Shown: piece by piece, positions 1-64,000 of the stretch
Position numbering within the stretch: position 1 is the first letter of the stretch
How the letters are laid out: each line of letters opens with the position of its first letter
Assembly (NCBI GenBank): GCA_002457675.1
Contig: NTKK01000001.1
Location: 62,001-126,000, forward strand
Reading direction: 5' to 3'
DNA from: Bacteroidetes bacterium MED-G17
Lineage (GTDB): Bacteria; Bacteroidota; Bacteroidia; NS11-12g; UBA9320
Length of the DNA stretch: 64,000 nt
Translations under genes and position numbers: made by a program
Notes under the pieces: generated by a model
What the model was told of the DNA's origin: nothing
What the model saw: the letters and a program-made list of their open reading frames with translations, nothing else
Database searches by the model: none

Positions 1-686
1 CAGGTACGACCATGTGTGAAGTTCGTCCTGATATAGAGGCTTTTAAAAAGGCCAAATTTTTGACCAAATTGTTTTCAAAAATGCAGGCTATAGATTGGCT
101 GCATTTTATGGGTTACATCAAAGCATTTGCCAACCATGGAATATCTTGTACTAGTGTTGGCAATAATATGGCTGTTCGAGCTAAAGCATATTGGCAAACA
201 GGTGGATATGAGAAAATTCCATTTAGCATAACAGAGGATTACAAATTATTTGAAGAGGTTACCAAAAGAGGTTGGGCTTGGAGAAATTTGGCCAATGCAG
301 ACACCCTAGGTCAAGCTTATTTTTTATCCAATTTTTATGAAATGCTTCATCAGAGAAAGCGTTGGCTTATTGGTGCGCAAGATTTGCCATGGAATTGGAA
401 GTTCATGCTAGGTATTTATGGTCTATTTTATCCAATATTGATTGTTTTGATGTTAACCAACTTTACTTTGGCGATGTTTTTTTGGGGCATCAAGTTTTTT
501 TTGCAGGTGATCTTCATCACCCAATTGGTTCAAAAAGTGGATATAAAACAATGGAAATGGTATGATTACGTGCTTTACGAATTGTACCTATTTGGGAACA
601 CCGTTGTCAGTGCCCTTTACTTTTTGTGGCCTGGAAAATCAGTTTGGAAGGGCAGAGTTTATAATAAGAAAAATACGATAGCTTAA
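1..686 (+). CDS. Glycosyltransferase family 2 membrane protein, C-terminal part
   Basis: This is the C-terminal part of a processive-type GT2 glycosyltransferase; the gene begins before the window and is open from base 3. The sequence shows the acidic ED pair in ITEDYKLF and the QRKRW motif (QxxRW), which in this fold bind the acceptor and the nucleotide-sugar product. Two or three hydrophobic segments follow (from about LGIYGLFYPILIVLM onward), so the enzyme sits in the inner membrane. The family adds sugars to lipid or polysaccharide acceptors, but the substrate cannot be read from this fragment. The stop codon overlaps the end of the convergent PBP1A gene by 4 bases. Confidence 0.85.
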   Translation, partial: GTTMCEVRPDIEAFKKAKFLTKLFSKMQAIDWLHFMGYIKAFANHGISCTSVGNNMAVRAKAYWQTGGYEKIPFSITEDYKLFEEVTKRGWAWRNLANADTLGQAYFLSNFYEMLHQRKRWLIGAQDLPWNWKFMLGIYGLFYPILIVLMLTNFTLAMFFWGIKFFLQVIFITQLVQKVDIKQWKWYDYVLYELYLFGNTVVSALYFLWPGKSVWKGRVYNKKNTIA

Positions 687-2923
687 AAATCCAAGCCCCG
701 CAAATCAATATTGTTTTTTCCTTGGTTGCTGTCTGCAACGCATTCCAAAGAGAAACTCAGCGCATTTTCCGGTTCTTTGAATGGTCTTGGTTCAAAGCCA
801 ATTTCTTTATCCTTATAGACTTTGTTGATGAAATAAGCATAAATGGGAAGTGCCATGTTGGCCCCTTGTCCATATAGAGTATTTCTGAAGTGAACGCTTC
901 TATCTTCTGCACCTACCCAACAACCTCCTACCAAGTCGGGCGTGATACCCATAAACCATCCATCACTGTTGTTTTGCGTAGTTCCTGTTTTACCCCCAAT
1001 GCTTATTTCTTCAGGGACATCATATTTACTATGTAATCTTCTACCGGTTCCACTCTCGGTTACTTTTTCGAGCATTTTACACATTGTATAAGCTGTTTGT
1101 TCCCGCATAGCCTCTCTTCTTTTTGGAGAAAATTCTTCCAAAATATTGCCATTTTTATCTTCTATTTTTTTAATGAAATGAGGTTCAGTCCAAATGCCTT
1201 TGTTGACAAAAGTTGCGTAAGCACCTACCATTTCAAAAACAGAAAGGTCCATTACTCCCAAACAGATAGAGGGAAAGTTGATGAATTTTTTTTCATTTAA
1301 GCCCATTTTGACACCCAGTTGTTTCACCGCAACGGGTCCTTTATAGCCAAGCCTTTTTAGGACTCTTGCCGTAACAGTATTGGTAGAATTTTTTAGTCCA
1401 TCATAAAGGCTAACCATTTCAGCCTTCACTTTTGACGAATTTTTTGGTGTCCATGTCTGACCATCATCCATTTCAAAGGTTACTGGACCAGTAGCAACCA
1501 TTTCGCAAGGCTCTATTTTTTCATCTTCTAAAGCTCTTGCATAAACGAAGGGTTTGAATGTTGAACCAACTTGACGGGTGGCATTTTTTGCAACATGATC
1601 ATACTGAAAGAAGGACAAGTCAATACCACCGACCCATGCTTTGATTTCCCCAGAGTTGGCTTCCATGGCCATAAATCCCGTGTGTAGAATTTGTTTATAG
1701 TATTCAAGTGAATCATATGTGCTCAACTGCATTTGTTTTTCTCCTTCCCATGAAAATACAGTCATCTCACGTTTTTCTTTAAGTTTTAGCTCTATTTCTG
1801 CTTGAGACAAACCTGATTTTTTCAGATTTTTATACCTTGATGTTTTTTTGATTTGCTTTGGTATGTATGCTTTATCTACCTTCCAACTATTGTCCTCTTC
1901 TCGCCATGGCTTTTGATTTAATCTTTTGGTTTCTGCATAAAATTGCTTTTGTAAATTGCTCATGTGTTTGTTGACAGCAAACTCTGCGTGCTTCTGCATT
2001 TTTTCATCTATGGTGGTATAAATTTTCAAGCCATCTTGATATAAGTTGACACCTTTTTTTTCTGCCCAAGGCTTTAAAAAATTTCTAAGATATTCCCTGA
2101 AATAAGTTGCACTACCTTGGTTGTGGGAATTTCTATTATAATCTAAAACGATAGGCAGTTTCGTAATCTTTTTGAACGATTCATCGTTTATGTAGTTATA
2201 TTTTTTCATTTGAGCAAAAACAGTATTTCTTCTTTGTAGTGCTTTTTCGGAGTTATTTCTAGGATTGTAGGTTCCACTGGCTTTTAGCATACCAACTAGC
2301 ATGGCTGCTTCTTCTATTTTGAGCATGCTGACCGGTTTATTGAAGAATGTTTTGGCTGCAGATTTTATCCCATAGCTATTTCCCCACGGCACTGTGTTGA
2401 AGTAAAGTAAAATGATTTCATTTTTGGTGTACCTTTTTTCAAGTTCTACGGAGATAATTTGTTCTTTTAATTTTTGAATAATTCTGCCAAGAAGAGATTT
2501 GGGCTGATTGTGAAAAAGGTTTTTTGCAAGTTGTTGCGTTATGGTGCTACCGCCACCTCTTTTTCCTAAAAAAATAATTGCACGTGCAAGAGATTTTGGG
2601 TCGATACCCGAGTGTTTATAAAATCGGGTGTCTTCTGTGGCAACCAAAGCATCAATCATGTACTTTGGAATTTCTTTAAAACGTACATTGGTTCGATCTT
2701 CCCTAAAATAAAATTTACCCAGAAGTGCATTATTAGATGAATAAATTTCGGTGGCAAGTGCCGATTGGGGGTTTTCCAAAACTTTTGGATTGGGAAGTTT
2801 TCCAAAAAGTCCAATCCTAATAAGTAAAAATAAGATAACTAAACCAAAGCATCCGTAAGCAAAGAGCTTCCAAATGAATTTGGTTAAAATACTTGCAAGG
2901 TTTCTTTTTTTTCGTCTTTTCAA
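683..2923 (-). CDS. Penicillin-binding protein 1A, bifunctional transglycosylase/transpeptidase
   Basis: Class A PBP of 746 aa that polymerises and crosslinks peptidoglycan outside the inner membrane. A basic N-terminus and one membrane anchor (about residues 17-40) precede a GT51 domain with the catalytic Glu in ATEDTRFYKHSGID (E97) and the RGGGSTITQQLAKNLF motif (about 122-137). The transpeptidase domain has the SxxK serine in GSTFK (S454, K457), SxN as STN (513-515) and KTG at 645-647, so both activities look intact. It lies 3 bases after sprE on the same strand and probably shares its transcript. Length and motif order are typical of Bacteroidota PBP1A. Confidence 0.95.
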   Translation of the reverse strand: MKRRKKRNLASILTKFIWKLFAYGCFGLVILFLLIRIGLFGKLPNPKVLENPQSALATEIYSSNNALLGKFYFREDRTNVRFKEIPKYMIDALVATEDTRFYKHSGIDPKSLARAIIFLGKRGGGSTITQQLAKNLFHNQPKSLLGRIIQKLKEQIISVELEKRYTKNEIILLYFNTVPWGNSYGIKSAAKTFFNKPVSMLKIEEAAMLVGMLKASGTYNPRNNSEKALQRRNTVFAQMKKYNYINDESFKKITKLPIVLDYNRNSHNQGSATYFREYLRNFLKPWAEKKGVNLYQDGLKIYTTIDEKMQKHAEFAVNKHMSNLQKQFYAETKRLNQKPWREEDNSWKVDKAYIPKQIKKTSRYKNLKKSGLSQAEIELKLKEKREMTVFSWEGEKQMQLSTYDSLEYYKQILHTGFMAMEANSGEIKAWVGGIDLSFFQYDHVAKNATRQVGSTFKPFVYARALEDEKIEPCEMVATGPVTFEMDDGQTWTPKNSSKVKAEMVSLYDGLKNSTNTVTARVLKRLGYKGPVAVKQLGVKMGLNEKKFINFPSICLGVMDLSVFEMVGAYATFVNKGIWTEPHFIKKIEDKNGNILEEFSPKRREAMREQTAYTMCKMLEKVTESGTGRRLHSKYDVPEEISIGGKTGTTQNNSDGWFMGITPDLVGGCWVGAEDRSVHFRNTLYGQGANMALPIYAYFINKVYKDKEIGFEPRPFKEPENALSFSLECVADSNQGKNNIDLRGLDF

Positions 2924-2926
2924 GAT

Positions 2927-5509
2927 TTATCGAAGATAGTTTTTCGTGAAAAAATCAAGGTAATTTTTTATGTCACCTTCTTTTAAAAGTTTCTTTAAGT
3001 TTTCGTTACTTATCAAAAAGTTGGTCTTTTTTGTGATTTTAAGTCTGTTAAATATGTCTTCTATAGACTCTTCTCTGAAATAATCCATTGCGGCTTGAGA
3101 TGATTCGAAGGGTTTCACCAAAATGAGGTTGCTCATCTCTTTGCCAAAAAGGTAAGATTTAATACTTAAATTGGCGCTTCTATATGCACGATCATTCAAA
3201 TTATTGAATGCTATTTTTATAGCTTTTATATCCGCGTCATTTTTCACAACTGATGCAAAAATGTGCTGCTTTTCTGGTGCAAAAGTATACAAAGAGACCT
3301 TGCTTGATTCTGCATTTTCTGCCGGTTGTTGAAGAATGGTAATTGCGTAGGCCGCCGCCCTGCTCTCTTGCGTATTCGGGTAGGAGTTCTTAACGAAATC
3401 TAATTCCTTGATGTAAGCTTCTTTCCCTTCTATAGCGCCAACTGCTCTCGCATAAAGGAGGTCAAATTTTGCTTGCATGGTATTTCCCCCTAAATAGCTG
3501 TCAAACTCTTTTTTTTGATTGATAAGCTCTTTATATTTTTCTTTTTTGCTCAAATTGTATAGCGTTTGATAGGCTATATTTATTGAGTCCGATTCACCTA
3601 AATTTTGGCTGGTTCCATCAATTAATTGATTGTATTTACTTTCAGGGTACCTTGTATATAAAAGTCTTTGAATTTCATTCATTTTAATGGAATTTTCTTC
3701 AGCTTGGTAACAGGTATATAGCGCATAAAGTGCTTCGGGTTCTCGCGTACAATTTGGGTATTTTGAAATAAGTGTAGTGAATTTTGCAATAGCTTGAGGG
3801 TAGTTTTGTAAATCTTCTTGATACAATTTTCCAATGATAAAATAGCTATTTTGAATGCTCAGTTGGTAGGCTTTTTTAAGTTCGGGTCCAAAAGGAATTG
3901 CTAGAAAATATTTACGTTTATTTTGATCTATTTTTGCCAAAATAACATTTTGTTCTTGGCTTAAAATCTCCTTATTATCTGTTTGCTGGGCCTTGATTTT
4001 ATTCACCTTTTCTTCTCGTATTATTTGAGCTAGTTTGGTATTAAGTCGCCACCAGTCGCTATATTTTCGATTGCCCCATTTTCGTTTAAATTCAGAATAT
4101 CCTCTCGAAACAGCCGTGTTGTTGTAAAAGTACCAAGTGCCTCCATTGCCAACTTGCGGCATATTGCTTGTTAAACTATTTTGGAATTCTGCGTTTTGCT
4201 GATTCAATAATTTTTGTGCTTCTGCTTCTTTTTTTCGTTCAATCTCCTCATCTATTATTCTTTCTATATCTTCTAAACTCATTTGACTCAAAGCAAGAAG
4301 ACTGTCTTTGGTACTTATATTGAGTAGGTTGTCTATCAAATCACTTAAAAGCAGATGAGTACCCTTTATGTTCTCAAAATCTTCATGTTTATCATCGACA
4401 AATATCATGGTGCTATCATAGTATGATTGCGCCAATGTATATTGCTTTGCATCGAAATAGAATTTACCAAGTGCTAAAAAACTACTTGCCTTTTGGTTAT
4501 TATTGGTTGTGCTCGTCTTCGCAGAAAGTTTCAAGAATTCAATGGCTTTTTCATCATTTCCTGCAAAAAATTCTATTTGTGCCAGTTCAAAATATATTTG
4601 ATCAAAATAGTCTACATTCTTATCGTCTTTCAGCATACGCTTCAGGTATTTGATCCCTTGTTTTATAGATTTTGGGTCATCTGCATTTGCAACAGATTTG
4701 GCCAAACCCAAATTGGCATGAAAAGTGTAGGTGTATGGCGCATTTAGTTTATTGACTTTAACAAAATGGTTTTTCGCTTTGCTTTTGTTGTTTAGCTTCA
4801 AGTTGATTTGGCCTAAAATAAAATGCCAACGGTATTTCTCCACCCTATTTTTGCTCAGGTCAATGGCTTTTTCAAGGTAGGTGATTGCAAAGGGGTAATT
4901 TTTATTGATAAGAAAAATTTGTGCTCGGGTCGCGAAAAATTCCTTACTCGTCAGGCGATCCAGTCTCTCAAGTAAATGCTTATCTTCTAACATGAGCGCC
5001 AGAATGGACTCCGCATTTCCTGCTTGGCCCATTTGTAGGTAACTCTTGACAATCCATAATTGGGTTTTGTCTTTTAGTTTTTCGTTTTGGTATTTGGTAT
5101 GGACAAATTGAAATGTTTCTATGGCAGAAAAAAAGTCATATTTAAAAAAATGCCCTTTACCAATAAGAAAATAAGAGTCATCAACCCATTTGCTTGTAGG
5201 CCGATTTTGAATGACTTTGGATGTTTTTTTGTGAAGTTCTTCTAAATAATTTTTAGCAGATTTGGCACTTTCTTTGGACCCATATTGAAAAACATGAAGT
5301 GGTTTAGAAAAATCTTCTTGATGATTTTGTGCTATAGATTTTTTGGCTTTCTCCAGCCTTTGGGTCGCATTAAAATAAATATTGTACCGAGCGATGGTAT
5401 TGTTCCAAGCGCGCTTCAACGCACGCTCATTTTTATCTTTTGGAAATGCCAAAAGAACACAACCCATACATAGACAACAAAACCCAACTTTTTTAAAATC
5501 AAAAAGCAT
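2927..5509 (-). CDS. sprE: SprE/PorW-type TPR protein of the type IX secretion system
   Basis: An 860 aa TPR-rich envelope protein. I recognise the SprE/PorW pattern: an N-terminal stretch WNNTIARYNIYFNATQRL, TPR-like helices through about residues 100-400, and the diagnostic WYFYNNTAVSRG segment followed by a W/R-rich stretch (about 458-487), then further TPRs to the C-terminus. SprE (Flavobacterium) and PorW (Porphyromonas) are lipoproteins needed for T9SS secretion and gliding. Here the short N-terminal hydrophobic segment contains several Cys (11, 12, 14, 17), but none sits in a canonical lipobox; C17 after CMG is the closest. The T9SS sorting domain at 14420 shows that cargo exists. Confidence is good for the family, lower for lipidation. 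Confidence 0.8.
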   Translation of the reverse strand: MLFDFKKVGFCCLCMGCVLLAFPKDKNERALKRAWNNTIARYNIYFNATQRLEKAKKSIAQNHQEDFSKPLHVFQYGSKESAKSAKNYLEELHKKTSKVIQNRPTSKWVDDSYFLIGKGHFFKYDFFSAIETFQFVHTKYQNEKLKDKTQLWIVKSYLQMGQAGNAESILALMLEDKHLLERLDRLTSKEFFATRAQIFLINKNYPFAITYLEKAIDLSKNRVEKYRWHFILGQINLKLNNKSKAKNHFVKVNKLNAPYTYTFHANLGLAKSVANADDPKSIKQGIKYLKRMLKDDKNVDYFDQIYFELAQIEFFAGNDEKAIEFLKLSAKTSTTNNNQKASSFLALGKFYFDAKQYTLAQSYYDSTMIFVDDKHEDFENIKGTHLLLSDLIDNLLNISTKDSLLALSQMSLEDIERIIDEEIERKKEAEAQKLLNQQNAEFQNSLTSNMPQVGNGGTWYFYNNTAVSRGYSEFKRKWGNRKYSDWWRLNTKLAQIIREEKVNKIKAQQTDNKEILSQEQNVILAKIDQNKRKYFLAIPFGPELKKAYQLSIQNSYFIIGKLYQEDLQNYPQAIAKFTTLISKYPNCTREPEALYALYTCYQAEENSIKMNEIQRLLYTRYPESKYNQLIDGTSQNLGESDSINIAYQTLYNLSKKEKYKELINQKKEFDSYLGGNTMQAKFDLLYARAVGAIEGKEAYIKELDFVKNSYPNTQESRAAAYAITILQQPAENAESSKVSLYTFAPEKQHIFASVVKNDADIKAIKIAFNNLNDRAYRSANLSIKSYLFGKEMSNLILVKPFESSQAAMDYFREESIEDIFNRLKITKKTNFLISNENLKKLLKEGDIKNYLDFFTKNYLR

Positions 5510-5531
5510 TTACTATCAAACTTCCAAAACA

Positions 5532-5560
5532 CAAATTTATTTTTGAAATGCTCATGAAAA
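5532..5560 (-). promoter_or_regulatory. Candidate Bacteroidota promoter for sprE-PBP1A
   Basis: On the minus strand TAAATTTG (5539-5532) matches the -7 consensus TAnnTTTG exactly. TTTT (5560-5557), 17 bases upstream, is a 3-of-4 match to the -33 TTTG. The predicted transcript start would lie about 15 bases before the sprE start codon. The upstream half overlaps the start of the divergent M23 gene. Confidence 0.4.
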
Positions 5561-6336
5561 TGAAGATTAAGAAAAACTTTCGAGAAAAGTTGGAAAAAAG
5601 ATACCAACTTGTACTTCGAGAAGATAAAACGTTGGCAGAAACTTTTAGAATAAAATTGACACTTGTCAATGTCCTGATAATATCATTTTCGCTATTTGCC
5701 ATAGGATTTTTTTTAAGTTTTTTGCTTATTATTAAAACGCCAATCATCTATTTAACGCAAGAAGTTTCATCTATCGAATTGCAAAAGGCAAATAGAAATT
5801 TAATGCAAAAGGTAAATGAGCTGGAAATTGAAGTAAAAAAATTAGAGAAAAAAGAAAAACAGCTTCAAAGCATACTGGAATCTGTAAACTGGCAGTCAAA
5901 AGAAAAAAAATCACCCTACTTTTTTGCTCAAAACATAGCACCAAACGTGCAACCTAAGGCCAATTTCACACCCATCTTTAAATCTCCTCTAGCTGGTATT
6001 GTTAGCAAAGAGTTTGACCCTTTAATGGAGCATTATGGTGTTGATTTGGTTGGTAAAGAAAATTCGCCTGTTAAGGCAATAGCAAGAGCTACAGTTGTAT
6101 TTAGTGGTTGGACGCCGAATAATGGACATGTTTTGGTTTTGCAGCATGGCCAAAATTTTGTTTCAATTTATAAGCACAATTCAACGATTTTAAAAAAAGA
6201 GGGTAACTTCGTTCAACAAGGAGAAACCATAGCAATAAACGGGAATTCAGGCGAGTTGTCTACAGGGCCACATCTACATTTTGAACTGTGGCATAATGGA
6301 ACTGCTCAAGACCCCGAAGACTTTGTAGGTTTTTAG
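5548..6336 (+). CDS. M23 family metallopeptidase, membrane-anchored
   Basis: A 262 aa LytM-type peptidase predicted to cut peptidoglycan peptides in the periplasm. A cytoplasmic basic tail is followed by one membrane segment (about 47-70), a coiled coil (about 75-115) and a C-terminal M23 domain. The metal ligands are all visible: HxxxD in HYGVD, the middle His in YKHNS and HxH in HLHFE, so it is probably active rather than a degenerate EnvC-like activator. Three in-frame ATGs (5548, 5554, 5560) could start it. It is followed after 4 bases by a bactofilin; M23 peptidases paired with bactofilins shape cells in other bacteria (Helicobacter Csd1/CcmA), so a role in localised wall remodelling is inferred. 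Confidence 0.85.
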   Translation: MLMKMKIKKNFREKLEKRYQLVLREDKTLAETFRIKLTLVNVLIISFSLFAIGFFLSFLLIIKTPIIYLTQEVSSIELQKANRNLMQKVNELEIEVKKLEKKEKQLQSILESVNWQSKEKKSPYFFAQNIAPNVQPKANFTPIFKSPLAGIVSKEFDPLMEHYGVDLVGKENSPVKAIARATVVFSGWTPNNGHVLVLQHGQNFVSIYKHNSTILKKEGNFVQQGETIAINGNSGELSTGPHLHFELWHNGTAQDPEDFVGF

Positions 6337-6340
6337 AACA

Positions 6341-6772
6341 ATGTTAAAAAGTAGTAAATCAGCAGACAAGAAATCTCTAAACAACCAATTTAGTGCTTCA
6401 ATAAATCTCATAGGCACTGGCACCGAAGTGATTGGTGATATAAAAGTAAAAGGGGATTTAAGAATTGATGGAAAAGTTTCTGGAAACATTCAATGTGCGT
6501 CCAAAGTAGTTCTAGGCCCAACAGGTTTGGTAAAAGGCAACATTTCATCTGTGCATGCAGACATCTCTGGTTTGGTCAATGGTAATCTAAAAGTAAATGA
6601 ATACCTCTTCCTTAAATCGGGTGGAACAGTAAATGGAGATCTAGAAATTCGTCATTTAGTAGTTGAAGAAAAAGGTGTTTTTAATGGAAAATGTACCATG
6701 ATCAAAAATGGGGGTGACATGAATGCTTTGAAAGTAAACCAAGAAAAAACACCAATTGACCAAAAAGAATAA
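6341..6772 (+). CDS. Bactofilin (polymer-forming cytoskeletal protein)
   Basis: A 143 aa protein of the bactofilin/CcmA family: a disordered N-terminus, then a right-handed beta-helix core with short repeating Gly/Val turns (EVIGDIKVKGDLRIDGKVSG and onward to about residue 118) and a polar tail. Bactofilins polymerise without nucleotide, bind the membrane and recruit wall enzymes. The M23 peptidase immediately upstream is the likely partner. The last 17 bases overlap the AtpZ gene, so translation is probably coupled into the ATP synthase operon. Confidence 0.9.
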   Translation: MLKSSKSADKKSLNNQFSASINLIGTGTEVIGDIKVKGDLRIDGKVSGNIQCASKVVLGPTGLVKGNISSVHADISGLVNGNLKVNEYLFLKSGGTVNGDLEIRHLVVEEKGVFNGKCTMIKNGGDMNALKVNQEKTPIDQKE

Positions 6773-6950
6773 TTCACCATTACGTTATGGGGCTTTGTCA
6801 TCAGTCATCGTTGTTGGTATCATTTCTGCATTTTTTATCGGAAAATATTTAGACGCTTTATATTTTAATGATAAACACGTCCTGTCTATTATTTTTTCTC
6901 TTCTGGTTGTATTTGGTTTGCTACTGAAATTGGTTAAAGATTTTAAATGA
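6756..6950 (+). CDS. AtpZ/AtpI family small membrane protein
   Basis: A 64 aa protein with two membrane segments (GALSSVIVVGIISAFFIGKYL and the IIFSLLVVFGLLLKLV region) and a polar linker, the shape of AtpZ/AtpI-family proteins that sit at the head of F1Fo operons and assist c-ring assembly or Mg/Ca handling. No ATG is available in frame; the start is a TTG inside the bactofilin gene. Its stop overlaps the next ATG by 4 bases (ATGA). Identification rests on size, topology and operon position. Confidence 0.75.
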   Translation: MTKKNNSPLRYGALSSVIVVGIISAFFIGKYLDALYFNDKHVLSIIFSLLVVFGLLLKLVKDFK

Positions 6951-7333
6951 AAAAAATACCATTTTTTATTCAACTTTTGATTTGTGTCGTCTTAAGTTTT
7001 GGGTTCATTTATGGCATAAATTTTTACCTAAATAAACCCGAGTACAACCTCTACTTAGGTATAAGTATTGCTGCTTTTGCAGGCATAAACACCCTAAATT
7101 GGATGCTTTTTAATTTCTTGGCTAGAGGAAATCATTTTCAGTTTAATTCCTTCTTTTTGGTGCAAAGTTTTTTAAGAACTATTGTAGCTATTGGCTTGGT
7201 ATTGTGCTACATTTTTTTGCGAGAGAAACCGAGTGTTTGGATGGTTGTGGAATATTTTGTGATTTATTTCATTTTTACCTTGGCAGAAATCATCCGATTT
7301 GTATTTAATTTGCGACCTGATAGCAAAAATTGA
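6947..7333 (+). CDS. Four-helix membrane protein in the AtpI position of the ATP synthase operon
   Basis: A 128 aa integral membrane protein with about four hydrophobic helices (roughly 5-27, 36-60, 68-88, 96-118). I do not recognise a named family from sequence. Its place between AtpZ and AtpB, overlapping each by 4 bases, is where AtpI lies in many operons, so an accessory role in Fo assembly is inferred only. A cluster of basic residues at the C-terminus (RPDSKN) suggests a cytoplasmic end. Confidence 0.6.
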   Translation: MKKIPFFIQLLICVVLSFGFIYGINFYLNKPEYNLYLGISIAAFAGINTLNWMLFNFLARGNHFQFNSFFLVQSFLRTIVAIGLVLCYIFLREKPSVWMVVEYFVIYFIFTLAEIIRFVFNLRPDSKN

Positions 7334-8490
7334 AAAGAAAATTTTCATATAATTTATTGATTATTAGTCTTTTGTGTGCATTTTATCTGTCGTCAACACC
7401 GCTTTTCGCAGGCGCGGACCATAGACATGAAGAGAAGCATTCAACCCATACATCAAAAAATACCAATACATTCAATATTGGTGAAATGATCATGCACCAC
7501 ATTTCTGATGCACATCAAATACACTTTTTGACTTTAAACGAGCACAAGGAAAATGAAAAGCACCTTGCAATCAACTTGCCTATTTTATTGTGGGACAATG
7601 GATTTCAATTTTTTTCAAGCAAACATCTTTATCACCACCCTTACCACCAACACCATTTAGATGCCCACGGATTCAAACATGAAGATTATATTATGGCGGA
7701 TGAAAAAATATTCAAAGCCAACGAACATGGCGAGCTTAACCTCAACGAAGATGGTTCAATAGCGAGCTCCAACATAGTACCTATGGATTTATCTATGACC
7801 AAAAGTGGCTTAGGATTTGTTCTTTCAGGCTTGTTGGTTTTGCTCATATTTTCTAGCGTGGCTAAAAGAGAGAAGGAGAACAAAGGAAAAGCACCTTCGG
7901 GCATCCAAAGTTTTATGGAACCCTTAATCCTTTTGGTAAGGGACCAAATCGTTATTCCTTCCATGGGTGAAAAACGTGCCAAAAGATTTTTACCTTTCTT
8001 ATTATCTGTCTTTTTTATTATTTGGCTTGCTAACCTCTTAGGATTGGTTCCATTTATAGGAGGTTTCAACATTATGGGCACCATGGGTGTAACAATCGTA
8101 CTCGCCACATTGGTCTTCATCATTACCACCATCAAAGGGAATAAGCACTATTGGATGCACATTCTGTGGCCTTCAGGTGTTCCAACCTTTGTGAAGTTTA
8201 TCTTGGTCCCTATTGAAATATTGGGCATTTTCATCAAACCTGTGGTATTGATGATTCGATTAACCGCAAACATCACAGCGGGACACATTATTATACTTGC
8301 TTTTACTGGTTTGGTTATTATGATGGGGCAGAACTCGCAGATAGCAGGTTTTGGCACTGGAATAGGTGCCACCTTATTTATGATATTTATGTTTGCCATT
8401 GAGCTATTGGTTGCTTTTTTGCAAGCATATGTTTTTACTTTATTGGCCTCACTTTATTTTGCCGATGCAACACAGGAAGGTCATCACTAA
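7330..8490 (+). CDS. atpB: ATP synthase Fo subunit a, with His-rich N-terminal domain
   Basis: Subunit a forms the proton half-channels against the c-ring. The C-terminal ~230 residues have the expected helices and the essential Arg in MIRLTANITAGH (about R310), followed by the conserved final helices. Unlike the 270 aa E. coli protein, this one is 386 aa. A signal peptide (first ~27 residues, ending near LFAGA) is followed by a periplasmic region of about 110 residues that carries some 19 histidines and a conserved-looking INLPILLWDNGFQFFSSKH block. To my knowledge this extension is common in Bacteroidota. The start is TTG, overlapping the previous stop by 4 bases (TTGA). Confidence 0.95.
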   Translation: MKRKFSYNLLIISLLCAFYLSSTPLFAGADHRHEEKHSTHTSKNTNTFNIGEMIMHHISDAHQIHFLTLNEHKENEKHLAINLPILLWDNGFQFFSSKHLYHHPYHQHHLDAHGFKHEDYIMADEKIFKANEHGELNLNEDGSIASSNIVPMDLSMTKSGLGFVLSGLLVLLIFSSVAKREKENKGKAPSGIQSFMEPLILLVRDQIVIPSMGEKRAKRFLPFLLSVFFIIWLANLLGLVPFIGGFNIMGTMGVTIVLATLVFIITTIKGNKHYWMHILWPSGVPTFVKFILVPIEILGIFIKPVVLMIRLTANITAGHIIILAFTGLVIMMGQNSQIAGFGTGIGATLFMIFMFAIELLVAFLQAYVFTLLASLYFADATQEGHH

Positions 8491-8500
8491 ATATGTCTAA

Positions 8501-8767
<267 letters not shown>

Positions 8768-8780
8768 TCGTCTATAACCA

Positions 8781-9287
8781 ATGATTTATTTAAATGCACT
8801 ACTAAATGTAGGCGTAGGAACCATTTTTTGGACCAGTCTTGCTTTTTTAATTGTTGCTTTTTTGCTCAAAAAATTTGCTTGGTCTCCAATCTTGACATCT
8901 ATTGAAGAAAGGGATGACTTCATAGCAAAATCTTTACAAAAAGCAGAAGAAGCCAAACGTGAAATGGCCTCATTAAAAGCAGAAAACGACAAAATTTTGC
9001 AAGAAGCGAGGGTTGAGCGAGAAACGATTTTGAAAGAAGCCAGGGCCATGAAAGAACAGATTGTTCAAGAAGCCAAAGGTGAAGCGGGTGCAGAAAAAGC
9101 CAAAATGGTTAAACAAGCCAAAGAAGAAATTTTAAGGGAAAAGGCCAATGCACTTACCGAGGTCAAAAACCAATTGGCTGAACTTTCTTTAGAGATTGCT
9201 GAAAAAGTAATCAAGCAAAAACTTGAAAAGAAAGGTGAACACGAGAAACTTATCGAACAAGAAATTCAATCAGTAAACTTAAATTAA
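8781..9287 (+). CDS. atpF: ATP synthase Fo subunit b
   Basis: A 168 aa peripheral stalk subunit: one N-terminal membrane helix (about 8-28) followed by a long, charged, heptad-like helix rich in Lys, Glu and Ala that dimerises and reaches up to F1. Length and composition are typical of bacterial subunit b. It starts 14 bases after atpE and its stop overlaps the atpH start codon by one base (TAATG). Confidence 0.95.
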   Translation: MIYLNALLNVGVGTIFWTSLAFLIVAFLLKKFAWSPILTSIEERDDFIAKSLQKAEEAKREMASLKAENDKILQEARVERETILKEARAMKEQIVQEAKGEAGAEKAKMVKQAKEEILREKANALTEVKNQLAELSLEIAEKVIKQKLEKKGEHEKLIEQEIQSVNLN

Positions 9288-9826
9288 TGACGTCTAGCAA
9301 AGTTGCAATACGGTACGCCAAATCCCTTTATCAACATGCTAAGGATAAAAATGTATTGGATAACGTTTTTGCCGATATCCAAATGCTAAGCCAAACCATT
9401 AACCAAGTCAAGGAGTTCAAAAATGTACTTTCAAACCCGGTTATTTCTGTAGAAAAGAAAAAAGCCATTTTTCAAAAAATAGGTCAAAAGCTACACCAAG
9501 AAACACAAAACTTTCTGCATATGATTGTTGTCAAAGGTCGAACAAGCCAATTGCAAGGAATTTGCCATGCATTCGCTGATTTGCATCTTCATGAAAAAGG
9601 CATAATTATGGGAGAAATACAATCTGTGGTTCCCTTAGATAAAAAAGTAGTTTCAAGGATCGAAAAGCAATTAGCTTCTTTTGCCGAGGGGAAAAAAATG
9701 CAACTTTCCAACACCATCAACCCTTCTCTTATTGGCGGGTTTTTGGTTAAATTTCAAGACAAACTCCTTGATCAGAGTTTGAAAAAACAATTATCACTTA
9801 TTAAACAAACTATAACCAACAACTAA
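9287..9826 (+). CDS. atpH: ATP synthase F1 subunit delta
   Basis: A 179 aa OSCP/delta subunit that clamps the peripheral stalk to the alpha3beta3 head. The N-terminal helical domain begins with [13 protein letters not shown], the family signature for the first helix, and the C-terminal part has the [18 protein letters not shown] segment (consensus iDpsliGGfvir.gd). Length is normal. It lies between atpF and atpA with one-base junctions on both sides. Confidence 0.95.
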
Positions 9827-9827
9827 T

Positions 9828-11411
9828 ATGTCACAAATCAGACCCGACGAAGTATCTTCAATCATCAAAGAAGAATTAGCAGGTGTTCAAAACGCCACGC
9901 AAATTGAAGAAGTGGGCACCGTTCTTGAAGTGGGCGACGGAATTGCCCGAATTTATGGTCTTAGCTCCGTTCAATCAGGCGAATTGATAGAATTTGAATC
10001 AGGCGTAAATGGTATTGTCTTAAACCTTGAAGAAGACAATGTAGGCGCTGTACTTTTAGGTTCGTCTCTTTCTATTAAAGAAGGCGATTCTGTAAAAAGA
10101 ACCAAAAGAATTGCATCCATCAACGTAGGAGAGGGCATGTTGGGTAGAGTGGTTGATACCCTTGGTAAGCCCATCGATGGTAAAGGAAATATCAAAGGAG
10201 ATGTATATGAGCTGCCTATCGAGCGCAAAGCACCAGGTGTTATCTTCAGACAGCCAGTAAGCGAACCTTTGCAAACAGGTATCAAAGCCATCGACTCGAT
10301 GATACCCATTGGTAGGGGTCAGAGAGAATTAATTATTGGCGACCGACAAACAGGTAAAACCGCCATTGCCATTGATACCATTATCAATCAAAAAGAATTT
10401 CATGAAAGAGGGGAAACCGTTTTTTGTATTTATGTTGCCATTGGCCAAAAAGCATCTACTGTTAAGCAAATCACCAAAGCTTTGGAAGATGCTGGTGCCC
10501 TAGAATATACCGTAATTGTTGCATCAAACGCTGCAGACCCTGCACCAATGCAGTTTTATGCACCAATGGCTGGCGCAGCAATTGGAGAGTTTTTTAGAGA
10601 TCAAGGCCATCCCGCCTTGGTAATTTATGATGACCTGTCTAAGCAAGCGGTCGCTTATAGAGAAGTTTCGCTATTGTTGAGAAGACCTCCAGGTAGAGAA
10701 GCCTATCCAGGAGATGTATTTTACTTACACAGCAGATTGCTGGAAAGAGCTTGTAAGCTCATCAACAACGATGACATTGTAAAAGGCATGAACGACTTGC
10801 CCGAGGCTATGAAACCCTTGGTTAAAGGTGGCGGAAGTTTAACTGCTTTGCCGATTATTGAAACACAAGCTGGCGACGTTTCTGCTTACATTCCTACCAA
10901 TGTAATTTCTATTACCGATGGCCAGATATTTTTGGAAAGTGATTTATTCAACTCCGGAATCAGACCAGCAATCAACGTAGGGATTTCCGTATCGCGTGTA
11001 GGGGGATCTGCTCAAATTAAATCCATGAAAAAAACAGCTGGTACGCTTAAATTAGACCAAGCGCAATACCGAGAATTGGAAGCATTTGCAAAATTTGGTT
11101 CTGACCTTGATGCCGCCACCAAAAGAATTTTAGATAAAGGTGCAAGAAACGTGGAAATTCTAAAACAAAAACAATACAGCCCTTATCCTGTAGAAGAGCA
11201 AGTTGCCATTATATTCTTAGGCACAGAAGGCCTTTTGAGCAAAATTCCAATCAACAAAGTGGCAGATTTTGAAGACAACTTCCTCAGCATAATGCGTACC
11301 AAAGGTGCCAAAACCTTGGAGCAGTTGAAGGCAGGAAAAATAAATGACGAGCTTAAAGAATCATTGAGAAAATTTGGCAATGAAGTGGCCAAAAGTTTTG
11401 AAGTAGCATAA
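9828..11411 (+). CDS. atpA: ATP synthase F1 subunit alpha
   Basis: A 527 aa nucleotide-binding, non-catalytic head subunit. It shows the N-terminal beta-barrel, the Walker [10 protein letters not shown] (about 171-179), the Walker B-like LVIYDDL, and the family signature [17 protein letters not shown] carrying the Arg finger (SVSRVGG). Length matches the family. It is one base after atpH and one base before atpG. Confidence 0.98.
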
Positions 11412-11412
11412 A

Positions 11413-12297
11413 ATGCCCAACCTAAAAGAGGTAAGAAATAGAATCAGCTCTACCCAGAGTACCAGGCAAATTACCAAGGCCATGAAATTGGTTTCCGCTA
11501 CCAAATTGCGGAAGGCACAAGAAGCCATTACCAAAATGCGGCCCTATGCCGAAAAATTGAGCCAAATTTTGGCCAATTTGAAAGACAGCGTGAAGGAAAA
11601 TGAAGAATTACTTAGGTATTTCGAAAAACGAGAAGTACGAAAAGTTTTGCTGGTGGCCATAAGCTCAGATAGAGGTTTGGCGGGTGCGTTTAATGCCAAT
11701 GTTATCAAAACCACCAAACGACTGCTTGGAGATACGTACAAGCACCTTGATGTAGAAACCGATGTAGAAATCCTCTATGTAGGTAAAAAAGCCTATGAAA
11801 TTTTGAAAAATGTCTTTCAAAATCCGCACAATACAGCGCACATGAACCTTTTTGCCCATTTGGGGGCAGATCAAGCATTTGCGCTGACAGATTTGCTGAT
11901 TCAAAAGTTCTTGAGCAAAGAGGTAGATGAGGTGTGCATGGTATACAACAGTTTCAAAAACGCGGCCACCCAAGTGGTGAAAACCGAGACATTGCTGCCC
12001 ATACAAACCCTAGAAAATGAAAACCAAAAAGGGCAAATTGAATACATTTTTGAGCCAGACAAAGTGGGTATTTTAGGTGACCTTATTCCTAGAACCATCA
12101 AAACACAGTTTTTCAAAGCACTGTTGGACTCTCATGCTGGTGAGCACGGTGCAAGAATGGTGGCCATGGACAAAGCCACCGAAAATGCAGGCGAATTGCT
12201 CAACAATTTAAAACTGCAATACAACCAAGCACGACAAGCCGCCATTACCAATGAAATATTGGAAATTGTTGGGGGCGCTGCTGCCTTGGACGGCTAG
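11413..12297 (+). CDS. atpG: ATP synthase F1 subunit gamma
   Basis: The 294 aa central shaft. The N-terminal helix (RNRISSTQSTRQITKAMKLV) and the C-terminal helix (MVAMDKATENAGELLNNLKL ... ITNEILEIVGGAAALDG) form the rotating coiled coil, with a Rossmann-like middle (about 85-210). This is the last ATP synthase gene here. In Bacteroidota beta and epsilon (atpD, atpC) are usually encoded elsewhere, so their absence is not evidence of a deletion. Confidence 0.97.
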   Translation: MPNLKEVRNRISSTQSTRQITKAMKLVSATKLRKAQEAITKMRPYAEKLSQILANLKDSVKENEELLRYFEKREVRKVLLVAISSDRGLAGAFNANVIKTTKRLLGDTYKHLDVETDVEILYVGKKAYEILKNVFQNPHNTAHMNLFAHLGADQAFALTDLLIQKFLSKEVDEVCMVYNSFKNAATQVVKTETLLPIQTLENENQKGQIEYIFEPDKVGILGDLIPRTIKTQFFKALLDSHAGEHGARMVAMDKATENAGELLNNLKLQYNQARQAAITNEILEIVGGAAALDG

Positions 12298-12379
12298 TTT
12301 TCCGACTGCTTTAAAAAAAAGTAATTCAGGTATTTCTTGGTAAATCCAAATCCTTTGTCTAGGTTCGGTGTACCTTATT

Positions 12380-12979
12380 ATGAAAAAATTACTCATCCTA
12401 GGTCTATTTATATCTTTTATTTTCAGCAAATTAAGTGCTCAACTCCTTCCACAATACAATTGCATTTGGCTTTATACAAATGAAATTGACTGTGCATTTA
12501 CTGTAGAAGTAGGTTTTTCTATGGATACAGTAGGAAACAACAACATTTCCCATTTTATGAACCACCAAGAACCAGCATATTTGCGTAATTGGGTGCCTGG
12601 GGGATGGAAAAGACCCAATGCCGATACAATGGAATTTAATTGTGCTTTTTGTGGCTTATCAGATTCTATCCTCGATGTATTTTTCAATAGCACCTCCAAT
12701 CCCCTTGACCCTTTCTATTATTTTGAGGCCATTACGGAGTTTTCCCCTTTATCTGTTCAGCGGGCATACGATTCGAAACAGCTTGACAAGCTAAAAACAA
12801 AATCTCAAAATCAAATCATAAATTTACCCGATGTATTTGGTTGTGTTCGAAACATTGCCCCAACCAATTGTGTAATCAACAATTACTCAGCACCCAGAAT
12901 AGATTGGGAAAACAAAAAAGTAGATTTTTTGGGGGCATATAAGCCACAATACCCTCCTTGTCCACCACCCAAACCCTAA
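12380..12979 (+). CDS. Secreted protein of unknown function
   Basis: A 199 aa protein with a clear signal peptide (MKKLLILGLFISFIFSKLSAQ, cleavage after SAQ is typical for Bacteroidota). The mature part is rich in aromatic residues, Asn and Cys (six or so cysteines, including EFNCAFCG and FGCVRNIAPTNC), so disulfides are plausible, and ends in a Pro-rich tail (PPCPPPKP). I do not recognise a family. The ATG at 12380 is preferred over an in-frame GTG 12 bases upstream because it begins the signal peptide directly. The next secreted gene follows after 18 bases, suggesting co-transcription. Confidence 0.65.
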   Translation: MKKLLILGLFISFIFSKLSAQLLPQYNCIWLYTNEIDCAFTVEVGFSMDTVGNNNISHFMNHQEPAYLRNWVPGGWKRPNADTMEFNCAFCGLSDSILDVFFNSTSNPLDPFYYFEAITEFSPLSVQRAYDSKQLDKLKTKSQNQIINLPDVFGCVRNIAPTNCVINNYSAPRIDWENKKVDFLGAYKPQYPPCPPPKP

Positions 12980-12997
12980 CCTAAAAAATAATATAAC

Positions 12998-14641
12998 ATG
13001 TCAATAAAAAAAACCATACTCAGCACCATGCTAATCGTTATGCTGTCTTTTCCTATTCTCGGGCAATACGCATTGCAACTACAATATTTCAAACACATCA
13101 AAAGAGAACGAGGGGATTTGCCCAATGGCTCTTTTGGGTGGCATAAGGCCTTTGTCAATGAAAATGGATGGATGTTTTTACTCAGTCCAGTGAGAGGAGC
13201 TTTTCAATTTGAAGACATCAATATACAAGGCGAGGAAGATAGTGTTTCAGGAAGCATTCTAATTGCTTTTGACAACAAAGGCAAAAAACGATGGCATCAC
13301 TATACTGATTCATCGGTAGGAGGAGGCCCAACACTAATATTGGGTGCGTGGGGAGATAATGGTGTTGTTACTTACTATGGTGTGGCTTTTTCAGATTTCT
13401 TGCATCTACCAGGTCATAAACGTATTAATTTTCCATCTGGAACTAAAGATGGGCTTGTACATTACGATTCTATGGGCAACATAGACAAAATAAAATTGTA
13501 CGAGTTAGAGGAAAAATTAGGTTTGGGTAGTGGTTCATTTCCCTTTCAAGGCAATTTGGTGAGTGCTTCATATTATGATGAAACCGTAACCATGTACGAT
13601 TGCGATTTGAATGTATTGCACCACCACAAGGTAAGGGCAGATTATGCTTCGGTCATTTTGGATGCAGCAGGCAATTGCTATTTCTTGGTGGATATTGGTG
13701 CCAAACGCAGCGAAAAGGTAAAAGGTAAAACCTATACAAATGACACAGACACCGCAGCTTGGCTTCTATTCAAATACAATGCACAAAACCAATTGCAATG
13801 GTATAAGCGTTTTAATACGGGCAAGGGCTTTGAAATCAACGACAACAAAATGTTGCGTATAAACAAGCGAAATGAGCTATTTGTAGCATTGCCTTTTATG
13901 GTGGATTTTGAAGTGGATGGCAATCTTTTGGTAGCCTATGCGTCGGGGCCAGTGGGTAAGCAAAAGACGGCCATCCTTCGCTTGGATGCAGCAGATGGCA
14001 AGCTGCTTAGCGCACACTATGACCCAGAAACAGCGCATAGCTTAAACGAGGTGCGCCAAGTGGTTTGGTTAGAAAATGACAAAAACGATGAAGTATATGC
14101 GTACTTATATGTAGAGGGCTTATTGGATTCTTTTGACCAGATAGGATTTGACAGCATCCGCAAATACCCGAGTAGAATAATACATTGGAATGCACAAACA
14201 AGCCACTCTGATCGTGCTTATGCCAATCAATCAGGTCGACGAGAAATAAGTGTATTGCCTAACCGACAAGTATTTTGGACTTTTCATATGTTTACTGACC
14301 TAACCAATTGGGTAGAGTAAAAAGCAGAATATTCAGAGGATGTCATTGTCGCAGTATTTGATACATTTCCATCCAAAGTATCGATAGTAGAAGCAGAAGA
14401 CGTTTTACAAAAAGTAGATTTGTATCCCAACCCCAACCAAGGGCTGGTGCATATTCACAATGGCGAAGACGAAACGGTAGCCATAAGCATTTACGAGGCA
14501 ACAGGCCGCTTAGTTAAGCAAGTATTTGTGGAAGCCAACAGCGATACAAAGGTTAATTACGGTGCATCACCTGGGGTGTACATCATTCATTTACTCAGCG
14601 AATCAGGCAAGCGCGCCAGCCGCAAAATGGCAAGGGAATAA
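12998..14641 (+). pseudogene. T9SS-secreted beta-propeller-like protein interrupted by an in-frame stop
   Basis: One reading frame runs from ATG 12998 to TAA 14641 but contains a TAA at 14318-14320. The upstream part (440 codons) has a signal peptide (ending near PILGQ) and repeated blade-like segments such as GSILIAFDNKGKKRWHH, DGLVHYDSMGNIDK, TAAWLLFKYNAQNQLQWYK and TAILRLDAADGKLL, typical of SBBP/propeller proteins exported by T9SS. After the stop the same frame continues without a break (KAEYSEDVIVAVFD ...) into a type A T9SS sorting domain: LYPNPNQGLVHIHN, ISIYEATGRLVKQV, SPGVYIIHLLSESG ending in K-R-A-S-R-K. The simplest reading is a nonsense mutation (for instance a lost Tyr codon) in a formerly 546-residue cargo protein. 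An assembly error is the alternative. Confidence 0.75.
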
Positions 14642-14665
14642 ATTCTATGTGAAACAAAACAAAGT

Positions 14666-15283
14666 TTATTGTTTTTTCCAGAGGTATTTCACTTCTTTCA
14701 AGAATTGTTTAAATCCTTTTAGTGTAAACATTTGCATAAATTCACCCACCAGCGATTGTTCAGTTTTTTGTTTGGCTTGCGTTTCATTCATTGCCAATTC
14801 ATTTTTTAGATTTTCTACGGCCATTTGAGCTTCAGCACTCCACTTTTTTTCTTGATTGCTGTTCATTTTGTAGCCCAAAATCTCAAGATTGTTGTCAATA
14901 ATTTCATCATCGGGATCTAGTTGCTTAGCTTTTTGATAATCCTTTAATGCTTGATCAAAAAATCCCAATTTTTCTTTGGCAAAAGCTCTGCAAGAGTAGA
15001 AATAAGGATTTTCTTTTTCTAGTGAAATGGCTTTGTCAAATGCCATCATGGCACCTTTATTTCTTAAGTTGAAAAGGGCTACACCCAATTCGTTCCAATA
15101 AGCGGCATTATTTTCATCTATATCCACAAGGTGTTCCCAAATTTGCTGGGCATTTTTGTATTGCTCCAGTTTAGAATGGCACCTAGCCTTGAGTTCTAAA
15201 GCAGCAAATGACTTGGCATTTTTTAGCTCTACTAAGCAAGTATCAAACTTTTGTTCATCAAACAACTTTTGCGCTTTTTCCAT
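14666..15283 (-). CDS. Tetratricopeptide repeat protein
   Basis: A 205 aa soluble protein with three to four TPR units (AAYWNELGVALFNLRNKGA, NPYFYSCRAFAKEKLGFFDQALKDYQKAKQLDPDD) and a charged C-terminal helical tail. No signal peptide or membrane segment is seen, so it is probably cytoplasmic. TPRs mediate protein contacts; the partner is unknown. Its ATG overlaps the last base of the fumC stop codon, so the two are almost certainly co-transcribed. Confidence 0.7.
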   Translation of the reverse strand: MEKAQKLFDEQKFDTCLVELKNAKSFAALELKARCHSKLEQYKNAQQIWEHLVDIDENNAAYWNELGVALFNLRNKGAMMAFDKAISLEKENPYFYSCRAFAKEKLGFFDQALKDYQKAKQLDPDDEIIDNNLEILGYKMNSNQEKKWSAEAQMAVENLKNELAMNETQAKQKTEQSLVGEFMQMFTLKGFKQFLKEVKYLWKKQ

Positions 15284-16683
15284 CAGTCGATGTTAATTTT
15301 ACCTACCATGTTTTCTGGTTTTACCCATTGGTCAAATTCACTTTCTGTAAGCATATCCATGGCAATGGCGGCTGTTTTTAGGCTGGTGCCGTCTGCATAA
15401 GCTTTTTTGGCAATTTTGGCGGCATTGTCGTAACCAATATGGGTATTTAATGCGGTTACCAGCATGAGGGAGTTTTCTAGTTTTTCTTTGATTACTTGAA
15501 AATTTGGTTGAAGACCTTGAATACAATTGTTGTTGAAAGACAAACAAGCTTGGCCCAATATTTTGGCTGATTGCAATAAGTTGGCTGCAATCATGGGTTT
15601 GAAAACGTTGAGTTCGAAATGGCCATTGCTTCCACCCACAGAGACGGCCACATCATTTCCCATGATTTGCGCACAAACCATGGTTAAGGCTTCGGCTTGT
15701 GTGGGGTTTACTTTGCCCGGCATAATACTCGAACCTGGTTCATTTGCAGGGATAATTATTTCTCCAATTCCACTTCTAGGCCCCGAAGCGAGCATCCTGA
15801 TATCGTTTCCAATTTTCATGAGAGAAACAGCCGTTCTTTTCAAGGCACCATGGAGCTCTACCATGGCATCATGGGCAGCAAGGGCTTCGAATTTATTTTC
15901 TGCAGTTTTAAGCGGCAAAGCGGTTTCTTTGGCAATTTTTTCTGCCACCAATTCCGTATATCCTTCGGGGGTGTTTAATCCAGTACCAACAGCAGTTCCA
16001 CCCAAAGCCAGTTCTGAAGCAGTGTCCATTGCTTTTTCTATGGCGTTTATGCTAAGTTCCAATTGTCTTCGATAGCCAGAAAGTTCTTGCCCTAAGGTAA
16101 TTGGTGTAGCGTCCATAAAGTGTGTTCTGCCAATCTTTACAACATCTTTAAATTCCCTCGCTTTTTTCTTAAAGGAATTTTTTAGGACTTGTAAACCAGG
16201 AATAGCAAAGTCAACCATTTGTTTGTAAACGGCAATGGTCATAGCCGTAGGAAAAGTGTCATTAGAACTTTGCGATTTATTTACATCATCATTTGGGTGA
16301 AGCACTTTATTTGTATCGGTGAGTTTACCACCAGAAATGATGTGCGCCCTATTGGCGATGACCTCGTTTACATTCATGTTTGATTGCGTGCCAGAACCAG
16401 TTTGCCAAACCACTAAAGGGAATTGATCGTCTAATTTGCCCTCGATGATTTCATCACAAACCTGGCAGATAAGTTCCATTTTTTCTTTTGCTAGAACCCC
16501 CAATTCAAAATTTGTTTGTGCGGCACATTTCTTTAGTACACCAAATGCCCTAATTATTTCAATTGGCATTTTGTTGTCTCCAATCACAAAATTTTTCAAT
16601 GATCTTTGTGTTTGTGCGCCCCAATATTTTGACGCTTCTACCTCAATTCCACCAATACTGTCTCTTTCTACACGAAATTCCAT
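15283..16683 (-). CDS. fumC: Fumarate hydratase, class II
   Basis: A 466 aa homotetrameric TCA-cycle enzyme that interconverts fumarate and malate without an iron-sulfur cluster. The sequence shows the N-terminal [20 protein letters not shown] start, [19 protein letters not shown], the [20 protein letters not shown] block, the catalytic region [14 protein letters not shown], and the fumarase/aspartase signature [13 protein letters not shown]. Length is as expected. It is the first gene of a two-gene unit with the TPR protein. Aspartase belongs to the same superfamily, but the overall pattern is FumC. Confidence 0.95.
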
Positions 16684-16727
16684 TGGTCAAAAATAGGGGC
16701 TATCGAAGAAATTGGTGCGTTGATTTT

Positions 16728-17231
16728 TTATTTTTTCTGTTTGTAAACGGGCACCGTGCTACAGGGTTCTCCGTACATAATGCTTTTAACGACAGGTTGA
16801 AGTTTTTGGGTGATTTTTATGTAAGCCGATGTAGGAATGGCTTTGTCAAAACACCCTTTGATAACAATCCTTTTGTTTTCAAAATCTTTGGGCTTCAATT
16901 CGGCAATCCAGTTGCTAATTATTTGCTCTTCAACATTTGATTTATCACCAAAAGTGATGGAAGCGCAAATGTTGTGTAATTTGCTAGAAATGAGCATGTA
17001 AGCCCACAAAGGAATGATTGCGTCGTTTGAGCAGTGCACCCCAACGTGTTTATTCCGGAAAGCTTGAGTATCTAAGTCTTTGAGGTTCTGTCTGAATACT
17101 TTTTCTCTTAGCACGAGGCCTTGAAATAAATAGTCTTTTAGGTCAAACAAAATAATTTGTTTGTCGTCAATTTGTTTGTCCAACTCTAAGGTAATGATTC
17201 CGCTTTGGGCAACTTTGTTGACTATATCCAT
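16728..17231 (-). CDS. DUF2480 family protein
   Basis: A 167 aa cytoplasmic protein that I recognise as DUF2480, a family largely confined to Bacteroidota. Conserved-looking landmarks are IITLELD near the N-terminus, FDLKDYLFQGLVLREK, HCSNDAIIPLWAYMLI, IVIKGCFDKAIPTSAY and the ending KSIMYGEPCSTVPVYK. The function is unknown. Conserved Cys and His (VHCSND, KGCFD, EPCST) hint at metal binding, but that is inference. It follows pyk by 2 bases. Confidence 0.8.
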   Translation of the reverse strand: MDIVNKVAQSGIITLELDKQIDDKQIILFDLKDYLFQGLVLREKVFRQNLKDLDTQAFRNKHVGVHCSNDAIIPLWAYMLISSKLHNICASITFGDKSNVEEQIISNWIAELKPKDFENKRIVIKGCFDKAIPTSAYIKITQKLQPVVKSIMYGEPCSTVPVYKQKK

Positions 17232-17233
17232 AA

Positions 17234-18676
17234 TTATTTAACCTCCGTAATCTTGAGTGTGTTTGTTCGCGGTTTCTTTTTGATTGGCATACTCGCTGTA
17301 TTGATCACCAAATCACCTTTTTTAATCAATTGTTTCTCCTTGTACAGGATGTCAACAACATCATCAATGCTTTGGTCTGTGCTTACCATCTTATTATAGT
17401 GGAAACCCCTTAAGTTCCAGACGAGGTTTAATGTTTTTAGTATTTTTTTGTTCGAAGAAAAATAAAAAAGGTCTGCACTTGGCCTGTAGCTAGAGATTTT
17501 TTGTGCTGCGTAGCCGGAGTGTGTCATGGTTACAATTGCTTTGGCTTTGACATGATCACTTACTCGGACTGCAGTAAAACATATTTCGTCCGACAAAAAC
17601 TTTTCGGAGTCGTCTTTTGGTTTTTTCCCTTTGTAGTAGACCTCTCTTGAATTTTCTTCTGTAGAAGAAACAATTCGCTGAACGGCTTGAACTGCTTTTA
17701 AAGGATATTTTCCAACGGAGGTTTCCCCACTAAGCATTACGGCATCAGCGCCATCGATAACTGCATTGGCTACATCATTTGCCTCAGCCCTAGTGGGTGT
17801 TGGACTAGAAATCATACTTTCCATCATTTGCGTTGCTATTATAACAGGCTTTGCAGCAACGATACATTTTCGCACCACCTCTTTTTGAATAATTGGAACA
17901 TGTTCCATAGGCATTTCAACGCCTAAGTCACCTCTTGCCACCATAAGCCCGTCAGCCGCTTTTATTATAGCATCAAGGTTTTCAACAGCTTGAGGTTTTT
18001 CAATTTTTGCAATGATTCTTGCATCGCTTTCTTTTCCATCAATATAATGGCGTAAGATTTTTATGTCGTCTTGGTGGCGCACAAAACTTAGGCCTATCCA
18101 TTGAACTTCTTGGGTTAAGATAAATTCTAAATCTTTCAAGTCTTTTTTTGTAAGACATGGAACGGTAAGGTCAGTTTTTGGGAGGTTAAATCCTTTGTTT
18201 GAACTGAGCGTTCCACCAACTTTCACCATGGCTTTAACATTCTTTTCATCCAAAACTTCAATAAATTCCATTTCTATTTTGCCATCATCAAGCAAAACAT
18301 TTTCACCCAATCTAACATCTTTAGCCAGAAATTTGTATGAAACGCTTATTTTTTCTGCGGTGCCAACAACAGGTTCTGTGCTTATGATTAAGGTTTGACC
18401 TTCTTTAAATTCTACCCCATTATTTTCCATTTCTCCAATCCTCAACTTAGGACCTTGTAAATCGGCCAAGATACAAACATTGCTATTGAGTTCTTTATTG
18501 ATTCGGTTTACGGTATTTATTACTTCTGCATGTTGTTGATGTGTTCCGTGAGAAAAATTAATTCTGCATACGTCTACGCCGCTTAAGACCATAGATTTAA
18601 GCATTTTATAATCAGAAGAGGCAGGACCAATTGTGGCAACCATTTTGGTTTTGTTGTATTTGGCAAGTTTTATCAT
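17234..18676 (-). CDS. pyk: Pyruvate kinase
   Basis: A 480 aa glycolytic enzyme converting phosphoenolpyruvate and ADP to pyruvate and ATP. It starts KYNKTKMVATIGPASSDYK, has the substrate Arg region CRINFSHG, the active-site signature IIAKIEKPQAVENLD, the Mg-binding MVARGDLGVEM, and the MLSGETSVGKYP segment. The C-terminal allosteric domain is present. Its start overlaps the IPExxxVDY gene stop by 4 bases (ATGA). Confidence 0.97.
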   Translation of the reverse strand: MIKLAKYNKTKMVATIGPASSDYKMLKSMVLSGVDVCRINFSHGTHQQHAEVINTVNRINKELNSNVCILADLQGPKLRIGEMENNGVEFKEGQTLIISTEPVVGTAEKISVSYKFLAKDVRLGENVLLDDGKIEMEFIEVLDEKNVKAMVKVGGTLSSNKGFNLPKTDLTVPCLTKKDLKDLEFILTQEVQWIGLSFVRHQDDIKILRHYIDGKESDARIIAKIEKPQAVENLDAIIKAADGLMVARGDLGVEMPMEHVPIIQKEVVRKCIVAAKPVIIATQMMESMISSPTPTRAEANDVANAVIDGADAVMLSGETSVGKYPLKAVQAVQRIVSSTEENSREVYYKGKKPKDDSEKFLSDEICFTAVRVSDHVKAKAIVTMTHSGYAAQKISSYRPSADLFYFSSNKKILKTLNLVWNLRGFHYNKMVSTDQSIDDVVDILYKEKQLIKKGDLVINTASMPIKKKPRTNTLKITEVK

Positions 18677-19101
18677 ATTGGTAGATTATAAACTGTTTTT
18701 CCAGAGAATTTTTCAAATTTAAGTTCTTGAATCAATCTTATCATGGAAATTGATTTAATCTTTCTAATAAAATCGATTTTGTTTTTTTTGTCTAAAGGAT
18801 TTTGAAGAATAATAATGAAATCGAAAATGGATATTTCTCGAATGGCAATTGGCGCACCTTTTATAGATTTTGTCTTTACAAGTTTCCAAATCTGTTCAGA
18901 GCTATCTTCGTATTCAAAAAGTTCAAAATAATGTGTCGTATTTTTGATGGTCAATTCATGGTCGGCAGCTCTGCAGAAATGCATCTGCAAATTTTTGTTT
19001 AAAGACCATGCGATCTTGTAACCCGCCTCATTGGTAGAGATTAAAAAGTATTGGTTGTTTTCTGGAGAAAAGAAATCTTGAAAGTTTAGTGTCTGTCCCA
19101 A
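18673..19101 (-). CDS. IPExxxVDY family protein
   Basis: A 142 aa protein of unknown function. The pattern YFLISTNEAGYKIAWSLNKNLQM, then FELFEYED, IWKLVKTKS and IREISIFDFIIIL matches the IPExxxVDY family of Bacteroidota, with a divergent signature (IREISIFDF in place of IPExxxVDY). The synteny also fits: this family usually sits beside acpP-fabF-rnc and pyk, as it does here, although acpP is divergent in this genome. No membrane segment is seen. Family assignment is moderately sure; function is unknown. Confidence 0.6.
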   Translation of the reverse strand: MGQTLNFQDFFSPENNQYFLISTNEAGYKIAWSLNKNLQMHFCRAADHELTIKNTTHYFELFEYEDSSEQIWKLVKTKSIKGAPIAIREISIFDFIIILQNPLDKKNKIDFIRKIKSISMIRLIQELKFEKFSGKTVYNLPI

Positions 19102-19143
19102 AGTTTTAATCTAAAAAAGTGTACACCCGTTGGAAAATTGATA

Positions 19144-19175
19144 TTTGGCAATTCGTTTTAAATATCTGTTATTTG
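19144..19175 (+). promoter_or_regulatory. Candidate promoter for acpP-fabF-rnc
   Basis: Two TTTG motifs (19144-19147 and 19172-19175) are separated by 24 bases, which is the spacing between the TTTG of the -33 element and the TTTG of the -7 element TAnnTTTG. The TA of the -7 element is not matched (GTTATTTG). The start codon lies 28 bases further on. Confidence 0.35.
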
Positions 19176-19203
19176 CGTCAACAAAAATACATTCGAAAAC
19201 AAA

Positions 19204-19437
19204 ATGTCAGACATCTCAGCTAAAGTAAAAGAAATCATTGTGGACAAACTCGGTGTAGAAGAATCTGAAGTAACCAATGAAGCAAGCTTCACAAATGATT
19301 TGGGAGCAGACTCTTTAGATACAGTAGAGCTAATTATGGAATTCGAAAAAGAATTCAACCTTGCTATCCCTGATGAGCAAGCAGAAAAGATAGCCACTGT
19401 AGGAGACGCAATCAGCTTTATACAAGAAAATAGTTAA
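19204..19437 (+). CDS. acpP: Acyl carrier protein
   Basis: A 77 aa acidic four-helix protein that carries growing acyl chains on a phosphopantetheine arm. The attachment serine is in [15 protein letters not shown] (S37). The sequence is typical from [17 protein letters not shown] to the C-terminal [12 protein letters not shown]. It is followed after 6 bases by fabF, its main partner in fatty acid elongation. Confidence 0.97.
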
Positions 19438-19443
19438 GCGCCA

Positions 19444-20709
19444 ATGGCCCGTACCTTAGAACTCAAAAGAGTGGTAGTAACGGGCATGGGAGCCGTTACA
19501 CCGCTCGGCAATGATGTGTCTTCCTTTTGGGAGTCCATAATAAATGGTAAAAGTGGCGCCAAGGAAATCACCAAATTTGATACCTCAGAATTTAGAACAA
19601 AGTTTGCTTGTGAGGTAAAGGATTTTGATCCCACAGTTTTTATAGACAGAAAAACGGCTAGGAAAATGGATCCTTATACTCAGTATGCCATGGCAACAAC
19701 CAAGCAGGCTATGGAGGATTCAAACCTGCCAATTGAGCATTTAAATAAAAATCGTTCTGGTGTAATTTGGGGTACGGGAATAGGCGGTCAAATTAGTTTC
19801 CAAAATGAAATTATCGATTTTGTAGAACGTGGTAGAACAGCTAGATTCAATCCCTTTTTTATTCCAAAGATGATTGGCAACATAGCTGCTGGTTATATTT
19901 CTATAGAATATGGATTTAGAGGGCCAAATATGGCAACAGTAAGTGCTTGTGCTTCTTCAAATCATGCCATTTTGGAGGCCTTTACAAATATCCAGCTAGG
20001 CAAAGCGGATGTGATGATTACGGGAGGTTCCGAGGCGAGCATTGTCGAAACTGCCTTAGGTGGTTTCAATGCAATGAAAGCGCTTTCTGAAAGAAATGAA
20101 TCTCCAGAAACTGCTTCTAGACCCTTTGATGGTTCCCGGGATGGTTTTGTTTTAGGTGAGGGGTCGGGTGCTTTAATATTGGAAGAGCTAGACCATGCTT
20201 TGAGTCGTGGAGCTAAAATTTATGCAGAAGTAATTGGCGGAGCCATGACCGCAGACGCCTATCATATAACTGCCCCACACCCAGAAGGTGAAGGCGTAAA
20301 GCTTGCTTTGATTAATTTGCTTGAAAATACAGGGCTAAGTACCGCTCAGGTAGATTATATAAATGTTCATGGGACTTCAACACCCCTGGGTGATATCCAC
20401 GAATTGGAGGCCATTGCAGAAGTATTTAGTGAAGATGTATATAATTTAAACATTTCAAGTACCAAATCTATGACGGGTCATTTGCTAGGCGCTGCAGGTG
20501 CAGTTGAAGGCATAGCCAGTATATTGGCGATTAAAAATGGTATAGTTCCTCCAACGATTAACCACAGTACCTTTGATGAAGGGATAGATCCAAAGCTGAA
20601 TCTTACATTAAATAAAGCGCAAAAGAAAGACGTTCGAGTTGCTTTGAGCAATACTTTTGGTTTTGGTGGGCACAATGTCACTGTTGCTTTCCAAAAATTT
20701 GGGGATTGA
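19444..20709 (+). CDS. fabF: 3-oxoacyl-ACP synthase II
   Basis: A 421 aa condensing enzyme (KAS II) that extends acyl-ACP with malonyl-ACP. The catalytic triad is visible: Cys in VSACASSNHAI (C169), His in NVHGTSTPLGD (H309) and His in KSMTGHLLGAAG (H346). The C-terminal NTFGFGGHNVTVAF is also typical. It is in an operon with acpP and rnc; the stop overlaps the rnc ATG by one base. Confidence 0.97.
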   Translation: MARTLELKRVVVTGMGAVTPLGNDVSSFWESIINGKSGAKEITKFDTSEFRTKFACEVKDFDPTVFIDRKTARKMDPYTQYAMATTKQAMEDSNLPIEHLNKNRSGVIWGTGIGGQISFQNEIIDFVERGRTARFNPFFIPKMIGNIAAGYISIEYGFRGPNMATVSACASSNHAILEAFTNIQLGKADVMITGGSEASIVETALGGFNAMKALSERNESPETASRPFDGSRDGFVLGEGSGALILEELDHALSRGAKIYAEVIGGAMTADAYHITAPHPEGEGVKLALINLLENTGLSTAQVDYINVHGTSTPLGDIHELEAIAEVFSEDVYNLNISSTKSMTGHLLGAAGAVEGIASILAIKNGIVPPTINHSTFDEGIDPKLNLTLNKAQKKDVRVALSNTFGFGGHNVTVAFQKFGD

Positions 20710-21410
20710 TGGGCGAAGTATCCTTCAAAAAAAAATTAAAGAATATTATAGGTTTCAAACCATGGAACCTCTCTCTCTACGAGCAAGCTTTTACCCACCA
20801 GTCAAGGGCAAAGCAAGTACTTAAAAAAGCGCTGACCAACAGCAATGAACGACTAGAATTTTTGGGCGATGCGGTATTAGATATTGTTATAGCAGACTAT
20901 CTATTTAAAAAATATCCGTTTAAGGATGAAGGGTTTCTTACCGAAATGAGGTCGAAAATGGTAAATAGGGAGATTTTATCCAAGATTTCCGCACAAATGG
21001 GTTTAACGGAATTAATCAATATGAATACGCATATAACGCGTAACAAAGCCGCTGCTAGAAATGCAGGAGGCAATGCACTTGAGGCTTTGGTTGGGGCCAT
21101 TTATTTGGATGTAGGGTATAAAAAAACCTACCGTTTTGTGGTAACCAAACTAATTGAGCAGTTTATAGATGTCGATGGTCTCATGCAAGAGAGAATCAAC
21201 AGCAAAGGAACACTTTTTGAATGGGCACAACGTCATAAAAAACAACTAGAATTTGATTCACAGATGATTGATGAAACAAATCGAAGAAAACAATTTCTGT
21301 CCAAAGTTTGCATTGACGGAGAGGAGATTGCACAAGCTATTCAACCGACCAAAAAAAAAGCAGAGCAACTTGCATCTGATAAAGCTTGTGAGATTCTAAA
21401 AATTGAATAA
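20709..21410 (+). CDS. rnc: Ribonuclease III
   Basis: A 233 aa double-strand-specific endoribonuclease that processes rRNA precursors. The RNase III signature NERLEFLGDAVLD with its metal-binding acidic residues, a second acidic motif GNALEALVGAIYLD, and a C-terminal dsRNA-binding domain (about 163-233, with a K-rich helix KKKAEQLASDKACEIL) are present. ATG 20709 overlaps the fabF stop by one base; a TTG one codon earlier is possible. fabF-rnc order is common in Bacteroidota. Confidence 0.95.
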   Translation: MGEVSFKKKLKNIIGFKPWNLSLYEQAFTHQSRAKQVLKKALTNSNERLEFLGDAVLDIVIADYLFKKYPFKDEGFLTEMRSKMVNREILSKISAQMGLTELINMNTHITRNKAAARNAGGNALEALVGAIYLDVGYKKTYRFVVTKLIEQFIDVDGLMQERINSKGTLFEWAQRHKKQLEFDSQMIDETNRRKQFLSKVCIDGEEIAQAIQPTKKKAEQLASDKACEILKIE

Positions 21411-21425
21411 TTTGATGATTATAAT

Positions 21426-21875
21426 TTAAGTCAATTTAGACTTAAGTATAGAACTGATTGTTTTTCCATCTGCAGCACCCGCGGTTTTTGCTAAAATTAC
21501 AGGCATTACTTTGCCCATGTCTTTCATTGAAGTTGCGCCAGTTTCGCTTAATGTTTGATTGATTATTTTTTCTAAGTCTTCTTGACTCATTTGTTTGGGA
21601 AGAAATTTTTCAATTACATCAAGTTGCGCTATTTCTTTTTCTGCCAAATCAGATCTATGCTCTTTGGTAAATATTTCAATAGACTCTTTTCTTTGTTTAG
21701 CAAGTTTTTGAAGAATTTTATTTTCCTCAGCTTCAGATAAGTTTTTTTTAGCTCCAGTATCTGTTTGAGCCAATAAAATAGCTGCCTTAATGGCTCTTAA
21801 AGCTTCTAAAGTGGTCTTATTTTTATTTTTCATGGCCACTTTCATTTCTGCCATTATGTTATTTTGTAAACTCAT
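21426..21875 (-). CDS. GatB/YqeY domain protein
   Basis: A 149 aa helical protein matching the YqeY family, which shares the tail domain of the GatB amidotransferase subunit and probably binds tRNA. Typical stretches are LEALRAIKAAILLAQTD, EENKILQKLAKQRKESIEIF, ARKE-like spacing to LPKQMSQEDLEKIINQ, and the ending GKVMPVILAKTAGAADGKTI. The start codon overlaps the stop of the upstream phosphosulfolactate synthase-like gene by one base. The exact cellular role is not established. Confidence 0.85.
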   Translation of the reverse strand: MSLQNNIMAEMKVAMKNKNKTTLEALRAIKAAILLAQTDTGAKKNLSEAEENKILQKLAKQRKESIEIFTKEHRSDLAEKEIAQLDVIEKFLPKQMSQEDLEKIINQTLSETGATSMKDMGKVMPVILAKTAGAADGKTISSILKSKLT

Positions 21876-22678
21876 TAGATGCGCAAATCTCCGGGTTTTC
21901 TTCCTGGTTTTGGGTGTTCTCCATCAAGAAAAAAAGTAAAACTATCTCCTCTAAGTCCTATTCTAAGGGCTTCGAGCGCCAAAATTTCATTTGGTGCAAT
22001 ATTTCCTAAACTTACATTACAACCGTATAGTTTGATAAACCAAACTTGTTGTGCTTTTTTTGGGGCTTCCCAAATAATGTCTTCTTGTGAAATTTTGGTT
22101 AGGATTTCTTCAACCAATCCCGATCGTACTTCACCAGAACCTCTAAATATACCTACGGTTCCACTTTCTCTTGCTTCTGCAATCACTTTCCATGAACCAG
22201 CTTCTATTTCTGCATTCATCATTTCTATCCATTTGTAGGGCGGAATAATTTTCTCTGTATCTTTTGACCCAACTTCACTTAAGACTTTGTAGTTTTTTGC
22301 AAATCGTCGAATCAATTCGCATTTTTCGTCAGAAGGGATATCAATAGAACCATCAGATATTTCTAGATGCCGTAAACCTAAATCATCTAAGAGACTTTGA
22401 TAAGCGTCTAACATATTGCGAACATAAAATGCTTCGAACAATGTACCACCTAAGTATACTGGTATTCCAGCATTGCGATATACGGAAATTTTGTCCTTTA
22501 ATCTTGGCGTAACCATTGAGGTGCCAAACCCTAATTTGATGATATCTATGTACTCGGCGCCTGTTTCTGCTGTATTTTCTGCTTCTCGAATGCTAAGGCC
22601 TTTGTCCATAACCATCGTAATGCCAGCGTTTCGAGGTTTTTGAGTTCTTTCAGGAATTTGGGTTAATGAAAAGTTCAC
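21875..22678 (-). CDS. Phosphosulfolactate synthase-like (ComA family) TIM-barrel enzyme
   Basis: A 267 aa protein of the (2R)-phospho-3-sulfolactate synthase family, which in methanogens adds sulfite to phosphoenolpyruvate in coenzyme M synthesis. Family landmarks seen: GITMVMDKGLSIREAENT, DIIKLGFGTSMV, the strand YLGGTLFEAFYVRN, LEISDGSIDIP, VLSEVGSKD, and NIAPNEILALEALRIGLRGD. Bacteroidota do not make coenzyme M. A link to sulfonolipid (capnine) or other sulfonate synthesis through cysteate is an inference. It lies between YqeY and a TPR protein, which do not help. Confidence 0.8.
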   Translation of the reverse strand: MNFSLTQIPERTQKPRNAGITMVMDKGLSIREAENTAETGAEYIDIIKLGFGTSMVTPRLKDKISVYRNAGIPVYLGGTLFEAFYVRNMLDAYQSLLDDLGLRHLEISDGSIDIPSDEKCELIRRFAKNYKVLSEVGSKDTEKIIPPYKWIEMMNAEIEAGSWKVIAEARESGTVGIFRGSGEVRSGLVEEILTKISQEDIIWEAPKKAQQVWFIKLYGCNVSLGNIAPNEILALEALRIGLRGDSFTFFLDGEHPKPGRKPGDLRI

Positions 22679-22683
22679 AATAA

Positions 22684-24087
22684 TTAATTTTTATATAAGT
22701 CAATAAGGTTTTGAACAATTGAATCGTGTTCTAAGAAAGGTGCCATTTCAAAAAGCAGGTGATATTTTTCTACATCTATTTTAAGCGCCAAGGTGAGTGC
22801 GTCTTGAGCTTGATTTTTTTCTCCAAGAATAAAACGTGCAGCACTTAGATAATACAAAATGTGCGCATTGTCAGGCAAATATTGAAGGGCATCTTCTAAT
22901 AATTCGGCTGCCTCGCGGTATTGGCAATCTATTAGTTGATATTTTGCCAACAGCGTCCATCCAAAATACTCTTCTGGATTGTTTACTATAAATTCCGTGC
23001 ATAAATCAATAGATTTATCTATTTGATTGGTTTTGTAGTATGCCTCTGCGAGGCTAGCTGCATATTCTTGGTCTTGGTCTTCTAAGTAAAAAGCTTTTTC
23101 AAGAAAAGGGATGGCCTCTTTGTAATCTTCTTGGTTTGAAATGATACTTTGTCCCAGTCCAAACCATGCTTCGGTAACAAATTCATCTAGTTCTATTGCT
23201 CGTCTAAACTGTTTTTGAGATTCTTGATAGTTATTTATTCCCTCATAACAATTGGCAATGTCCGTTCTAGTTAGTGCATCTTCACCTCCAAATTCTAAGC
23301 ATTTAAGGAAATACTTTAAGGCTTGTTTGTATTGTTTTTGGTCATAATGCACTAGAGCTGAATTGTAAATTGCAGGCATGTAATTCTCGTTGATTATCAA
23401 ACTATAATCTTGCGCGTTTAAGGCCAACGTAGGTTCACCATTCGATTGGTGCATTAGTCCAAGAAAATGCCAAGCACCGAAGTTGTAAGGAGATTCATCG
23501 ATAACCGAGTTGAAAAAACGAATTCCATCCCTATATTTTTTTGCTTCGTCATAGTAAAAGTGCACATCTGCAAGAATGTGCTCGTTGAATTCTTTTTCAC
23601 TTGCTGCTTTTTCAAAAAATATAGCCGCTTGATCAGATCTGTCCGACATCAGATAACAGTTGCCAATGCACAACAATGTCTCCATTGAACTTTCAGCATT
23701 TTCCAAAGCGTTTAAGTAGTATGACAAGGCTTTGGTATAATCTTTCTCACGTTCATAAATTTCACCTAATAAAAAAAGAGAATCTATGTTACTGGGGTCT
23801 TTTTCAAGCGCGGTTTCCAGCATTTCAACACCTTCTTTAATTTTTCCTTGTAGTGTTAATACTTGCGCCCTCTTTTGATAATAAAAACTGTCAAAAGGAT
23901 ATAGTTCCTCACCTTTGTAAATGGCTTTAATTGCTAACTTTAACTTATTGGCAACTATGTAATGTTCTATGATACCCTCTAGCTCTTCACTATCGAAGAA
24001 CATATTATCATTAGCTGTCAATGACTGTTCGAATTTATCTAATAATTCGCTTAAGTTGGATTTTGGAAATTCGTCGTCGCTAAACAA
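22684..24087 (-). CDS. Tetratricopeptide repeat protein
   Basis: A 467 aa soluble protein built almost entirely of about eleven to twelve TPRs (for example IDSLFLLGEIYEREKDYTKA, FGAWHFLGLMHQSNGEPTLA, TEAWFGLGQSIISNQEDYKEA). The N-terminal ~70 residues are acidic and helical. No signal peptide or membrane segment is seen. It is 5 bases upstream of the ComA-like gene and so is probably the first gene of the YqeY unit. It presumably acts as a scaffold; the partner is unknown. Confidence 0.75.
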   Translation of the reverse strand: MFSDDEFPKSNLSELLDKFEQSLTANDNMFFDSEELEGIIEHYIVANKLKLAIKAIYKGEELYPFDSFYYQKRAQVLTLQGKIKEGVEMLETALEKDPSNIDSLFLLGEIYEREKDYTKALSYYLNALENAESSMETLLCIGNCYLMSDRSDQAAIFFEKAASEKEFNEHILADVHFYYDEAKKYRDGIRFFNSVIDESPYNFGAWHFLGLMHQSNGEPTLALNAQDYSLIINENYMPAIYNSALVHYDQKQYKQALKYFLKCLEFGGEDALTRTDIANCYEGINNYQESQKQFRRAIELDEFVTEAWFGLGQSIISNQEDYKEAIPFLEKAFYLEDQDQEYAASLAEAYYKTNQIDKSIDLCTEFIVNNPEEYFGWTLLAKYQLIDCQYREAAELLEDALQYLPDNAHILYYLSAARFILGEKNQAQDALTLALKIDVEKYHLLFEMAPFLEHDSIVQNLIDLYKN

Positions 24088-24182
24088 TTTCTTTTAAAAC
24101 TATTCAAATCTAACCAAACCATCAATATTCACTATAATTGAACGAACTTAAATTACTTTCAAGTATCAACAACTTTTCCCAT

Positions 24183-25472
24183 ATGAAAAAAATACTTTTT
24201 TGCCTTTTTGTATCCAGCATTTTTGCCAATGAGATTTGCGCACAAATTACCCATCAGAACACACAGGATTCAGCGCGTACAGGCAAAATACGAGGTATTC
24301 AACTTGCGTTGGGATGGAATACCTATGATAAGAGTATGTTGGGGTTCTAATTTCAAAATCGAAATAGTGAAAAATGGCATCTTAACATTGCTACGATGTA
24401 CGGTTTTGGCTCAAAGAATATTTTTGGTGTAGCGAACGCAGATTTTATCTTAAATGAAGCTACTCAATTGGGACTTGAGTCAAAGAGATTTTCATTTGAA
24501 CCTGCATTAATTGGTAGAGAAAATATTCTGTACACGAAGTTTCAACCCTATCTTAGATGGCAATATAAATCATCTGCTCAAAAGTCTTTTGACCGGTTTA
24601 TGGAATTAAATTTTAACAACCAATTTTTTGAAGAAAACTTCAATCTATTGTCCAAAAGAAAAGCTAGTTTAAACCCAAAATATCCTAAAATGGGTAATAG
24701 ATTTTTTCAAGTTTTAAAGTACAAGGCGGCCAACAAGAATAAAAACCAAGCTATACTGATTGAGTTGGAACATGCCATAACTTTCAACAAAATTTTGCAG
24801 GGGCGATTTGATACAATTAATGTAGATCGGAATCCAACAATAGTTTTAGATGATGAATTTACCGAGATAAGCAAAAGAAGCTCACACCTTAAATTAAACC
24901 TAAGTTGCACGAAAAAATTTCCGTTGCCCTATGGGAATAAAAAAATTAAGTTCAGGTATTTTTTTAGCACTTTTATTCAGAAACCAGACGATGAATTCTT
25001 TAATTATTGGGTAGGACAGAACAATGGTTTTTTTGACTACCGTTTTGATGAATATTTGCTTGGCAGGGGTGCTGAAAATGGCTTCTTTTATAACCAAATT
25101 ACAAAAAAAGGACTTCAAAGTAAATTTATTGGTAGATTTTTTCAATCAGATGATTGGATAAGCAATTTGAATACCGGAGTTGAATTGCCGGGTATTTTAC
25201 CTGTCGCATTGTATTTAGAAGTTTTGAGCAGTGGGAACCTGAAAAATCAATATTTTAATTCGGCTAAATCTCCCTTAATTTATAATGGTGGACTTTGTCT
25301 TGACTTTAAACTTGCAAAAATTTATGTCAATTTATTTCAATCAAAAAATATTACATCTAGCCAGCAAATTCAGGGTATTAACGATCTTTCGGAAAAAATG
25401 GCCTTCATATTTGATTTGAATAAAATTTTACGCAAGCCAAAAGTCGGTTTTCATCCTTTTAACGAACAATAA
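24183..25472 (+). pseudogene. Orphan M1-peptidase-type C-terminal domain, interrupted by an in-frame stop
   Basis: One frame runs from ATG 24183 to TAA 25472 but is broken by TAA at 24348-24350, after a signal peptide (ending near EICAQ) and about 35 mature residues; it then continues uninterrupted (FQNRNSEKWHLNIATMYGFG ...). The content resembles the C-terminal part of Bacteroidota M1 metallopeptidases: LALGWNTYDKSMLGF, YGFGSKNIFGVANADF, DEYLLGRGAENGFF, SDDWISNLNTGVELPG, LIYNGGLCLDFKLAKIYVNLFQS. The HExxH catalytic domain is absent, and the signal peptide joins the barrel-like part directly. Losing the peptidase domain would leave a non-catalytic product. The family resemblance is from memory of the pattern and needs a profile search. 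Confidence 0.55.
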
Positions 25473-25474
25473 TG

Positions 25475-25482
25475 TAATTTTG
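25475..25482 (+). promoter_or_regulatory. Candidate -7 promoter element upstream of the M24 aminopeptidase
   Basis: TAATTTTG matches TAnnTTTG exactly and ends only 5 bases before the ATG at 25488. A transcript from it would have almost no leader. The -33 element is poor (TTTT or TTTC 22-23 bases upstream). Confidence 0.3.
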
Positions 25483-25487
25483 ACCTG

Positions 25488-26780
25488 ATGAGATACAGCC
25501 AAATTGACAATCAACTTTTTGTACACAATAGAAAAAGATTTGTTGAAAAGATGGAACCAAACAGCATAGCCATTTTTCATTCAAATTATCAATATGTGTT
25601 AAACGGTGATGCATTGCATAAATTCCATCAGAACAGTGATTTGTATTGGCTTACTGGGGTGGCTCAAGAGAATACCGTTTTGATACTGTTTCCTGATGCA
25701 CCGCAGAATGATTGGAAAGAAATACTCCTAGTAACAGAAACAAGTGATCAGATAGCCACATGGGAGGGTTATAAACTGACCAAACAACATGCAAGCGATA
25801 TTTCAGGCATTGAAAATATTCGGTGGAATAAGGGGTCGCTATCTTCATTTAGAGCATTGATAAACATGGCGGAAAGTATTTATTTGCCATTGAATGAAAA
25901 CGACAGATTCTCAACAAATAGCCCTTATAAATCAATGGATGCTGCACACGAAATTATGCGCTTATTTCCTTTACACCAGTATAAAAGAGCTGGACAAATA
26001 TTACAAAGACTAAGAGCGATTAAGCACCCTATAGAGCTTGACTTACACAGAAAAGCGGTAGCTATAAGTAAGCTTGGTTTTGAGCGGTTAATGAAGTTTA
26101 CCAAACCGGGTAAGTGGGAGTTTGAGTTAGAGGCAGAACTCATTCATGAATACTTAAATAATAGAGCTTTTGGATTTAGTTTCGAACCCATTATTGCAAG
26201 TGGTTCTTCTGCTGTTATTTTGCACTATGTTGATAATGACAAACAGATTGGAGAGGGCGATTTAATATTACTAGATAACGGTGTGAATTATGCCAATTTT
26301 GCTAGTGATATGACTAGATGTATACCGGCCAATGGAAGATTTAGTGCGCGTCAAAAAGAAGTATATGATGCAGTTTTGAATGTTATGAACTACGCTAAAA
26401 CGATACTAAAACCAGGTGAAATGTTGATGGACTATCATAAAAAAGTACAATTTGAGATGCAAAATCAACTTATTGATTTGGGCTTAATTTCCCAAACGGA
26501 TTTAGATAATCAAAAAGAAGAATTAGCGGCTACAAAAAAATATTTTATGCATGGAACCTCCCATTTTTTGGGCATAGACGTTCATGATAGTGGAATGAGA
26601 TATGAACCACTTGAAGAAAATATGTTGCTCACTATTGAACCAGGAATTTACATAAAAGAGGAGGGAATTGGCGTTCGAATTGAAAACAATATATGTCTAA
26701 AGCATGCAGAAAACATCGATTTAATGGATGAAGTAAACATGCCTATTACAACAGAGGAGATCGAGCAAAACATGCGTTAA
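25488..26780 (+). CDS. Aminopeptidase P family (M24) metallopeptidase
   Basis: A 430 aa Xaa-Pro aminopeptidase, which removes an N-terminal residue preceding proline. The N-terminal creatinase-like domain (to about 165) contains SIAIFHSNYQ and the SDLYWLTGV motif. The pita-bread C-terminal domain carries the dinuclear metal ligands: Asp in LLDNGVNY and in ASDMTRC, His in MHGTSHFLGIDVHD, Glu in LTIEPGIYI and in GVRIENNI. All five ligands are intact. No signal peptide, so cytoplasmic. The gene is followed by oxyR on the same strand after 49 bases. Confidence 0.93.
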   Translation: MRYSQIDNQLFVHNRKRFVEKMEPNSIAIFHSNYQYVLNGDALHKFHQNSDLYWLTGVAQENTVLILFPDAPQNDWKEILLVTETSDQIATWEGYKLTKQHASDISGIENIRWNKGSLSSFRALINMAESIYLPLNENDRFSTNSPYKSMDAAHEIMRLFPLHQYKRAGQILQRLRAIKHPIELDLHRKAVAISKLGFERLMKFTKPGKWEFELEAELIHEYLNNRAFGFSFEPIIASGSSAVILHYVDNDKQIGEGDLILLDNGVNYANFASDMTRCIPANGRFSARQKEVYDAVLNVMNYAKTILKPGEMLMDYHKKVQFEMQNQLIDLGLISQTDLDNQKEELAATKKYFMHGTSHFLGIDVHDSGMRYEPLEENMLLTIEPGIYIKEEGIGVRIENNICLKHAENIDLMDEVNMPITTEEIEQNMR

Positions 26781-26805
26781 CTATATAATTTGTTTATGTA
26801 TTTTG

Positions 26806-26813
26806 TATTTTTG
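26806..26813 (+). promoter_or_regulatory. Candidate -7 element upstream of oxyR
   Basis: TATTTTTG is an exact TAnnTTTG match 16 bases before the oxyR ATG. The nearest upstream TTTG (26789-26792) is only 13 bases away, shorter than the usual 17-23, so the promoter is uncertain. Confidence 0.3.
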
Positions 26814-26829
26814 CATAAATAAATTTTAT

Positions 26830-27756
26830 ATGAATTTTCAATACCTCAAATATTTGGTTGCGCTATATCGAAAAAAAAGCTTCACTGAGGCAGCAGAATT
26901 TTGTGGTGTCTCTCAGCCTGCGATGAGTACTGCAATTAAAAATTTAGAAAACGATTTAGGGGCAAAAATATATGAGCGAAATGTCAAACCCATTTCATTT
27001 ACGTCAAAAGGTTTGGAGGTGCTAGAATTTGCGCATAAAATTCTTTTAGCTGTCGAAGATCTCGAAAATAGAATGGACAATTCTACCGAAAAAAAGGAAC
27101 TAAATCTGGCGGTGATTCCTACTTTAGCTCCTTATATGGTACCTAAATTGGTAAAATTGGTTGACGATCATTTTCCCAATTGTAATTTACAGATAGAAGA
27201 GGCTAAAACTGAAATGATTATTAAGCAAATCAAACAAGGTGATATTGATTTGGGCTTGGTTGTAACACCAATAAAGGACCCTGAATTGGAAGTATTTCCT
27301 ATTCTTTATGAGGAATTTTTAATATACGCCCATCCCAGTATGAAACCTGTTTCCGAGATAAAATTGCATGATATCAATTGTTCAGATTTGTGGCTTTTAG
27401 AGGAAGGGCATTGTCTAAGAAATCAGATAATGGAATATTGCACGGGGCCAAAAAAGAATCCACTAAATATTAAATACAACGCAGGTAGTATGGAAACCCT
27501 TATCAATTTGATTGATGATTTTGGCGGGAAAACAATTTTGCCAGATTTTGCCACAAGGCGGTTGGACAAAGCCAAAAGAGAGCGATTGCATTTTTTTACA
27601 GAACCTAGCCCCGCAAGAGAAGTGAGCATGGTGCGATTAAAAAACGCAAACAAAAAAAATATTGCGCTACAATTAATTGATTTGACAAAAAAGGACATGC
27701 CAGCACATATGAAAAATCCCAGCCAATATCAAGTTTTGGGTATGCCCCTTAGCTAG
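26830..27756 (+). CDS. oxyR: OxyR-type LysR family peroxide sensor
   Basis: A 308 aa LysR regulator with an N-terminal winged helix (FQYLKYLVALYRKKSFTEAA, SQPAMSTAIKNLENDLG) and a periplasmic-binding-fold sensor. Both redox cysteines of OxyR are present in LLEEGHCLRNQIMEYC (C195 and C204), with the same 9-residue spacing as E. coli C199 and C208, so peroxide sensing by disulfide formation is well supported. ATG 26830 gives the canonical N-terminus; an upstream in-frame TTG (26803) would add an unlikely extension. Targets are unknown; no catalase or Dps gene is adjacent. Its stop overlaps the convergent pth gene by 4 bases. Confidence 0.92.
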   Translation: MNFQYLKYLVALYRKKSFTEAAEFCGVSQPAMSTAIKNLENDLGAKIYERNVKPISFTSKGLEVLEFAHKILLAVEDLENRMDNSTEKKELNLAVIPTLAPYMVPKLVKLVDDHFPNCNLQIEEAKTEMIIKQIKQGDIDLGLVVTPIKDPELEVFPILYEEFLIYAHPSMKPVSEIKLHDINCSDLWLLEEGHCLRNQIMEYCTGPKKNPLNIKYNAGSMETLINLIDDFGGKTILPDFATRRLDKAKRERLHFFTEPSPAREVSMVRLKNANKKNIALQLIDLTKKDMPAHMKNPSQYQVLGMPLS

Positions 27757-28310
27757 TTATAGCTATTCATAGTTCTAGTTAAACCTATACTAACAAAAGA
27801 CATAATACAAGCAATACTATTGGGTGTAACACTTTGAACCTGTTCCAACTCTTCATTTGAAAACTTACCTAAAACATGGTCCACTTGACGTCCTTCTGCA
27901 AAGTCATTACCTATCCCAATTCGAAGTCTAGGATAATTTGTAGTATTTAGTTCAGATTCAACACTTTTTAAACCATTATGGCCTCCATCTCCACCTTTAT
28001 TTCGAAGTCGAATTTTACCCAAATTTAAGTTGATGTCATCAGCAATAATTAAACTATTTTCTATTTTTATTTTTTCCTTTTTTAGCCAAAACTTCACTGC
28101 TTTCCCACTCAAGTTCATGAAGGTATTCGGTTTTAAAAGAAGCAGTATTCGTCCCTTGTATTTTAATTTTAGTAAATCACCGTATCTTCCTGGTTGAAAA
28201 GTGAAATTTTTGCTTTCTGCAAAGTGGTCAAGAATATGAAAGCCGATGTTATGTCTTGTATCTTTATATTCCTTGCCGATATTTCCTAGGCCACAAATTA
28301 GATATTTCAT
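27753..28310 (-). CDS. pth: Peptidyl-tRNA hydrolase
   Basis: A 185 aa enzyme that releases peptides from prematurely dropped peptidyl-tRNA. Visible landmarks: ICGLGNIGKEYKDTRHNIGF with the catalytic His of the RHNIG motif, LLKPNTFMNLSGKAV, IIADDINLNLGKIRLRNKGGDGGHNGLKS, and YPRLRIGIG. Length is normal. It lies 6 bases after the LolC-like permease gene. Confidence 0.95.
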   Translation of the reverse strand: MKYLICGLGNIGKEYKDTRHNIGFHILDHFAESKNFTFQPGRYGDLLKLKYKGRILLLLKPNTFMNLSGKAVKFWLKKEKIKIENSLIIADDINLNLGKIRLRNKGGDGGHNGLKSVESELNTTNYPRLRIGIGNDFAEGRQVDHVLGKFSNEELEQVQSVTPNSIACIMSFVSIGLTRTMNSYN

Positions 28311-28316
28311 GATGAA

Positions 28317-29528
28317 TTAGAATGAGGCATTTTTTGGTGCATTAATACTGGGATAGATGGAGAGTAAAAAACCTAGAGCCAAATTACTTAGCAAAACTAT
28401 GAGAATATCTCTGGGGATTATTTTTACGGGATAATAATCCACAACGGCACCTTCTAATTTCAATAAGCCAAAATATTGATGGGCGAGAAGTAAAAGAAGA
28501 CCTAAAGAAAGTCCGCCAATGCCGCCCAAAAGAGAAACCAAAAAACCCTCTTTAAGGAATATTAATTGAATACTTCTATCACCCATCCCTAGACTTTTTA
28601 ATACGGCTAAATCATGTTTTTTCTCAAAAACAAGCATGCTTAGATTACCAATTAAATTAAAACCAGCAATTAGCAGAATGAAGGTCAAAATGGAAAAAGA
28701 AATCCATTTTTCTGATTTAAAGATTTTGTATAAGCTTCTGTTTTGTTCTTTTTGTGTTTCTACCCAAAATTGACTTCCAAAAATTTCTTTAAGGGCATTT
28801 TTGACCTTATGCAGTTGTTTTTTGTCACTTACCATGACTTCAACGGAACTAATGGCGTTCTTGTATCCAAATAATTTTCTTGCTTTGCTAAGTCCACAAA
28901 GTACGTAGGAGTCATCTATTTCTGGATGTATTTGAAAAATGCCACCAGTCCACAATTGGAGGTAGTTCAGGTTGTTCATTGGGTTTATCGAACGGTATGT
29001 TTTGGTCCTTTTTGGCACAAAAAATTCAACACTTCTAAATCCACTATTGACGCTGATCCCGAGGGAATTGGCCACACCTGATCCAAAAAGTGCTAGGTTT
29101 ACGCTGTCTTGTTGTAGGTCCAAACCACCCGCTATAATTGAAGAGTCAAAACCTCGTATTTCGAGAGCATTTTGTTGAATACCTTTTACTTGAACAACTT
29201 CTTGTCTTCCATTATACATAACTACTGCTTTATCTTCTAAAACAGAGGACCACACCTCGACGTCTTTTAGCAAATTCATTTTTTCTATTTGATTGGAATT
29301 TAGCTTGAATACTTTTTTTTCTTTATGGCTAATTTTTAACTCTGCGTCAAAATTATTCACCATTTGAGACACCAAATGCTCAAAGCCATTCATGGTGCTC
29401 AAAACAATAATTATGGCAAAAGCACCCACACCAAAACCGATCACAGAAATTCCCGAGATTAAATTTATAGCATGTGTACTTTTTTTAGAAAAAAGATATC
29501 GAAAGGCAATTAGGTCACTTAATGGCAT
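28317..29528 (-). CDS. FtsX/LolC-E-like ABC transporter permease
   Basis: A 403 aa inner-membrane permease of the MacB/FtsX/LolCE type: N-terminal helix in FSKKSTHAINLISGISVIGFGVGAFAIIIVLSTMNGFE, a large periplasmic domain (about 45-265), and three C-terminal helices including the LKSLGMGDRSIQLIFLKEGF coupling segment. LolC/E extracts lipoproteins from the inner membrane, and this Bacteroidota type is usually annotated that way, but no LolD ATPase is adjacent. ATG 29528 (MPLSDLIAFRYLFSKK) fits homologues better than an in-frame TTG six codons upstream, which would overlap yraN. Confidence 0.85.
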   Translation of the reverse strand: MPLSDLIAFRYLFSKKSTHAINLISGISVIGFGVGAFAIIIVLSTMNGFEHLVSQMVNNFDAELKISHKEKKVFKLNSNQIEKMNLLKDVEVWSSVLEDKAVVMYNGRQEVVQVKGIQQNALEIRGFDSSIIAGGLDLQQDSVNLALFGSGVANSLGISVNSGFRSVEFFVPKRTKTYRSINPMNNLNYLQLWTGGIFQIHPEIDDSYVLCGLSKARKLFGYKNAISSVEVMVSDKKQLHKVKNALKEIFGSQFWVETQKEQNRSLYKIFKSEKWISFSILTFILLIAGFNLIGNLSMLVFEKKHDLAVLKSLGMGDRSIQLIFLKEGFLVSLLGGIGGLSLGLLLLLAHQYFGLLKLEGAVVDYYPVKIIPRDILIVLLSNLALGFLLSIYPSINAPKNASF

Positions 29529-29539
29529 AAAAATTTTTT

Positions 29540-29896
29540 TTACCAAAAGGCATCTTTTATATGTTCTATTTTTTGTTGACTTTGGTTTTTAATTATCGAC
29601 ACAATATCAAAACGTATTTCAACTTGATAATTGTTCTGTTCAATGTAGGATTTCGCAGCTTCTTTGAGTTTTTCTTCTTTTTTAAAGTTTACGGAGTTTT
29701 CTGGCGGTCCAAATAGACCAGTTGTTCTCGTTTTAACTTCCACAAAGATGAGGGTTTCATTCTGCTTTGCAATAATATCAACTTCAAGGTGTTTGCTTCT
29801 CCAATTACAATGGGTAATTATATAGCCCTGTTTTTCTAAATAGCTTAGAGCAATTCTCTCACCACTTGCGCCTAGTATTTTATTTGATAGTGTCAT
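29540..29896 (-). CDS. YraN/UPF0102 family nuclease-fold protein
   Basis: A 118 aa protein of the UPF0102 family, with a restriction-endonuclease-like core: GERIALSYLEKQGY, then NWRSKHLEVDIIAKQNETLIFVEVKTR, where the D-(x)n-ExK residues are the presumed metal site. The family is widespread and poorly characterised; a role in DNA processing is suspected. Its first 17 bases overlap the end of the M20 amidohydrolase gene. Confidence 0.88.
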   Translation of the reverse strand: MTLSNKILGASGERIALSYLEKQGYIITHCNWRSKHLEVDIIAKQNETLIFVEVKTRTTGLFGPPENSVNFKKEEKLKEAAKSYIEQNNYQVEIRFDIVSIIKNQSQQKIEHIKDAFW

Positions 29897-31076
29897 CGGT
29901 ATTAAGCAATTTATACGCTTGCCACGCCATCATCTCAGCACCATGAATAAGGGCATCTTCGTCAATGTCAAAAGATGGTGTGTGCAAGTGACTAGTAATA
30001 CCCTTTTTTATATTTCTAATGCCACATCGATAAAAAACTGCCGGAATTTTTTGTGCATAAAAGGAAAAATCTTCTCCAGCTGGCCACAATTCTAAATCAT
30101 GTATTTGATTTTCAGGATAAAACTCTTGAGCATTCTTTTTTACCAGTTGATTCATTGGCTCATTATTTTCTAAAAAAGGATACCCTACTTTTATTTGAAC
30201 ATCTGCTTTACAGCCTAATGCCTCAGCCGTATTTTGGGCTATTTTTTTTATCCAGTCATGCGCTTCAAACCGCCATTCTTCGTCGTATGTCCTAAAAGTT
30301 CCAACCATTTCTACGAGGTCAGGAACAACATTGGTTGCTCCATTGGCAGTTACTTTTCCGAAAGAAAGCACGCTTGGAATAGCGGGTTTTGCTTTTCTAC
30401 TTACAACCTGTTGTAAGCTATTAATTACTTGTGCCATGCATGCCACTGGATCAGTTAAGGTATTTGGGTGAGCCCCGTGTCCCCCTTTGCCTTTAAGGGT
30501 GATATACACTTCGTCTGCACTTGCCATGTATAATCCAGAACGAAATCCAAAATGTCCAACATCCAATAAAGGCATGGTATGTTGGCCCAATATGAAATCA
30601 ACATCATCCAAAACACCTTCTTTAATCAAAAGACTCGCCCCACCAGGTATTTTTTCTTCGCCGGGTTGGAAAATAAATTTTATCTGACCTGTCAATTCAT
30701 CTCCGATTTCTGTTAATGCTTTTAGTGCGCCTAGTAGCCATGTTGTATGTACATCATGACCGCAAGCATGCATAATTCCTTTATTTTTTGAGGTATAGCT
30801 TGTATTATTACTTTCAACAATAGGTAAGGCATCAATATCGGCCCTTAGAGCCAAAGTTTTTCCAATATTTGGCTTGCCCAAGTAACCTACCACACCAGTT
30901 TTGGCCATACGTTTGTAGCTAAGTCCCATATTATCAAGCTGTTTTTCAATAAAATTAGCCGTTTCATATTCTTCAAAACTTAATTCTGGATTTCTGTGAA
31001 TATGATGTCGTATATTTTGCATTTCCAAAAAATGACTTTTGATAATTTGGCGAATACTTTTTTGAATTTTAGACAT
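29880..31076 (-). CDS. M20 family metal-dependent amidohydrolase
   Basis: A 398 aa M20D peptidase/aminoacylase-type enzyme (HipO/N-acyl-L-amino acid amidohydrolase group). It shows RHHIHRNPELSFEEYETA, LRADIDALPI, the HACGHDVHTTWLLGA metal motif, FIFQPGEEKIPGGA with the catalytic Glu pair, and the lid domain with GKGGHGAHP. C-terminal EDFSFYAQKIP carries a further conserved segment. It probably releases amino acids from N-acyl or amide substrates in the cytoplasm; the substrate is not deducible. No signal peptide. Confidence 0.9.
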   Translation of the reverse strand: MSKIQKSIRQIIKSHFLEMQNIRHHIHRNPELSFEEYETANFIEKQLDNMGLSYKRMAKTGVVGYLGKPNIGKTLALRADIDALPIVESNNTSYTSKNKGIMHACGHDVHTTWLLGALKALTEIGDELTGQIKFIFQPGEEKIPGGASLLIKEGVLDDVDFILGQHTMPLLDVGHFGFRSGLYMASADEVYITLKGKGGHGAHPNTLTDPVACMAQVINSLQQVVSRKAKPAIPSVLSFGKVTANGATNVVPDLVEMVGTFRTYDEEWRFEAHDWIKKIAQNTAEALGCKADVQIKVGYPFLENNEPMNQLVKKNAQEFYPENQIHDLELWPAGEDFSFYAQKIPAVFYRCGIRNIKKGITSHLHTPSFDIDEDALIHGAEMMAWQAYKLLNTDDTIK

Positions 31077-31083
31077 TATTACT

Positions 31084-31091
31084 CAAATTTA
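31084..31091 (-). promoter_or_regulatory. Candidate -7 promoter element for the M20 amidohydrolase
   Basis: On the minus strand TAAATTTG matches TAnnTTTG exactly and ends 7 bases before the start codon at 31076. No convincing -33 TTTG is found at the usual spacing, so confidence is low. Confidence 0.27.
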
Positions 31092-31116
31092 TATTACAAA
31101 TCCTAATATTGATTTA

Positions 31117-33078
31117 TTGATTGCTTCGAATACCATACAAGAGATTTTGGATGCCGCCCATATTGAGGAAGTTGTAGGGGAATATATGACTTTAAAAAAA
31201 GCTGGTTCGGGTTTGAAAGGTCTATGTCCTTTTCATGGAGAAAAAACACCTTCTTTTTCGGTTTCACCGGCCAAAGGTATTTATAAATGTTTTGGTTGTG
31301 GCAAGGCTGGTAACGCAGTAAATTTTGTAATGGAGCATGATGGATTGTCTTACCCCGAAGCACTTCGATTGCTTGCCCAACGATACAATATTCAAATTGT
31401 AGAAGATACCAATTACGATGTGGACGCACAGTCTGAACTTGCGCAAGAAAAAGAAAGTATTATGTTGGCCCTACAATTTGCTGAAAAGCAATTTGTTCAA
31501 AATCTATTTCAAAACAACACACAATCCAAAGTAGCCTTGGCCTATTTTAAAGAACGTGGTTTACAGAAAAATACAATTAAAGACTTCGCATTAGGTTTTG
31601 CAACCGTAGGGTGGGAAAATTTGATTACCCAAGCAACAGAAAGTGGGTATAATTTAGACATTTTTTTTAAGGCTGGCTTAATAAAGAAAAGACAATCAGT
31701 GGAGGAAAATAAGCAATCAACTTTTTTTGACGTATTTAGAAACAGGCTCATGTTTCCAATCTCCAATGTTTCAGGCAAAACAGTAGGTTTTGGTGGAAGA
31801 ATAATAGTGCCTAGCGAGAAAGAACCAAAATACCTCAATTCGCCTGATGGTGTAGTTTATGATAAGAGTAAATTACTGTATGGTCTTGATTTGGCCAAAA
31901 ATTTTATAAAGCAAAATGACGAATGCTACTTAGTTGAAGGATATATGGATGTTATTATGTTACACCAAAATGGATTTAAAAATGTTGTGGCTTCCGCAGG
32001 TACCTCTTTGACAGAGCAACAGGTTAAACAGATCAGAAGATTTACCAAAAACATTAGTATTTTATTTGACGGAGATAAGGCAGGAATAAATGCCGCACAA
32101 AGGGCAATAGATGTTGTTCTTGAAAATGATTGTAATGCTAGGGTAGTTGAATTGCCAGAAGGTGAAGATCCTGATTCATTGTGCAAAAATTTAGGATTTT
32201 CTGGGTTCGAGAATTATTTAGAAAATAATACGATGACTTGGCTAGATTTTAAAAAGAAAAAGTTTAATAAAAACCTTGATGATCCAATTCATAGGTCGAA
32301 GTTAACATCTGATTTGCTCCAAAGTATTGCCAAAATAAATGATTTGGTTACAAGAGGAATATTTGCACATGAATTAGCTAAAAAAATGAATCTGGATGAG
32401 CAAATGATGGCTCAGCAGATAAGAAAATACAGGTCTAGAGTGCTCAAAATTAGAGAAAACCCACACGCTGAAGAACGTCAAGAAATCCATTTACCTTCGG
32501 ATTATGAACATCTAAATAAAACATTAATAACGGATAAAAAATTTGCCCAAGAAGACTATTTAATTACCTCACTGCTTTATTACGGTAAGCTTCCATATGA
32601 CGTAGACGAAAATGTATCAGTAGCAAAATTTATTCAAAAAGATCTCGATGAAGAAGGTTTTGAGTTTGAATTACCCCTATTGAAAAAGATATACCAAGAG
32701 GTAAAAAATCAGATGAATAAAGAACAAATCTTGGAAGATAGATTCTTCATACAACATCCAGATTTGGAAATAAGTAGTTATGCTTCGGACAAGTTGGCAA
32801 ATAAAGAGTTCTATAAAATCTCAAACTTTTGGTGGGATTTTGCAGAGAAAAAAATTCGAGTTCCGGACGAAAACTACCTTGCTGACGTAAACAACTCTTT
32901 GTATTATTTCAAGTGGAGTAAATTGCTCAAAATTAAATTAGAAAACCAAGAAAAATTAGAAAACGCGATTGATGAGGAGCAAATAGAGCAGTACCTTCTT
33001 ATTGACCACAATCTAAGCAGATTACAGGAAAGATTTGCCCAAGACCATGGTATTGTAATATTACCAGATTTTGATTGA
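31117..33078 (+). CDS. dnaG: DNA primase
   Basis: A 653 aa primase that makes RNA primers at replication forks. The CHC2 zinc finger is clear (C37, H40, C58, C61 in LCPFHGEKTPSF and YKCFGCGKAGN). The Toprim domain has the Glu in YLVEGYMDVIML and the DxD-like LFDGDKAGINAA. A C-terminal region for helicase contact follows. The start is TTG: it gives MIASNTIQEILDAAHIEEVVG, which matches the usual MI(P)xxxIxxI beginning, and no in-frame ATG lies nearby. It diverges from the M20 gene with a 40-base gap. Confidence 0.96.
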   Translation: MIASNTIQEILDAAHIEEVVGEYMTLKKAGSGLKGLCPFHGEKTPSFSVSPAKGIYKCFGCGKAGNAVNFVMEHDGLSYPEALRLLAQRYNIQIVEDTNYDVDAQSELAQEKESIMLALQFAEKQFVQNLFQNNTQSKVALAYFKERGLQKNTIKDFALGFATVGWENLITQATESGYNLDIFFKAGLIKKRQSVEENKQSTFFDVFRNRLMFPISNVSGKTVGFGGRIIVPSEKEPKYLNSPDGVVYDKSKLLYGLDLAKNFIKQNDECYLVEGYMDVIMLHQNGFKNVVASAGTSLTEQQVKQIRRFTKNISILFDGDKAGINAAQRAIDVVLENDCNARVVELPEGEDPDSLCKNLGFSGFENYLENNTMTWLDFKKKKFNKNLDDPIHRSKLTSDLLQSIAKINDLVTRGIFAHELAKKMNLDEQMMAQQIRKYRSRVLKIRENPHAEERQEIHLPSDYEHLNKTLITDKKFAQEDYLITSLLYYGKLPYDVDENVSVAKFIQKDLDEEGFEFELPLLKKIYQEVKNQMNKEQILEDRFFIQHPDLEISSYASDKLANKEFYKISNFWWDFAEKKIRVPDENYLADVNNSLYYFKWSKLLKIKLENQEKLENAIDEEQIEQYLLIDHNLSRLQERFAQDHGIVILPDFD

Positions 33079-33083
33079 GCAAT

Positions 33084-33962
33084 TCATTTATTCAGTAAGA
33101 AAGTGATAGAACCAGCATGCGAAATGAATGCTTTTCTGAAGCGCACTAATTCTCCGTCTATCTGACCCGAAACTTTAGAATTAAATTGTATTTCAAAGGA
33201 ATTTTCTTGAAAATGTTTTACCACAGAAAGGCTTGTATGTTTTCCTTTTTTTGCCTTTTGAATATTCACTATTCTTTTTAGGCCACTAATTTTTTTAATA
33301 ATATACAAATTCAGTAAGTGGTCATCAACTTGCGCATTTGGTGCTATATTAAAACCATTGCCAAAGAAGGCACCATTTGCCAAAGTAAGCATAAATGTAG
33401 AACTGCTATACATGCGTTGCCCTTTTGAGAAAACTTCAGCTTCAAATTCTTTAAAAGTCAAAATATTATTTATGATGGCCAAATAATATTTCCACTTATG
33501 TGGCCAAGCGATGGCAAAATTTTTATGGGTATCAGCAGCAACAGCACCATCAAAACCAAAACCTAGGGCATTTAGAAAGTAATCACCATTTAATGACCAT
33601 AAATCAACTTTTTTTTCAAAGCCATAGAGCATGGCTTTTTGCCAATCGTATTTTTTGAACATACGGACAAAATCATTCCCAGTTCCAATGGGAATAACAT
33701 GCCACAAATATTGTTTCACGTCTATCCCTGAATTAAGCACTTCACTCATTGTACCATCGCCTCCAGCTATAGCAAGAATTTTAAATACATCTGATTCTAT
33801 AAAATCTTTTATCCCTTTAAAATCCTTGGGCTTTTGCGTGTAATATATTTCAAAAGAATACGGAGAATCAACAAAAAAGTCCTTCAGATAAACAAGCTTT
33901 TCTTCATTAACTCCTCCACCAGATTTTGGGTTAATAATAAGTGCAAGTTTTGGCACAATCAA
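33084..33962 (-). CDS. Diacylglycerol kinase-family lipid kinase (YegS/DagK type)
   Basis: A 292 aa kinase with the DAGK catalytic domain: ALIINPKSGGGVNEE at the N-terminus, the nucleotide-binding GGDGTMSEVLNSG, PIGTGNDFVRM, and FGFDGAVAADTHKN. The C-terminal domain ends with QFNSKVSGQIDGELV, typical of YegS/BmrU proteins. It phosphorylates a lipid such as diacylglycerol; the true substrate is unknown. Possible starts are TTG 33962 or GTG 33956; both give the same fold. It is convergent with dnaG with a 5-base gap and divergent from kmo. Confidence 0.88.
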   Translation of the reverse strand: MIVPKLALIINPKSGGGVNEEKLVYLKDFFVDSPYSFEIYYTQKPKDFKGIKDFIESDVFKILAIAGGDGTMSEVLNSGIDVKQYLWHVIPIGTGNDFVRMFKKYDWQKAMLYGFEKKVDLWSLNGDYFLNALGFGFDGAVAADTHKNFAIAWPHKWKYYLAIINNILTFKEFEAEVFSKGQRMYSSSTFMLTLANGAFFGNGFNIAPNAQVDDHLLNLYIIKKISGLKRIVNIQKAKKGKHTSLSVVKHFQENSFEIQFNSKVSGQIDGELVRFRKAFISHAGSITFLLNK

Positions 33963-33996
33963 AGATAATTTCTTTAAGAATAGTTAAGATTGTAAT

Positions 33997-35322
33997 ATGG
34001 AAAAAATTGCGGTAGTAGGTGCAGGCTTAGCGGGTTCTTTAATTTCAGTTTTTTTGGCAAGGCGAGGATTTAAAGTCGATGTTTTTGAACGTCGTTCTGA
34101 TATGAGAAATATCCAACAAAGTGCAGGAAGAAGCATCAACCTTGCTTTGAGTACAAGAGGCATAAAAGCATTAAAAAAGGCTGGAGTGGCAGAAAAAATT
34201 TTGAAACATGCATTGCCCATGCACGGACGGATGATGCATGAAGTAAATGGGGAATTAAAATATCAACCGTATGGGAAAGATGGTCAATATATAAACTCTA
34301 TTTCTAGAAGACTATTAAATGTTGAGTTGATGAATCTTGCTGAAGATTTTGAGAACGTTTCTATGTATTTTGAACACAAGTGCTTAAATGTAGATTTTGA
34401 AAATACCCAGTTGACCTTCCAAACTAATATGGGTAAAAAAACAGAATCATATAGCAGTATAATTGGCTCAGATGGAGCTTTTAGTGCTTTGAGGATGGCC
34501 ATGCAAACATCTGGTAGATTCAATTTTTCTCAAGATTATTTGCCACACGGCTACAAGGAATTAAATATTCCACCCAAAAGTGGTCAGGCTCAAATGGATA
34601 TTAATTCATTACACATATGGCCGAGGGGTGAATTTATGCTCATTGCATTGCCTAACCCAGACAACACCTTTACCTGCACGCTGTTCTTACCCTTTGAGGG
34701 AGTAGACGGTTTTGATAACCTGAAAGGTGACGATGAGGTTATTAGGTTTTTCCAAAAATATTTTTCAGATGCACAAGATCTTATGCCCAATCTTTTGGAT
34801 GAGTTCAAAAGTAATCCAACCAGTAATTTGGTAACAGTGCGCTGTTACCCTTGGGTAAAAGAAAAAGTTGCTTTAATGGGTGATGCAAGTCATGCTATAG
34901 TACCCTTCTATGGTCAAGGAATGAATAGTTCTTTCGAAGATTGTGTGATTTTAGATGATATGATGGAAAAATATTTACCTAATTGGGATAAAGTATTTGA
35001 TGCTTATCAAGAAGAAAGAAAGCCAAATGCAGATGCAATTGCCGATTTGGCATTGCAAAATTTTATTGAGATGAGAGATTTGGTAGGAGATAAAGATTTT
35101 CTTTATCAGAAAAAAATTGAACATCGTTTATGTTCCTTATATCCTGAACAATTTAAATCTCAATATGAGTTGGTTACTTTCTCCAACCAACCTTATCATG
35201 AAGCGTTAAATAAAGGTCAACATAATACAGAGTTGGTACAAAAAATAATTAAAGAAAATCTGGAACATAAAATTGAAGAGAGAGATTTTATGGAGAGTTT
35301 TTTAGCTCAAAGAGACTTGTAA
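33997..35322 (+). CDS. kmo: Kynurenine 3-monooxygenase
   Basis: A 441 aa FAD-dependent hydroxylase converting L-kynurenine to 3-hydroxykynurenine in aerobic tryptophan breakdown. It has the GxGxxG FAD fold (VVGAGLAGSLISVFLARRG), the KMO-like RSINLALSTRGIKALKKAGV and GRMMHEVNGELKYQPYG, and the second FAD motif VALMGDASHAIVPFYGQGMN. The C-terminus is hydrophilic without the membrane anchor of the eukaryotic enzyme. No kynureninase or tryptophan dioxygenase lies in the window. The last 21 bases overlap the convergent rdgB gene. Confidence 0.92.
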   Translation: MEKIAVVGAGLAGSLISVFLARRGFKVDVFERRSDMRNIQQSAGRSINLALSTRGIKALKKAGVAEKILKHALPMHGRMMHEVNGELKYQPYGKDGQYINSISRRLLNVELMNLAEDFENVSMYFEHKCLNVDFENTQLTFQTNMGKKTESYSSIIGSDGAFSALRMAMQTSGRFNFSQDYLPHGYKELNIPPKSGQAQMDINSLHIWPRGEFMLIALPNPDNTFTCTLFLPFEGVDGFDNLKGDDEVIRFFQKYFSDAQDLMPNLLDEFKSNPTSNLVTVRCYPWVKEKVALMGDASHAIVPFYGQGMNSSFEDCVILDDMMEKYLPNWDKVFDAYQEERKPNADAIADLALQNFIEMRDLVGDKDFLYQKKIEHRLCSLYPEQFKSQYELVTFSNQPYHEALNKGQHNTELVQKIIKENLEHKIEERDFMESFLAQRDL

Positions 35323-35883
35323 ATGAGCAATCAACTTTTTAAAAGCAAGCGCTCTATGGCTGATAGTATTTTTCTCTTCTAGGCGCATTTCAGCAAAACT
35401 TTTTTTGAAACCATTGGGCATAAATATGGGATCATATCCAAAACCTTGGGTCCCTCTTTTTTCGTGGAGGATGAGTCCTTCAACTTTGCCTTCAAAAAAG
35501 ATTGTTTGGTTTTGGTGTATATAACAAATTGAAGTTCTAAATTGTGCTTTTCTGTTAGTTTTACCTTTTAATTTATGAAGTAAAAGAGCCATATTTTTTT
35601 TCTGGTCTTTTTGCTCTCCTGCATACCTGGCGCTTCTAACACCTGGTTCTCCATGCAAGGTTTCAACTTCTAGCCCAGTATCGTCAGCAAAGCAAGGGAT
35701 TTGAAATTTTTTCCAAATATATTTTGCTTTCAATGCTGCATTCCCTTCAAGTGTTTTTGCTGTTTCAGGAATATCTTCAACTACGTTTAATTCAGCAAGG
35801 CCAATAAGAAGGATATTTTTTGGCATCATACCTTGAATTTCCTTCACCTTGTTTGGATTTTGTGTAGCAAATAAAATCTTCAT
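35302..35883 (-). CDS. RdgB/HAM1 family non-canonical purine NTP pyrophosphatase
   Basis: A 193 aa house-cleaning enzyme hydrolysing dITP, ITP and XTP to monophosphates. Typical motifs: FATQNPNKVKEIQGM at the N-terminus, CFADDTGLEVETLHGEPGVRSARYAG, and TQGFGYDPIFMPNGFKKSFAEM ... ISHRALAF at the C-terminus. Length is normal. The start overlaps the gpmI stop by 4 bases, so they share a transcript. Confidence 0.94.
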   Translation of the reverse strand: MKILFATQNPNKVKEIQGMMPKNILLIGLAELNVVEDIPETAKTLEGNAALKAKYIWKKFQIPCFADDTGLEVETLHGEPGVRSARYAGEQKDQKKNMALLLHKLKGKTNRKAQFRTSICYIHQNQTIFFEGKVEGLILHEKRGTQGFGYDPIFMPNGFKKSFAEMRLEEKNTISHRALAFKKLIAHLQVSLS

Positions 35884-37397
35884 TGTACCAAAGATTTGCC
35901 GTTCATTTCTTCGGGCATGGGAATATTTAAGAGATGCAAAATTGTTGGGGCAATATCTGCCAAGATACCTTGAGAGGCTATCTTTTTTACCTTTGAGCTA
36001 ATTACAAAATATGGCACCAAATTGGTTGTATGTGATGTATTTGGTGATCCATCTTCATTTTTTGTTTTTTCAGCATTTCCGTGGTCAGCTGTTATGAAAA
36101 ATTGGTAGCCCAATTTTGTGCCTTGTTCAACAATTTCTTTTAAACAAGAATCTACTACTTCTATGGCTTTTACAATGGCATCATATACGCCAGTGTGCCC
36201 CACCATATCAGGATTGGCATAATTTAGACAAACAAAATCAGGTAATTCGTGCAATTTTTTTAAGACCAGTTTGGTTAATCTCTGTGCGCTCATTTCAGGT
36301 TGTAAATCATAGGTTGCAACTTTTGGGGAATTGGCCAAAATTCTTTCTTCAAATGGAAAAGCGATTTCTCTTCCACCGGACAAAAAGAAAGTTACATGCG
36401 GATATTTTTCAGTTTCTGCAGCTCTAATCTGGCTTTTTTTATGGGAGGAAAGGACCTCACCAAGAGTATTTTTTAGGTCTTCTCTCTCAAAGAACACAGA
36501 AATGTTTTCGAAGTTTTTGTCATATTCTGTAAAGGTAAAATAGCTTGTTTTTACTTGTTTGATTTCAAATTCACCAAAAGATTCTTGAGTAAGTGCTTGG
36601 GTAATTTGACGAGCTCTATCTGTCCTAAAGTTAAAACAAATGACTACATCTCCCTCGGATAATTTATAATTGCTATGATGCATATTTAAGGAAATAGGTT
36701 TTAAAAATTCGTCTGTCTCTCCTTTTTGGTATCTAGATTTTATAGCCTTTAGAGGATCGTTAAAAATTTCTCCCTCACCATGGGCAAGAAGACGATATGC
36801 TTTCTCTGTTCTTTCCCATCTATTATCTCTATCCATAGCGTAATAACGGCCACAAATAGTTGCCAATCTAGATTGACCAATATTTTTATTTTTTAAGAGT
36901 TTTGCAACAAAATCTAGACCGCTTTTTGGGGCTGTATCTCGTCCATCTGTAAAAGCGTGAATAAGGGTCTGTTTGTCTAATTCTTCTTCTTTCAAAAGCG
37001 CCAATAAACTGTGAAGATGAGATTGATGGCTGTGAACTCCACCATCAGATAATAAACCCATGAGGTGTATTTTCTTTTTGGGTTCGTTTTTGAGTTCTTT
37101 TATGATTGACTTCCAAAGAGGTTTTTGTTCAAAAGTTTGTTCTTCAAATGACTTGTTTATGCGCGCTAACATTTGGTATACAATTCTTCCTGCACCAATA
37201 TTCATATGCCCTACTTCTGAATTTCCCATTTGCCCTTTCGGTAGTCCTACATTTTCTCCATGGGTAATTAATGTGCCATTTGGTAAATTTTCAAACAGAG
37301 AATCTACAAATGGTGTTTTTGCTTGATGTATGGCGTCTGAAAAATCTTTTTTCCCGAGGCCCCATCCATCCAAAATGATTAGTATTGCTTTGTTCAA
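35880..37397 (-). CDS. gpmI: 2,3-bisphosphoglycerate-independent phosphoglycerate mutase
   Basis: A ~505 aa Mn-dependent glycolytic enzyme of the alkaline phosphatase superfamily that interconverts 3- and 2-phosphoglycerate. Visible: the metal Asp in ILIILDGWGLG, the catalytic Ser in GNSEVGHMNIGAGR, AFTDGRDTAPKSG, and CLNYANPDMVGHTGVYDA with TADHGNAEK at the C-terminus. There is no ATG near the N-terminus; a TTG at 37397 giving MNKAILIILDGWG (or one codon earlier) fits best. This leaves only about 6 bases before the divergent MazG-like gene starts. Confidence 0.95.
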   Translation of the reverse strand: MNKAILIILDGWGLGKKDFSDAIHQAKTPFVDSLFENLPNGTLITHGENVGLPKGQMGNSEVGHMNIGAGRIVYQMLARINKSFEEQTFEQKPLWKSIIKELKNEPKKKIHLMGLLSDGGVHSHQSHLHSLLALLKEEELDKQTLIHAFTDGRDTAPKSGLDFVAKLLKNKNIGQSRLATICGRYYAMDRDNRWERTEKAYRLLAHGEGEIFNDPLKAIKSRYQKGETDEFLKPISLNMHHSNYKLSEGDVVICFNFRTDRARQITQALTQESFGEFEIKQVKTSYFTFTEYDKNFENISVFFEREDLKNTLGEVLSSHKKSQIRAAETEKYPHVTFFLSGGREIAFPFEERILANSPKVATYDLQPEMSAQRLTKLVLKKLHELPDFVCLNYANPDMVGHTGVYDAIVKAIEVVDSCLKEIVEQGTKLGYQFFITADHGNAEKTKNEDGSPNTSHTTNLVPYFVISSKVKKIASQGILADIAPTILHLLNIPMPEEMNGKSLVQ

Positions 37398-37403
37398 CAA
37401 ATT

Positions 37404-37730
37404 ATGAAAATTTCTGAGGCACAAATAAAGGTAGATAAGTGGATAAAAACGATTGGTGTAAGATATTTTGGTGAATTAACCAATACAGCCATTCTGATGG
37501 AAGAGGTAGGAGAATTGGCACGCTTAATGGCGCGTATTTATGGCGATCAAAGTTTTAAGAACAATGAAGATAAAAAGAATTTATCAGATGAAATGGCTGA
37601 TGTTCTATGGGTACTAATATGTATGGCCAATCAAACCGGTGTTGATTTAACAAAAGCATTTGAAGAAAACTTCGAGAAAAAAAACCAAAGAGATGCTCAA
37701 CGGCATAAAAATAATTCGAAATTGATGTAA
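37404..37730 (+). CDS. MazG-like nucleotide pyrophosphohydrolase
   Basis: A 108 aa all-alpha NTP pyrophosphatase of the MazG/dUTPase superfamily. The metal-binding motifs EEVGELARLMAR (ExxE) and DEMADVLWVLICMANQTGVDL (ExxD) are intact. Such single-domain forms hydrolyse nucleoside triphosphates to monophosphates, often damaged ones. It diverges from gpmI, with rdgB nearby, which has a related cleansing role. It abuts the convergent secreted protein gene with no gap. Confidence 0.85.
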   Translation: MKISEAQIKVDKWIKTIGVRYFGELTNTAILMEEVGELARLMARIYGDQSFKNNEDKKNLSDEMADVLWVLICMANQTGVDLTKAFEENFEKKNQRDAQRHKNNSKLM

Positions 37731-38153
37731 CTACCTAATCTTGAGTCGCCTTATTAAGCTCAATTGCACCTCATTTTTTCTATTTTCGATGCCAAATCCG
37801 CTGGATAGATTTAATACAATCTTGTAGGTACTGGTATGCTTAACATCAAAGTAATTGTGAAGTTCTTTTTGCCTACTTTCAAGCTCATTAGAGAAAACCA
37901 CAGCGCCTTGCATATCAAAAACAGACATATATAGGCTTGCTGTATCTAAATTATGTTTGATAACTAGGGCGTAATCATATCCTTTTTCTGCTGGGAATTC
38001 AAAATCATACCAGAGTCCATCAATTAAGTTCATAGATTGACTCCTAACAAAACGCCATTGTACTGAGGGGTTTACTTCAATATTTTGGGCAAAACCACTT
38101 ATGCTAAGTAAAGAAAGAAACAAAATGGTAGTAACCTTAATCCAATTTTTCAT
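37731..38153 (-). CDS. Small secreted protein of unknown function
   Basis: A 140 aa protein with a signal peptide (cleavage likely after SGFAQ). The mature ~118 residues look beta-rich (YDYALVIKHNLDTASLYMSVFDMQGAVVFSNE; TYKIVLNLSSGFG) and resemble a small jelly-roll or lipocalin-like fold, but I do not recognise a family. Its start overlaps the end of the DUF2520 gene by 17 bases, making it the last gene of the ccm transcript. Two closely spaced basic residues end it (RRLKIR), so it has no T9SS sorting domain. Confidence 0.6.
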   Translation of the reverse strand: MKNWIKVTTILFLSLLSISGFAQNIEVNPSVQWRFVRSQSMNLIDGLWYDFEFPAEKGYDYALVIKHNLDTASLYMSVFDMQGAVVFSNELESRQKELHNYFDVKHTSTYKIVLNLSSGFGIENRKNEVQLSLIRRLKIR

Positions 38154-38916
38154 ATCCGTATTTTTTAAGAATGCTATTGGTTAAAACGTGGTAAATTTCG
38201 TTTAAGTCTGTATGGTCTTTTAAAAATGCTCTATGTTTTTGAATAGTTATTCGATCATTTCTACTTGCAGGTCCACTTTGCACTTTTGAAGGACTTTGTT
38301 TTAATGCACTTGAAAATGTTCTTTCAATTAATGGTTGTAAAAGATGATAATCAATTTCATTTTTACCCATAAAATTTTCGCCCATTGCCAATATGTGGTT
38401 TACAAAGTTGTTTACCAGCGTGCCAGCAATATGAAGTTGCAGTCGTTGTTTGGAGTTAAACACATGAACTTTTTTTGAAAAGCTTTTTGCTAAATTAGAA
38501 AGAAGCTTTTCATGCGTTGGGCTTTCAACAAATATTGGGGTATCGTCAAGCGAAATTTCTACACGCTTGCTAAAGGTATTGAATGGATAAAACACCCCTT
38601 TGTTATTAAATTTATCTAAGACACCCAGATGAGTAGCACCAGATGTGTGAACAACGCAAGCATTTTTAACGTCTAAATTTTGAGCTATTTCATAAATCGC
38701 TTTGTCAGGGACACATAAAAAAACAAGATCTGCTGCGCATAAATCTAAATCGAAAATTTTTTTTGCCTGGCTACCTACTTCTAAGGCCAATTTTTTTGCA
38801 CTCTCTACATTTCTTGAGGATATGCCAACAATGGGATGGCCGAATCGAGAAAAATTTTTCGCTAAGTGCCAAGCCACATTTCCAGAACCAATAAATGCAA
38901 TTTTAACCTTTTGCAT
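38137..38916 (-). CDS. Rossmann-fold oxidoreductase-like protein with DUF2520 domain
   Basis: A 259 aa protein with an N-terminal NAD(P)-binding fold (KIAFIGSGNVAWHLAKNFSRFGHPIVGISSRN) similar to F420/ProC-type reductases, and a C-terminal DUF2520 helical domain (IAGTLVNNFVNHILAMGENFM; GPASRNDRITIQKHRAFLK). The family has no established reaction. Two ATGs are possible: 38916 (chosen, just after the ccmF stop) or 38925, which overlaps it. Its place at the end of the ccm operon is probably fortuitous. Confidence 0.8.
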   Translation of the reverse strand: MQKVKIAFIGSGNVAWHLAKNFSRFGHPIVGISSRNVESAKKLALEVGSQAKKIFDLDLCAADLVFLCVPDKAIYEIAQNLDVKNACVVHTSGATHLGVLDKFNNKGVFYPFNTFSKRVEISLDDTPIFVESPTHEKLLSNLAKSFSKKVHVFNSKQRLQLHIAGTLVNNFVNHILAMGENFMGKNEIDYHLLQPLIERTFSSALKQSPSKVQSGPASRNDRITIQKHRAFLKDHTDLNEIYHVLTNSILKKYGYEKLD

Positions 38917-38917
38917 T

Positions 38918-41410
38918 TCACACATCCTTCATACGTTTCACCAAAGATATACCAAAGCCAACAGTCATTATTATGGACCCCAACCAAAGCAAATTAATCC
39001 ATGGGAAAACAATGGCTTTCATAATGATATAATCAGGTTGTGCAGGCCTTTCAGCGGTATTCAGAACAATGTTCATGTCGCCACTATTTTGAGGATTCAA
39101 CCTGAAAGTAAATAAAAGACCTTCTTCTTCCAAAGCGTCGTAAACGGTGAATGACTGGTTACCATTAATAAAAAATTTAGGATAAGCGTATTTCGCTCCG
39201 TTAACAGAAAGCACTTTAATTGTTGCTCTAGCAATTAAATCAGCTTTTATCTCTAAGTCTTGGGCTTCTTCGATGCTTTCCACAATTACTTTTAGCCCTT
39301 TTCTGTCTAGAGTGTCACCAATACCAACAATTTGGGTTATTTCATTTTTCCATTCATCCGGCTCATCTTTGATTGGTATGGAAGTTATATGTGTGAACAC
39401 ATCATGGCTGATATAGTGTTTAGTTGCTGGGTTAGCCATTAAGTTATTTTCTTCGCCAATTTGAGCATTCGGAAAAAGGCTAAACTTCTCCTTGCCATTT
39501 TTGTGCTCATAGTCAATTTGAAAATAAATATCTGGCCCAATAGAAGTATCGCCTCTGTATGTTACCAAATAAGGACCTAAGCTAGTTGGACTATTTTTCC
39601 AGAGAAGTAAATTTTCTCCTGCCATATTAAGGTCAAATTCTTTTTCTAATATGCCGCTTTTGTCTTGGGAAATAACTTCTTTTTGTGTGCCCGAAATAAT
39701 TACACCTACAATCATTAGTGCAAAACCAATATGCGCAACAGAACCGCCCATAAGTTTCCATCTAATTTTTTGTATATCTAGTAGATAAAACAAATTACCA
39801 AAAATCGCATATAAGGAACTTATTATCAATAGGCCGTATTTCCAAGAAAAGCCCATTTGCCACCACAAAAACCCGCCTAAAAATAACGCTAAAATCAATA
39901 GTATAAGAAGGGTTTTTTGGTATTTACCTTTCTTCTTTTGCTTAAAAGAAAAGAATTGTCCGATTGAGGTTAAGGTTGTAACTCCTAGGGCAAACCAAAG
40001 TTGCCATTGGTTGTAATGCTCAATAACATCAATTGGTGGAGCTAGGTCTAAGGCAAATAACTTGTTAAAGACTGGGATTGAAGTGGTAAGCAATATTTGA
40101 AATGCTGAAAGCAGTAAAATTAAACTACCAATAAACATCCAAAATCCCCTAGCGTATATGTTTTCTTCTTGTCTTGAAAGAGGCAGATGATGATACAACC
40201 GCCAACCAAAAAATGCATTTAAAAGTATAAATGCGGAGATATTTAACCAACGTAAATCTTGAGGAAAGAAAAAGTTTAGCAGACAAACTACGAAAAAGAA
40301 AAAAACAATCAAAAAGCTCTCGATTCGTTTTTTGGAAATTGCCAGAATAGGCAGCAAATTCAGAAAAAATACGAAAACCAGTAATTGACCAGAAAGTCCC
40401 AAATCGGTGAACGAATGCACCGAGGTGTCGCCCAATATTCCACTTCTGGTTAGAAAAGTGGCATAAAGAACCAATAAAAATGAAGCGATAACTAGAATAA
40501 AACTTAGCAAAAGGTGGTTTCTGTTGGCTCTTTGGATGAGCATTACGTGATTTGCTGCCAATACAACAAGCCATGGCACCAAACTAGCATTTTCAACAGG
40601 GTCCCAAGCCCAGTATCCACCAAAGCTTAGGGATTCGTAAGCCCAAAAAGCGCCCATTACAATGCCCAGCCCTAAAATACCTATGCAAAATAAAGTCCAA
40701 GGCATTGCGGCCCTTATCCATTGGGTAAATTTACCTCTCCATAAGCCTGCAACACTAAATGCAAAAGGTACTACACTACTTGCAAATCCTAAAAACAAGG
40801 TAGGTGGGTGTATGACCATCCAATAATTTTGCAAAAGAGGATTAAGCCCGGAACCATCTTGTATAAATGTCATATAGTTTTCTTTTTGGAAAATAGGTGC
40901 ATCCAAAACGTCTCGCATCAAATTGAACGGACTTGAACCAATTGTAACTTCACCAATTGGCAGTCCCAGTAGCATACTTCCTAATATGATTTGGGCGAAA
41001 GATACAACGGCCATAACACTAGATTCCCATGCCTTAGAACGGAACAACAAAATGATGCCTAAAATGCTGTGCCAAAACATCCACAACAAAAAGCTGCCTT
41101 CTTGACCTTCCCAAAAACAGCTAATCATGTAGCGTGTTGGCAGTGCCTTATTGGAATGCTGCCAAGCATAATGATACTCAAACAAGTGATTTTGAATGAT
41201 ATAATAAAGGCTTATAAATATTCCAACAACAGCTGCACTGTGTAACACAAAAAATAGACGCCCAAGCTTTGCCCAGGAATGATCTTTATTTTTTTCTCCA
41301 AAAAAGTAGCTGACAGCACTTCCAATGGCGGATACAAAAGCCAAAACAACCATAAACTTTCCGATATTTCCGGGCAGTAGGTGTTCGTTTTCATATAGTA
41401 TTTCCTTCAT
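38918..41410 (-). CDS. ccmF: Cytochrome c maturation heme lyase CcmF
   Basis: An 830 aa inner-membrane protein with some 14-15 helices that joins heme from CcmE to the CxxCH of apocytochromes. The WWD heme-handling motif is clear (GGYWAWDPVENASLVPWLVVLAANHVML), as are ISCFWEGQEGSFLLWMFWHS near the N-terminus and the flanking histidines such as NYWMVIHPPTLFLGF. A large periplasmic region (about residues 590-780) precedes the final helix. It lies directly after ccmE on the same strand with no intergenic gap. Length is larger than the ~650 aa E. coli protein, as in other Bacteroidota. Confidence 0.93.
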   Translation of the reverse strand: MKEILYENEHLLPGNIGKFMVVLAFVSAIGSAVSYFFGEKNKDHSWAKLGRLFFVLHSAAVVGIFISLYYIIQNHLFEYHYAWQHSNKALPTRYMISCFWEGQEGSFLLWMFWHSILGIILLFRSKAWESSVMAVVSFAQIILGSMLLGLPIGEVTIGSSPFNLMRDVLDAPIFQKENYMTFIQDGSGLNPLLQNYWMVIHPPTLFLGFASSVVPFAFSVAGLWRGKFTQWIRAAMPWTLFCIGILGLGIVMGAFWAYESLSFGGYWAWDPVENASLVPWLVVLAANHVMLIQRANRNHLLLSFILVIASFLLVLYATFLTRSGILGDTSVHSFTDLGLSGQLLVFVFFLNLLPILAISKKRIESFLIVFFFFVVCLLNFFFPQDLRWLNISAFILLNAFFGWRLYHHLPLSRQEENIYARGFWMFIGSLILLLSAFQILLTTSIPVFNKLFALDLAPPIDVIEHYNQWQLWFALGVTTLTSIGQFFSFKQKKKGKYQKTLLILLILALFLGGFLWWQMGFSWKYGLLIISSLYAIFGNLFYLLDIQKIRWKLMGGSVAHIGFALMIVGVIISGTQKEVISQDKSGILEKEFDLNMAGENLLLWKNSPTSLGPYLVTYRGDTSIGPDIYFQIDYEHKNGKEKFSLFPNAQIGEENNLMANPATKHYISHDVFTHITSIPIKDEPDEWKNEITQIVGIGDTLDRKGLKVIVESIEEAQDLEIKADLIARATIKVLSVNGAKYAYPKFFINGNQSFTVYDALEEEGLLFTFRLNPQNSGDMNIVLNTAERPAQPDYIIMKAIVFPWINLLWLGSIIMTVGFGISLVKRMKDV

Positions 41411-41791
41411 CTATTGTTGTGCAATTTCTGCTTCGTACTTTGACGGACATTTTAATAAAATATTGCTTGCTTCAAAGTTGGCACCGTTCATTTTTCCTAC
41501 TACCACAACTTTTTCACTTTTATCAAAGTCATTGGGTTTTGCATTTCGGTAAATTATTTTTTTGGTCTTACCCTCTTCATCTTCAAGTAAAAATGTAAAA
41601 TAATTCGGATTTTCAAGAGGCTCATAAAGAATTGAATCGGGCTGAACCAATTGTCCAACAACATGTACTTCTTTTTGTAGTTTTTGTGCTTCGGCGAAAG
41701 AAACATAACTGCTGCTATCTCCATACATACTCAATATAGCGCCCATGCCAAGAGCAATTACAACAAGCAATATCAAATAAGTTTTATTCAT
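41411..41791 (-). CDS. ccmE: CcmE heme chaperone, CxxxY variant
   Basis: A 126 aa periplasmic chaperone that carries heme covalently between CcmC and CcmF. One N-terminal membrane anchor (about 4-22) precedes an OB-fold (VHVVGQLVQPDSI, FTFLLEDEEGKTKKIIYRN, KVVVVGKMNG). The heme-attachment motif, HxxxY in E. coli, is here CPSKY (C115, Y119), in ASNILLKCPSKYE. The Cys variant is known from some sulfate reducers and archaea. The gene overlaps the ccmD-like stop by 8 bases. Confidence 0.9.
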   Translation of the reverse strand: MNKTYLILLVVIALGMGAILSMYGDSSSYVSFAEAQKLQKEVHVVGQLVQPDSILYEPLENPNYFTFLLEDEEGKTKKIIYRNAKPNDFDKSEKVVVVGKMNGANFEASNILLKCPSKYEAEIAQQ

Positions 41792-41987
41792 TTTCTTTTT
41801 TTTCTAATTGAGAAATTCGTCGATCTAGACGAAAAAGAAATAAAGCTAAACCCAAAAAGATGATGCCCAAAACAAGAACTACCACATATATTTTTCCTTC
41901 CTTATACATGGGCTCCAATGCACCATTGTCCGCAAAAATTTGTAGAGAACAAGCCATTAATAGTACTAGACTAAATATTTTATTCAT
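41784..41987 (-). CDS. ccmD: CcmD-like small membrane protein
   Basis: A 67 aa protein with an N-terminal signal-like hydrophobic segment, a short periplasmic stretch (ALEPMYKEGKIYVVV), one further membrane helix and a charged cytoplasmic tail (RLDRRISQLEKKENE). Size, topology and its position between ccmC and ccmE match CcmD, which helps release holo-CcmE from CcmC and the CcmAB exporter. Sequence similarity is weak, as always for this family. It overlaps both neighbours by 8 bases. Confidence 0.75.
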   Translation of the reverse strand: MNKIFSLVLLMACSLQIFADNGALEPMYKEGKIYVVVLVLGIIFLGLALFLFRLDRRISQLEKKENE

Positions 41988-42639
41988 TTTTTAAAATTTG
42001 AATTCTAAAGTTTAACTGTGCCAACCAAAAACCTATCAAAATCCACCCCACGACTGCAGGGTAAAAAACTTTTCTTAAATCATTATTTAAATCATATGAG
42101 CTAAATCCAACCGTATCTCCGCTGCCTGGATGAAGCGAGTAATTGGCCACTTTAGGAATTATCAATATTAAAGATAGAAATATTGGAAAAGCTAGAATAT
42201 TATATACCGAACCAATTTTATGCATTTTTACTTCATTTTCTTTCAATGAATTCCGAAGGATATTGTAGGCAATATAAATTAACACACCAATTGCAGCACC
42301 ATTCAGTTTAGGATCCGGAGTCCACCAAGCTGTCCAGGTAAACCTTGCCCATGTAGAGCCCGTCAAAAGACCCATAAAACCAAAAAAAAGAGCAACTTGT
42401 ATCATTGAATTTGCATACAATTCTTCTCTAGGCTGATTGGTTCTCAAATATTTAAGAGAAAAGAAGAAACTACCCAACAAAACACTTATCATGCCAAACC
42501 ACATTGGAACATGAAAATGTAAATTTCTAACAGTTTGCCTAAGAATTCCAAGATCATCGGGAGCAGGCATTAGAAATGCAGCTATGATGGAGTACAAAAC
42601 CAAAAGAACTGCCAAAATTTTCCACCACATTGTTTTCAT
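41980..42639 (-). CDS. ccmC: Cytochrome c maturation heme transporter CcmC
   Basis: A 219 aa inner-membrane protein with six helices that loads heme onto CcmE. The WWD domain is seen as TWARFTWTAWWTPDPKLNGAAI, with the flanking ligand histidines in the HFHVPMWFG and NYSLHPGSGD segments. Length agrees with CcmC (about 220-245 aa). ATG 42639 (MKTMWWKILAV) is chosen; ATG 42648 and TTG 42666 are in frame upstream. It follows ccmB by about 31 bases. Confidence 0.92.
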   Translation of the reverse strand: MKTMWWKILAVLLVLYSIIAAFLMPAPDDLGILRQTVRNLHFHVPMWFGMISVLLGSFFFSLKYLRTNQPREELYANSMIQVALFFGFMGLLTGSTWARFTWTAWWTPDPKLNGAAIGVLIYIAYNILRNSLKENEVKMHKIGSVYNILAFPIFLSLILIIPKVANYSLHPGSGDTVGFSSYDLNNDLRKVFYPAVVGWILIGFWLAQLNFRIQILKNE

Positions 42640-42670
42640 TGCTAGCATCAAAGGTAACCTTAACAAGCAA

Positions 42671-43324
42671 TTATTCGCCCCAAATGAACGGAAAGAGAAT
42701 AATCGTGAAAAGGGAAATCATTAAGCTTACAACAAAAAGGAGCCAATGTTCACTCATCCAAACGATATTTTCAAGAAGAAAGGCTCTTTTCCCAGATTTA
42801 ACAGTAATCAATAATAAGGGTATGGACAATGGAAAACTTAAGATAGGGAAAATAATATTAGCTCCTCTCAATCCTACAGAAATACTAGAAGAAAATGTAA
42901 ACAACGCAGAAGTTCCCCAGCAAAAAAGTATGGTACTCAAGCCTAAGGGCAAAATATTTATGGAAGGATTGGGAAAGAAAAAAAACATGAGGAATAAGCT
43001 TATAATGCCTAATGAAATCCCCATTATAGCATTAAATATAAGCTTAGCAACAATAATTTCTGTTGGAGAAGCAATTTGAAAAAAGTAGAGCGATAATCCA
43101 GGTTTTTGGTTTAAAAAACCTTTTCCAACTGCATGGATATTATTAAATAATATGCAGATCCAAAGGAAAACATTCCAGTATTTTTCATTTAAAAATGGAT
43201 TAGAAAGATATACTAGAAAAAGAGTAATGCATACCTGAACCAACACTCCGGTTAATTGCTCTTTACTTCTCAATTCAGAAGAAAGCTCTCTGCCCAACAG
43301 CAAACCTATCTTGCCAAATTGCAT
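42671..43324 (-). CDS. ccmB: Heme exporter permease CcmB
   Basis: A 217 aa membrane protein with about six helices, matching CcmB (GRELSSELRSKEQLTGVLVQ at the N-terminus, GKGFLNQKPGLSLYFFQIASPTEIIVAKL in the middle). With CcmA it forms an ABC transporter that drives CcmE release. No ccmA lies in the window, so the ATPase must be encoded elsewhere or be replaced. ATG 43324 is chosen because it gives the family-like N-terminus and leaves the palindromic region upstream; the longer frame would place start codons inside it. Confidence 0.88.
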   Translation of the reverse strand: MQFGKIGLLLGRELSSELRSKEQLTGVLVQVCITLFLVYLSNPFLNEKYWNVFLWICILFNNIHAVGKGFLNQKPGLSLYFFQIASPTEIIVAKLIFNAIMGISLGIISLFLMFFFFPNPSINILPLGLSTILFCWGTSALFTFSSSISVGLRGANIIFPILSFPLSIPLLLITVKSGKRAFLLENIVWMSEHWLLFVVSLMISLFTIILFPFIWGE

Positions 43325-43344
43325 ATTTTTGTTTAGCAAAACTA
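43324..43344. promoter_or_regulatory. Divergent -7 elements for accC and ccmB
   Basis: On the plus strand TATTTTTG (43324-43331) and on the minus strand TAGTTTTG (43344-43337) both match TAnnTTTG exactly and face accC and ccmB respectively. Neither has a good -33 TTTG at the usual distance, which is compatible with activator-dependent promoters. Confidence 0.35.
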
Positions 43345-43347
43345 AAC
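43331..43347. promoter_or_regulatory. Inverted repeat GTTTAG-N5-CTAAAC overlapping the ccmB -7 element
   Basis: A perfect 6-base inverted repeat with a 5-base centre (CAAAA). It covers the minus-strand TAGTTTTG and touches the plus-strand TATTTTTG, so a dimeric regulator bound here could affect both directions. The arms are AT-rich and short, so chance is possible. Confidence 0.4.
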
Positions 43348-43349
43348 AA

Positions 43350-43368
43350 TCCAAATGTCTCATTTGGA
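43350..43368. promoter_or_regulatory. Perfect palindrome TCCAAATG-N3-CATTTGGA between ccmB and accC
   Basis: Eight-base perfect arms around TCT, 19 bases in all, in the 60-base non-coding gap between divergent ccmB and accC. The length and symmetry are those of a dimeric repressor or activator site. It lacks the downstream T-run of an intrinsic terminator and lies upstream of both start codons, so an operator is more likely. Confidence 0.5.
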
Positions 43369-43384
43369 ATTAAAGTAGGGCAGA

Positions 43385-44878
43385 ATGTTTATGGCCAAAA
43401 AAATTCGAAAAATACTCATTGCCAATAGAGGAGAAATTGCAGTAAGAATAATTCAAACTTGCAAAAAGTTAGGTATTCAATCTGCTGCTGTTTATTCAGA
43501 TGCTGATAGGAAGTCAAGACATGTTTTGGAAGCAGATCAGGCCTTTCATTTGGGAGCTTCTCCAAGTAGCGAATCTTACCTGAGGGGCGAAAAAATTATT
43601 GAAATCGCTTTAAACAATGGCGTACAGGCTATACACCCAGGCTATGGGTTTTTAAGTGAGAATGCGGATTTTGCCAAAAGGGTAAATCAAAGTGGATTAC
43701 TTTTTATTGGGCCCTCACCTAAAAGTATTCAGCTCATGGGAAGTAAACTCGCAAGTAAGGAGGCTGTTGCAAATTTTGGTGTTCCCTTAGTGCCAGGCGT
43801 AAAAAAGGCAGTAACTGATGTTGCAGAAGCAAAAAATATTGCGAATGAAATTGGCTTTCCAATATTAATTAAGGCAAGTGCCGGTGGGGGGGGGAAAGGT
43901 ATGCGTGTTGTAGAAAATATGCAAGAATTACCTGAACAAATGAAGAGGGCCATTAATGAAGCTGAATCAAGTTTTGGGGATGGTAGCGTTTTTATTGAAA
44001 AATATTTAAGTAAACCAAGACATATTGAAATTCAAATTTTGGGAGACCAGTTTGGTAACATTGTCCATCTATTTGAACGAGAGTGCAGTATCCAACGGAG
44101 ACATCAAAAACTTGTTGAAGAAGCACCTAGCGCTGTTTTAACAGACGAATTGAGGAAAGAAATGGGAGAAGCTGCAATAAAAGTCGCAAAAGCTGCGGAG
44201 TACTACAATGCGGGTACGGTTGAATTTTTGCTTGATGAGAAATACAACTTTTATTTTCTTGAAATGAATACACGATTGCAAGTAGAACACCCGGTAACAG
44301 AAATGATCACTGGCTTAGATCTAGTAGAAGAGCAAATAAATATAGCAGAGGGAAAAGAACTGACTTTCAAACAAGATGATTTAAAAATAGAGGGTCATGC
44401 AATAGAGCTTAGAGTTTGCGCAGAGAATCCAGAAGATAATTTTAGCCCTGATATCGGACAAATAACCAAATACATTAAACCCTCAGGAAGTAAAATTAGG
44501 GTGGATGATTTTATCTACAAAGGCGCAGAGATACCAATTTTTTACGACAATATGTTTGCCAAGCTAATCGTTCATGCTCAAAGTAGACCAGAAGCAATAG
44601 AATTAATGAAAAAAGCCATCGAGGGGTACCGCATTGAAGGTGTTTATACTACCCTCTCATTTGGGGATTTTGTAATGAACCATCCCAAATTCCAAACAGG
44701 TGATTTTGACACAGGTTTTGTAGAAAAATATTTTAAAAACAAAGAAAATTCAGAGGCGCTTGATAAATACCAAGAAGTGGCAAGATCGTTTGCTCAATTT
44801 TTTTTCGAAAATCATCAGGCACCATTCGCAAAAATGAAAAAGAACGCACGGTGGCAAAACAGAAGTTCTCCAAAGTAA
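43385..44878 (+). CDS. accC: Acetyl-CoA carboxylase biotin carboxylase subunit
   Basis: A 497 aa ATP-grasp enzyme that carboxylates biotin, the first step of malonyl-CoA formation. Visible: KILIANRGEIAVRIIQTCKKLG, AIHPGYGFLSENADFA, the glycine-rich ATP lid KASAGGGGKGMRVV, FIEKYLSKPRHIEIQI, ERECSIQRRHQKLVEEAP and FLEMNTRLQVEHPVTEM with the catalytic Arg. It lacks a biotinyl domain, so biotin sits on a separate protein. Assignment to acetyl- rather than propionyl-CoA carboxylase is not certain, since accB is not adjacent. Start is ATG 43385 or 43391. Confidence 0.9.
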   Translation: MFMAKKIRKILIANRGEIAVRIIQTCKKLGIQSAAVYSDADRKSRHVLEADQAFHLGASPSSESYLRGEKIIEIALNNGVQAIHPGYGFLSENADFAKRVNQSGLLFIGPSPKSIQLMGSKLASKEAVANFGVPLVPGVKKAVTDVAEAKNIANEIGFPILIKASAGGGGKGMRVVENMQELPEQMKRAINEAESSFGDGSVFIEKYLSKPRHIEIQILGDQFGNIVHLFERECSIQRRHQKLVEEAPSAVLTDELRKEMGEAAIKVAKAAEYYNAGTVEFLLDEKYNFYFLEMNTRLQVEHPVTEMITGLDLVEEQINIAEGKELTFKQDDLKIEGHAIELRVCAENPEDNFSPDIGQITKYIKPSGSKIRVDDFIYKGAEIPIFYDNMFAKLIVHAQSRPEAIELMKKAIEGYRIEGVYTTLSFGDFVMNHPKFQTGDFDTGFVEKYFKNKENSEALDKYQEVARSFAQFFFENHQAPFAKMKKNARWQNRSSPK

Positions 44879-44890
44879 AGATTTTAATTC

Positions 44891-46351
44891 TTGAAAAATC
44901 TGAAAAATAAAGGCAGTTTTTTAGGGAATTTATTTCTGCTCAATATTTTGAATTTGCTGATTAAACCTGCCTGGTTACTGTTGGCAGATAGAAAAGTCCA
45001 AATTCTTCTGGAAGCAGAGAATTATGGGCTTTTTTACAGAGGTTTCAACTTTGTTTTACTCCTAAATATTTTACTTGATTTTGGTATCAATAATTATACA
45101 AGCAAAGAAATTGCTTCAAACCAAAAATTTATTGGAAAATTTTTCAGAAAATTATTGATCATTAAGCTGCTACTTTCAATAGTTTTTTTGGCCTTAGTTG
45201 TTTTGATATCGCCCAAAATTGGACACTCAACACAATTGCAAGCCATTATTTTCATTATGGCTTTTTATCAGATATTTTTAAGCTTTTTTCAATTTTTTAG
45301 GTCAATTACAGTGGGTTTTCAACAGTTTCGAATTGATGCATTTTTTTCAGTTTTGGAAAAGGGTTTTTTATTGATTACCCTCTTGATTATTCTACATATT
45401 CCTCACTATACCCAATATTTAAGTGCACAATTCTACGCCAAAATCCATCTAATCATAATTGTCGCTTTAGCCATTGTTTTGGGCGTTTATATTGTCCAAA
45501 AATTTAACCTACTTAGCAGTCAACAGTTAAGTGAAAAAAAACTCGGTGAAATATTGAAAAAAACCACCCCTTTTGCCCTTTTGGGAATATTAATGACCTT
45601 GTATACAAGACTAGATGTTTTTATGATAGGCCAGCTGACCCAAAGAAGCGAATTTTGGGTAGCACAGTATGTCAAGGGTTTTAGGTTGTTGGATGCACTC
45701 AACATGTTGTTCGCGATCAGTGCGGGTTTTTTGTTGCCTCTTTTTTCTAAATATAGCAAGGATGAAAGATGGATGAGAATTAATGTGGTTGCTTTTTTTG
45801 AACTTTTTTTATGGTTTGTAGCACCTTCAGTAATTTTTGCTTTTGCGACTAAAGGAGAAATAATTAAATCGCTTTATGGTGATAAAGATTGGGTAATTGC
45901 TGCAGAAAGTTTTGGAATTTTAATTTGGGTTTTTTTAGCGATGTCTCTGGTTTATGTTTTTGGCACTGCATTAACAGCCATGGGCAAATTAAAGCAGTTG
46001 AATATGATAGCAGGCCTAACTGTTTTATTAAATTTCGCATTAAACCTTTACTATATTCCTAGACATGGCATTATTGGGGCTGCACTGGTAACTTTATTTT
46101 CACAAAGTATATTCGGTGGGTTTTGTTTATTATTAACTCAGAAAAAATCGGGGCTGCAATGGCATTGGGTGAAAAATTTAAAGTTGATACTATTACTACT
46201 ACTAGTGTTTTTTAGCACAAAATATTTGCAATTCAACCAATATGCTTTTTTTAAGATTGTTGTTATAGAGATTGCGCTCTATATTGTCATATCTATTCTA
46301 CTCGGCTTGATCCCAAAAAGAGAATCTTTTGTGAATATAAATAAGCAATAA
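44891..46351 (+). CDS. Polysaccharide flippase (Wzx/MATE-like)
   Basis: A 486 aa integral membrane protein with about 12-14 helices, resembling oligosaccharide flippases of the MOP superfamily that move lipid-linked glycan units across the inner membrane. Supporting features are LLNILLDFGINNYTSKEIA near helix 2, KTTPFALLGILMTLYTRLDVFMIG in the middle and a long hydrophobic C-terminus. Substrate unknown. The start is TTG (44891), the first start codon after an in-frame TAA at 44885. It heads a surface polysaccharide group with the next two genes. Confidence 0.85.
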   Translation: MKNLKNKGSFLGNLFLLNILNLLIKPAWLLLADRKVQILLEAENYGLFYRGFNFVLLLNILLDFGINNYTSKEIASNQKFIGKFFRKLLIIKLLLSIVFLALVVLISPKIGHSTQLQAIIFIMAFYQIFLSFFQFFRSITVGFQQFRIDAFFSVLEKGFLLITLLIILHIPHYTQYLSAQFYAKIHLIIIVALAIVLGVYIVQKFNLLSSQQLSEKKLGEILKKTTPFALLGILMTLYTRLDVFMIGQLTQRSEFWVAQYVKGFRLLDALNMLFAISAGFLLPLFSKYSKDERWMRINVVAFFELFLWFVAPSVIFAFATKGEIIKSLYGDKDWVIAAESFGILIWVFLAMSLVYVFGTALTAMGKLKQLNMIAGLTVLLNFALNLYYIPRHGIIGAALVTLFSQSIFGGFCLLLTQKKSGLQWHWVKNLKLILLLLLVFFSTKYLQFNQYAFFKIVVIEIALYIVISILLGLIPKRESFVNINKQ

Positions 46352-46394
46352 GTAATACAATATCAAAAGATTAATTTCGTAAACTTTCTATATA

Positions 46395-47411
46395 ATGAGT
46401 GAAACTAAAGAAACCTTCAATTTCGATTATTCTGACTGGTTACCAACTCTTTGGAAATGGCGAAAAAAAATAATCACAATTACGCTAATCTCTGGAATTT
46501 TAGGCGGGCTTATAGCATTTATTATTCCTCCTCAATATAAGGCAGAGGTTGAATTTTATCCAACAACCATTAATTCTATAGGCAATGCATTTTTTACGGA
46601 TTTGAATAAAAGGGAAGCGGATGTTTTGGCATTTGGTGAAGAAGAGGAAGCAGAAAATGCATTACAATTATTACAATCTTCAAAATTGATTGGCCGGGTT
46701 GTAAAGAATTTCAAGCTTTTTGAGCATTATGGAATTGATGTTCAAAGCTCAAAACCTAAGTATAAACTTGCTAACAAAATCAAGAAAAATATAAAGTTTA
46801 AACGAACACGGGGTTTGTCGGTAAAGATATCTGTTTATGACAAAGACCCTGTCATGGCGGCAAAAATTGCCAATGGCATTGCGGCTATTTATGATACAGT
46901 AAAGTCAGAAATTCAGCATGAAGTTGCTTTACAGGCACTTGAAGTAGTTCAATCTGAATACCAAAATAAAGAAAGAGAAGTAGAAGATTTGAGAAAAAAC
47001 CTAAAGTCTTTGGCAAATAAAGGCGTAACAAATTTTGAAGAACAAGCTAGGGCTATCTCTGAAGAGATATATAAGGCACGATCAATTGGGAAGATAAATA
47101 GAGCTAAGGAACTAGAAGAAGAACAGAAAGAGCTTGCAAAATATGCAGGAGAATTTACTTACTTCAACGAAACTTTAATTTTGGAGAGCGAAGTTCTGGT
47201 TCAGCTACGAAAGAGGCTGAAAAAAGCTCAAGTTGACGTAAACAAAACAATTACACACAAATTTATTTTAACCGATGCAGATGTTCCTGAGGTTAGGGCG
47301 AAGCCAAAAAGAAAATTGTTGGTTTTAGTTGTCTGTTTATCTACTATGTTTTTCACCTCATTACTTATTTTAATGAGAGAAAATTTAAAAACGATTGACT
47401 TTTCATTATAG
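46395..47411 (+). CDS. Wzz-type polysaccharide chain-length regulator
   Basis: A 338 aa inner-membrane protein with the Wzz topology: a short cytoplasmic start, helix 1 (about 25-45, ITLISGILGGLIAFIIPPQYKAE), a large periplasmic domain with a long coiled coil (about 165-270), and helix 2 (about 308-328) preceded by a Pro-containing segment VPEVRAKPKRK. Such proteins set glycan chain length with a Wzy polymerase. No cytoplasmic tyrosine kinase domain is fused. It follows the flippase by 43 bases and precedes the ligase/polymerase by 2 bases. Confidence 0.82.
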   Translation: MSETKETFNFDYSDWLPTLWKWRKKIITITLISGILGGLIAFIIPPQYKAEVEFYPTTINSIGNAFFTDLNKREADVLAFGEEEEAENALQLLQSSKLIGRVVKNFKLFEHYGIDVQSSKPKYKLANKIKKNIKFKRTRGLSVKISVYDKDPVMAAKIANGIAAIYDTVKSEIQHEVALQALEVVQSEYQNKEREVEDLRKNLKSLANKGVTNFEEQARAISEEIYKARSIGKINRAKELEEEQKELAKYAGEFTYFNETLILESEVLVQLRKRLKKAQVDVNKTITHKFILTDADVPEVRAKPKRKLLVLVVCLSTMFFTSLLILMRENLKTIDFSL

Positions 47412-47413
47412 CC

Positions 47414-48847
47414 ATGCGCGCATTTGCAAGGAATATTTGGCTATATGCGTCAGTAGCTTCATTTTTAAGCGTTTTGTTTATTGCTGCGTGGTTTGATGCA
47501 CTTTGGATTGCCGCTCTTCCAGTAGCAATGTTGCTTATACACTGGCTGCTATTTTACCCCAAAAACTTTGTCTATTTTGTTATTTTTATTACTCCACTTT
47601 CTATACCAATTAAAGATATTGGTGGTGGTTTTGGGCTTAGTGTCCCCACCGAACCTTTGTATTGGATTCTAATTGCTTTTATACTTTTTTCTGTTGCTTT
47701 TGGTAAAAAGCTTAATCAACAATTTTTAAGATCTCCCATTAGCTTACTTATTTTGTTTGATATGCTTTGGACAGGTATTACCTGCATTACTAGTGAAATG
47801 CCTCTAATTTCATTAAAGTTTCTCTTTGCAAAACTTGTTTTTGTAGGTCTCTTTTATTTTGGTTTTGGCCACTTTTTTAATAACCCTATCAAATTGAAAA
47901 AGTCAATTATTCTATTTTGTATATCTACATTTTTTTTGGTTATCTATACTTTGATAAACCATGCCAAATACGGTTTTGTAAGGTATTTTGGTTATACTGC
48001 AATGCGACCATTTTTACCTGACCACGGGGTGTATGCTGCCTTGGTCGCCTTTGCGTTAATTATAGTTTTTGTGTTCATGCTCTATGCAAAAACTTTAAAA
48101 ATTTCTAGGTTGATGCAAGTGATTTTCCTTATTATGTTTGGGGTTTTGATTGTGGGAATAGTCTTTTCATTTACCCGAGCGGCTTGGGTTAGCCTGGTTA
48201 TTTCACTTGTGGTTTTTTTACTACTTCAGCTAAAAATTCGTTTTAGATTGTTACTGACTTTGGGCGTCTTTTTTCTAATCTTTATTTTGGGAAATTGGTC
48301 AAATATCAATAATGAACTTACTCGTAATAAAAGTGAATCAGATGATGATCTAGCTACTCATGTTGCTTCGATAGGAAATATTTCAAGTGACCCAAGCAAC
48401 TTGGAAAGACTTAATCGGTGGGACGTAGCTTTAGAAATGTTTCGCCAAAGGCCGATTGTAGGATGGGGGCCTGGTACCTACACTTTTATTTACGGTCAAC
48501 ACCAAAGATCATATAATATGACACTTATTAGCACCAGCTCAGGTGATGTAGGTGGTGTGCATAGCGAATATTTACGAACCATTAGTGAAAGTGGATTTTT
48601 GAGCGCTCTGTTTTTTTTGATTTTGACAATTCTAGCAATTGCAATTGGGTTTAATCATTTTTATACCTACCCCGCGGGGCCTGAAAAGTATTTGCACCTA
48701 GCAATTTTTCTTGCATTGATAACCTATTTTTCCCACGGTATATTGAATAATTACTCTGACTATGACAAGATTGCTTTGCCATTTTGGGGATTTCTTGGAG
48801 CTATGGTGGCCATGAAAAAACAGTCATTAGAGAAAGATAGTCCATGA
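47414..48847 (+). CDS. O-antigen ligase/polymerase family membrane protein
   Basis: A 477 aa protein with 10-12 hydrophobic helices and a large extracytoplasmic loop. The Wzy_C/WaaL landmarks are FSFTRAAWVSLVISL and, after the loop, RLNRWDVALEMFRQRPIVGWGPGTYTF with VGGVHSEYLRTISESGFLSA. The conserved Arg, Gly and His residues in these segments are those implicated in glycan transfer from undecaprenyl carriers. Whether it acts as ligase to lipid A or as polymerase cannot be told. It follows Wzz by 2 bases and overlaps the permease by 4. Confidence 0.85.
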   Translation: MRAFARNIWLYASVASFLSVLFIAAWFDALWIAALPVAMLLIHWLLFYPKNFVYFVIFITPLSIPIKDIGGGFGLSVPTEPLYWILIAFILFSVAFGKKLNQQFLRSPISLLILFDMLWTGITCITSEMPLISLKFLFAKLVFVGLFYFGFGHFFNNPIKLKKSIILFCISTFFLVIYTLINHAKYGFVRYFGYTAMRPFLPDHGVYAALVAFALIIVFVFMLYAKTLKISRLMQVIFLIMFGVLIVGIVFSFTRAAWVSLVISLVVFLLLQLKIRFRLLLTLGVFFLIFILGNWSNINNELTRNKSESDDDLATHVASIGNISSDPSNLERLNRWDVALEMFRQRPIVGWGPGTYTFIYGQHQRSYNMTLISTSSGDVGGVHSEYLRTISESGFLSALFFLILTILAIAIGFNHFYTYPAGPEKYLHLAIFLALITYFSHGILNNYSDYDKIALPFWGFLGAMVAMKKQSLEKDSP

Positions 48848-49881
48848 AAAAAAACCTGTTTTCCTATTCTTTTTTCTCTCTAGGATTTTGTCTCGTCTCA
48901 TTTTTTGGTCTTGTCGCTTTAGGCGGATATGTTTTTGTGCCAATCTCTTATCCAAATGCTGCAGACTTACAATTGCAGCAGAGTTTAAAAGCACCTGGAC
49001 ACCAAGCGTACTTTCTTATTGAAAAGAGAGAAATTTCATTTCTTGATTACTGGATTCATGGGAAGAAATCTGAGCGCTTATTCGTTGTGGATCAAGAAAA
49101 TGAAGTAAATCCTTTTATGAAGGTAAAATTTTTTGAAACTTTAGGTTCACTAAGCTTTGAATCTATGGATGAGGTGAATTTTAGCCATGAAAAATATGAG
49201 TTGAAAAAAGTTGTAAATTTTTTAGGCACTGATCAATACGGGAGAGATGTACTGAGTAGAGCTATTTTGGGGACTAGAATATCTCTTTTAGTAGGGTTTT
49301 CCTCTGTTTTATTTTCTTTGTTTTTGGGCGTGTCATTAGGCCTACTTTCAGGATATTATCGAGCTTGGGTAGACAAGATCGTTTTATGGGTTATAAATGT
49401 AAGTTGGAGTTTGCCTACTTTATTATTGGCCATGGTGTTAATCATATCTATGGGGAAAGGTTTTTGGCAAATTTTTGTTGCCATTGGTCTTAGTATGTGG
49501 GTTGATATTGCCCGTATTGTACGAGGAGAAGTACTAAAAATAAGAGAACTTGAATATATCAAGGCTGCAAACGTACTTGGGTTTTCAGATTTAAGAATAA
49601 TGTTAAAACATATTTTACCTAATTTGAAAGGGCCAATTATTGTATTGACATCAGCCAACTTTGCAACAGCTATTTTATTGGAATCTGGCTTAAGTTTTTT
49701 GGGAATTGGTGTTCAGGCTCCAGTAGCAAGTTGGGGAAATATGATAAGAGAAAACTATTCTTTTATCGCTTTTGGTTCACCCTATTTGGCTTTAACTCCA
49801 GGTTTAGCAATTGTCTTGTTGGTCATGGCTTTCAATTTCATTGGCCTTGGGTTGAGAGATTATTTCGACGTTCGAAATTAA
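48844..49881 (+). CDS. DppC/OppC-like ABC transporter permease
   Basis: A 345 aa BPD-type permease. Helix 1 (about 10-35) is separated from the core by a periplasmic insert of roughly 90 residues. The core begins at the family motif FLGTDQYGRDVLSRAILGTRISLLVGF, has helices to the C-terminus and the EAA loop GEVLKIRELEYIKAANVLGFSDLRIMLKHILPN. It normally pairs with a DppB permease, ATPases and a binding protein, none of which is nearby. Peptide or nickel are usual substrates; not decided here. The start overlaps the previous stop by 4 bases and its end overlaps convergent dapF. Confidence 0.87.
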   Translation: MKKNLFSYSFFSLGFCLVSFFGLVALGGYVFVPISYPNAADLQLQQSLKAPGHQAYFLIEKREISFLDYWIHGKKSERLFVVDQENEVNPFMKVKFFETLGSLSFESMDEVNFSHEKYELKKVVNFLGTDQYGRDVLSRAILGTRISLLVGFSSVLFSLFLGVSLGLLSGYYRAWVDKIVLWVINVSWSLPTLLLAMVLIISMGKGFWQIFVAIGLSMWVDIARIVRGEVLKIRELEYIKAANVLGFSDLRIMLKHILPNLKGPIIVLTSANFATAILLESGLSFLGIGVQAPVASWGNMIRENYSFIAFGSPYLALTPGLAIVLLVMAFNFIGLGLRDYFDVRN

Positions 49882-50657
49882 ATATAGATTTCTCCTTTAA
49901 AAATACATTTTGCAGGTCCAATTAAATGGATTTGGGAGAATACGTCCCCATCAAAGTGATATTGAACATAAAATCTTCCACCTCTGGTTTCAATATGTAA
50001 TTTATTAAACCCATGGGTATTTTTTGCCAGAGCTCTGCTTAATGCAACAGCAGTTACACCTGTCCCACAACTTAATGTTTCATTTTCCACCCCTCTTTCA
50101 TACGTTCTAATATGAACTGTTTGGTTAATAATTTCAATAAAATTTATATTTATTCCTTTCTCTTTATATTCTTCAGAATACCTAATTTCTTTGGCTCTTC
50201 CGATTATTGGTGACTCATAAAGGGCAGATGTTTCAAAAACAAGGTGAGGAGAGCCAGTATCCAAAAAAAATCTACCCTCTTCTATACTGAATCTACCACA
50301 ATCGTGCATTTGTAAATCAATTTTGTTGGGTTCAATTTCTTCTGCATGATATACTCCGTTTGTCGATAGAAAGCGAGTATTTTTTTTTTTGATTATTTTT
50401 TGGTCAAGTGCAAATTGGACAGCACATCTGCTGCCATTTCCGCAGAAGCTTTGGCTAGCATCTGGGTTGTAGAAAATCATCTCAAAATCCAGTGTTGGAT
50501 GTTGCTGAATTAGAATTAACCCATCGCTACCTATACCAAAATGACGATTGCATACATTTTTTATAACATCATTTGAAAGGGTTATAGATTTTTCCCAGTT
50601 GTCAATGATTATAAAATCATTTCCAGCTCCATGGTATTTCCAAAAATCAAGGTTCAT
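49878..50657 (-). CDS. dapF: Diaminopimelate epimerase
   Basis: A 259 aa PLP-independent racemase converting LL-DAP to meso-DAP for lysine and peptidoglycan. The two catalytic cysteines are seen in ASQSFCGNGSRC (C72) and ENETLSCGTGVTAV (C197), and the N-terminus FWKYHGAGNDFIIID is typical. meso-DAP matches the mDAP specificity of MurE further on. Its start overlaps the end of the anti-sigma-like gene by 11 bases, an odd partner for a lysine enzyme. Confidence 0.95.
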   Translation of the reverse strand: MNLDFWKYHGAGNDFIIIDNWEKSITLSNDVIKNVCNRHFGIGSDGLILIQQHPTLDFEMIFYNPDASQSFCGNGSRCAVQFALDQKIIKKKNTRFLSTNGVYHAEEIEPNKIDLQMHDCGRFSIEEGRFFLDTGSPHLVFETSALYESPIIGRAKEIRYSEEYKEKGININFIEIINQTVHIRTYERGVENETLSCGTGVTAVALSRALAKNTHGFNKLHIETRGGRFYVQYHFDGDVFSQIHLIGPAKCIFKGEIYI

Positions 50658-51618
50658 AATTTAACTTTTCTATGATTTTAGGATTGGTTTCGATAAGTAA
50701 ATTTTGGAAGGTAGAATTCGGCAGTAATTTGTACAAGGTTCCATCCTTTTTAAGGAAAAAAGTCTTTTCTAATCCCATAATCTCAATGGCTGTGCTAGGG
50801 TTTATGCCAAAAAGTTGAAGTCTATTACTGAAAAATTTATAACCTCGATCATAAACGGAAGATTTCCAATATTCAACTTTTATCTGTTGGAATGTACTTG
50901 ATTTTTTTTGGGACGCTTCTTTATTCCTTCTTTTTCTTTTTGAATCCTTATAAAAGGTTTCGGTGTTTGTTGAGAAGATGGTTGCTTGAATAGTTGTAAC
51001 AAACAGCAAACTGTCTGCAACAATTTTTTCTATTACTTCAAGGTTTATTGCCTTAGGTGTTTCCTTATCCATCTCAAATTTTTCTTCTGGAATTTCGTCA
51101 TCTTCAACAATTTCAATTTGAGCTGGCTGAGGCATTTTTATTTCTTGCGTCATTATTGATTCCTCTTCTTCAATATATTGATCGATAACAACAAGGTGAT
51201 CAGTAAGACTGTCTGAAGCTATAATACTGTCTGATATTTGTTTTTGAATGCTGTCAACAGTGGCCACTGGTTTAGGTGGCTGACGACTTTCTGAAATAGT
51301 TATATGATCAGTTTTGTTTAAATCAATGAGTAAATATGCAATAGAAAATATCAAAACAATTATACTAGAAGCGATTACCCATTTTGTGCTCCAAACATTT
51401 TGAAAGTATTCAACTTTTCCTTCGCTTTTTAACAATTTTTTTAACTCATTTTCTTTATTTCTTTCAATTGCTTTAATGAGCAGAATTCGCTTCTCATATG
51501 CTAATTTGAATGCAGGATCGTTTTTCATTTTGGCATGAAAAATGTCAAGACTCTCTCCAAAAAGCTCACCTTTATAGTAAGCATCAATTAAGTCATATGT
51601 TTCCTCGTTTATTGACAT
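50647..51618 (-). CDS. Anti-sigma-factor-like single-pass membrane protein
   Basis: A 323 aa protein whose first ~75 residues are cytoplasmic and helical (EETYDLIDAYYKGELFGESLDIFHAKMKND), followed by one membrane helix (about 80-99) and a long polar, Glu/Thr-rich periplasmic region (about 100-323). This layout, and its position 40 bases downstream of a sigma factor on the same strand, suggest an anti-sigma factor that senses the periplasm. I do not recognise a family domain beyond the resemblance of the N-terminus to anti-sigma cytoplasmic domains. Function is inferred. Confidence 0.55.
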   Translation of the reverse strand: MSINEETYDLIDAYYKGELFGESLDIFHAKMKNDPAFKLAYEKRILLIKAIERNKENELKKLLKSEGKVEYFQNVWSTKWVIASSIIVLIFSIAYLLIDLNKTDHITISESRQPPKPVATVDSIQKQISDSIIASDSLTDHLVVIDQYIEEEESIMTQEIKMPQPAQIEIVEDDEIPEEKFEMDKETPKAINLEVIEKIVADSLLFVTTIQATIFSTNTETFYKDSKRKRRNKEASQKKSSTFQQIKVEYWKSSVYDRGYKFFSNRLQLFGINPSTAIEIMGLEKTFFLKKDGTLYKLLPNSTFQNLLIETNPKIIEKLNYEP

Positions 51619-51658
51619 CCTGCTTATTTATAGTAGAATTCTATCATAAGTAAATCAA

Positions 51659-52219
51659 TTAAAAAAAATCTTCCCAATTGTATGAAGCTTTTACCAAATC
51701 CTCCAACTTTCTCATGCATTGATATTTTTTACTTTTTACAGTATTTGTATTTTTTAATGACATTTTTTCAGCTATTTCTTCATTTTTCATCCCATCAAAA
51801 TAAAAATAAGTTAAAAGTAATTTACAGGTTTCATCAAGGTCTTTTACCAAATCTGTAATTAAATCTATTTTTGGGTTGTACTCCTCCGTAGAACTTGAAG
51901 CCTCAGACCTATCAAAATTTACTTTTGTCATTTTTGTTCTTTTACGAAGTTTCTTAAACCAAATATTTTTTGCAATTGCCAATATGTAGGTGCCAAGTTT
52001 AGAGGTAAGATGAAAGTTGGTATTTGAAATATTTTTCCAAATAGCGATTACAGTTTCTTGCATAACATCCTCTACTTCATCTTCATCTCCATTGTGCTTC
52101 AGAACAAAATTCCTCACCAGGGTATAATATTCTTTGAAGATATAAGGCAAAATTGACTCGTCTCTTTGTTTGATCAATTCCACAATTTTTGTTTCGCTAT
52201 GCCTTTTAAAAAGACTCAT
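51659..52219 (-). CDS. ECF-type RNA polymerase sigma factor
   Basis: A 186 aa sigma-70 family protein. Region 2 covers about 20-90 (ILPYIFKEYYTLVRNFVLKH, GDEDEVEDVMQETVIAIWKNI), followed by KLGTYILAIAKNIWFKKLRK. Region 4 is near 130-175 (LTYFYFDGMKNEEIAEKMSLKNTNTVKSKKYQCMRKLE) with a helix-turn-helix. Regions 1 and 3 are absent, which defines the ECF group. The neighbouring single-pass protein is the probable regulator. It diverges from degP, a classic envelope-stress target, with a 141-base gap. Confidence 0.9.
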   Translation of the reverse strand: MSLFKRHSETKIVELIKQRDESILPYIFKEYYTLVRNFVLKHNGDEDEVEDVMQETVIAIWKNISNTNFHLTSKLGTYILAIAKNIWFKKLRKRTKMTKVNFDRSEASSSTEEYNPKIDLITDLVKDLDETCKLLLTYFYFDGMKNEEIAEKMSLKNTNTVKSKKYQCMRKLEDLVKASYNWEDFF

Positions 52220-52264
52220 TGGTAGATGATGTCAACTTAGTTTTTGTCGATTGGTTTAACATGA

Positions 52265-52295
52265 CAAAATTTTTCGATAAGTTGCACGTTACAAA
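52265..52295 (-). promoter_or_regulatory. Candidate promoter for the ECF sigma factor operon
   Basis: On the minus strand TTTG (52295-52292), a 19-base spacer and AAATTTTG (52272-52265) match TTTG-N19-TAnnTTTG with one mismatch. The start would be about 40 bases before the ATG. A housekeeping-type promoter here would give basal expression. Confidence 0.5.
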
Positions 52296-52360
52296 TATCA
52301 AAAGAAAGAATCTAAAAAAGATCTTTTCGGCACAAATATTGTTTACGTATTAAAATTAAA

Positions 52361-53812
52361 ATGAAAAAAATAGCAGCAATTTTGCTTTTTGCCTTCTTAG
52401 GTGCAAGTTTGGCATTGGGCATTCAAAATTATTTTCTTAAAAAACAAGATTCTCAAACTATTCAAGAAAAACAGGCGAGTTACTTCACCTCAGACATGCA
52501 AAAATTGTCAGGTCTAAACTTGGATTTTAAAGAAGTTGCAAAGTTTGCCACACCAGCAGTAGTGCACATCAAAACCAAACTTAAGTCAAACCCTGCCAGC
52601 GGCTTTGAAGATTTAGGAAATCCATTTGAGTTATTTGATCCAAGATTCCGCCAACAGGGTCCTCAAGTTGCTTCCGGTTCAGGTATTTTTATTACAGCGG
52701 ATGGTTTTATAGCCACCAATAACCATGTTATTGACAACGCAGCTGAAATAGAAGTTGTTCTGAATGATAAACGCAGCTACTCGGCAGAATTGGTTGGTAC
52801 AGATCCTGAAACTGACTTAGCCCTATTGAAAATAGAGGAAAAGGAATTGCCTTTTTTACCTTTTGGGAATTCGGATAATTTAGAAATCGGAGAGTGGGTA
52901 ATTGCTGTTGGGAATCCCTTCAACTTAACCTCTACGGTTACTGCTGGCATTGTTAGTGCAAAAGGGAGGAATATAAATTTATTGAGGCAAAATGGAGGAG
53001 AATGGGCAATAGAAAATTTTATACAAACTGATGCAGCAGTTAATCCAGGGAATAGTGGAGGAGCATTAGTAAATACGCAAGGGGAGTTAATAGGAATAAA
53101 TACAGCTATTGCTTCTAAAACTGGAAGTTATGCTGGCTATTCATTTGCTGTTCCTGTAAATATTGCCAAAAAAATTCTCGATGATTTGCTCAAATTTGGG
53201 GAAGTAAAAAGAGCTGTTCTAGGGGTGAAAATTCAAGATTTGACTGCCGAACTAGCAAAAGAAAAAGGAATAGAGAAACTTGAAGGTGTATTCGTTCCTG
53301 AGGTAATTGAGGGTAAAGCAGCGGATAAGGCTGGGATTAAATCAGGTGACGTAATTCTGAAAATTGACGAAAAAAAATTAAATAGCTCATCACAACTACA
53401 AGAAGAGATAAGTAAACATTATCCAGGAGATGAAATTTTGGTGTCTGTTTTGAGAGAAGGGAAATACTTCACCAAAAAGGTAAAACTTCTCACAAGAGAA
53501 GGTGAAGAAAAATTTAAACAAGAGGTTAGTAGAGACGAAAGAGAAGTTCTTGGAGCTACTTTTGAAAATTTATCTAGACAAGAAAAGCTAAATATGGGCA
53601 TTCGAAATGGCGTTAGAATCAAGAAGGTGGCAAAGAGTGAATTTGCGTCAAAAGGCGTTCCAAATGGATTCATAATAACCAAAATAGACAAACAAAAAGT
53701 GAATTCTACTGAGCAATTGATGCAAATGATAAAAAATAAAAAAGGGTTTGTATTTATCGAAGGATTGAAACCTTCTGGGCTTGAAGATGCTTACGTCCTC
53801 CAGTTGAAATAA
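52361..53812 (+). CDS. DegP/HtrA family periplasmic serine protease
   Basis: A 483 aa envelope quality-control protease/chaperone. A signal or anchor helix (about 3-22) is followed by a trypsin-like domain with catalytic His in ATNNHVIDNA (H122), Asp in DPETDLALLKI (D152) and Ser in VNPGNSGGALV (S232). Two PDZ domains follow (about 270-370 and 385-480). Length equals E. coli DegP. It is divergent from the ECF sigma gene, so regulation by that sigma is plausible but unproven. Confidence 0.94.
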   Translation: MKKIAAILLFAFLGASLALGIQNYFLKKQDSQTIQEKQASYFTSDMQKLSGLNLDFKEVAKFATPAVVHIKTKLKSNPASGFEDLGNPFELFDPRFRQQGPQVASGSGIFITADGFIATNNHVIDNAAEIEVVLNDKRSYSAELVGTDPETDLALLKIEEKELPFLPFGNSDNLEIGEWVIAVGNPFNLTSTVTAGIVSAKGRNINLLRQNGGEWAIENFIQTDAAVNPGNSGGALVNTQGELIGINTAIASKTGSYAGYSFAVPVNIAKKILDDLLKFGEVKRAVLGVKIQDLTAELAKEKGIEKLEGVFVPEVIEGKAADKAGIKSGDVILKIDEKKLNSSSQLQEEISKHYPGDEILVSVLREGKYFTKKVKLLTREGEEKFKQEVSRDEREVLGATFENLSRQEKLNMGIRNGVRIKKVAKSEFASKGVPNGFIITKIDKQKVNSTEQLMQMIKNKKGFVFIEGLKPSGLEDAYVLQLK

Positions 53813-53861
53813 AATCAAAAAACCAGGCCTTTTGCCATGCAGAAGTCCTTCTTTTGTATTC

Positions 53862-55334
53862 TTGAAAAAGAAAAATATATTTCTTCTTCTCCTAAGCATT
53901 CAACTAGCCTCATTTGCACAAAACCCTTATACAATACAGCATAAGGAAGTACAATACTTTATATATGATTTGAAGATTGTTGAGGCTAAAAAAGCAATCG
54001 AACATTTATCTAGGGAAAATATATGGACGCAATACCTTATTGCCAAAGTAGAAGTGTTTGGCCAATTTTGCACCCCAAATCTCAATTCCTTTGAAAGTTC
54101 CCTAAAAGAAATTGACAAGCAAATAGACCTAATTAGGTCTAAAAATGTGTTGCCCAAGTATAAATACTTTTTTGAAGGAGAAATACAATTTCATAAAGCA
54201 TGGCTCGCATTTCAATTTTCAGACTATATAAAGTCAGCAAGGGCATTGCATCTAGCCAAGCAGAATTTACGTAGATCATTGGATTTGGATAAAAATTTTT
54301 TGCTACCTCTAAAATCACTTGGTGTAATTAATACCCTTTTTGGTGCCATACCAAAAAAGTATTTATGGGCAACAAATGCAATAGGATATGAAGGAGATGT
54401 GGACCAAGGAATAGACGCATTAAGCAAGCTGAGTAAAATTAAAACCAATGAAAATAAGGCAAATTACTGGCTTATAAAAGAAGCTACATATTGGCTAGCT
54501 TTACTAGAATTACACATCCAAAATAATCCGGAAAAATCTTGGAATACAATCAAATCAAATGGCAGTAATGACGAAATAAACCTCATGGATATTTATTTGA
54601 AGACCATAGTTGCACAAAAAATAAAGAAAAATGAGGAAGTCTTCCAGTCTGTTTCTTACTTGGAAGAAAGAAAAAATGAATTTCCGATATTATATTATTA
54701 TTTGGGGCTCACCTATTTGTATAGATTAGACGCGCGCTGCGAGGAGAGATTTTTACAATTTTTAAAATCCAAAAACAAACAAAAATTTGCAGCAAGCACT
54801 TTGCAAAAATTGTCTTGGTGGTATTTTTTGAACGGTGACGAATTTCGATATGAAACAACAAAACAAAAGCTAATTAGCTTGACAAATTTAAGGACAGAGA
54901 GAGATCTACAAGCCCAAAAAGAAGCACATTATTCACTAAATAAGAAGCTATTACACACCCGTATTTTATGGGACGGTGGTTATACTCAAGAAGCACAATC
55001 CATACTCCAAACCGTTAAGATTTCATCGTTAACAGATAAGACCTTCCAAGCAGAATACTATTATAGAATGGGACAACTTAGTCGACAGTTAAAAAACAAG
55101 GATGACGCAATCAAATATTACAAAAAAGCCATTGAAATAGGTACTAGTCTACCCCGCTGTTTTGCGGCAAAATCCTCATTAAAATTGGGTGAAATTTATC
55201 ATCGTTCAGGACAAATACAAGATGCACTTGAGTATTACGAAATGGCGACAACATTTCATAAAAACAAGGAATACAAAAGGGCAATTGAACTTAAAGCAAA
55301 AGGGGCAAAAAAAAGAATTATTGATAGCAATTAG
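53862..55334 (+). CDS. Secreted/periplasmic tetratricopeptide repeat protein
   Basis: A ~490 aa protein with a signal peptide (KKKNIFLLLLSIQLASFAQ) and helical repeats through its length; clear TPRs lie near the C-terminus (EYYYRMGQLSRQLKNKDDAIKYYKKAIEIG; SSLKLGEIYHRSGQIQDALEYYEMA). The TTG at 53862 starts the signal peptide directly; a TTG 10 codons earlier is less likely. I cannot place the N-terminal ~300 residues in a family. It lies 49 bases after degP and 35 bases before gltX. Confidence 0.7.
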   Translation: MKKKNIFLLLLSIQLASFAQNPYTIQHKEVQYFIYDLKIVEAKKAIEHLSRENIWTQYLIAKVEVFGQFCTPNLNSFESSLKEIDKQIDLIRSKNVLPKYKYFFEGEIQFHKAWLAFQFSDYIKSARALHLAKQNLRRSLDLDKNFLLPLKSLGVINTLFGAIPKKYLWATNAIGYEGDVDQGIDALSKLSKIKTNENKANYWLIKEATYWLALLELHIQNNPEKSWNTIKSNGSNDEINLMDIYLKTIVAQKIKKNEEVFQSVSYLEERKNEFPILYYYLGLTYLYRLDARCEERFLQFLKSKNKQKFAASTLQKLSWWYFLNGDEFRYETTKQKLISLTNLRTERDLQAQKEAHYSLNKKLLHTRILWDGGYTQEAQSILQTVKISSLTDKTFQAEYYYRMGQLSRQLKNKDDAIKYYKKAIEIGTSLPRCFAAKSSLKLGEIYHRSGQIQDALEYYEMATTFHKNKEYKRAIELKAKGAKKRIIDSN

Positions 55335-55369
55335 GCAGTCCACAATTCAAAACGTTTTTTTGCATAAAT

Positions 55370-56893
55370 ATGAGCAAAGTTCGAGTACGTTTTGCACCAA
55401 GTCCGACAGGTCCACTTCACATAGGTGGGGTAAGAACAGCCCTATATAATTATCTACTTGCTAAAAAAAATCAAGGGGATTTTATCCTTAGAATTGAAGA
55501 CACTGATCAAACTAGGTTTGTAGAGGGTGCAGAGCAATACATCAAAGAGTCCCTTTCTTGGTTGGGTATATCGCCAGATGAAGGTCCTGGGATTGGCGGA
55601 AATTTTGGCCCATACAGACAATCGGAAAGGAAGGAAATGTATCAACCTTTTGTAACACAATTACTTGAGAAAGGAGATGCATACTATGCCTTTGATACAG
55701 TCGACGAATTGGAACAAATGCGTGCGCGAATGAAAAAAACTGGAATGCAGCCACGCTATGATACAACCTCAAGAATGAGTATGAAAAATAGTCTTACACT
55801 CAGCAAGGACGAAGTAGAAAAGCGAATGGCGGAAGGAGCTGAATATGTAGTGAGAATAAAAATGCCACGAAAAGAGGAAATAAAATTTCATGACGAGATA
55901 AGAGGATATGTAAGCGTTCAATCTAATCAAATAGATGATAAAGTAATACTCAAAAGTGATGGATTGCCAACATATCACCTGGCAAATGTTGTAGATGATC
56001 ATCTTATGGGAATCACGCATATTGTAAGAGGTGAAGAGTGGCTGCCATCAGCTCCGCTTCACGTAATGCTGTATAAATTTTTAGGGTGGGAAAATACAAT
56101 GCCAAAAATGGCACACCTACCCTTAATTCTTAAACCTGAAGGTAAAGGGAAATTGAGTAAAAGAGATGGAGATAGATTGGGTTTCCCAGTATTTCCAATC
56201 GAATGGAAAGACCCATCTACAGGAGAAATGAGCATGGGCTATAGAGAAGAAGGTTACTTGCCTGAAGCTGTCATTAATATTTTGGCGTTATTGGGTTGGC
56301 ACAGTTCCAACAACGAGGAAATCTTTTCGTTAAGCAGTTTGGTAAATGAATTTTCGCTTTCTAAAGTAAATAAAGCTGGGGCCCGTTTTGATATTGATAA
56401 AGCCAAGTGGTTTAATCACCAATACATTATACAAAAACCCGAAAAAGAAATTTTGGATGATTTTAGTACGTATTTGAAGTCCAATAATATCCAAAAGAAC
56501 GACGAATACCTACTCAAAATAATTCCCATGATTAAAGAAAGAGCCAATTTCATTCATGAATTCTTACAAGAAGGTGAATATTTTTTTAGTCCACCCATTG
56601 AATATGATTCTAAAGCAATGAAAAAGAAATGGAAGACAGTAGGCGTTGAGTTTGGTAAAGAATTTTTAAATAAAGCAAACCAATTAGAGGAATACAATGC
56701 AGAAAATCTTCATCAACTTTTTCATCAACTGATAGAGGAAAAAAATGTTGGTATTGGTCAGGTTATGCCAACAATGCGCCTAGCAGTGACAGGAAAGGCA
56801 GGCGGCCCACCAATCTTTGAAATACTTTCGGTAATTGGTCAAAAAGAGGTTCAAAAAAGATTCACTGAAGCCGTGACAAAATTTCCGGTTTAA
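55370..56893 (+). CDS. gltX: Glutamyl-tRNA synthetase
   Basis: A 507 aa class I aminoacyl-tRNA synthetase. The HIGH motif is FAPSPTGPLHIGGVRTALYNYLLAK (H17) and the KMSKS motif is KLSKR (about 261-265) in EGKGKLSKRDGDRLG. The Rossmann catalytic domain and a C-terminal helical anticodon-binding domain are present. The zinc-type cysteines of some forms are not seen, as in other discriminating bacterial enzymes. The next gene is mraZ after 214 bases. Confidence 0.96.
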   Translation: MSKVRVRFAPSPTGPLHIGGVRTALYNYLLAKKNQGDFILRIEDTDQTRFVEGAEQYIKESLSWLGISPDEGPGIGGNFGPYRQSERKEMYQPFVTQLLEKGDAYYAFDTVDELEQMRARMKKTGMQPRYDTTSRMSMKNSLTLSKDEVEKRMAEGAEYVVRIKMPRKEEIKFHDEIRGYVSVQSNQIDDKVILKSDGLPTYHLANVVDDHLMGITHIVRGEEWLPSAPLHVMLYKFLGWENTMPKMAHLPLILKPEGKGKLSKRDGDRLGFPVFPIEWKDPSTGEMSMGYREEGYLPEAVINILALLGWHSSNNEEIFSLSSLVNEFSLSKVNKAGARFDIDKAKWFNHQYIIQKPEKEILDDFSTYLKSNNIQKNDEYLLKIIPMIKERANFIHEFLQEGEYFFSPPIEYDSKAMKKKWKTVGVEFGKEFLNKANQLEEYNAENLHQLFHQLIEEKNVGIGQVMPTMRLAVTGKAGGPPIFEILSVIGQKEVQKRFTEAVTKFPV

Positions 56894-56993
56894 GCCAATA
56901 TATAAAAGGTTCTCCCACCTTCACCCACCATAATTTTAGATTTTTATTATAGATTTAGCGTTAAAAGTATTTTAATGCTACTTTTTCCACAAA

Positions 56994-57059
56994 AAAGTGT
57001 TAATAAACTATAATTGTGGATATGTTTTGTAAAAAAGTGTCTTAAAGTGGTAAAAAGTG
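56994..57059 (+). promoter_or_regulatory. MraZ-box operator: AAAGTG repeats at 10-base period
   Basis: Three direct repeats of AAAGTG[T/G] occur at 57034, 57044 and 57054, exactly 10 bases apart, and a fourth at 56994, 40 bases further upstream (four helical turns). MraZ proteins bind such repeats (AAAGTG in Mollicutes, TGGGA-type in E. coli) upstream of their own gene. A TATATTAG sequence follows at 57074-57081 and may be the -7 region. The mraZ start is 48 bases past the last repeat. Confidence 0.8.
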
Positions 57060-57107
57060 GGAATTAGACGTCCTATATTAGCAGCGTTAAAAGAATAACA
57101 ATCGTTT

Positions 57108-57566
57108 GTGACAAGATTCATTGGGGAATACGAAGCTAAGTTAGATGCCAAAGGCAGAGTGATTCTCCCTTCAGGTTTGAAGCGTCAAATCCCCAATGAT
57201 GCTCAAGATATATTGGTCATCAATCGTGGGCTTGACAATTGTCTTACACTGTTTACCAAGCAATCTTGGGAAGTAGAGTTGGCCAAGCTGGATAAACTCA
57301 GTAATTTCAATCCAAAACATAGAAAGTTAAAAAGGTTGTTTCAAAACGGGGCGACCATTTTGACTATAGATAAAGCAGGTAGAGTTTTAATTCCTAAACG
57401 CCTGCAGCAATATGCTCACATCCACTCAGAGGTAGTGTTTTCTTCTTTTGACAATAAAATTGAGCTTTGGGATAAAAAAGAATTTAATCTGCAACAAGAA
57501 ATTAGTCCAGACGATTTGTCAGAATTGGCCGATCAGGTAATGGGCAATCTAGATCAAAATGAATAG
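57108..57566 (+). CDS. mraZ: MraZ transcriptional regulator of the division cluster
   Basis: A 152 aa DNA-binding protein with two AbrB-like half domains, each with the conserved DxxGR turn (DAKGR at 13-17 and DKAGR at 88-92). It forms ring oligomers that bind the repeats upstream of mraZ and represses or tunes the cluster. The start is GTG at 57108. Sequence begins MTRFIGEYEAKLDAKGRVILP, a family hallmark. It overlaps rsmH by 8 bases. Confidence 0.95.
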   Translation: MTRFIGEYEAKLDAKGRVILPSGLKRQIPNDAQDILVINRGLDNCLTLFTKQSWEVELAKLDKLSNFNPKHRKLKRLFQNGATILTIDKAGRVLIPKRLQQYAHIHSEVVFSSFDNKIELWDKKEFNLQQEISPDDLSELADQVMGNLDQNE

Positions 57567-58470
57567 CCCATACCATACGCCGGTTATGCTTAAGGAAAGT
57601 ATCGATTTTTTATCGATAAATCCTGAGGGCAACTATGCGGATGTGACATTTGGGGGTGGAGGTCATTCAAGAGAAATTCTAAATAAAATATCAGGAGGAA
57701 AATTGCTTGCTTTTGATCAAGACAATGATGCACTTGAAAATAAGTGGAAAGATAACAACTTGATTTTGGTCAAATCAAACTTTAAGTATTTAAAACAATT
57801 CCTTTCTTATTATGACATGTTGCCCTTAGATGGTCTTCTTGCGGACTTAGGTGTTTCATCCTATCAAATAGATGATGGGGGGAGGGGCTTTAGTTTTAGG
57901 AATGATGGAGCTTTGGATATGCGTATGAATCAAAATGCCAATTTATCTGCATGGCAAGTTGTCAATAATTACTCTGTTGATGACTTGGCCAAGGTTTTTA
58001 AAAGATATGGTGAGATAAATAACGCATATGCCTTAGCAAGAAGAATAATTTTAGAGCGAAATATCGCGCCTATAAATACTACCGGGGAGCTAAAGAATTT
58101 AGCTGAAAATTATGCAATTCAGAAAAACCGAGTTAATAAATACCTTTCACAAGTATTTCAAGCAATAAGAATTGAAGTGAATCAAGAAATTACTTCGCTG
58201 GAAAGTTTGCTCACACAACTGCCCGGCGTAATGAAAGAAGGAGGCCGAATGGTGGTCATTTCATATCATTCTCTTGAAGATAGGCTAGTAAAAAACTTCG
58301 TTCAAACAGGCAATCTAGATGGTGTACAAGTAAAAGATGATTTTGGGGTTCAGCGGAGACCTTTTGTTCCAAACCCAAAGAAGATTGTCTTAGCATCAGA
58401 GAGTGAAATCCGAAAAAACCCTAGATCTAGAAGCGCAAAACTTCGGGTTGCTATTAAAAATAAAATATGA
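57559..58470 (+). CDS. rsmH: 16S rRNA (cytosine-1402-N4)-methyltransferase
   Basis: A 303 aa SAM-dependent methyltransferase (formerly MraW) that modifies C1402 of 16S rRNA. The N-terminus PYHTPVMLKESIDFL, the SAM motif ADVTFGGGGHSREIL, LADLGVSSYQIDDGGRGFSF, and the C-terminal RMVVISYHSLEDRLVK with RRPFVPNPKK are all characteristic. Overlaps the mraZ stop by 8 bases and the ftsL start by 4. Confidence 0.97.
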   Translation: MNSPYHTPVMLKESIDFLSINPEGNYADVTFGGGGHSREILNKISGGKLLAFDQDNDALENKWKDNNLILVKSNFKYLKQFLSYYDMLPLDGLLADLGVSSYQIDDGGRGFSFRNDGALDMRMNQNANLSAWQVVNNYSVDDLAKVFKRYGEINNAYALARRIILERNIAPINTTGELKNLAENYAIQKNRVNKYLSQVFQAIRIEVNQEITSLESLLTQLPGVMKEGGRMVVISYHSLEDRLVKNFVQTGNLDGVQVKDDFGVQRRPFVPNPKKIVLASESEIRKNPRSRSAKLRVAIKNKI

Positions 58471-58736
58471 AGATCGAAGAAGTTTTTGACATACCATTCA
58501 TCATATTTATAGCATCTTTAATTGCCTTTTCTGTTTTTGTAGGGCATAGTATTGATGGAGTTGCAAGAAAGACACAAAAAGCTCAAAAGGAAGTCAAGAA
58601 TCTACAATTTGAGCATTTGGCCCGCAAATCAGAGTTAATGCAAAGAACCCAAAGGACCAATCTAGAAAAGCAGCTAAGCGAAAGAAAGTTGATAATCCCA
58701 TCCACCCCACCAACTCTTTTGAAAAAACAGAAATGA
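58467..58736 (+). CDS. FtsL-like division protein
   Basis: An 89 aa single-pass protein: cytoplasmic KIEEVFDIPF, a membrane helix (about 9-28, IIFIASLIAFSVFVGHSI) and a charged helix that could form a coiled coil (ARKTQKAQKEVKNLQFEHLA). This is the FtsL position and topology, between rsmH and ftsI, overlapping both by 4 bases. FtsL bridges FtsB/FtsQ and activates FtsWI. The sequence itself is not diagnostic. Confidence 0.75.
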   Translation: MKIEEVFDIPFIIFIASLIAFSVFVGHSIDGVARKTQKAQKEVKNLQFEHLARKSELMQRTQRTNLEKQLSERKLIIPSTPPTLLKKQK

Positions 58737-60784
58737 GCAATATTCGAAAAGACATATTGTGGCGAATGTTGCTTGTTTTAGGTGGATCAATAGCTTTCGG
58801 AGGGCTACTGATATTTTCTGTTGGAGATCTCCAGTTCTCCGAAAAAGATTATTGGCTTAACAAGGCAGACAGCCTTACCTTAAAATATATGGAGATTGAT
58901 GCTAGAAGAGGCAACGTTTACGCTTCAAATGGTGAACTTCTTGCTAGCTCAATTCCTTTTTATAAACTTCATTTTGATGCTACGGTCATGAATCGGGACT
59001 CCTTTATCAATTATCAGAATCTGTTTTCCACGTCCTTTTCTAAAATCTTAGGTAATCGGAGCACTTTGGCCTATAAAAATTTTTTTAAAAATGCATTTAG
59101 GACTCGAGCTCGTTATGATTTGCTTATGCGAAAAGCAAGTTATCTTCAAGTTAAAGAGATAAAAAAATTGCCTGTTTTTAAGCAAGGCACATACAAAAGC
59201 GGACTGATTATTGAAGAGTTTACAACCCGCGAAAAACCTTTTGGAATGTTAGCTTCTCGAACAATTGGCTTTTATAGGTCACAAGTTGGGGGCGCAGGGA
59301 TTGAGAGAACCTTTAACACAGAATTAAAAGGGCTTAACGGAAAAAAGCTGTATCAAAAAATTGCTGGCGGATATAGACCAATCAATGCAGAAAATGTTGT
59401 TGATCCACAAGAAGGATATGATCTGTATACACATTTAGATATTCAGATGCAAGATATTGTTGAGAACGCACTATATAAAGGATTAGAAAAACACCAAGCG
59501 CACCATGGAACTGCTATTGTATTGGACGTAAAAACCGGCCATATAAAAGCCATTGCAAACCTTACAAAAGCAAATGATGCGTATGCAGAGCGATTTAATT
59601 ATGCGATTGGAGAGGGTTATGAACCTGGTTCAACTTTCAAAATTATGTCAATGATGGCTTTGATTGAAGACGGTTATGTAGACCTTGATGATTCTATTGA
59701 TACGGAACTGGGTGAAACAAATTTTTATGGTAGAAAAATGCTTGATTCCGAAAAGGGAGAGCATAGTTTAATGAGTTTTAAGGAAGTAATTGAAAAGTCT
59801 TCAAACGTAGGGACTTCCAAGTTGATTAATCGGTATTACAAAAAACAACCCAGGAAATTTTTAACACATATTAAAAATGCGCAATTAATGAACAAAACAG
59901 GGGTCCAAATTAAAGGTGAAGCATCGCCGACATTTTATTCGCCTGACAACACGACTTGGTCGCTTACCACCTTGCCATGGATGAGTATTGGTTATGAATT
60001 GAAATTGACCTCATTGCAACTTTTGGCTTTTGTGAATGCAATTGCCAATAAAGGGAATTGGGTGAAACCTACTTTGATTAGCCACCTATCAAGCTTTGGT
60101 AAAATAGTCAAAAAATATCCGGTGCAAAAACCACAGCGAATATGTTCCAAAGCCACTGCAGAAAAAATTAACCAAGTGTTGAAAGGCGTTGTAGAAAATG
60201 GCACCGGTAGGGGTTTAAATGATCTGAGTTTCTCATGTGCTGGTAAAACAGGTACGGCCTTAATTGCACCTTATAGTCAAAAAAAATACAATGCCAGTTT
60301 TGTTGGGTATTTCCCGGCAGATGAGCCTAGATATTCTTGTATTGTAGTGGTCAATAAACCAAGTATGGGGCAATTTTATGGTGCATCAGTTGCTCTACCA
60401 ATTTTCAAAGAAATAGCTCAAAAAACCAATTCATTACATCTATATAACCCATGGAGTAAGGACACAACATACGTGCCCCATTTATACGCATTTAGTGAAG
60501 ACCTGAAGAAGATTGCCGATGAATTGGACCTTAGTATGGGTAAAACAATGCACGGCAAAATTTACAGATTTGGCGCAGAAAAATTATCAATTGATTCCTC
60601 TTTTGAGAAGTTATTGGTTCCAAATTTTTATAATTTGGGTTTAGCAACTTCAAGTCATATAGCGCACAAATTAGGTTTGAAAGTCCAAGCCACTGGGAGG
60701 GGCAAAGTGGTTGATCAGCTTCCACATGTCGGCTCCGAAATAAATTCTGGTTCCACTTTAAAATTGGTGTTAAAACGACGATGA
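58733..60784 (+). CDS. ftsI: Division transpeptidase FtsI (PBP3) with PASTA domain
   Basis: A 683 aa class B penicillin-binding protein. One membrane anchor (about 12-30), a dimerisation/pedestal region, and the transpeptidase domain with SxxK at S300-K303 (EPGSTFK), SxN at 356-358 (SSN) and KTG at 505-507. A C-terminal PASTA domain (about 622-683, LLVPNFYNLGLATSSHIAHKLG ... SGSTLKLVLK) binds peptidoglycan; PASTA is common in Bacteroidota and Firmicutes FtsI but absent from E. coli. It overlaps ftsL and murE by 4 bases each. Confidence 0.95.
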   Translation: MSNIRKDILWRMLLVLGGSIAFGGLLIFSVGDLQFSEKDYWLNKADSLTLKYMEIDARRGNVYASNGELLASSIPFYKLHFDATVMNRDSFINYQNLFSTSFSKILGNRSTLAYKNFFKNAFRTRARYDLLMRKASYLQVKEIKKLPVFKQGTYKSGLIIEEFTTREKPFGMLASRTIGFYRSQVGGAGIERTFNTELKGLNGKKLYQKIAGGYRPINAENVVDPQEGYDLYTHLDIQMQDIVENALYKGLEKHQAHHGTAIVLDVKTGHIKAIANLTKANDAYAERFNYAIGEGYEPGSTFKIMSMMALIEDGYVDLDDSIDTELGETNFYGRKMLDSEKGEHSLMSFKEVIEKSSNVGTSKLINRYYKKQPRKFLTHIKNAQLMNKTGVQIKGEASPTFYSPDNTTWSLTTLPWMSIGYELKLTSLQLLAFVNAIANKGNWVKPTLISHLSSFGKIVKKYPVQKPQRICSKATAEKINQVLKGVVENGTGRGLNDLSFSCAGKTGTALIAPYSQKKYNASFVGYFPADEPRYSCIVVVNKPSMGQFYGASVALPIFKEIAQKTNSLHLYNPWSKDTTYVPHLYAFSEDLKKIADELDLSMGKTMHGKIYRFGAEKLSIDSSFEKLLVPNFYNLGLATSSHIAHKLGLKVQATGRGKVVDQLPHVGSEINSGSTLKLVLKRR

Positions 60785-62256
60785 AAGTAAACACTATTAC
60801 AATCAAGGAGTTGATAGGAGATTTACAAATGCGCAGGGTAGATGGTGATATAAATCAAATTATTTCTTCTATTCATTTGGACTCTAGAGAGGTGCAAAAA
60901 GGAGGCTGTTTTGTCGCCGTAAAGGGACTGCAAAGTGACGGACATGATTTTATTCAACAAGCTATTGATAAGGGTGCTAAATGTATCGTATATCAAGAAT
61001 CCATAGAAACTATACTCCACGGTATTTGCTATTTAAAAGTTGAAAACAGCAGCAAAACACTTGCACATATGGCATCTAACTTTTTTGGAAGACCAAGTGA
61101 AAAGCTGAGTCTAGTGGGTGTTACAGGTACCAACGGAAAAACAAGTATTGCAAGCATCTTATACCAATGCTTTACTGAAATGGGCTACTCTGTGGGGTTG
61201 ATTAGCACCATAAAGGTGGCAATAGAAAATGATGTGTTTGATGCAACCCACACCACGCCCAACAGCATAGCTTTAAATAGCACCATGCAGAAAATGGAAA
61301 AAAGGGGCTGTGATTTTGTTTTTATGGAGGTAAGCAGTCATTCAATAGACCAAAATCGAATTTATGGTCTAGACTTTGATGGCATGATTTTTACCAATCT
61401 TAGCCATGATCATTTAGATTATCACAAGACCTTTGACCACTATAGAAATGCCAAACAAAAGGCATTTACGTGGCTAAAACCCCAGGCGTTTGCCCTATTT
61501 AATAGAGACGACAAAAACGGTAAGATAATGGTTCAAAATTCCCAAGCTACCAAGTATAGTTATGCCATGAAAGCTCAAGCAGATTTTAAAAGTAAATTAA
61601 TAGAACAAGACTTTAGATCGATGCTTCTGGAAGTAAACGGCTCCCAAGCTTACTATGCATTGAGTGGTGTCTTTAATGCGTATAATTTGACGGCGGCATT
61701 TGGCGCCTGTTTACTCTTAGGCATTGACCAAGAAGTTGCAATAAAAAATCTAAGTAAAGTGATTCCACCAAGTGGAAGATTTGATTTAATAGAAAGAAAT
61801 AACATCATTGGTATCGTAGATTTTGCGCATACACCCGACGCGCTAAAAAATGTATTGTCCAATATAAATTTAATTAGAACACGAAACGAGAAGCTCATAA
61901 CAATAATAGGCTGTGGGGGGGCTAGAGACAAAGAAAAGAGACCCTTAATTGGGCAAATTGCAGCCTCCGGGAGCGATCAAGTAATATTTACTTCTGACAA
62001 CCCAAGAGATGAAGATCCTGAACGAATAATTGCTGCAATGAGCGAGGGGGTCCTGCCACAGGATAATAAAAAAACCCTTGCAATAGCAAATCGCAAAGAG
62101 GCCATAAAAACTGCCGTAATGCTTTCGAATGCTGGTGATATTATTCTGCTTGCAGGCAAAGGGCATGAAAATTATCAAGAAATAAATGGGGTGAAACATG
62201 CATTTAATGATTATCAAGAACTTAACAATCAATTAGAACTTTTGTCAAACCAATGA
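60781..62256 (+). CDS. murE: UDP-MurNAc-tripeptide synthetase (meso-DAP adding)
   Basis: A 491 aa Mur ligase adding meso-diaminopimelate to UDP-MurNAc-L-Ala-D-Glu. The ATP-binding [11 protein letters not shown] lies near residue 111, HTTPNS and the ligase signature around [16 protein letters not shown] carry the carbamoylated Lys, and DNPR at 406-409 (DNPRDEDP) is the motif that selects mDAP. This agrees with dapF in the window. It overlaps ftsI and mraY by 4 bases. Confidence 0.96.
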
Positions 62257-63515
62257 TTTATTATTTATTCAGATATTTAAGCCAACTGTTCGATTTTCCT
62301 GGAAGTCAGTTATATCAATTTAGTTCTATTCGAGCTGCGGCTGCTGTGCTTCTATCTCTGGTTATTTCTTTACTATTTGGCAAAAGGTTTATTAGATTGC
62401 TTCAACGCAAACAAGTTGGGGAAACTATTAGGGACTTAGGCTTGGCGAATGAAGGAAAAAAGAAAGGTACGCCCACTATGGGAGGTCTCATCATTTTGGC
62501 AGCGATTTTAATTCCAACTATTCTTTTTGCCCGATTACGAAATGTCTATATTCTATTGCTTCTTCTTACCACAGTTTGGATGGGCTTAATTGGTTTTTTA
62601 GACGACTATATAAAGGTGTTTAAAAAAGATAAGAAGGGGCTAAGGGGAAAGTTTAAAGTATTTGGACAAATTACTTTGGGCTTAATTGTCGGTTTTTCCT
62701 TTTACTTGAATAAAGATGTTAGAGTTCGTTCTTATATTAAGGCAAATGAATATCAAAAAATCAGTACTACTCAAAACCTTAGAGATATTCAAGTAAATCA
62801 GAATGGAGATAGTATTTATGTAGTAGACCATAGAAGCACATCAACTACAATACCATTTGTTAAAAGTCACCAATTCGACTATGCAGATTTGCTATTTTTT
62901 CTACCAAAATCAAAACGTGCAAAATTTGCATGGATACCTTATATTTTACTGGTCATATTTATCATTACTGCGGTATCAAACGGTGCCAATCTTACGGATG
63001 GTATTGACGGATTAGCGGCAGGAACTGCTGCAATTATTGCCGCAACTCTAGGAATTTTTGCTTTTTTATCCGGCAACTTCATTTTCGCAAATTACCTCAA
63101 CATTATGTTCATACCTGAGGTAGGAGAAGTACTCATCTTCGCCGCTGCCCTTACAGGTGCTTGCGTAGGATACCTATGGTACAATGCCTTCCCGGCACAA
63201 ATTTTTATGGGAGATACGGGCAGTTTAGCTATTGGAGGAATCATAGCTACACTGGCTTTGATGATCCGAAAAGAGTTTCTATTACCAATTCTCGCAGGTG
63301 TGTTTTTGGCAGAAAATTTAAGCGTGATTATCCAAGTAGCTTACTTCAAGTACACCAAAAAGAAATACGGTGAAGGAAAACGAATATTTAAGATGTCACC
63401 CCTTCATCACCATTATCAAAAACTAAATTATGCAGAGCCAAAAATAGTGGTTCGCTTTTGGATCATAGGACTTATGCTGGCCATTTTGACTTTTATAACG
63501 TTGAAAATTAGATAA
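62253..63515 (+). CDS. mraY: Phospho-MurNAc-pentapeptide transferase
   Basis: A 420 aa inner-membrane enzyme that makes lipid I from UDP-MurNAc-pentapeptide and undecaprenyl phosphate. About ten helices, the [15 protein letters not shown] start of the family core, the Asp pair in [18 protein letters not shown], the [12 protein letters not shown] motif, [10 protein letters not shown], and the C-terminal HHHY-type MSPLHHHYQ segment are all present. A longer periplasmic/cytoplasmic insertion (about 150-220) is typical of Bacteroidota. The murD TTG follows directly. Confidence 0.97.
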
Positions 63516-64000
63516 TTGAACAAAAAAATCTCCATATTGGGCGCAGGAATAAGTGGATTGGGAGCAGCGATGCTCGCATTCACCAAAGGAGATATACCTT
63601 TTGTTTCAGACTATGGTACCATAGACCAACCTACCAAAAATAAATTTTTAAATCAGAAAATTCAATTTGAAGAAGGAGGACATTCGGATAAACTACTTGA
63701 TGCGGATATAATCATCAAAAGCCCAGGTATTTCTCCCAATATTCCCATCCTATTAAAGGCAAGCGAACAAGGATTGGAAGTCATCTCAGAAATCGAATAC
63801 GCAAGTAGATTTACTAAAGCTAAAATTATTGGGGTTACCGGAACAAATGGGAAAACAACAACCGTAAACATAATATATCACATACTAAAAAATGCCGGGT
63901 TAGATGTAGCGCTAGTTGGCAATATTGGCAATAGTATGGCAGCTATGTTGGTGCATAAAGATTATGAATTTTTGGTTGTTGAATTAAGTTCATTTCAAAT
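63516..64000 (+). CDS. murD: UDP-MurNAc-L-alanine:D-glutamate ligase, N-terminal part
   Basis: The gene starts with TTG immediately after the mraY stop and runs past the window end; 161 codons are visible. It begins NKKISILGAGISGLGAAML, the Rossmann-like MurD domain 1, then the IIIKSPGISPNIPIL segment and the ATP-binding [15 protein letters not shown], and stops within VVELSSFQ. It adds D-glutamate to UDP-MurNAc-L-Ala. No earlier ATG exists in frame after the mraY stop. Confidence 0.92.
   Translation, partial: MNKKISILGAGISGLGAAMLAFTKGDIPFVSDYGTIDQPTKNKFLNQKIQFEEGGHSDKLLDADIIIKSPGISPNIPILLKASEQGLEVISEIEYASRFTKAKIIGVTGTNGKTTTVNIIYHILKNAGLDVALVGNIGNSMAAMLVHKDYEFLVVELSSFQ

Follow-up and report, generated by a model that had tools for sequence, protein, structure and literature searches.

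A probable young pseudogene of an M1-peptidase gene with a predicted Omp85-like barrel in Bacteroidetes bacterium MED-G17

The interrupted frame and its surroundings

The window (the whole stretch of DNA that was analysed, 64,000 nucleotides) contains on its plus strand, at 24183-25472, a frame with an ATG start and 429 codons ahead of its final stop, a TAA at codon 56 being among them. The features of the locus are as follows.

21875-22678, minus strand: ComA-family (PF02679) gene, the next conserved neighbour (synteny)
22684-24087, minus strand: TPR protein gene, divergent conserved neighbour of the M1 gene (synteny)
24183-25472, plus strand: remnant of an M1-peptidase/Omp85-like-barrel gene, the interrupted frame including the final TAA (similarity, synteny)
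24183-24257, plus strand: kept 5' end, coding for the signal peptide and the start of the mature protein as far as AQITHQ (aligns with the N-terminus of full-length relatives)
24258-24293, plus strand: deletion-junction zone, where the M1 part has lost about 560 codons (approximate breakpoint, given as a zone)
24294-25469, plus strand: C-terminal domain, predicted to fold as an Omp85-like outer-membrane barrel of 16 strands (predicted model, fold comparison)
24348-24350, plus strand: codon 56, a TAA in frame; in the model it falls between barrel strands 2 and 3 (frame, model)
25035-25100, plus strand: encodes the domain's best-conserved segment (DYRFDEYLLGRGAENGFFYNQI), placed by the model in the strand 11-12 loop (conservation, model)

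The frame starts like a signal peptide (MKKILFCLFVSSIFANEICAQ, ending in ...CAQ) and continues with about 390 residues that match the C-terminal part of Bacteroidota M1 peptidases, in agreement with an earlier note in which the signal peptide was said to lead straight into it. The single in-frame TAA at 24348 and the resumption of coding content described there were likewise recovered. After codon 56 a run of 373 open codons extends to the TAA at 25470-25472; by base composition alone the probability of such a run is about 3e-14. Each of the remaining five frames has 22-50 stops over this stretch. HExxH is absent from the frame, as the note had it, and a Pfam and NCBIfam scan of 24183-25472 gave no meaningful match. 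With neither HExxH nor a match to PF01433, the window gene falls outside the M1 metallopeptidases.

Reassignment of the stop codon was rejected by inspection; TAA terminates many frames of the window. An internal start at 24396 would give a product of 358 amino acids without a signal peptide, which should therefore be unable to make an outer-membrane barrel.

Another gene for a secreted protein in the window was also said to have a comparable lesion, and as far as the gene meant is identifiable this holds. At 12998-14638 (plus strand) a secreted frame of 440 amino acids (12998-14317) stops at the TAA at 14318 and runs on in frame for about 105 amino acids, a continuation that contains a T9SS sorting domain (PF18962, E 3e-10). 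Because one homolog (L140, genome G052) carries the sorting domain in the same 556-aa frame as the body, the stop seems to cut off the T9SS signal. The own genome has a SprA match in a frame of 2367 amino acids (G000:C3:36203-40579) and 44 sorting-domain matches in 1.67 Mb; judged from sequence, its T9SS looks alive.

Full-length relatives and gene order

Relatives were searched in 97 genomes, the own genome included, and 33 of these matched. The retrieved stretches gave 30 matching frames; 27 are longer than 900 amino acids, and the remaining three start at the very edge of their contigs (bases 1-3). The part downstream of the TAA matches the last approximately 400 residues of HExxH proteins of 922-1038 amino acids (best E 2e-39 in a single-protein search), which bears out the M1 C-terminus pattern proposed earlier. 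The best-matching relative, L035, has 30% identity over 391 residues (E 5e-43). The full-length relatives qualify as M1 metallopeptidases, with HExxH in all 27 frames above 900 amino acids and a Peptidase_M1 (PF01433) match above cut-off in all four relatives scanned, at about residues 344-506. A linker region follows at about residues 490-590, and in the C-terminal part of the same four proteins no Pfam family scored above cut-off.

A TPR-related gene adjoins the M1 gene divergently in 27/27 of the long relatives, with -48 to 99 bases between the open frames. The ComA-family gene is present in 25 of the 27 stretches, and the two misses (L042 and L048) are contig ends. Because this neighbourhood is conserved in the long relatives, the window gene is the original M1 gene in place. 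Both gene ends are kept and align with the full-length relatives. The AQITHQ that follows the signal peptide is also found in L057, with AQITRQ in L053, L056 and L058, and the C-terminal alignment begins near GIQLALGWN, the start of the barrel domain. The difference in length between relatives and remnant is about 991 - 429 = 560 residues, in frame. The missing catalytic half was not found in the window when the M1 parts of all 27 relatives were compared with it by tblastn (best E 0.09); one row placing L056 residues 3-33 on 24165-24257 (E 0.44) is weak taken alone. With both the gene neighbourhood and a homologous C-terminal domain in common, the window gene is, on this comparison of sequences, the positional ortholog of the Bacteroidia M1-barrel gene, whose product has 970-1038 amino acids, and not a duplicate.

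The window copy shares locus, start and C-terminal domain with the approximately 1000-aa M1 metallopeptidases with C-terminal barrel of Bacteroidia (e.g. L035/L068, isolate P03SST1bin.8). In contrast to these it lacks the entire M1 part and carries a nonsense codon. The disabling lesions are the internal deletion and the TAA, and the orthologs in the relatives are intact.

The predicted barrel domain and its distribution

The structure prediction that the earlier note had recommended was run on the domain, with a model built from 12 sequences, the window sequence first and its stop read as X. The model (pLDDT 68, pTM 0.69) is a predicted barrel with 16 strands, counted from the DSSP list. The model of a full-length relative was poor (pLDDT 61, pTM 0.42) and was left out of the fold search. 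Foldseek against the PDB ranked chiefly BamA and Sam50 structures at the top (lowest E 7e-7, TM about 0.45). VIA-align gave Z 18.3 for yeast Sam50 (rmsd 4.2, 285 aligned), Z 17.9 for F. johnsoniae BamA (rmsd 4.5, 297 aligned), Z 17.3 for TamA (rmsd 3.6, 266 aligned) and Z 16.7 for CdiB (rmsd 4.0, 285 aligned), and these matches span domain residues 1-380, almost the whole domain. By title, 49 of the 50 VIA rows listed are BAM, SAM, TamA or CdiB and one is titled only 'membrane complex'; these rows re-examine Foldseek's own matches, and families outside the list may match as well.

The strand number and the fold scores thus liken the domain to Omp85 barrels. Its most conserved stretch, DYRF...R...G.F.NQI, has an invariant Arg and is in the loop joining predicted strands 11 and 12, a low-confidence part of the model. 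Omp85 proteins carry a VRGF/Y motif in loop 6, and the Arg loop of the domain lies in the corresponding position. Unlike in Omp85 barrels the exact VRGF motif is absent, identity in the rows named is 7-10%, and no sequence-profile link was found, neither to an Omp85 family in a Pfam scan of 28 domain members nor to an Omp85 chain in a PDB profile search of the domain (both E<=1). The C-terminal domain is described as a predicted 16-stranded Omp85-like outer-membrane barrel. The TAA is found at model residue 19, and because this lies between strands 2 and 3, translation would stop before the barrel can form.

As far as tested, the N-terminal partner of the domain is M1, unlike in the POTRA-bearing Omp85 barrels. 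An enzyme placed N-terminal to an Omp85-type barrel is a feature in common with the patatin-like proteins (PlpD, type Vd) and other non-POTRA architectures in a 2014 survey of the Omp85 superfamily (PMC4104836). Ten architectures are given there, patatin and a PF00149 domain among them, so that the enzyme is one of these two rather than the M1 of the parent gene; the word 'peptidase' was counted 0 times in the survey. A 2026 review (PMC13067283) counts at least 12 members. No paper on an M1-Omp85 fusion was found in a literature search for which most subscription journals were outside reach.

An order-wide profile search found the domain in 69/108 genomes; among the matches listed only the own genome (G000) has a stop inside it. 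In a class-wide sample the domain was present in 268 of 396 Bacteroidia genomes, in frames mostly near 1000 amino acids among the matches listed. The match in G192 was flagged with a TAG; its frame is open, 1043 amino acids long, with HExxH present. Broken gene copies were found in G056 and G359 (frame changes) and in G182 (several breaks). The architecture of M1 peptidase and Omp85-like barrel is seen class-wide (e.g. L035:5806-8778, L044, L058); the parent architecture is widespread in Bacteroidia, with a predicted barrel that has no Pfam model.

Ten genomes of the same family gave no domain match, and the ComA-family neighbour was found in nine of them. At seven of these nine loci there is no trace of the M1 gene beside the TPR gene, and at two the M1 gene is cut by a contig end. 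Because the gene is traceless at 7/9 neighbour loci, it is dispensable in the family.

Each short open frame inspected in the relatives proved to be cut off by a contig end, to belong to a frameshifted gene or to encode a protein of genus g11 with a different N-terminal half; no form with signal peptide and barrel and without another domain was found among them. The g11 proteins are intact, secreted-looking and 620-628 amino acids long, with a related barrel and an N-terminal half that gave no significant Pfam match:

L098:1555-3414: g11 barrel protein
L099:4848-6731, minus strand: g11 barrel protein
L100:317-2185, minus strand: g11 barrel protein

With such a pairing in g11, the barrel is modular and not tied to M1.

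Origin of the remnant and its meaning

The remnant is probably a young pseudogene that arose through an internal in-frame deletion and a nonsense mutation. This is suggested by the synteny, the two kept ends, the missing M1 half, the small number of lesions, the ordinary rate of the domain and the dispensability of the gene. The second secreted window gene with a like stop was also counted in its favour. The ancestor would have been a secreted protein of approximately 1000 residues in which a signal peptide was followed by an HExxH-bearing M1 zinc peptidase, a linker and the C-terminal Omp85-like barrel, the barrel presumably anchoring (or exposing) the enzyme at the outer membrane. The signal peptide would direct such a protein to the periplasm and BAM would insert the barrel in the outer membrane, which would hold the M1 zinc peptidase at that membrane. 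The enzyme could face the periplasm or else lie on the cell surface, the arrangement that has been proposed for patatin-type Omp85 proteins. A deletion of approximately 1.7 kb would then have taken everything between the first approximately six mature residues and the barrel, in frame, and the TAA at codon 56 would now end translation after the first barrel hairpin. The simplest history is that both events, in either order, followed on a gene that was functional until recently. The present product is a predicted secreted peptide of approximately 35 residues, presumably functionless. The earlier note had also suggested a stand-alone relative of the domain that has lost its function; the loss is probable, and the stand-alone relative finds no counterpart among the short frames inspected.

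Both the deletion and the stop appear to be genuine and recent. The 429 codons contain one stop and zero frameshifts. The probability of 5% neutral divergence given these lesions is 0.004-0.008 at 0.05 indels per substitution, <0.0004 at 0.1 and 0.11-0.20 without indels, an estimate that rests on assumed indel rates; divergence this large or larger is accordingly unlikely. Over 24 taxa (L036, L041, L042 and L048 were left out as their genes are cut by contig ends) the ratio of query to median mean distance is 1.23 for the domain, compared with 1.14 for the TPR gene and 1.33 for the ComA-family gene. Because its ratio falls between those of the two neighbours, the domain is not specially fast. 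The window domain keeps 30/36 highly conserved residues; the range in the other 27 rows is 27/37 to 36/36. Its share is the lowest of the same-family rows and above the outgroup rows L061 and L062, and part of the relaxation may on these counts be older than the lesions suggest. Because 373 codons are open past the stop and so many conserved residues are kept, constraint seems to have lasted until recently. No same-genus genome for dN/dS was apparent among the 97 genomes or the 11 loci of a contig scan, so the dating and the order of the lesions are only inferred.

The open codons and the conserved residues were also counted against a pseudogene, and the deletion, being in frame and keeping the signal peptide, has the look of a selected domain loss; by chance an in-frame outcome is expected one time in three. 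These observations, together with the complete barrel, the rate that matches the neighbours and the g11 pairing of a related barrel with another N-terminal half, would fit a functional outer-membrane barrel without M1. In that case the TAA would be a strain polymorphism, an error of the assembly or a very young mutation. Such a barrel is unlikely, though the most probable of the alternatives: the TAA is present in the assembly, the corresponding form was not met with among the short frames inspected, and two recent lesions would give the identical pattern. Slightly less probable still is the full sequence of events in which one in-frame deletion stripped the enzyme from an M1-Omp85 fusion, the barrel worked alone and the TAA came later, polymorphic or as an artefact.

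Misassembly could account for the TAA or for the junction. It is quite improbable that it accounts for both, with a full-length gene in the population, contig ends wrongly joined and an error at 24348. The genome is a draft of 17 contigs (1.67 Mb, 99% complete), which leaves room for this, but the locus is on a single 230 kb contig with conserved neighbours to the left and intact frames to the right, the join is in frame, and the missing half was not found on other contigs. Searched in the own genome, the M1 half of the family finds only pieces of other M1 proteins with 22-25% identity (E 1e-5 and 2e-4); for this assembly gene fission with relocation of the M1 half was rejected on the same result. 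A partial duplication of an intact M1 gene elsewhere, which the earlier note had proposed and for which the four other M1-domain matches in the genome might speak, is very improbable, as no second match of the C-terminal domain was found in the own genome, the catalytic half is absent and the remnant occupies the ancestral locus. One of the M1 proteins of the genome has a T9SS sorting domain (645-aa frame, G000:C15:65471-66421; L003, L115) and is a possible substitute for the lost enzyme.

Read as a young pseudogene, the remnant itself is an ordinary one in a small genome. Its main value is as a pointer to the architecture of M1 peptidase and Omp85-like barrel, the domain occurring in two of every three Bacteroidia genomes sampled. 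The natural loss of the enzyme half raises the question whether the barrel has a function independent of the enzyme. A lone working barrel, if true, would show a route by which bare Omp85 barrels without an N-terminal domain originate.
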